DNA of 20,850 bases, taken from a virus. A program made the position numbers and the translations under genes. Positions within the stretch are counted from its first letter, which is position 1; the number at the start of each line of letters is the position of its first letter. Below, piece after piece: positions 1 to 20,850 of this stretch. The stretch spans positions 1 to 20,850 of the IMG/VR virus record IMGVR_UViG_3300032286_000149; one strand, written 5' to 3'. A model generated the notes under the pieces. That model was not told where the DNA came from, did not search any database, and saw only the letters and a program-made list of their open reading frames with translations.

Positions 1-244
1 CCATAAGACCTTTAGTAGCAGCACCAGTCCCACGGACCTTAATTCCCGAAGTCTTGGGTTCTGGATATGGTTTGCTCTTGTAGCCGCTCACGCTCATACA
101 GAGTTCATCGACATTATCTTTGGCGTTGTGGGCCTTGACATGGGCGTCGATATTCATATCTGCACCAGTCATAGTATGTGGTTCAGCGTACGTCGAAGCG
201 GGGCCAACTTCCTTACCGCCCTTTTTCATGCTATATGTAGCCAT
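1..244 (-). CDS. Small Lys/Gly-rich phage protein, C-terminus cut by window edge
   Basis: An open frame reads leftward from ATG 244-242 to the window edge without a stop (81 codons visible). It begins MATYSMKKGGKEVGP and the last visible part contains GIKVRGTGAATKGLM. I recall similar GTGAATKG tails in small hypothetical proteins of environmental phages, but no function is known to me. The start codon overlaps the TAA of the preceding gene (TAATG), so translation is probably coupled; a G-rich stretch (GGGGG) lies just upstream. It carries the KKGG motif seen in neighbouring basic proteins. Possibly a minor virion or internal head protein, by context only. The protein continues outside the window, so its length is unknown. 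Confidence 0.7.
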   Translation of the reverse strand, partial: MATYSMKKGGKEVGPASTYAEPHTMTGADMNIDAHVKAHNAKDNVDELCMSVSGYKSKPYPEPKTSGIKVRGTGAATKGLM

Positions 245-420
245 TATTTCCCCCGTGCGCTACCGCGCTGGTTCATGGCGCGAGACAGGTTTTTCCCGTA
301 TTTAGCACGATCAGCCGAAGTGGGGCCACCAGCTTTCATCTTCTTAGCACCGGGATGCAACTTCTTCTCGTGGGCGCGGACTTCGGTATCCGCGATAGCT
401 TTAACTTCCTTCTTGTCCAT
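244..420 (-). CDS. Small basic hypothetical protein (58 aa)
   Basis: A 58-codon frame begins MDKKEVKAIADTEVRAHEKK and ends MNQRGSARGK before TAA at 246-244. It is rich in Lys, Arg and Ala, with no cysteine and no membrane segment. GGAG lies 6 nt upstream of ATG 420-418; a second in-frame ATG at 423-421 is only 3 nt from it, so 420 is preferred. The stop overlaps the next start by one base, and the preceding gene's TAG sits right before the ribosome-binding site, a typical packed phage operon. High charge suggests a nucleic-acid-associated or internal virion protein, but no family is recognised. The opposite-strand open frame here is a shadow. Confidence 0.7.
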   Translation of the reverse strand: MDKKEVKAIADTEVRAHEKKLHPGAKKMKAGGPTSADRAKYGKNLSRAMNQRGSARGK

Positions 421-429
421 CATGGACTC

Positions 430-795
430 CTATGATGTCGTAACCGTTACTGTACCAATTTGTCCGGCAGTAACCAAGTAGTTTGGTGTTAGCGGATCAT
501 CAAACCCTCTACTACCACCAACTGGATTCCACCCCCACTGAATATCTCGTGACCCAGTACTATTCGTATTTAGAGATAAATCTGGGCGGGGACTCCGCAA
601 GGCTTGCGGATCATCTACCGGAAACATCCCCAACAATAACTGTGGTTGATCTGGAACCCAACACGTTGGGCACGCTTTAATATCCGTAACCTTGGTCTTG
701 ATGATCAGCTTACGAAGCTGGTGTAGTTTATACCTAAATGCACATACATCACATTCGGCAATCGCCTTATAGCCAGCGGCAAAGCGGTTACCCAC
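430..795 (-). CDS. Zinc-ribbon-like phage protein (121 aa)
   Basis: Two CxxC pairs (CDVC, Cys15/Cys18; CPTC, Cys42/Cys45), separated by a basic Arg/Lys-rich segment, form a probable four-cysteine zinc ribbon in the N-terminal third. The rest is Pro- and Asn-rich and ends in a Thr/Val strand-like tail. The segment following the second pair (WVPDQPQL) and the IQWGW motif remind me of conserved hypothetical proteins that follow head-tail connector genes in environmental phages; function unknown. The start is GTG (795-793), not ATG, preceded by a GGGGG ribosome-binding stretch 5 nt upstream and lying 2 nt after the stop of the connector gene. Probably a virion or head-completion component, inferred from position only. 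Confidence 0.75.
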   Translation of the reverse strand: MGNRFAAGYKAIAECDVCAFRYKLHQLRKLIIKTKVTDIKACPTCWVPDQPQLLLGMFPVDDPQALRSPRPDLSLNTNSTGSRDIQWGWNPVGGSRGFDDPLTPNYLVTAGQIGTVTVTTS

Positions 796-797
796 GA

Positions 798-1508
798 TTA
801 CCCCCTACCAGCGCGAAACGCCCTCGGAACAAACCGAATCGTAGCTTTCTCCCTATCCTCACCTGCGGCGAGGTCAAACTGTTCATCGTACGCTTGCTTT
901 AGCATAGGTAGCCGATCCATCAGTTCCGGCACTTTCATAGCGATATAGTACGCCAACCCTGCTACCAAGCAAGGCAAAAATCTGAAACTAATATCTGGGG
1001 TGTTAGCGCCCGTCCCGGCATCCTGAATCCTACGCATTCTCCAGTAACGGAAAATATAATAAGGATTACCCACAGCACCTTGATCTGGTACGGGCCATAC
1101 AGTAATCTGAGGAGCGGGTTGCAGTCGCTGCACCCAGACTTGAATCGGGCGGGCTTGAGTTATCTTGTTCGGAATACTAGCGTAGGTAGAAACGCTAATC
1201 CGAGAAATCGTCAAGTCAAACTGTGTCGATGGACTGCCTTGTCCCGTACGAATCACATGGTCAAGAAGGTCAATTGTATCTTCTGGAAGCGTGTAAGTAG
1301 ATACGCCTTGGACGAGGTTAATGTACCCCTCGTCGATAGTCCACATGTTGATGCCACGGTTTTGCCACTCGATGGTCATCAGGTTCATAGAACGGCGAGC
1401 AGTACGCAGGTCGTAACCCGACCGCATCTCCCGACCAGCACGCTCCCAAGCCTCTTCGGCTACCTCGGCGAAGTCAAGATTAAAACTAGTGGTGCCGGAA
1501 GTTGCCAT
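798..1508 (-). CDS. Head-tail connector/adaptor-like protein (P22 gp4 / T7 gp11 type), tentative
   Basis: A 236-residue protein with an N-terminal helical segment (EVAEEAWERAGRE), then a helix with MNLMTIEWQNRGINMWTIDE, a beta-rich centre (STYTLPEDTIDLLD; VWPVPD) and a C-terminal helical region (LAYYIAMKVPELMDRLP). This order, with a stretch where short helices set the plane of the ring and a TYTLP-type turn, is what I know from podoviral adaptor proteins such as P22 gp4 and T7 gp11, which sit under the portal and seal packaged DNA. Sequence identity to either is low, so the call rests on pattern and on its place in a virion gene cluster. ATG 1508-1506 overlaps the upstream TAA by one base (TAATG). 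A collar or neck protein of another type is the main alternative. Confidence 0.6.
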   Translation of the reverse strand: MATSGTTSFNLDFAEVAEEAWERAGREMRSGYDLRTARRSMNLMTIEWQNRGINMWTIDEGYINLVQGVSTYTLPEDTIDLLDHVIRTGQGSPSTQFDLTISRISVSTYASIPNKITQARPIQVWVQRLQPAPQITVWPVPDQGAVGNPYYIFRYWRMRRIQDAGTGANTPDISFRFLPCLVAGLAYYIAMKVPELMDRLPMLKQAYDEQFDLAAGEDREKATIRFVPRAFRAGRG

Positions 1509-1741
1509 TATCTAAATTTAGCCGTTTTCTTTGCAATCGTTTTGGGCTGCGCTACAAACTGCTTACCTGCTTTCTTGCCTTCCCGCTTTGCCTTGGTCGT
1601 TGCGGCATACTCGGACGGGCTAAGACTATTAATCGCCGCCTCTGGTAGATACCGCTCCCCAGTTTTACTGGAGGGCTTACCACTCTTGGTGCGCCATTTC
1701 TGGTCGCCCCAGTCTTTAAGCGATTGCTGTGGGGGCTTCAA
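1508..1741 (-). CDS. Small basic protein, DUF5872-like (77 aa), TTG start
   Basis: A 77-residue, strongly basic protein with the core SLKDWGDQKWRTKSGKPSSK followed by GERYLPEAAINSLSPSEYAA and a Lys-rich tail (KAGKQFVAQPKTIAKK). I recall this layout from a family found in phages and giant viruses that I believe is DUF5872; that label is from memory. Function is unknown; DNA association in the virion is plausible from charge. The start is TTG (1741-1739), whose last two bases are shared with the upstream TGA stop (TTGA), a rarer version of the usual ATGA coupling. No in-frame ATG is available upstream before the previous gene or downstream within the conserved core. Its TAA overlaps the next ATG. 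Confidence 0.75.
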   Translation of the reverse strand: MKPPQQSLKDWGDQKWRTKSGKPSSKTGERYLPEAAINSLSPSEYAATTKAKREGKKAGKQFVAQPKTIAKKTAKFR

Positions 1742-2016
1742 TCTCGATACCCGCCGCCAGCAGCCTTGTACTTCTTAGCAACAAGCTGTGCTTTACGGGC
1801 TGACCACTGCCCTGCACCCGTGCCTTGCGTTGCTGCCGCCTTTACCTGAGACACAATCCGTTTACGCAGACTGGGTTTAGTATAGTTACCGGCAGCATTT
1901 ACCCCGCCGCCCTTAGCATACAAGTCAACAGAGTCGGGGTTGTCCTTGCGCTTAATTACTTTCGGCTTAGGCATTTTGCTGGGATTGATGTCCCCCATAC
2001 CCCGACTTGCTCTCAT
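1738..2016 (-). CDS. Small basic protein with KGG and GQWSARKAQ motifs (92 aa)
   Basis: A 92-residue basic protein. The N-terminal half holds a Lys-rich stretch (PKPKVIKRKD) and YAKGGGVN; the C-terminal half reads NYTKPSLRKRIVSQVKAA, then GAGQWSARKAQLVAKKYKAA and GGGYRD. The TKP..R.R / GQWSARKAQ / GGGY arrangement recurs in hypothetical proteins of cyanophages and giant viruses in my memory; no biochemical role is known to me. The N-terminal ATG (2016-2014) shares four bases with the preceding stop (ATGA). It belongs to the run of short basic proteins in this operon that share a KGG-V motif, which supports a common virion-related role. The exact start is supported by coupling rather than by a strong ribosome-binding site. 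Confidence 0.75.
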   Translation of the reverse strand: MRASRGMGDINPSKMPKPKVIKRKDNPDSVDLYAKGGGVNAAGNYTKPSLRKRIVSQVKAAATQGTGAGQWSARKAQLVAKKYKAAGGGYRD

Positions 2017-2474
2017 ACCATCCGACCCTTAGTCTTGCCACGTTGAGCGCAACCATCAGCGCGTGAAGAAGCCTTGCCGACAGAACCACCTTTTTTCATC
2101 CCCACTGCGGTAAGCGCATCTCCAATAAACTTAGGGGCACGTTCCCGCATAGAAGCACGTGCTTCTTTATTAGGACGACCCAAATACCGTTCGGCAAACG
2201 GCATATCTTCTTTTGGCTTATCGCTAGGCTGCGGTACATCTTTGTACCCTTTCCGCATAGCTTCAACCATATCAGGAGACTGCATGCCCTCGGACGCTTT
2301 TGTATACCCTTTAGGCTCACTTGTAGTGGGTGGTGTAGGTTCACGTCCCGGTTTGTACTCCGGAGCTTCTCCACCTTTACGTGTTAAACCCCGTTTGGCG
2401 TTCAGATAGTCCCGCAGATTGGTGTAGTCAGATGCCTCAAGCTCGGCTTTGCTAACAATTGGGGTTTTAGCCAT
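2013..2474 (-). CDS. Small basic phage protein with repeated C-terminal RADGCAQRGKTKGRMV peptide (153 aa)
   Basis: A 153-residue protein, polar and Pro/Lys/Glu-rich, with no recognisable enzyme motif. It starts MAKTPIVSKAELEASDY, has a long low-complexity middle (GYTKASEGMQSPD; PQPSDKPKED), an ERYLGRP segment and a short hydrophobic helix (FIGDALTAVG), then MKKGGSVGK and the 16-residue tail RADGCAQRGKTKGRMV. Exactly that tail ends the next upstream gene (2477-2758), with only synonymous codon differences. The start follows the upstream TAA by 2 nt (TAATCATG). Function unknown; the shared tail suggests recognition by, or binding to, a common partner such as the capsid interior or DNA. Confidence 0.75.
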   Translation of the reverse strand: MAKTPIVSKAELEASDYTNLRDYLNAKRGLTRKGGEAPEYKPGREPTPPTTSEPKGYTKASEGMQSPDMVEAMRKGYKDVPQPSDKPKEDMPFAERYLGRPNKEARASMRERAPKFIGDALTAVGMKKGGSVGKASSRADGCAQRGKTKGRMV

Positions 2475-2476
2475 GA

Positions 2477-2758
2477 TTACACCATCCGACCTTTAGTTTT
2501 GCCTCGCTGGGCGCAACCATCAGCACGCTTAGAGACTGAGCCGCCTTTGGCAAATATTGGTTTACCTTTCTTGGGCATGGCCGGAGTCGTTGGACCTTCG
2601 TAGTCCATTGGAGGCTGACCTTTGTCAGCGGTGTAGATGTCCGAATCCGGTAATCTGGGCTTGCGCTTACGTGCCAACGGTGGCATTGGCTTGGTTGGAC
2701 CCTCATCCGGCATCGGAGGCTGGCCCATTTTAGCGGTGTAGATATCTGTTTGTGCCAT
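2477..2758 (-). CDS. Small basic phage protein with internal tandem repeat and shared C-terminal peptide (93 aa)
   Basis: A 93-residue protein made of two tandem copies of a module, residues 5-24 (DIYTAKMGQPPMPDEGPTKP) and 40-59 (DIYTADKGQPPMDYEGPTTP), 35 residues apart, each followed by a basic Pro/Lys stretch. Then come FAKGGSVSK and the tail RADGCAQRGKTKGRMV (residues 78-93), identical to the tail of the downstream gene. AAGGAA lies 5 nt upstream of ATG 2758-2756, a good ribosome-binding site. No known domain is recognised; it is probably largely disordered. A virion-internal or scaffold-related role is inferred from the operon. The longer open frame 2467-2880 in another frame is a shadow. 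Confidence 0.75.
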   Translation of the reverse strand: MAQTDIYTAKMGQPPMPDEGPTKPMPPLARKRKPRLPDSDIYTADKGQPPMDYEGPTTPAMPKKGKPIFAKGGSVSKRADGCAQRGKTKGRMV

Positions 2759-2767
2759 GATAGTTCC

Positions 2768-3439
2768 TTAACAGGCCATGCCGCCTTTGTTGAGCATCTT
2801 GCCTTTAGTCTTACCAGACTTGGTAATACCATCTGCACGGGAAGAAGCAGATCCGCCAGCAGCCATTTTCTTGACGCCACCGCCTTTCTTCATACCCATC
2901 TCAGCTTTCTCGTGCTTGATCATAGCGGCAGGGGCACCCTTCTTTTTCATGAAGGCTACTTCTTTGCCAACCATTGCTTTAGACTCTTTCACGTTACCAC
3001 CTTTTTTAAGGGCCGCAGCGGGTACAGTTCCACGAGTTTCGCGGCGACCTTCATTCATTACTTCACGTTGAACCGCCTGTGCTTTCTTTGCGGCTACGGG
3101 GTCATAAGGGATGCTGTATTTTTGCTTAACATAATCTTTAGGGTTATCGCTGTTCACGTCGTTGTAGTGCCTTATTGCGGCACGGCCCGACGGGGTATAG
3201 TCTTCATAACCGTAGTATTCGCGTTTTTTCCTATACGCTTCATTATCTTTCATATCTTTTTCAGACATTCCACCTTCAGCGTACTTTTTCACATTACCAC
3301 CCTTACCAAATTTACGGCCTTTGTCGGCCTGTGAAAAGTCCTCGCCCACGGACTTGGGAACGCCAACCTTTTTGGCAAAGGCGGGGCTGTGGGCTACAGC
3401 CTCCATGAAATTGTGCTGCTTCTTTGATGTACTAGGCAT
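2768..3439 (-). CDS. Lys/Gly-rich phage protein with multiple KKGG-V motifs (223 aa), DUF3008-like N-terminus
   Basis: The N-terminus MPSTSKKQHNFMEAVAHSP followed by FAKKVGVPKSVGEDF resembles DUF3008-type small proteins (memory of the MPA/SKSKxQQRFM pattern). The rest is very basic and repetitive: FGKGGNVKK, YAEGGM, LKKGGNVKE, MKKGGGVKK and the C-terminal SRADGITKSGKTKGKM followed by LNKGGMAC. The SRADG...GKTKGKM segment is a diverged version of the tail shared by the next two genes. A central segment (EYYGYEDYTPSGRAAIRHYN) is more structured. The ATG lies inside the preceding gene with an 8-nt overlap. Function is unknown; a head-interior, DNA-binding or ejection-related role fits the charge and context. 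Paralogy with its two downstream neighbours is likely, at least in the C-terminal part. Confidence 0.75.
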   Translation of the reverse strand: MPSTSKKQHNFMEAVAHSPAFAKKVGVPKSVGEDFSQADKGRKFGKGGNVKKYAEGGMSEKDMKDNEAYRKKREYYGYEDYTPSGRAAIRHYNDVNSDNPKDYVKQKYSIPYDPVAAKKAQAVQREVMNEGRRETRGTVPAAALKKGGNVKESKAMVGKEVAFMKKKGAPAAMIKHEKAEMGMKKGGGVKKMAAGGSASSRADGITKSGKTKGKMLNKGGMAC

Positions 3440-3668
3440 GCTTTTCTACCAGTCGGTCAATCTTGGCTTCAAGACGGTCAAGCCGATCAAAGATGCGGTT
3501 AATATCCGCGTCTAGCTGTGTCTTGGTCACATACTCTTTGGCAACTTCTTCGCGGGTCTTGTTGATCAGTACTTGAAGGCGTTTTATCTCGTCATACATG
3601 CTCTTGAGGAAGAACCCAACAACACTAACGCCTACCGAAAGAACTGCGTTCCAAATAGTATGTTCCAT
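3432..3668 (-). CDS. Single-pass membrane protein with coiled coil (78 aa); holin-like candidate
   Basis: Residues about 5-22 (IWNAVLSVGVSVVGFFLK) form one hydrophobic segment, followed by a charged, heptad-rich region to the end (KRLQVLINKTREEVAKE; INRIFDRLDRLEAKIDRLVE) that should be a coiled coil. This layout is seen in small phage membrane proteins, including some holin-like or XhlA-type proteins, though XhlA has the opposite order (coiled coil first). It starts one base after the TGA of the upstream gene. No endolysin is visible nearby, so a lysis role is not established. A virion-associated or membrane-docking role is an equal alternative. The start ATG 3668-3666 is the only one preceding the membrane segment. 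Confidence 0.7.
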   Translation of the reverse strand: MEHTIWNAVLSVGVSVVGFFLKSMYDEIKRLQVLINKTREEVAKEYVTKTQLDADINRIFDRLDRLEAKIDRLVEKHA

Positions 3669-3669
3669 C

Positions 3670-3930
3670 TCAGCACTTCCACGCCCGAAGGCTTTTGTTA
3701 ATCCGGGAGTCGGGGTCGTTGGCTGTTTTGGAAGAAGTAAGTTTTGACTTCATGCCGCTCATTCGCGCACAGAAGCTCTTCCTTCTCCCGGCGTCTTCGG
3801 TCGTTTTTGGTTTCGGGGCGGGGGGCTTTAAGTTCATCCCTTGTGATTTCGCGGACGCACGCCCCTTCGCGTTCAGACCCCCCTTGGGGTCCTTTCCTTC
3901 TGCTCTTTGCCATGCAGGGGATTTAGCCAT
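3670..3930 (-). CDS. Small basic phage protein, DUF6321-like (86 aa)
   Basis: Begins MAKSPAWQRAEGKDPKGGLN and ends with a conserved-looking block GRRKSFCARMSGMKSKLTSS, then NDPDSRINKSLRAWKC, with cysteines at 54 and 86. I recall this SPAWQR.EGK.P.GGLNAKGRAS ... RRKSFCARM.GM ... LR.W.C pattern from a family widespread in marine and freshwater phages (I believe DUF6321, from memory). Function unknown. Very basic, no membrane segment. ATG 3930-3928 overlaps the end of the preceding gene by 8 nt (ATGGCTAA). The two conserved cysteines could bind metal with a partner or be structural. Confidence 0.75.
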   Translation of the reverse strand: MAKSPAWQRAEGKDPKGGLNAKGRASAKSQGMNLKPPAPKPKTTEDAGRRKSFCARMSGMKSKLTSSKTANDPDSRINKSLRAWKC

Positions 3931-4207
3931 AAAACACCGTAAGCGCGTCTACATTTGAAATGTCGGCATAGATTCCGCTGGGGAATAAAATGCCTTCCCC
4001 CGGAAGCAAAACGTAGATAGTGAATGTGTCGCTTGTGCCAACATCAAGTTCGCACAAAATTTCACCGGTTGACCCGCCATTACGCAGTCGTACATACCCA
4101 TTCGACCCATTACCTCGGTAGGACAGCGATTTAAACCGATTGCGGGCCAAGCCCGCAATGTTCCCACTTGCGGTAAGGTGCGTACTTTTTACGTCAGTTT
4201 GCTGCAT
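3923..4207 (-). CDS. Small structural phage protein, unrecognised (94 aa)
   Basis: A 94-residue protein, probably all beta: alternating short strands such as NGYVRLRNGG, EILCELDVG, TFTIYVLLPG and ILFPSGIYADIS, and a C-terminal ALTVFYG. It is neutral, unlike the basic proteins downstream, and has no signal peptide. The layout resembles small head decoration or head-fibre proteins, and it directly follows another Thr-rich structural protein (4221-4712) in the same operon. No family is recognised. Start at ATG 4207-4205 is 13 nt after the upstream stop. Alternative: a minor tail or capsid-stabilising subunit. Confidence 0.65.
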   Translation of the reverse strand: MQQTDVKSTHLTASGNIAGLARNRFKSLSYRGNGSNGYVRLRNGGSTGEILCELDVGTSDTFTIYVLLPGEGILFPSGIYADISNVDALTVFYG

Positions 4208-4220
4208 CGCAGCCCCCTAC

Positions 4221-4712
4221 TTAGTTCTGCTGTACAGAAGGATACATCACGCCGTCCGAACCTTTGACGATGTACTGCACGGTAATTTGTGCAGCGCCGC
4301 CGCTAGCTGTACCAGCACAAGCGTAGATAACCTGAAGGATCAGATCGGTAGAGCCGACGTTCAGAAGCGTAGCCATGTTAGTGCCCGATAGCGTGGTCGT
4401 TGCGCGACCGACAGCCAGAGGGGTAGTAGTTGCACCACCAACTGTAGCCAACGAAGTGCCGCCAGCGGTCTGAATAGTGATCGTATTACCCGTGGTTCCA
4501 GAGAACGCCGTGGTGATATCACAGAAGATATTAGTAATCTGAGCACCAGCCGGGATAACGGCAAATGTGGTAGCCGTCGTGGTATTAACCGTCATGGTCC
4601 CAGTCTGAGCAACAGTAGTTGAACCCAGATTCTGAATCGTACCCGCAGTCGTACCGGTCGTGTTCTTAACAGTGCCGAGTAGCCAAGGGCCGAGGTGAGT
4701 AGCGAAACCCAT
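4221..4712 (-). CDS. Thr/Ala/Gly-rich structural phage protein (163 aa)
   Basis: Begins MGFATHLGPWLLGTVKNTTG and is dominated by Thr, Ala, Gly and Val with beta-strand periodicity (GTMTVNTTTATTFAVIPAG; NTITIQTAGG; ITVQYIVKG). Such composition is typical of secreted-free beta-rich virion proteins (decoration or fibre type). It is the first gene after the terminator that follows the capsid gene, so it needs read-through or its own promoter. A GAGGA ribosome-binding site lies 6 nt upstream of ATG 4712-4710. A TATAAA sequence on the minus strand about 75 nt upstream has no good -35 partner. No named family recognised. Confidence 0.7.
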   Translation of the reverse strand: MGFATHLGPWLLGTVKNTTGTTAGTIQNLGSTTVAQTGTMTVNTTTATTFAVIPAGAQITNIFCDITTAFSGTTGNTITIQTAGGTSLATVGGATTTPLAVGRATTTLSGTNMATLLNVGSTDLILQVIYACAGTASGGAAQITVQYIVKGSDGVMYPSVQQN

Positions 4713-4810
4713 AATAATTCCTCAAATCAAAACTTGCTGTCTCTTGAGGGAAGTCTGCCTAGTCAGTCAGCAAGTCGGTGGTCTAGGTATGAGTCTTTAT
4801 AACACATACT

Positions 4811-4842
4811 TTAAAAAAAGAAAAGGGGGCTTTTGGCCCCCT
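4811..4842 (-). terminator. Intrinsic terminator after the major capsid gene
   Basis: Read on the minus strand, a 7-bp G/C stem (AGGGGGC/GCCCCCT, 4824-4830 with 4836-4842) with a 5-nt loop is followed at once by a U-rich tract (TTTTCTTTTTTT, 4823-4812). It begins 14 nt after the stop of the capsid gene. It should end many transcripts there and so raise capsid yield relative to downstream genes. The gap to the next gene also holds an 8-bp inverted repeat, ACTTGCTG/CAGCAAGT (4732-4739 and 4768-4775), of unknown role. Confidence 0.9.
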
Positions 4843-4855
4843 CTCCTTACACCGA

Positions 4856-5767
4856 TCAGCTAGATCCGGGTGAACCGAAAATACCGAGCGGATCAGACAC
4901 GCCGAACGAATAACGCTCACGTGCCTTGTAACGGATGTTACCCGTATCAAAGTCACCATCATGCGACGTAGCCAGCGGGACACGCACAAAGTGCTTCAGT
5001 CCGTTAGGAACGTCAGTGGTCAGGAACCAGCCGTTGTTGTCGGTCAAGAAGTGGTTAACAGTGTAACCACCGGGGATCGAACCGTTGTTCTTCAGCGCGT
5101 TCACATCGTTATCGGTAGTACCGACACGCAGTTCCGTCTCAAGGAGGCGGGTTGCAACGAACATCAGAGCAGGAGGAATGACCAGCTTGACAGGCTTGGC
5201 GGCGATCAGCAGACCACGTTCGTCCGTCCATGCAGCGATCTGAATAACAGCAGACTCCAAAGAAGTCTCGTTCAGGTCAGCAGCCGTGGAAGGCGTGTTG
5301 CTGTTAGTACCACCAGAAACCAGCGGGTGAGCCGTGCTGAACAGGGGCTGACCGTCACCATACCTAAACGCGGCGTTAAAACCGTTGTTCAGAATGTTGG
5401 CAGCTTTAACCTGCTTGGTGTACGCCATTGCACGAGCCAATGCTTTGGTGTAACGGCTAGACAAGCTGTCATACAGGTTGTCTTCCATTGCTTCTTCGGT
5501 AACCGAGAAGCCCATAGCGATGGTTTCGTGGTTGTAACGTGCGGTCCATGCTTCCTGTGCGTTGTCGTACGAGAGAGCTTGACCTTCGTTCTTAACAGGC
5601 GCGGCACCAAAGCCTGACAGCTTGGTTTCTTCTTCAAAAGAACGCTCGGAGTTTTCCGTATCGAAAATCTCTTTATGCTCTTCGGGATACCGCTTGTACT
5701 CCAGACCGAACAGAGCGTTAAGCCCCGGGAGGAGTTCCTTTAGTAGTTGGGCGCGTGAAATAGCCAT
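4856..5767 (-). CDS. Major capsid protein (303 aa)
   Basis: A 303-residue protein whose features fit a tailed-phage major head subunit: a helical N-terminal region (QLLKELLPGLNALFG), a central MGFSVTEEAMEDN and ALARAMAYTKQVKAANILN helix, then PLFSTAHPLVSGG, a motif I associate with Mu gpT-like capsid proteins, followed by WTDERGLLIAAKPVKLVIPP and VGTTDNDVNALKN. The HK97 fold is expected but not shown by sequence alone. It is followed by a strong terminator and preceded by structural genes and the scaffold-like gene, the expected position. ATG 5767-5765 has a GGAG ribosome-binding site on the minus strand (TAAGGAGTAAATCATG). No truncation is seen. Confidence 0.85.
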   Translation of the reverse strand: MAISRAQLLKELLPGLNALFGLEYKRYPEEHKEIFDTENSERSFEEETKLSGFGAAPVKNEGQALSYDNAQEAWTARYNHETIAMGFSVTEEAMEDNLYDSLSSRYTKALARAMAYTKQVKAANILNNGFNAAFRYGDGQPLFSTAHPLVSGGTNSNTPSTAADLNETSLESAVIQIAAWTDERGLLIAAKPVKLVIPPALMFVATRLLETELRVGTTDNDVNALKNNGSIPGGYTVNHFLTDNNGWFLTTDVPNGLKHFVRVPLATSHDGDFDTGNIRYKARERYSFGVSDPLGIFGSPGSS

Positions 5768-5777
5768 GATTTACTCC

Positions 5778-6671
5778 TTATACGCCAGCAGCAATCAGAT
5801 AGCTATGGAAACCGAAGTTCCAGCCAACGATTACTTCAGGGTAACCAACAAACGCTACGCTGTTACCAGACGTACCGGTCACGTTTGCGCTAACAGTGAT
5901 AGTCGAGGTGCTAGTAACAACACCGGTAACCGTCACTTTAACGCCGCCAACAACAACTTCCATTCCGGGCTGGATACCGGTAGTAGAAGCGACCGTGAAG
6001 GTCGTTCCGGCAGATGGGCTGCTGGTCAGCGTGGTGCTAACCGTAACTGCCGTTTCTGGAACAAGCTGGATAACCCGCAAGCAAGGCGAGGTGCCCGAAC
6101 CAGTGGCGACCGTCTGAACGATGTTCCCGGCGACCGAGCTAGACACGGTGGGGTTACCACCGGACACACCCATTGCCGAGTTACCAGTCGTCGTGCTACC
6201 GGCGTTACCGGCGACGAGGAAGGCGTTCGTTCCGAGGAAGCGCGAGCTAAAGTAACCAACCGTCGTGCCAGTATTAGCTTGCGTGTTAGCCGAACCTTGG
6301 GCTTGCGTAACAACACACGCCTTGTACAGCGCGGTGGGGTTGTCCATCACATAAGCAATCATCCCGGGCTGGTTAGTACTAGCTGGGTAGTACTGGCCTT
6401 GCAGGTTGCCGTAGATTGGGGGAGTACCGGGGTACTGAGCGCCCAAGAACACACCAACAATAGCGCCAGCAGAAACTGCTGATGCCGAGTTAGCATTGTA
6501 AGAGGTGATGACTGCGTTACCACCGGACAGGCCAACAACGTCACCGTTGAACATGCTTGTGCCGTAGTTTTGCGCAATCGGAATCATCCGGGTAGACCCA
6601 GAGAACGGAATACCGCCCATTAGGTTGACCGGCACTAGCCCATATGGGCCATTGACAATCGGATAAGCCAT
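5778..6671 (-). CDS. Structural virion protein, beta-rich (297 aa)
   Basis: Starts MAYPIVNGPYGLVPVNLMGG and contains FNGDVVGLSGGNAVITSYN and GVFLGAQYP, then a Ser/Thr/Val-rich region with repeated short strands (TFTVASTTGIQPGMEVVVGG; VTVTGVVTSTSTITVSANVTG), ending VGWNFGFHSYLIAAGV. The C-terminal half looks like an Ig-like or other beta-sandwich domain. In environmental phages, proteins starting this way lie next to the capsid gene and are taken as head or decoration proteins; that is my recollection, not proof. A GGAG ribosome-binding site lies 6 nt before ATG 6671-6669. It lies between the gene at 6687 and the capsid gene, 10 nt from the latter. Confidence 0.7.
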   Translation of the reverse strand: MAYPIVNGPYGLVPVNLMGGIPFSGSTRMIPIAQNYGTSMFNGDVVGLSGGNAVITSYNANSASAVSAGAIVGVFLGAQYPGTPPIYGNLQGQYYPASTNQPGMIAYVMDNPTALYKACVVTQAQGSANTQANTGTTVGYFSSRFLGTNAFLVAGNAGSTTTGNSAMGVSGGNPTVSSSVAGNIVQTVATGSGTSPCLRVIQLVPETAVTVSTTLTSSPSAGTTFTVASTTGIQPGMEVVVGGVKVTVTGVVTSTSTITVSANVTGTSGNSVAFVGYPEVIVGWNFGFHSYLIAAGV

Positions 6672-6686
6672 TTAAGACTCCTAAAA

Positions 6687-7136
6687 TTAAGTACCTTTAC
6701 CAAAAGTAACCTGAGATTTTTTATCCGCAAATAGCGGCATTCTCGGATCACCTTCCCGCATGAAGCTGCTATCCACTGACTTCATCTGAGCATCGGTCTG
6801 GCCTTGGTAGTACTCATTCCGGGCTTCAGTGAACTCGTGGGGAATCTTGCAGAGCATCAAGCCGCCAATTACCACGTTATCTTTAAATCGCTCATCAGCA
6901 GCGGGCGACGAAAAGATTTCTGGGTGATCAACTGCCCGAACAGGCTCATAACCTTCCCGCAGTTTGGACGAGGTATTCATAGCATCCGGCGTGCCTAGCG
7001 TGCTAATGCGAACCCAACGAAAGTCATACCCATCCTGAGCAATAGGATTAGGCAAAGTCTCGGGCGGACGCCACGTCACTTTACGTTTCGCAGTTTCCCG
7101 GGTTTCAAGATCACGATTCAGTCGATTTTCAGCCAT
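6687..7136 (-). CDS. Conserved phage head-module protein, unrecognised (149 aa)
   Basis: A 149-residue soluble protein: a charged N-terminus (RLNRDLETRETAKRKVTWRP), a central YDFRWVRISTLGTPD segment, a short hydrophobic strand (VVIGGLMLCKIPHEF) and a C-terminal region with NEYYQGQTDAQMKS ending VTFGKGT. I have seen similar ORFs between scaffold and capsid genes of environmental phages without assigned function. It starts 2 nt after the scaffold-like gene's stop (TAATCATG). It could be a minor head or assembly protein. No cysteine cluster, membrane segment or enzyme motif. Confidence 0.7.
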   Translation of the reverse strand: MAENRLNRDLETRETAKRKVTWRPPETLPNPIAQDGYDFRWVRISTLGTPDAMNTSSKLREGYEPVRAVDHPEIFSSPAADERFKDNVVIGGLMLCKIPHEFTEARNEYYQGQTDAQMKSVDSSFMREGDPRMPLFADKKSQVTFGKGT

Positions 7137-7138
7137 GA

Positions 7139-8038
7139 TTATTTCCTCATATCCAGAGCAACTTGTTTAGCATATGCCTCAAGAGGCACGCCTAGCCGTT
7201 TCGCAATAGCCACTTGACTACTAGTCAGCACGATTTTTCGAGGCGCTGTGCTGCGGGTAGCAGGAGCTACTACATTACTTCGACGGCGTTGCTTGAACTG
7301 ATCTGGGAAGACTTCGCGCATACGAGAGTTAATTCTCTCGTAGTAGTCGTCGCTACGGGGATCAACCCCCTGTTTGACCAGCTTCTGATGCAACCCCAAT
7401 GCGAAGCTAGTCATTTCATCGTCTGAGCCAAACCACGCATTAGCTTGTTGCCACTCGTGCGCTTTCGGATCAGCCGGTACTGGGGCGTTAGATTGACGTT
7501 CTACAGGAGTTTCTGTCTCTTGTAAAGGGGGTAATCTAAAATTGCTAACACGCTCGGTTTTAGACTTGGCCGCGACCAATTCCTCTTGCGCGTCAACCAT
7601 TGCATCAGAATCACCCGACTCATACGCTTGCTTGTATTTGCGCTTGGCCTCGTCAAGTTCCTGTGCGGCAACCCGTCTAGCCTGTTCAAGCAATACTTCC
7701 TGATTCTTGTTAACCGTACCCTTTAGCTCGTTGTTCTCACCAACTAACTTGCGGGCAAGGCGTTCAAGCTCTTCCTTTTCACGTAGAGCGGCCTCTTTAG
7801 CACGTCTTTCGTCGTGATAACCCTTGTTAAAGTGCTGAATACGCTTACGAACTTTCTCGGAATAGTCCTGCAATTCTTCATCAGTTACTTCTTCTGGCGG
7901 ATCAGATGCCTTCCGGTTCCGGTCTTTCTCGGGCGTATCGTCAACGATTTCAATTTCCACATCAACATCATCCGATGCAGTAACTGTTACACCTTCCGAT
8001 TCAACCTCATCGGGAAACTTGTATTCGTCCTTTTCCAT
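7139..8038 (-). CDS. Scaffold-like head assembly protein (299 aa)
   Basis: An acidic N-terminus (VDVEIEIVDDTPEKD) is followed by a long charged helical stretch from about residue 50 to 170 with heptad-like spacing (ERRAKEAALREKEELERLAR; ARRVAAQELDEAKRKYKQA), a probable coiled coil. The C-terminal part has a folded, less charged region (WFGSDDEMTSFALGLHQKLV) and a basic end (RKIVLTSSQVAIAKRLG). Highly charged, coiled-coil, between portal/chaperonin genes and the capsid gene: this fits a procapsid scaffolding protein, which guides capsid assembly and then leaves. No protease motif is seen. The call rests on composition and gene order. ATG 8038-8036 lies 3 nt after the upstream stop. Confidence 0.7.
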   Translation of the reverse strand: MEKDEYKFPDEVESEGVTVTASDDVDVEIEIVDDTPEKDRNRKASDPPEEVTDEELQDYSEKVRKRIQHFNKGYHDERRAKEAALREKEELERLARKLVGENNELKGTVNKNQEVLLEQARRVAAQELDEAKRKYKQAYESGDSDAMVDAQEELVAAKSKTERVSNFRLPPLQETETPVERQSNAPVPADPKAHEWQQANAWFGSDDEMTSFALGLHQKLVKQGVDPRSDDYYERINSRMREVFPDQFKQRRRSNVVAPATRSTAPRKIVLTSSQVAIAKRLGVPLEAYAKQVALDMRK

Positions 8039-8041
8039 AGT

Positions 8042-8410
8042 TTAAGCCCTTGTAATGCCTTGTGGATCGGAAACAACAGCCTCAATCGAGTCGTCGTTCA
8101 TTAGGCGGTATTCCGAATTATTGAAACGGAACCGAGTACCGGTGTTAGCGCGAAACAATACGTAGTCTCCGACTTCACACCAAGGACCGGTTGGGTACCG
8201 ATCAGGGTCGGAATAGGCTTGTGACCCCATGTCCAATACGAGTCCAATCATTGACAAGACTTGCTCGGCATGTTTCGTATTCTCGGCTTTAACTAGGCCC
8301 GATTCATACGTATCCTCGATAGTAGGCAGGGCGATTAGCAGCTTGTAACCAACGGGGATGGGAAGTTGCGCTTCCATTTCAGCATCAGTCACAGTTTGGG
8401 CATCAGTCAT
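8042..8410 (-). CDS. GroES-like (Cpn10) co-chaperonin, phage-encoded (122 aa)
   Basis: From ATG 8410-8408 the protein has the GroES order: a first strand (PVGYKLLIALP, residues 19-29), a loop matching the mobile loop position (DTYESGLVKAENT, 33-45), MIGLVLDMGS as the V(L/I)xVG-like strand, then WCEVGDYVLFRANTG (77-91) like VGDIVIFNDGYG of GroES, and a closing MNDDSIEAVV (104-113) like MSESDILAIV. Such a protein caps GroEL during folding; phage versions (T4 gp31, RB49 CocO) are needed for capsid protein folding. No GroEL-like gene is in the window, so it would use the host's. The start overlaps the upstream stop by 8 nt; upstream in-frame ATGs at 8416 and 8419 cannot be excluded. Confidence 0.75.
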   Translation of the reverse strand: MTDAQTVTDAEMEAQLPIPVGYKLLIALPTIEDTYESGLVKAENTKHAEQVLSMIGLVLDMGSQAYSDPDRYPTGPWCEVGDYVLFRANTGTRFRFNNSEYRLMNDDSIEAVVSDPQGITRA

Positions 8411-8600
8411 CTTCATCATCCATAAAAGTACGCGAAAGGTCTTGGATTTCCATACGTGCAAGGGACAGACCTCGAATGATCCCGCACGCCGCTTTATATT
8501 CGGCAAAGTCTTTAGCTCCACCGGATACAAGTGACTCCATAGCAGCGGTTTTATGCGCTTCTATCTTTTCAATCAGCACGTCAAAGACGGTTTTAGCCAC
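8403..8600 (-). CDS. Small acidic helical phage protein (65 aa), GTG start
   Basis: A 65-residue mostly helical protein: TVFDVLIEKIEAHKTAAMES, then FAEYKAACGIIRGLSLARME and an acidic end (FMDDEDD). I recall close relatives between portal and downstream head genes of many environmental phages, with no assigned function. The start is GTG (8600-8598), preceded by AGGGG 9 nt away; no in-frame ATG precedes it after the portal stop, and starting at the internal Met would lose most of the protein. Its end overlaps the co-chaperonin start by 8 nt, so the two are probably coupled. Confidence 0.7.
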   Translation of the reverse strand: MAKTVFDVLIEKIEAHKTAAMESLVSGGAKDFAEYKAACGIIRGLSLARMEIQDLSRTFMDDEDD

Positions 8601-8618
8601 AATTTATTACCCCTGCGG

Positions 8619-11117
8619 TTATCCTCCCGAATTGGGAGGCTTCTGTGTTACGTGTTTCATAACATCCACTCGCATCTTCTGTTGGGACTGTCGATCCTGA
8701 GAAGACGTTTGGTTAGCATTACGCTGGGACTCGACTTGCAGTCGTTCCCGATCAAGCCCAAGTTTCTGTTCCTGTAGCTGGAGATCAGCCTGATCCTTGG
8801 CTTGTTTTCTTGCCACTTCAGCTTGCTTGACCTTGAGTTCGCCCTGTTGAAGCTGGAACATCGGGTCTTGGGCTTGCTGTTGTGCTTGCTGCTGCGCTGC
8901 TTGCTGCTGGTGTTCCTGAGCAAGCTGTTTCCCGGCCTCGGCCACAAGCCGAGCCAACTGAACCTCGATCTCTTCGGGCAATTCTTCTCCCGGTACAGGC
9001 AACGGAGCACCGAGGCGTTCCTCGATCTGCTTGCGGTAGGAAAAGCCCAAGTGTTCAGCGATGTGTGCTTGCAACGCAGCCATAAGCTGCTGTGCTTGCG
9101 GGTTCTGCCCCATCGTCTGAGCGATCATCGGGTCTTGCATAAAGCTAGTATGTGCAGCGATATGCGCGTCGTGGTCCTGATAAATAAACGCTTTGACCGG
9201 CTTGCCAATCAGCACATTCATGTTCTCAGACACGGGATCTGTGGGTTTCTGGTCATCCTCGATGGGGACCAGCTTGTCCGCGTTCTTAACCCCCAGCACC
9301 TCGATCATTTGACGGTGCAGTTGTGGCAGGTTGTAAATCTGCGGGGCTTGCTGTGCCATCTGGAGCACTGCCTGATACTGAACTACCCGCTGCGCCATTG
9401 TGGACGAGTTCGGGTCCGACACGGGTATTACTTCTACCATGTCATAGTCAGACTGCTTGATCTTGCGATCAGTCGTGTCTTGCGGGTCGTAGCTGTACGC
9501 CTCTGGCGTATAGTCTCGGATGAGTTCTTTCAGGAGCTTAAACTCCTGCTTCATCGCGTAGTGAACCCGCGCTTGCACCGCAGCCATCGGCTTGAGTGTG
9601 CGCTCCAGCAAGGCCAGAGTTGTTCCGACCGGGGCTTGGGCAGACATGTCCGAGATGTTCATGTCGCTAATTGCACCCAACCGGCGACCATCCTCGTTAA
9701 TCTGCGTCATCAGCGCAAGCAGGACCTGACTAGGCTCCTTGTAAGGCAACATCATGATGTTGTCCTTAATTGCCCCGCTCGGGATATCCACGTCACGGAA
9801 CTCGCCCGGACCAATCGGCGTATCATCACCCTTGACCCGCATACCACGAGCCTTCAAGCCCCCCGGCAGGTTAGACAGCGTACCCGCATCCACAAGCTGA
9901 CGAAGTAGTGACGTTCCCGCTCGGGAATATCCACCGATAATGTGGATCAAGCCAAGACCGTAGAACCCAAAACCGGGGACATAGACATAATGGACAAAGT
10001 GCTGACGTTTTTTATGCAGGGGATCATCTGGCTCCCAGTTGCGCCTAATAGATAACACCTTCTCCGTAGCACGCTCTATTGTTACTACGTAAGGTTTGGC
10101 AAGCTGCTCGACCTCTTTGGAGGCATCCTCGCTCTCGTCGTCGCCGATATCACTACCATCCTCAATCTCGTCCTCGTCTACACCCTCAATCACCAAGTCG
10201 GCATGGACCTCGTAGATTGTGTAGCGGTCGTCATCGGTCAGCGAATACCCACCTTCTTCGGCTTTCTTCTTCTCAATATCAGATGGGAATGACTGAGGCT
10301 CGCCCAAGTCCACATCACAGTAAAAACCGCTAGCTTGTAACCGCTTGATTTCATTCTCGGTTTTGCGCATCACGTGCGTGATCCGCTCTGCCGATTCAAG
10401 ATTAGAAGCACCGTATGGCACTAGCATGTCTTCTGCTGGGATAAAGATAGCCACTTGCCGACCCAGTGCAGGATCAATGTAGACTTTCTTAAATGCCGAA
10501 CCAGCAAGACCCAAGGCATACAGCATCCGCTCATGTTCTGGGCGATACTCAACCATGCGCTCGGTTAACTGATAGTTCATGTCCTCTTTTACACGTCCGG
10601 CTGCTTCTTCCTTTTCACGTGTAACCTGACCCATGACCTTGGTCTTAACCGGCCCCATTGATGGAAAAGTCTCTGACATAGCTTCGGCTTGGAATCGAAT
10701 CGCAGCTTCTGCCAGCACGGAAGAGAACGCACCGCATGCATCTTCCCAAGGCTCCGTGCGCTCTTCGTACCTAAACCCAAGGACTTCCAGCCCTTTAACG
10801 AACGTATCTGCCCAGTCTTTGCGGTTGTTAATATCCGCATCAATTAGCTCGATAAGATCGGATGCTAGGGTTTGTTGCACGCCTTCATCTAGGGTTTCTG
10901 CCAGATTCTCGTCAAAGCCACCTTCTTCGGCATCATCTTCGGCAGTCAAGATAATTTCAACGCTACCGTCATCAAGAGTAACCATATCAGGGTCGATAAT
11001 ATCAATCTCCAACATGCTGTCGAGATCTTCATCAGAAATACCTCCCATGTCATCTAATTCAGCTTGGAGTCCACGAGGGGCTGCGTATGGCCCTTTGTCA
11101 ATCGAATCTACTGGCAT
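8619..11117 (-). CDS. Portal protein (832 aa)
   Basis: A long portal of the size seen in podoviral (P22- or T7-like) lineages. An acidic N-terminal region (residues 20-80) is followed by a helical stem region, a core with QVAIFIPAEDMLVPYGASNL, an acidic insert (about 311-338), then YVPGFGFYGLGLIHIIGGYS with LLRQLVDAGTLSNLPGG, the conserved block I associate with this portal family. The C-terminal 200 residues are helical and Gln-rich (HQQQAAQQQAQQQAQDP) and form a coiled-coil barrel-like tail. The portal is the ring at the capsid vertex through which terminase packs DNA. It lies 9 nt downstream of terL with AAAGG ahead of ATG 11117-11115. The gene is complete. The open frame on the opposite strand at 8802-9908 is a shadow. 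Confidence 0.85.
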   Translation of the reverse strand: MPVDSIDKGPYAAPRGLQAELDDMGGISDEDLDSMLEIDIIDPDMVTLDDGSVEIILTAEDDAEEGGFDENLAETLDEGVQQTLASDLIELIDADINNRKDWADTFVKGLEVLGFRYEERTEPWEDACGAFSSVLAEAAIRFQAEAMSETFPSMGPVKTKVMGQVTREKEEAAGRVKEDMNYQLTERMVEYRPEHERMLYALGLAGSAFKKVYIDPALGRQVAIFIPAEDMLVPYGASNLESAERITHVMRKTENEIKRLQASGFYCDVDLGEPQSFPSDIEKKKAEEGGYSLTDDDRYTIYEVHADLVIEGVDEDEIEDGSDIGDDESEDASKEVEQLAKPYVVTIERATEKVLSIRRNWEPDDPLHKKRQHFVHYVYVPGFGFYGLGLIHIIGGYSRAGTSLLRQLVDAGTLSNLPGGLKARGMRVKGDDTPIGPGEFRDVDIPSGAIKDNIMMLPYKEPSQVLLALMTQINEDGRRLGAISDMNISDMSAQAPVGTTLALLERTLKPMAAVQARVHYAMKQEFKLLKELIRDYTPEAYSYDPQDTTDRKIKQSDYDMVEVIPVSDPNSSTMAQRVVQYQAVLQMAQQAPQIYNLPQLHRQMIEVLGVKNADKLVPIEDDQKPTDPVSENMNVLIGKPVKAFIYQDHDAHIAAHTSFMQDPMIAQTMGQNPQAQQLMAALQAHIAEHLGFSYRKQIEERLGAPLPVPGEELPEEIEVQLARLVAEAGKQLAQEHQQQAAQQQAQQQAQDPMFQLQQGELKVKQAEVARKQAKDQADLQLQEQKLGLDRERLQVESQRNANQTSSQDRQSQQKMRVDVMKHVTQKPPNSGG

Positions 11118-11126
11118 AGCCTACCT

Positions 11127-12674
11127 TTAATAATAGCCGCCACGGCGGGACTTAAAGTAACGAGTTTCTTCTTGCTCATCGGATGGCAGACGTATAAATC
11201 CGCCTTGCCTAAATCGCATCAGTGCCATTACGGTGGAGTCAACCAAGTCGTCATTACTGACAAATGGAAAACCTGCAACCTCTTCAACCACTTCCTCTGC
11301 CCAACGAGTCTGGGGCACCCATACCAAACCTGACCGTATAATGTCAGCTACAGAGTTAAGTCGCGCCATCTTATCACCGGTACCACGGTGAGGGGTAAAC
11401 TCTTGTATTGGCAAACCCGTGCGTCTAATCTCCTGATACAACTGCGTACCACTAGATTTTTTCTCGACGATAAACGCATCCGGCTCCCATTCTTTCCACT
11501 CCCGGTAGCACAACTCTTTTAGCTCGGGGAACTCCACGCGCTTCTTAATAGCATTCAGCAAGATGATGTTATGGGCATCGGTTTCTTTGTTGAGGAACAC
11601 GCCCCATGTGGTTAGCGCCGTAAAGTCAGCACGGTTATTAGTTTCTGCCGCGCTATCTAGCGACATAATCAGGTAAGAACAGCTTGGCGGGTCCTCTTTC
11701 TCCCACGTATTCCACCATTCCCGCTTGACAACCGCCGCTTCCTCGGCAGTGGGATTCTGCTGAAACTGTGCATTCCACTGGAAAACAGGCATAGAAGCCT
11801 TCGTTCGCAGCAGTGCGGGCATATCAAAAAACTCAGGCCACAGGGCTTTTTCGCTGATTTCACCCGTTTTCTTGTTCTTAACCTCCAAAATAGCCGGGAA
11901 TTCGACCACCTCGTACTGGTCAGCCCCACTGTTTTGCGTCATATCCCGTACGACACGACCCGTTAAATCGTCTAAATGCCATCTAGTTTGTATAATAGCT
12001 ACACGGCCCCCCGGCATCAGGCGGGTCCGAGCACCAAAAGTGAACCACTCGTAGGCTCTGTCGAAGATTTCAAGGTTGCCGTTGATGATGTCCTGCTCGT
12101 TATGCGGATCGTCTACTAATAGTAAGTCTGCTCCACGACCTGCAAGGGCCGAACCTACACCACAAGCGAAGTACTCGCCGCCTACGTTAGTATTCCACCT
12201 TCCCGCTGACTTGCTATCCGCAGCAAGGTTAACTGTAGGAAATATTTGCCGGTAGGCTTCCGTATCAATGATGTTTCGCACCTTCCGACCGAAGTCCACG
12301 GCAAGATCCGTGGTGTGGGACACCATCAGCACCTTCTTATTAGGTTGCCTACCGATGAACCAAGCCGGGAAGTATATGGAAACTAGCTGACTTTTGCCGT
12401 GGCGAGGGGGAATATTGACGCAAACACGGTCTTTTGACCCGTCTGCTAGCTGCATCAGCAGGTTAGCAAGGATTCTGTGGTGTTTTCCGACCTTATAGTC
12501 GGGCTGCATGTGCTTACAGAACTCAATCAAGTCGTCATAGCACGACTGCACATGCTTGCGAGTGCTCAGAGTGTCTGCAATTTGCAGGATTTCGGTCTGT
12601 TCTTCCTCGGAAAACTCGTCCAAACGGGCCAAAAGCTCGTCAACTTCCTCGTCTGAGAAGTCTAAATCAATCAT
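11127..12674 (-). CDS. terL: Terminase large subunit (515 aa)
   Basis: The DNA-packaging motor. ATPase motifs: PPRHGKS (residues 89-95, Walker A variant), LLLVDDP (184-190, Walker B, followed by a His-Asn-Glu run) and IIQTRWH (227-233, coupling motif III). The nuclease domain shows LIMSLDSAAE (Asp340), FIVEKKSSG (Glu404) and DDLVDSTVMAL (Asp475/476 and Asp479), the RNase H-like acidic set. The N-terminal 40 residues are acidic and helical. Length and the RHGKS Walker A fit the terminase family typical of environmental phages. ATG 12674-12672 overlaps terS by 8 nt (ATGATTGA). All key residues are present, so the gene should be functional. It cuts and translocates phage DNA together with the portal. 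Confidence 0.95.
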   Translation of the reverse strand: MIDLDFSDEEVDELLARLDEFSEEEQTEILQIADTLSTRKHVQSCYDDLIEFCKHMQPDYKVGKHHRILANLLMQLADGSKDRVCVNIPPRHGKSQLVSIYFPAWFIGRQPNKKVLMVSHTTDLAVDFGRKVRNIIDTEAYRQIFPTVNLAADSKSAGRWNTNVGGEYFACGVGSALAGRGADLLLVDDPHNEQDIINGNLEIFDRAYEWFTFGARTRLMPGGRVAIIQTRWHLDDLTGRVVRDMTQNSGADQYEVVEFPAILEVKNKKTGEISEKALWPEFFDMPALLRTKASMPVFQWNAQFQQNPTAEEAAVVKREWWNTWEKEDPPSCSYLIMSLDSAAETNNRADFTALTTWGVFLNKETDAHNIILLNAIKKRVEFPELKELCYREWKEWEPDAFIVEKKSSGTQLYQEIRRTGLPIQEFTPHRGTGDKMARLNSVADIIRSGLVWVPQTRWAEEVVEEVAGFPFVSNDDLVDSTVMALMRFRQGGFIRLPSDEQEETRYFKSRRGGYY

Positions 12675-13245
12675 TTAGGCCCAATTCCGCATCCAATTCT
12701 AGTTCCAAGGGCGAAATCACCTTGGCATCCTCAACTTCTTTCAACCGATTGAACTTCTCGCGCAACTTAGTACGCAGATCGTCCGTAGATTGGTGGGTTA
12801 CAGTTATTTCCGTACGTTCAGTGAACAGACCCACATCCGAAATCTTGCCAAGTAGCTCCAAAGCGCGGATACGCACCTTTGGATCGGGGTTTTCCGACTC
12901 AAGGATGAGCTTGTTGGTAACAAGATGACGTACTTCAATGGCTTGCTTGACGACTGCACGACCGAAAGTGTCCAGTATGTCGCGTGTCTGTATTAAGACA
13001 GCAGGTGGTAGGGATGCAGCACGTACTGGGGTGATCTGCTTGGCAGTACCCACGGGATCTGCTGCGTAAGCAGTAGCAATCTGAGCGGCTATCTCGTCGT
13101 GCTCGGGCTTGGAATCTAGCTCCAACCCATTCTTATGCAACAACTCAGCCGTGTTCGCACCGAATTCCGCAAGGTCTTGCAGGTTAGAGAAATTTATTTC
13201 AGGCGTAATTTCTACGCCGAGGTCAGGGGTAATAAGCATAAACAT
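12667..13245 (-). CDS. terS: Terminase small subunit (192 aa)
   Basis: A 192-residue, mostly helical protein directly upstream of and overlapping terL. The C-terminal half contains NPDPKVRIRALELLGKISDV followed by GLFTERTEITVTHQSTDDLR, a pattern I associate with terminase small subunits of this terminase type. TerS binds the packaging site of phage DNA and hands it to TerL. The N-terminal ATG (13245-13243) has no clear ribosome-binding site; a second in-frame ATG at 13239 has none either. It is the first gene of the leftward operon, so a short leader (about 20 nt from the predicted promoter) is possible. A classic HTH cannot be pinned down by eye. Confidence 0.75.
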   Translation of the reverse strand: MFMLITPDLGVEITPEINFSNLQDLAEFGANTAELLHKNGLELDSKPEHDEIAAQIATAYAADPVGTAKQITPVRAASLPPAVLIQTRDILDTFGRAVVKQAIEVRHLVTNKLILESENPDPKVRIRALELLGKISDVGLFTERTEITVTHQSTDDLRTKLREKFNRLKEVEDAKVISPLELELDAELGLND

Positions 13246-13271
13246 CGCAAGCTATAGCAGCCGGTATCGCA

Positions 13272-13300
13272 GATATAACATAACAAAAAAATTTTTGCAA
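13272..13300 (-). promoter_or_regulatory. Possible leftward promoter for the packaging/head operon
   Basis: On the minus strand, TTGCAA (13300-13295) and TATATC (13277-13272) are separated by exactly 17 nt, a weak but correctly spaced sigma70 pair. It would start transcription about 20 nt before terS. The A/T run between the boxes could bend the DNA. Neither box is a good match, and a phage late promoter may need a factor not seen here. Confidence 0.35.
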
Positions 13301-13585
13301 GGGGTATATTTTTGGTAGGGGGGTGCTTTCTAGGAAGGGGGTGGTTTCAAAAAGTAGGGCATCGTTTGTCTGAAATAGTAAGTCTACGGTGGCCGGGGGA
13401 CCCAATGCCATAAGGGGGTATACCACCCCGGTGGGTCTGCCATCCTACCCGTTCGGCTCGACCGCGCCCCCCGATGCCGGTTTCATACCACGAAGTAGAA
13501 CGAAAATAAATCGGCTGAATGGGGCGCCATTGTGGGCGATCTTCCGTATAACTAAATCCATGCAAGGCGATTCGCGCCTCGCTAT

Positions 13586-13602
13586 GTTAGGGATTCCCTA
13601 AC
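13586..13602. repeat. GTTAGGG palindrome, copy 1
   Basis: GTTAGGGATTCCCTAAC; symmetry extends two bases each side (AT...AT), so the palindrome is 21 bp with one central base. It lies 28 nt upstream of the ATG at 13631, between any promoter and the ribosome-binding site. Confidence 0.9.
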
Positions 13603-13630
13603 ATCAACTGCCTACCTTGGAGAATCCATC

Positions 13631-14143
13631 ATGGCAACATTCGTACCTTCGTTCGCTCCCGCTCTCTCTGACGCCTCCCTTGCTGGTATTAAGGGATACG
13701 TTGCGAAGTCTCTCGAAACCGACCGCGCCAAAAAGAAGGTGATCGATTCGTTGATCGCTGACGGCGTAACCCCTGACCATTTGGTCGCACCTAAAAAGGG
13801 GCAAGATCGCCAATTCTTTGATGGTGTCCTCAAACCCGCTGTCGTCATGGGATTCAGTACCACGGTTCAAACCCTGCTAGCGACCGACACTAGCAAGCTG
13901 AATGAGGTTCAAAAAACCGAGAAGCGCTACTGGAGCCAGCAGATCAATTCCAAGATCAAGGATATCCGTCGGGCCATGCTCAAGCGCCAAGAAAAGGGGG
14001 CGAATGAGCGTAAGACGTTCGCTGAACGGATCGAAGCGCAGATCCAGCAGATGATCGACGATATCCAGAAAAAAGAGGATTCGGGGATCTGCGATCCGGT
14101 CGCAATGATTGCGGCTCTGAATGAGGCGATTTACGCAATCTGA
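13631..14143 (+). CDS. Helical basic protein of unknown function (170 aa), first rightward gene
   Basis: A 170-residue, mainly helical protein: an N-terminal region (LAGIKGYVAKSLETDRAKKK), a middle with FDGVLKPAVVMGFSTTVQTL, then a strongly basic helix (YWSQQINSKIKDIRRAMLKR) and a charged coiled-coil-like C-terminus (FAERIEAQIQQMIDDIQKKE). No known domain is recognised. ACCTTGGAG lies 8 nt upstream of ATG 13631. The gene is bracketed by the two longest palindrome copies (13584-13604 and 14143-14163); the second overlaps its stop codon. This suggests tight control and makes it a candidate for a DNA-binding regulator acting on them, but no HTH is seen, so that is speculative. Abundant DNA-binding or recombination accessory protein is another option. 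Confidence 0.8.
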   Translation: MATFVPSFAPALSDASLAGIKGYVAKSLETDRAKKKVIDSLIADGVTPDHLVAPKKGQDRQFFDGVLKPAVVMGFSTTVQTLLATDTSKLNEVQKTEKRYWSQQINSKIKDIRRAMLKRQEKGANERKTFAERIEAQIQQMIDDIQKKEDSGICDPVAMIAALNEAIYAI

Positions 14144-14144
14144 T

Positions 14145-14161
14145 GTTAGGGATTCCCTAAC
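14145..14161. repeat. GTTAGGG palindrome, copy 2
   Basis: GTTAGGGATTCCCTAAC with the same two-base extension on each side. It begins in the TGA stop of the gene at 13631 and lies 3 nt ahead of a terminator stem. Confidence 0.9.
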
Positions 14162-14164
14162 ATT

Positions 14165-14191
14165 CCCGGGGCACGTGCCCCGGGTTTTTTT
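14165..14191 (+). terminator. Strong intrinsic terminator
   Basis: A perfect 10-bp self-complementary arm pair CCCGGGGCAC/GTGCCCCGGG (14165-14184) followed by seven T. Read in the plus direction it should end transcripts of the gene at 13631. The ribosome-binding site of the next gene starts 2 nt after the T run. Confidence 0.85.
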
Positions 14192-14206
14192 ACCCTTGGA
14201 GTTACT

Positions 14207-14392
14207 ATGTGGAAAGTTGTCAGCACCGCAAAAAATGGTCGCACCTTATGGTGGGATGAACCATCCCACATTTACGCAATCTGCGAAGTCGGGGAATTCC
14301 CCGAGGATCGTAGTGCTAACGTGTTCGGTGTAACTCCGGACAATAAGGAATGGGCGGAGCGTATATGGCGCTACGCTCGGATGGAAGACTAA
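14207..14392 (+). CDS. Small hypothetical protein (61 aa)
   Basis: A 61-residue, Trp-rich soluble protein: MWKVVSTAKNGRTLWWDEPS, then CEVGEFPEDR and a C-terminal helix (DNKEWAERIWRYARMED). No family recognised. ACCCTTGGAG lies 5 nt before ATG 14207, the same extended ribosome-binding motif as its neighbours, which supports it being real despite its size. It lies between two terminators with no promoter visible in the 15 nt between the upstream T run and the start, so expression would depend on read-through or antitermination. Its end is followed by tandem terminators within 5 nt. Confidence 0.7.
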   Translation: MWKVVSTAKNGRTLWWDEPSHIYAICEVGEFPEDRSANVFGVTPDNKEWAERIWRYARMED

Positions 14393-14395
14393 CCC

Positions 14396-14420
14396 AAACC
14401 CGCTTCGGCGGGTTTTTTTT
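14396..14420 (+). terminator. Intrinsic terminator after the 61-aa gene
   Basis: Stem AAACCCGC/GCGGGTTT (14396-14403 with 14408-14415) around a stable TTCG tetraloop, followed by a run of eight T (14413-14420). It begins 3 nt after the stop codon. Confidence 0.9.
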
Positions 14421-14435
14421 CGCCCGCGTTTTCGC

Positions 14436-14464
14436 CCCCGGACCCTACGGTCTGGGGTTTTTTT
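14436..14464 (+). terminator. Second, tandem intrinsic terminator
   Basis: A 9-bp stem (14436-14444 with 14449-14457, CCCCGGACC pairing with GGTCTGGGG through one G-U) and a 4-nt loop, followed by seven T. It sits 16 nt after the first terminator and should block read-through into the repeat-rich region. Confidence 0.8.
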
Positions 14465-14488
14465 CGTCTGCACTTTTGTGCATGGCAT

Positions 14489-14505
14489 GTTAGGGATTCC
14501 CTAAC
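14489..14505. repeat. GTTAGGG palindrome, copy 3
   Basis: GTTAGGGATTCCCTAAC, preceded by AT and followed by AG, so symmetry stops one base earlier than in copies 1 and 2. No gene starts close downstream. Confidence 0.9.
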
Positions 14506-14507
14506 AG

Positions 14508-14537
14508 GGCCGAGCCTACCGAGGCCGAGCCTACCAC
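14508..14537. repeat. Tandem 15-bp repeat
   Basis: Two tandem units, GGCCGAGCCTACCGA and GGCCGAGCCTACCAC, with 13 identical leading bases, lying between palindrome copies 3 and 4. Role unknown. Confidence 0.75.
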
Positions 14538-14544
14538 TAACTAT

Positions 14545-14562
14545 GTTAGGTAACTCCCTAAC
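14545..14562. repeat. GTTAGGG palindrome, copy 4 (divergent)
   Basis: GTTAGGTAACTCCCTAAC, 18 bp: outer arms GTTAGG/CCTAAC are intact but the centre is changed and one base longer. Possibly a weaker site. Confidence 0.8.
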
Positions 14563-14568
14563 AAGAAT

Positions 14569-14600
14569 GAAGCCAGTTACAAGAGCAGCGTGCCGCCCAT
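14569..14600. repeat. Direct repeat, first copy, following palindrome copy 4
   Basis: GAAGCCAGTTACAAGAGCAG, then CG, three variable bases, CGCCCAT. The second copy is at 14706-14737; both begin 5-6 nt after a GTTAGGG palindrome, so palindrome plus element was duplicated as a unit 137-138 nt apart. Confidence 0.85.
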
Positions 14601-14682
14601 GTGTGGTTTAGTGACAGCTATGTGTTATGGCTTGTTTAGTTTCTGACACCCAAGCTGTTAGTCGCTCGCTGTTTCATTTTTT

Positions 14683-14700
14683 GTTAGGGAATGCCCTAAC
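14683..14700. repeat. GTTAGGG palindrome, copy 5
   Basis: GTTAGGGAATGCCCTAAC, 18 bp, arms GTTAGGG/CCCTAAC with a 4-nt centre. Directly followed by the second copy of the GAAGCC direct repeat. Confidence 0.85.
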
Positions 14701-14705
14701 AAAGC

Positions 14706-14737
14706 GAAGCCAGTTACAAGAGCAGCGGGTCGCCCAT
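14706..14737. repeat. Direct repeat, second copy, following palindrome copy 5
   Basis: Matches 14569-14600 except for the three variable bases after AGCAGCG (GGT here, TGC there, with the last shared base excluded). See the first copy. Confidence 0.85.
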
Positions 14738-14747
14738 CGCGGCAACT

Positions 14748-15065
14748 GTTCGTTTTTAAAATGGCAAAACCGAACACATCAGGAACAATATGTTTTGTGA
14801 TTTGGGGTGGTATGTCCGGTGACAGTTTATTACATATAATGCTTATGTAAAAGTATAAGAAAATAAGTTAAAGTATATTGTTCTAAAAGTTCGGTTTGAG
14901 GTGACCATACTTTTCCCTTGGGACGCCGCTGCCCCCTGCCCCCCGGCAATGTTCGTTTCCACTTACCCAACCCCCCAAAAAAAGAGAGCACTCCAATTTT
15001 CCGAACTTTCACTCGCGACGAACAGTCGTTTATTTTCAAGCACTTGCAGACCCCCCCAACCGAAC
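14748..15065. other. CGAAC/GTTCG iterated region with AT-rich core; candidate origin or control region
   Basis: Seven CGAAC or GTTCG pentamers lie at 14748, 14771, 14889, 14951, 15002, 15019 and 15061, in both orientations; two share TGTTCGTTT (14747 and 14950) and two form a 9-bp inverted pair AAACCGAAC/GTTCGGTTT (14767 and 14889). About one would be expected by chance in this length. Between them, 14823-14888 is strikingly AT-rich. Iterated sites around an AT-rich stretch are the usual look of a replication origin, but no replication gene is in the window, so this is inference. Part of a 992-base stretch (14393-15384) without a convincing gene. Confidence 0.4.
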
Positions 15066-15119
15066 AGTTTGGTACAGTCTACTTCGATACCACGTGGCTA
15101 CCACCAACCCACACACCAC

Positions 15120-15167
15120 TACCACCCCAAATCACGGGAGGTGTATACGTCATTAACCAAACCACAC
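15120..15167. repeat. 48-bp direct repeat, first copy
   Basis: Begins TACCACCCCAAATCACG, contains GGTGTATACGTCATTAAC and ends AAACCACAC. The second copy is 75 bp downstream at 15195-15242, differing in only a few bases. The partial inverted repeat CACCCC/GAGGTG is imperfect in this copy. Confidence 0.85.
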
Positions 15168-15194
15168 ACCACTACCACCCCCGAGTCGAATCCA

Positions 15195-15242
15195 TACCAC
15201 CCCAAATCACGAGGGGTGTATACGTCATTAACTAAACCACAC
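15195..15242. repeat. 48-bp direct repeat, second copy
   Basis: As the copy at 15120-15167; here the inner inverted repeat is perfect (CACCCC, 9-nt spacer, GGGGTG). It ends 16 nt before the -35 box of the promoter at 15259, so it could be an activator or repressor site. Confidence 0.85.
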
Positions 15243-15258
15243 CATCAATCAGGAAACA

Positions 15259-15287
15259 TTGACTTTCGTACCATAGTATGGTATAAT
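15259..15287 (+). promoter_or_regulatory. Strong sigma70 promoter with extended -10
   Basis: TTGACT (15259-15264), a 17-nt spacer and TATAAT (15282-15287) with TGG just before it (extended -10). The spacer contains a perfect 15-bp palindrome TACCATAGTATGGTA (15269-15283) reaching into the -10 box, a likely repressor site. Transcription should start near 15294, the first base of a hairpin. It drives the zinc-ribbon gene at 15385 and probably the small membrane gene after it. Confidence 0.9.
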
Positions 15288-15293
15288 ATATGT

Positions 15294-15315
15294 TCAGTGG
15301 GAATTCGCTCACTGA
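15294..15315 (+). promoter_or_regulatory. 5'-end leader hairpin, copy 1
   Basis: TCAGTGGG pairs with CTCACTGA (8 bp including one G-U) around a 6-nt loop AATTCG. It begins at the predicted transcription start, so it may protect the mRNA 5' end or act as an operator. Copy 2 at 15838 has a C in place of the U, which preserves pairing. Confidence 0.7.
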
Positions 15316-15324
15316 GACAGAACT

Positions 15325-15341
15325 GTTAGGGATTCCCTAAC
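15325..15341. repeat. GTTAGGG palindrome, copy 6
   Basis: GTTAGGGATTCCCTAAC, in the leader 43 nt upstream of ATG 15385. It is followed 2 nt later by another perfect hairpin, GAAGGGCG/CGCCCTTC around ATA (15344-15362). Confidence 0.9.
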
Positions 15342-15384
15342 AAGAAGGGCGATACGCCCTTCAAGCAACCACCTTGGAGTAGCT

Positions 15385-15621
15385 ATGAAAAACGCAGTAA
15401 AAAACAACGAGTTTAAAATCCGTCCCGTCTGCCGTGTATGCGGCGACAACTTCTCGCCCAAGCGTAAAGCGATTGGGTATCCGACCTGCCTACCCTGCGG
15501 CGAGGATCTCGCACGTGCCGTTAACTTCACAGTCGTGCCGATGAACAAGTCCAACTACATCGCGGTACGTGACCCTTCGTTGCTCAAACAGTTGAACCCC
15601 AAGTTCATCCCAACCCTGTAA
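15385..15621 (+). CDS. Four-cysteine zinc-ribbon protein (78 aa)
   Basis: A 78-residue basic protein with CRVC (Cys16, Cys19) and CLPC (Cys35, Cys38) around a basic loop (FSPKRKAIGYPT), followed by VVPMNKSNYIAVRD and LLKQLNPKF. The Cys-x2-Cys-x15-Cys-x2-Cys layout and GYPTCLPCGE remind me of DksA/TraR-type zinc ribbons, which act on RNA polymerase, but the coiled-coil of DksA is missing, so the role is open. I recall similar small proteins in environmental phages. ACCTTGGAG sits 5 nt before ATG 15385. It is the first gene after the strong promoter at 15259 and its leader has three successive hairpins, so its expression is probably tightly controlled. Confidence 0.8.
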   Translation: MKNAVKNNEFKIRPVCRVCGDNFSPKRKAIGYPTCLPCGEDLARAVNFTVVPMNKSNYIAVRDPSLLKQLNPKFIPTL

Positions 15622-15652
15622 CCCCACCATCTAACCAACTAGGAGTAACGCA

Positions 15653-15796
15653 ATGGACACGTGGAAAGAGTTCGCAAAGATGGTGGTGTGGGTCACCATC
15701 GCTTACGCGCTAGTCACCCTGTTGGGCATCCTGTTTCTTGAAGGGTTGCTCGGTGGGTGCGATGTGGGTAAGTGTGTCTTTTTACCTATCCGTTAG
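15653..15796 (+). CDS. Small single-pass membrane protein (47 aa)
   Basis: Begins MDTWKEFAKMVVWVT and has one hydrophobic segment from about residue 10 to 33 (TIAYALVTLLGILFLEGLL), then a short tail with two cysteines (GGCDVGKCVF) and PIR before TAG. AGGAGT lies 6 nt upstream of ATG 15653. The stop overlaps the start of the second promoter cassette. Too small to assign; single-helix phage proteins of this kind include holins, lysis regulators and superinfection-exclusion proteins, but nothing in the sequence chooses among them. It lies 31 nt after the zinc-ribbon gene and is probably cotranscribed. Confidence 0.75.
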   Translation: MDTWKEFAKMVVWVTIAYALVTLLGILFLEGLLGGCDVGKCVFLPIR

Positions 15797-15802
15797 GAAA
15801 CA

Positions 15803-15831
15803 TTGACTTTCACGACAGACTGTGGTATAAT
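15803..15831 (+). promoter_or_regulatory. Second strong sigma70 promoter, duplicated cassette
   Basis: TTGACT (15803-15808), 17-nt spacer, TATAAT (15826-15831) with TGG before it. The flanks AGGAAACATTGACTTTC and GGTATAATATA match the promoter at 15259, but the spacer lacks the TACCATA palindrome. It is placed to drive the DUF3150/AAA+/VWA genes from 15916 onward. Confidence 0.9.
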
Positions 15832-15837
15832 ATATCT

Positions 15838-15859
15838 TCAGTGGGAATTCACCCACTGA
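15838..15859 (+). promoter_or_regulatory. 5'-end leader hairpin, copy 2
   Basis: TCAGTGGG pairs perfectly with CCCACTGA around a 6-nt loop AATTCA. Starts 7 nt after the -10 box, at the predicted transcription start. The single stem change from copy 1 keeps pairing (G-U to G-C). Confidence 0.7.
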
Positions 15860-15868
15860 GCAAACCGA

Positions 15869-15885
15869 GTTAGGGAATCCCTAAC
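15869..15885. repeat. GTTAGGG palindrome, copy 7
   Basis: GTTAGGGAATCCCTAAC, central base A instead of T. In the leader 30 nt before ATG 15916. Confidence 0.9.
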
Positions 15886-15915
15886 AAGACATCGACCAAA
15901 CCTTGGAGCTACGAA

Positions 15916-16833
15916 ATGAACTGTTTGAATATGACCCTTGCGAAACCCGCCGACGTTAAATTCCCTTCCCTCGCACGGAGCGGAATGCTGGTGATCTTCA
16001 AAGCATCGTACTGGCAAGGTACGGTCAAGGATAAGTCTGCGACCGCAGACGTAACGTCCAGAAACAATGCCGAATCCGGTTCGGCAACAGTCAGCAAGAA
16101 ACTCTTGCCGAACTGCGCGGAGCTTGACGCAATCAAGAAGCACATTGCACGTGCTCGCTTGTTGCACTACGAGTTGACGTTCGACTGGATGGGCGAGCTT
16201 CGCGCTATGCCTACGATGGGGCTAACACGTTACATGGACAAGATGGACCCCGAGCTTGCCGAGCACAAGCGCCTCTGCCAGTCCTTCTTCGACGTGTACG
16301 AGTGGGAGTTGTCGCAAGCACCGATCAAACTCGGTGACCTGTACAACGCGGCAGACTACTTCAGCTTGGACGAGATGCGTCGCAAGTTCAGCATTGAGAT
16401 TCGTACATGCAACATGCCCGAGGCAGGGGACTGGCGCATCGACATCAACAACCAAGCGTTGGTCGAGCAAAAGGAGCAGTACGAGCGGCACTATCAGGAG
16501 CTTATCGGCAACATGGTAGGCGACTTCAAGGAGCGGTTGATCGCTGCCCTCTCCAACATCAGTAGCAAGCTAGTGCCAGCACCCGAGGGTAGTACGAGTA
16601 ACGGCAAGCGCATGCATGCCAACATCCTGTCCAATGTCTTGGACATCCTGCCTATGGCTGACATCTTTGGGCTAGGCGAGGACTCCCAGATTGCATCGAT
16701 GCGTCGCAAGATCGAGGACATGCTCGATGGTGTTTCGGTCGATGCGTTGAAGCACGACCCGCTAGTGCGTGATGACGTGAAGCGTGGTGTCGATCAGATC
16801 ATCCGTGATCTGCCATCGATTGACTTTAATTGA
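15916..16833 (+). CDS. DUF3150-like protein, partner of MoxR/VWA (305 aa)
   Basis: Helical 305-residue protein. The N-terminal part (GMLVIFKASYWQGTVKDKSA) resembles the W-G-x-x-x-D start I know of DUF3150 proteins, as do the LLPNCAELDAIKKHIARARL block, the LFNEADY-like LGDLYNAADYFSLDEMRRKF and MPEAGDWRIDI. It ends with a conserved-looking DLPSIDF. DUF3150 genes are commonly adjacent to MoxR-type AAA+ and VWA genes in bacteria and phages, as here. Role unknown; probably an adaptor or substrate-handling subunit. ACCTTGGAG sits 7 nt before ATG 15916. The gene starts the trio under the second promoter, after palindrome copy 7. No catalytic motif seen. Confidence 0.8.
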   Translation: MNCLNMTLAKPADVKFPSLARSGMLVIFKASYWQGTVKDKSATADVTSRNNAESGSATVSKKLLPNCAELDAIKKHIARARLLHYELTFDWMGELRAMPTMGLTRYMDKMDPELAEHKRLCQSFFDVYEWELSQAPIKLGDLYNAADYFSLDEMRRKFSIEIRTCNMPEAGDWRIDINNQALVEQKEQYERHYQELIGNMVGDFKERLIAALSNISSKLVPAPEGSTSNGKRMHANILSNVLDILPMADIFGLGEDSQIASMRRKIEDMLDGVSVDALKHDPLVRDDVKRGVDQIIRDLPSIDFN

Positions 16834-16842
16834 TTGTTTTGG

Positions 16843-16859
16843 GTTAGGGAGTCCCTAAC
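16843..16859. repeat. GTTAGGG palindrome, copy 8
   Basis: GTTAGGGAGTCCCTAAC, central base G. It lies 9 nt after the stop of the DUF3150-like gene and 59 nt before the AAA+ start; no promoter is seen in this gap, so here the site sits inside a transcription unit. Confidence 0.9.
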
Positions 16860-16918
16860 AAACTCCCTGTTTGTTCTTCGTTCGCTTACTACTACTTATA
16901 TTTACCTTGGAGTTTCAC

Positions 16919-18025
16919 ATGAACGCTTTCGCTAACAAGCTCTCCCTCCTGCAAGCTGCTAACTTCATTGCCGCAATGGGCAAGAAGCGCACCGTACTAC
17001 TGCGTGGCCCGATGGGTTCGGGCAAATCGTCAACCCTGAAAACGCTCGGCAAGCGTTACCCCAACCATGCAATGATTTACTTCGATTGCACTACCAAGAT
17101 GCCCGGGGACTTGTCTATGCCTCGCATGGCAAGCATTGATTCACAAGGGTACGTCACGTTCGTACCTCACGAGGAGCTTGGTCTCCACCTGCGTAAACCC
17201 CTCATACTCATGATCGATGAGTTGGGCAAGGCCGACCCGGGGGTATTGAAGGGCATGCTTCGTCTAATGCTTGAGCGTATTGGCCCCGGTGGTATCGAGT
17301 TGCACCCTGATACCTTATTGTTTGCTACCACTAACAAGGCAAGCGAGGGGTTGGGCGATCTTATTCCAGCGCATGCTAGGAATCGCATCATCATCATCGA
17401 AACCCGCACCTCAACGGCAGACGAGTGGATCGAGCAGTTTGCAATCAATGCAGGTATTCACCCTGCCGTTACGAGGTGGGTAAACGAGACGCCCCAAGTC
17501 TTCGCCGACTTCGATGAGGTCAAGGACCCCAAGGACAACCCGTACATCTTCCACCCAAAACAGCAACGCGAATCGTTTTGCACGGGTCGCTCTATCCATG
17601 CTGCATCTGACATCCTCATTGAAGCAGAGGACAACCCTGATCTGATTGATCAGCAGACCCTTGTCGCTGCGTTGACAGGCACTATCGGACCCGACGCTGC
17701 CGCTGGCTTATTGATTTGGTACAAGACAAGTCAGCAGATGCCGACCATTGCATCCATTAAAGCAGACCCAATGAGTGCGAAGGTTCCTACATCTCAGGCA
17801 GTACGGTGCATGATCATCACCAAGGTGCTCGGCATGGTGGACCGTGAGTTCATTGAACCGTGGATGCAATACCTTGGACGCCTACCCGACGAGGAGCAAG
17901 CGATGTTCGGCAAGGGTGCGACTGCTAAGTCGTACGACGAGAAGCGCCAGCAGATCGTGGTCACAAGCCACGGGTACACACAATGGGCATTGAAGAATGC
18001 TTACATGCTACGGAAAGATCAGTAA
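16919..18025 (+). CDS. MoxR/CobS-type AAA+ ATPase (368 aa)
   Basis: Walker A GPMGSGKSS (residues 30-38), Walker B LILMIDELGKAD (95-106, with Glu101), sensor-1 LLFATTN (133-139) and IPAHARNR with candidate arginine fingers (Arg154, Arg156). The pattern matches MoxR/CobS-like ATPases, which remodel proteins or load metal with VWA partners. The C-terminal half (YLGRLPDEEQAMFG) is family-specific and not assigned. A longer frame starts at 16871, but ACCTTGGAG lies 6 nt before ATG 16919, which begins the conserved region; that start is chosen. It probably acts on the VWA/metallopeptidase encoded next door. No CobN-like chelatase subunit is present, so cobalamin synthesis is unlikely. All ATPase residues are intact. 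Confidence 0.9.
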   Translation: MNAFANKLSLLQAANFIAAMGKKRTVLLRGPMGSGKSSTLKTLGKRYPNHAMIYFDCTTKMPGDLSMPRMASIDSQGYVTFVPHEELGLHLRKPLILMIDELGKADPGVLKGMLRLMLERIGPGGIELHPDTLLFATTNKASEGLGDLIPAHARNRIIIIETRTSTADEWIEQFAINAGIHPAVTRWVNETPQVFADFDEVKDPKDNPYIFHPKQQRESFCTGRSIHAASDILIEAEDNPDLIDQQTLVAALTGTIGPDAAAGLLIWYKTSQQMPTIASIKADPMSAKVPTSQAVRCMIITKVLGMVDREFIEPWMQYLGRLPDEEQAMFGKGATAKSYDEKRQQIVVTSHGYTQWALKNAYMLRKDQ

Positions 18026-18081
18026 GGATCAGTAATAGAACCCGACTAAACTAAACAATACAAAGGACATGAGGTATACAC

Positions 18082-19413
18082 ATGAGCATCTTCGCTAAAC
18101 TAACCGAGGAGCAGCGCGTCAAGAAGGCATGCGGTGACATCCTTGAGAAAGCACCCGAGTTCAGGGGTGTCTTGCAGATCGGTACTAAGGAGGTAGTCGA
18201 GGACTGTCCGACTGCACGAACGAATGGACGGGACGAGTGGTATGGGCGGGCGTTCGTCAAGTCTCTCACCGATCCCGAGCTTCGCTTCCTCATCATGCAT
18301 GAGGTGGGTCACAAGATGTTGCAACACCTGACTACTTGGTCAGAGTTGCACGAGGAGGACCCTGACTGTGCTAACCGTGCTTGTGATTACTATCTTAATC
18401 TGTGGTTGACCAACGACTACGGTACGGATGGGTGGATCGTGATGCCCAAGGGTGGGATGTTGGACGAGCGGTTCGCTGGCATGAACAGCAAGCAGATCTA
18501 CAAGTTGCTTCGCAAGGAGCAGGAACAGGAGCAAGAGGATGGCGAAGACTCGGATGACGGGGGGAATGGCAATGCTGAACAAGATAGCGGTAAGCCAAGC
18601 GAGGGCGAGCAAGACATGGATGGAGAGGACGGGCAACCATCCGAGCAAGGCAAACCAAGCAAGCAAGGTAAACCCAAGGACAAGCAACACGGGTTCGACG
18701 AGCACGACTGGGAAGGTGCTCAAGAACTAAGCAAGGAGGAGCAAGAAGAACTAGCGGAGCAGATCGACACCGCCTTGCGTGAGACTGAGCTTATGGCTAG
18801 CAAGAATGGCACAGGGGGTAACCGTGTGATCAAGGACATCTTGCAGTCCAAGGTCCGGTGGGAGGACGAGCTACGTGAGATCCTGACTGCGATGTGTCCG
18901 GGTACTGAGTATCAAACGTGGGCACGTCCCAACCGCAGGTTCATGGGTCAGCAAGTCGAGGTGGGTGATGTGATGGAGGATGTGTATATGCCTAGCACGT
19001 ACAGTCAGACCATCAAGGAGATGGTCATTGCCATCGACATGTCAGGCAGTATCGGGGATTCCTTGCAGTCTGTGTTCCTCGGCGAAGTGGCGAAGATAGC
19101 AGCAGCTATCAAGCCAGAGCAGGTGCGTGTCATCTACTGGGACACGAGTGTGTGTAGTGAGGAGATCTACAAGGGTAGTGAGGTGCAGGATATCGTCAAG
19201 TGTACTAAGCCCAAGGGCGGTGGGGGTACGGATGTGAACTGTGTAACACAGTACATGCAGCAGTATGGGATCAAGCCCGAGGTTGCCATCGTGCTGACTG
19301 ACGGTGATCTCTATGCCGGATGGGGTACGTGGTCCTGTCCGGTGGTGTGGGCGATTGCAGATAACCCGAGTGCGTGTCCTACCGTGGGCCGCACCGTACA
19401 TGTGGAGGTGTGA
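18082..19413 (+). CDS. HEXXH metallopeptidase-like plus VWA-domain protein (443 aa)
   Basis: N-terminal domain: LIMHEVGHKMLQH with zinc-binding HEVGH (residues 73-77), followed by CANRACDYYLNLWL (97-110), which matches the second part of the DUF2201 N-terminal metallopeptidase-like domain. A highly acidic, Gln/Glu/Asp/Gly-rich linker spans about 145-225. C-terminal VWA domain: MIDAS motif DMSGS (319-323), Thr383 in GGGGTDV and Asp407 in TDGD. VWA domains bind partners through a metal, usually a MoxR ATPase, encoded just upstream here. GAGG lies 7 nt before ATG 18082; the 56-nt gap holds a short direct repeat GATCAGTAA. The composite could be a phage protease, a remodelling factor or an anti-host effector; which is unknown. 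The whole protein is present. Confidence 0.85.
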   Translation: MSIFAKLTEEQRVKKACGDILEKAPEFRGVLQIGTKEVVEDCPTARTNGRDEWYGRAFVKSLTDPELRFLIMHEVGHKMLQHLTTWSELHEEDPDCANRACDYYLNLWLTNDYGTDGWIVMPKGGMLDERFAGMNSKQIYKLLRKEQEQEQEDGEDSDDGGNGNAEQDSGKPSEGEQDMDGEDGQPSEQGKPSKQGKPKDKQHGFDEHDWEGAQELSKEEQEELAEQIDTALRETELMASKNGTGGNRVIKDILQSKVRWEDELREILTAMCPGTEYQTWARPNRRFMGQQVEVGDVMEDVYMPSTYSQTIKEMVIAIDMSGSIGDSLQSVFLGEVAKIAAAIKPEQVRVIYWDTSVCSEEIYKGSEVQDIVKCTKPKGGGGTDVNCVTQYMQQYGIKPEVAIVLTDGDLYAGWGTWSCPVVWAIADNPSACPTVGRTVHVEV

Positions 19414-19414
19414 G

Positions 19415-19597
19415 ATGAAGATAGTAGTCAGAGTGAGGAACATATACGGGAACCGTACCGTGTATCCCGTGTGTGATGATGCCAAGTTGTTTGCCCGAAT
19501 TGCAGGGCATTCGACCCTAACCCATAACACAATCGACTTAATTAAAAGACTAGGTTATGTGGTAGAAGTCGAGCAAGACCAGCCGGTTACGTTGTAA
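19415..19597 (+). CDS. Small basic protein of unknown function (60 aa)
   Basis: Begins MKIVVRVRNIYGNRTVYPVC and continues LFARIAGHSTLTHNTIDLIK, then a strand (YVVEVEQDQ). A compact alpha/beta protein that I recall as a frequent hypothetical in environmental phages. GGAGG lies 7 nt upstream of ATG 19415, one base after the VWA gene's stop (TGAGATG), so it is cotranscribed with the trio. A longer frame starting at 19304 overlaps the VWA gene in another frame and is rejected. Confidence 0.75.
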   Translation: MKIVVRVRNIYGNRTVYPVCDDAKLFARIAGHSTLTHNTIDLIKRLGYVVEVEQDQPVTL

Positions 19598-19622
19598 TTA
19601 AATAAACCTTGGAGTAAATGAC

Positions 19623-20681
19623 ATGACAGCACTAGAAGCAGCACTGTGGGTTAGCGTGGAAGAGATCGAGCGGGAAGCTAAGATTTACTTTGCATCTACA
19701 CCGGCATTGCCAATGGATGGCAATTGGATAACGACTGAACTTGGTACGTTCAACGCAAGTAAGCGTACCGCTGAGTTCGCACGTGCATTTAAGGCGCAGT
19801 CAAAGAGTGCGAAGTTTCTCCCATACTTCCCTAAATTTGATCAGCCATATGCGTACGTATACGTGTACTACGAGGGCGAACCGTTTGCACGTGGCATCAT
19901 CGGCTACGGTACTTGGGGGTCAGTGAAGGGTGAAGGCCGGGATCGATATACCATTGCGTCCCGTCGCATTGCTAATAACAAGTTCACCAATGACAGAGCA
20001 CAACATCTGATGGTTGCTACAGAAAAGTTAGACGTAGCGATCAGCAATGCCAACACGTACCTGCTACAGCACAATGCCTTGGAGATGGGCAAGCATTTCA
20101 GGGAGGGTATAGCAAGACATCAAGAAGTTGATGTTGACGTGGCAGATCATAATTTGCGGATAGCGCGGATAACTTCGTTGTTTGGTAAACATGGTTATAA
20201 CAGGTTAGAGAGTTCGGAGCTAAACCGCATCACCGACCAGCTAGTATCTACTACGCTACCCGCATTGGAGGTTTACTTAAGCGGACAGGCCGAGAGTGAT
20301 CGCAAGCCCGAGGATGTGACGTGGTACGAGAATATTAAAATGGTGGCAGAACGCAAAAAAGAATACGCTCAAGCAGCAAATCGTTGTAAGGTGACGTGGT
20401 GTGTGTACGTCCAAGTAAAGGAGCGCGGTCCTACATATAAGGCGGCACGTATCCCACATATCGAACATAACGGTGTGTGGACTATGCCGGATGGGATGTG
20501 GGAGGACAAGAACATGACGCTTACGACTTGGGTTGCAGAGCATGAGGTTCCGGCGTGGTTGCTTGGCAAGATGGCTGTGGCTGACACGTTAAACATTAAT
20601 CAGTACGTGCCAAACATCGGGTACAAGGTTGCTAGTAATTTGTTTTACATTGAGGAACTGGAAAGCGACAGCACCACATGA
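19623..20681 (+). CDS. Phage protein of unknown function (352 aa)
   Basis: A soluble 352-residue protein. The N-terminal half is mixed: WITTELGTFNASKRTAEFAR, YAYVYVYYEGEPFARGIIGY, GRDRYTIASRRIANNKF; the middle is helical (NANTYLLQHNALEMGKHFRE); the C-terminal part is Trp- and Tyr-rich (KVTWCVYVQVKERG; WVAEHEVPAWLLGKMAVADT). No known motif, zinc ligand set or membrane segment is seen. ACCTTGGAG lies 8 nt before ATG 19623, the same extended motif as earlier genes, which supports the start; an out-of-frame ATG at 19618 is ignored. It follows the trio with a 25-nt gap and may belong to its operon, but a functional link is not shown. Confidence 0.75.
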   Translation: MTALEAALWVSVEEIEREAKIYFASTPALPMDGNWITTELGTFNASKRTAEFARAFKAQSKSAKFLPYFPKFDQPYAYVYVYYEGEPFARGIIGYGTWGSVKGEGRDRYTIASRRIANNKFTNDRAQHLMVATEKLDVAISNANTYLLQHNALEMGKHFREGIARHQEVDVDVADHNLRIARITSLFGKHGYNRLESSELNRITDQLVSTTLPALEVYLSGQAESDRKPEDVTWYENIKMVAERKKEYAQAANRCKVTWCVYVQVKERGPTYKAARIPHIEHNGVWTMPDGMWEDKNMTLTTWVAEHEVPAWLLGKMAVADTLNINQYVPNIGYKVASNLFYIEELESDSTT

Positions 20682-20850
20682 CAATAACTTATCGAGTTGA
20701 ATTCGATGACAAGGGGCGAGCGCACGTCGAGTCCCTTTGTTATGCCCTTGACATGGACCCACTACAGGAAGGTATATATGAATCAATAGAAGCATTGCCG
20801 AAATGGGTGCAGGATAAGCTGCACGTACTAAGCACGTTCTCATCTAAGCC
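20678..20850 (+). CDS. Small phage protein, C-terminus cut by window edge
   Basis: ATG 20678-20680 overlaps the TGA of the preceding gene (ATGA), and the frame stays open to the end of the window (57 codons). It begins MTITYRVEFDDKGRAHVESL and continues with MDPLQEGIYESIEALPKWVQ. No family recognised. The tight overlap argues for a real, coupled gene; the rest lies outside the window. Confidence 0.65.
   Translation, partial: MTITYRVEFDDKGRAHVESLCYALDMDPLQEGIYESIEALPKWVQDKLHVLSTFSSK

What the first reader, a model, noticed from the sequence alone, without database searches (positions are those of the whole stretch)
2013..2527. Identical 16-residue C-terminal peptide on two neighbours, differing only by synonymous changes
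RADGCAQRGKTKGRMV ends both the gene at 2013 and that at 2477. Across the 16 codons I count seven differences, all silent, plus different stop codons. That means the copies are not a recent duplicate but are kept identical at the protein level. A third, diverged form (RADGITKSGKTKGKM) ends the next gene upstream near its C-terminus (2795-2839). A conserved basic tail in small virion-region proteins looks like a targeting or binding tag, for example for capsid interior or DNA.
Basis: seen in the sequence. Interest (0 to 1): 0.65.

Follow-up and report, generated by a model that had tools for sequence, protein, structure and literature searches.

The report
Shared peptide tag on phage head-region proteins
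A large group of uncultivated, mostly freshwater phages attaches the same 16-residue basic peptide, usually at the very end, to a changing set of otherwise unrelated small proteins encoded between the capsid and neck genes; this looks like an address label, perhaps for loading cargo into the virus particle, and such a label would make those unknown proteins testable.

Summary
RADGCAQRGKTKGRMV ends the genes at 2013 and 2477 with seven silent differences. The diverged copy at 2795-2839 is real. Among 248 tagged bodies, single-linkage clustering gives 90 groups, and 144 of 162 within-contig pairs share no detectable body similarity. The tag sits in one islet between the major capsid gene and the SU10-type adaptor gene. 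In 35 complete intervals fetched by capsid gene, not by tag, 25 carry the strict motif and the other 10 carry degenerate copies. D3, G4, G9, K10, T11 and G13 are near invariant; synonymous sites are close to saturated. The motif also occurs near the N-terminus of a neighbouring small protein and is sometimes present or absent on the same carrier, so it behaves as a movable module. AlphaFold gives it no confident fold. In terminal copies the last codons also look like the ribosome-binding site of the next, overlapping gene. Best explanation: a virion or prohead address peptide analogous to the T4 capsid-targeting sequence. Virion incorporation is inferred, not shown. No description was found in the papers searched.

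The parts
2013..2474 (-). 153-aa tagged protein; body of no known family, predicted mostly disordered
   Evidence: ORF; no PHROG or Pfam hit; AlphaFold mean pLDDT 65, pTM 0.27
2013..2063 (-). terminal tag copy 1, RADGCAQRGKTKGRMV, TGA stop overlapping the next start (ATG at 2016-2014)
   Evidence: sequence
2477..2758 (-). 93-aa tagged protein (body type DIYTAxMGxPPxDxEGP, 15 members found)
2477..2527 (-). terminal tag copy 2, identical peptide, 7 silent differences, TAA stop
2768..3439 (-). 223-aa carrier with the N-terminal 'QHN' head-protein module and a diverged tag
   Evidence: phrog_16759, 22033 and 25121; 72% identity of residues 1-43 to PHIKZ165.1
2795..2839 (-). diverged tag copy 3, RADGITKSGKTKGKM, followed by LNKGGMAC
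3670..3930 (-). DUF6321 protein; untagged here, carries the tag after SLRAWNC in some relatives
   Evidence: PF19846 1.7e-22; tagged relatives L004, L020, L033, L046, L058, L066, L077, L099
1738..2016 (-). g1738, phrog_17747, core gene downstream of the tagged islet
798..1508 (-). SU10-type adaptor, the far boundary of the islet
   Evidence: PF24175 2.7e-10
4856..5767 (-). major capsid protein, the near boundary of the islet
   Evidence: phrog_371, PF25209
244..423 (-). 59-aa protein; in some relatives this position holds a protein with the motif near its N-terminus

Best explanation
The 16-residue peptide is a transferable address tag. It recruits a quickly changing set of small, mostly disordered proteins, made together with the capsid proteins, to the assembling head (prohead interior, scaffold or neck) so that they are carried in the virion and possibly delivered into the host with the DNA, as the T4 capsid-targeting sequence does for internal proteins. 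Shown: the peptide family, protein-level constraint, body diversity, position flexibility and confinement to the head-to-adaptor islet. Inferred: binding to a phage-encoded head component, packaging and delivery.
For: Bodies unrelated, tag shared: 248 bodies in 90 groups; 144 of 162 within-contig pairs fall in different groups. A 92-protein alignment is invariant only in the tag and its KGG linker. Confined to one islet between capsid and adaptor genes. Present strictly in 25 of 35 complete intervals chosen by capsid gene, and degenerately in the other 10. Protein-level constraint. Tags of one contig resemble each other more than tags of different contigs even where their codons are saturated (0.746 against 0.708 expected, p=0.003), as expected if they share a partner. 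The motif occurs in other positions: near the N-terminus (23 proteins) and before C-terminal extensions. Two conserved carriers, QHN and DUF6321, have relatives in head-gene neighbourhoods of unrelated phages: DUF6321 between scaffold and capsid genes in Jormungand and near neck and terminase genes in S-RIM2; QHN beside capsid genes in BUCT555 and in a RaK2 protein annotated as virion structural. T4 precedent: diverse internal proteins sharing only a capsid-targeting sequence (PMC3012670, PMC9391042).
Against: No virion proteomics was found for any tagged phage. No partner was identified: correlations of tag variants with core proteins are weak (rho at most 0.13). No maturation protease was recognised near the capsid gene, unlike T4 and phiKZ. 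92 tagged proteins gave no credible match to a defence or counter-defence family. The T4 tag is N-terminal and cleaved; nothing shows cleavage here.
Confidence: 0.45

Rival explanations
1. The tag is a structural docking peptide that fixes accessory proteins to the outside of the head or to the portal-adaptor neck (decoration or cement function), with no cargo delivered.
For: Islet lies between capsid/cement and adaptor genes. Disordered bodies with a short docking end would suit flexible decoration. No protease or delivery machinery was seen.
Against: Bodies vary greatly and are mostly predicted disordered and basic (median net charge +4.8 per 100 residues, 87% disordered by a charge-hydropathy rule), which fits folded decoration domains poorly.
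Confidence: 0.22
2. The tag is a nucleic-acid-binding peptide: the tagged basic proteins condense or neutralise packaged DNA and need no specific protein partner.
For: Mean tag net charge +3.9 and basic bodies.
Against: Invariant D3, G4, G9, T11 and G13, and the I/C and hydrophobic last residues, are more specific than charge neutralisation needs. A within-contig resemblance of tags is not expected.
Confidence: 0.13
3. The tagged proteins act in the infected cell, not in the virion, and the tag is a localisation, stability or assembly-chaperone signal.
For: Most tagged proteins are of unknown function; a GroES-like gene lies in the same operon (8042-8530).
Against: Strict confinement to the head-to-adaptor islet, and head-module relatives of the QHN and DUF6321 carriers.
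Confidence: 0.13
4. The conserved ends are kept as DNA: a ribosome-binding site or recombination site for exchanging gene cassettes, not a peptide.
For: Codons 13-14 of terminal tags favour Shine-Dalgarno-like sequence: GGA/GGG at G13 in 129 of 189, against 19 of 189 at G4, 6 of 189 at G9 and 3 of 64 in extended tags. The next gene often starts at -4 or -1 of the stop.
Against: Synonymous sites are near saturation while the peptide is held. Copies far from any next start keep the peptide without the codon bias. Position 12 is often arginine coded CGN, which makes no Shine-Dalgarno.
Confidence: 0.04

Closest known systems
T4 capsid-targeting sequence (CTS) on internal proteins IPI, IPII, IPIII
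   Same: A short conserved peptide shared by a diverse, variable set of small phage proteins; described as the only conserved part of the T-even internal proteins (PMC3012670).
   Different: No sequence comparison with the T4 CTS was made. The T4 CTS is N-terminal and removed by a prohead protease (own knowledge); here the tag is mostly C-terminal, no cleavage or protease is shown, and the tag is confined to a lineage of about 60 kb phages.
phiKZ/SPN3US head and inner-body propeptides
   Same: Several virion cargo proteins in one phage carry targeting or propeptide regions (SPN3US papers found). The QHN module of the window carrier is 72% identical to PHIKZ165.1.
   Different: The QHN resemblance concerns another module of one carrier, not the tag. 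The phiKZ-type propeptides are N-terminal and processed (own knowledge).
DUF6321 (PF19846) phage proteins
   Same: The window gene 3670-3930 is a member (1.7e-22); relatives sit in head-gene neighbourhoods.
   Different: The domain itself is not the tag; the tag is appended to it only in some relatives.

Membership tests
T4-type capsid-targeting sequence | one short peptide shared by several otherwise unrelated proteins of the same phage | tested here: met
T4-type capsid-targeting sequence | N-terminal location | tested here: not met
   C-terminal in most; near the N-terminus in 23 proteins only
T4-type capsid-targeting sequence | carriers packaged into proheads and present in virions | not testable with these tools
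   no paper on a cultured tagged phage found
T4-type capsid-targeting sequence | cleavage by a prohead protease | tested here: inconclusive
   no protease family recognised among genes near the capsid gene in the window; weak similarity of the capsid protein to fused capsid-protease families only
T4-type capsid-targeting sequence | sequence relation to the T4 CTS | not tested
   no alignment to a T4 CTS was made; a tag query matched only three related cyanophage records among 50,697 phage records
DUF6321 (PF19846), gene 3670-3930 | match above the curated cut-off | tested here: met
   80.2 bits against 28.5
Ribosome-binding-site or recombination element | conservation at DNA level including synonymous sites | tested here: not met
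   pS 0.64-0.74; codon bias limited to the last codons

The most novel reading that the evidence does not exclude
A new, position-flexible virion-loading tag, unrelated to the T4 sequence, marks a quickly changing arsenal of dozens of protein families that these phages inject into their hosts, with each gene cassette ending in a combined address tag and ribosome-binding site for the next.
Probability: 0.27. Interest if true: 0.82.

Novelty: new variant of a known kind. Interest (0 to 1): 0.6.

Why it matters
If the tag is a loading signal, it labels candidate virion cargo across hundreds of uncultivated phages by sequence alone and would give a ready peptide for placing proteins in a phage head. 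It would also be a second case, beside T4, of a shared address on a fast-changing internal protein set, making it testable whether such sets evolve by arms race with hosts. Whatever the function, a peptide this constrained on some 90 body groups in one genomic islet needs an explanation.

Tried and rejected
Recent duplication of whole genes: rejected, because bodies of most within-contig pairs are unrelated and synonymous sites diverged (L056, with three DNA-identical tags, is an exception). DNA-level conservation: rejected except for the last codons. A folded mini-domain: AlphaFold on 43 C-terminal residues with 46 rows gave pLDDT 56 and pTM 0.14, so no fold search was run. A tagged O-acetyltransferase (L230, Patulibacter MAG) looked like a tag on a membrane enzyme, but the phage-like stretch is only about 130 bases inside bacterial sequence near the contig start, so it was set aside as a probable assembly chimera; it remains in alignment A2 as one row of 92. 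Weak PADLOC hits (E 0.004-0.009) and one LPXTG hit (E 7e-4) on single members were judged chance on low-complexity sequence. A related tag type in cultured phages (query from L143): one non-significant hit. Identifying the partner by co-divergence: only weak correlations. Solved structures: no credible match for the two tagged proteins searched, the capsid protein or the adaptor by sequence. Literature: no description of the motif in the papers searched.

Full report
Observation. The finding is correct at its coordinates. Both genes end in RADGCAQRGKTKGRMV; the 16 codons differ at seven positions, all silent, and the stops differ. The third copy lies at 2795-2839 in the gene 2768-3439 and is followed by LNKGGMAC.

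Setting. The window (20,850 bases, a virus record) carries a leftward head operon: terminase large subunit (11127-12674), portal (8619-11117), a GroES-like gene (8042-8530), a probable scaffold (7139-8038), capsid (4856-5767), a possible cement protein (4221-4712), DUF6321 (3670-3930), the QHN carrier (2768-3439), the two tagged genes, g1738, g1508 and an SU10-type adaptor (798-1508). 'Scaffold' and 'cement' rest on gene order and on annotation of relatives, not on a family match. The nearest named relatives by capsid are Pag-Yong1, MinM2 and Pra-JY27 (72%), then DSL-LC04, 023Pt_psg01 and HTVC023P/027P (63-64%).

The tag family. They hold 216 motif instances; 136 end exactly three residues after GKTKG. 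Of the 120 contigs, 119 also hold a homologue of the window's other core genes. The same pattern found only 34 stretches in 257 billion bases of prokaryote genomes, many of them chance, with true tags in a few MAG contigs. Among 50,697 named phage records only the three Pag-Yong1-like ones match a tag query, weakly, and a tag profile finds the Pag-Yong1 copy at 1.1e-10 but nothing in HTVC027P or DSL-LC04.

Prevalence without seeding bias. Loci were also fetched by the capsid protein. Of 35 complete capsid-to-adaptor intervals (window included), 25 hold at least one strict C-terminal tag and up to four. The other ten hold degenerate copies such as TRADGCVTKGHTKGKFV or SKDGVAVKGKTKGKMV. The tag is therefore close to universal in the sampled lineage, while the number of tagged genes varies. 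A profile search of whole long contigs finds it only in one short region of each.

Bodies. Single-linkage clustering of 248 bodies at E 1e-4 gives 90 groups, the largest of 98 possibly swollen by low-complexity linkage; 144 of 162 within-contig pairs fall in different groups. Of 92 tagged proteins scanned, only the DUF6321 and QHN carriers match phage families credibly. Bodies are basic and 87% are predicted disordered by a charge-hydropathy rule.

Constraint. In 189 terminal tags, D3, G4, G9, T11 and G13 are invariant, K10 is 99% K, position 5 is I or C, positions 8, 12 and 14 are basic, and 15-16 are mostly hydrophobic or C; part of this invariance is imposed by the search pattern. Nei-Gojobori proportions are pS 0.64 and pN 0.18 within contigs, and 0.74 and 0.24 between. 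Tags of one contig are more alike than expected even among pairs with under half of shared-residue codons identical (0.746 against 0.708, permutation p=0.003). This is a modest effect. It could reflect a shared partner or shared descent, and co-divergence with core proteins singled out no partner.

Movable module. The motif ends unrelated bodies; it is appended to DUF6321 in 12 cases but absent in the window's copy; it occurs as tandem copies; it precedes KMxxGGxC-type extensions; and in 23 small proteins it lies about six residues from the N-terminus, in the gene next to g430. A free C-terminus is thus not essential to whatever the motif does, if those copies share its function.

Second layer. 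In terminal tags codon 13 is GGA or GGG in 129 of 189, against 19 of 189 at G4, 6 of 189 at G9, 3 of 64 in extended and 3 of 29 in N-terminal or internal copies; AGR codes 47% of arginines at position 14 and 2-8% elsewhere. Next genes commonly start at -4 or -1 of the stop. The simplest reading is that the tag's end also forms the Shine-Dalgarno of the following gene, a usual demand in a packed operon. It does not explain the peptide.

Mechanism. The best explanation is an address peptide for the assembling head, by analogy with T4, where diverse internal proteins share only a capsid-targeting sequence (PMC3012670) and are injected with the genome (PMC9391042). Support by association: the QHN module recurs in jumbo phages, including PHIKZ165.1 and a RaK2 protein annotated as virion structural, and DUF6321 and QHN genes lie among head genes of unrelated phages. 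The RaK2 main text as searched did not confirm mass spectrometric detection of that ORF. Packaging, location and delivery are inferred. Docking on the outside or the neck, DNA binding and a non-virion role remain open.

Limits. Seeded sampling inflates conservation; contigs are partial; ORFs were called mechanically; the tag's structure is not predicted with confidence alone or in the full protein; no complex prediction or virion proteomics was available.

Noticed in passing
window 2768-3439 (residues 1-43): The N-terminal module of the QHN carrier is 72% identical to the 58-residue phiKZ protein PHIKZ165.1 and recurs in proteins of many jumbo phages (201phi2-1 gp383, RaK2 ORF156, EL, 121Q), so it is itself a mobile module across unrelated phages.
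   Followed up: partly
window 13585-13603, 14144-14162, 14488-14506, 15324-15342, 15869-15886: Five near-identical palindromes TGTTAGGGATTCCCTAACA, with two diverged ones near 14544 and 14682, spaced across the non-head region: possibly regulator binding sites.
   Followed up: no
window 16871-19413 (+): A neighbouring pair of an AAA ATPase (phrog_1297) and a DUF2201 metallopeptidase/VWA-like protein (Pfam 5.8e-24; PHROG calls its family HNH endonuclease), resembling a MoxR-VWA chaperone pair.
   Followed up: no
window 15103-15242 and 15244-15345/15788-15889: Direct repeats: two 48-nt copies (94%), two 26-nt copies and a 102-nt pair (79%) in a short stretch with no evident gene.
   Followed up: no
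L056:3132-4302: Three adjacent genes with unrelated bodies end in RADGCATKGKTKGRFV with no nucleotide difference in 48 bases, suggesting recent copying of the tag alone onto different bodies.
   Followed up: partly
L230:115-255: About 130 bases of phage-like sequence (tag end and start of the next ORF) within Patulibacter MAG sequence near a contig start, fused in frame to an acyltransferase: probable assembly chimera.
   Followed up: yes
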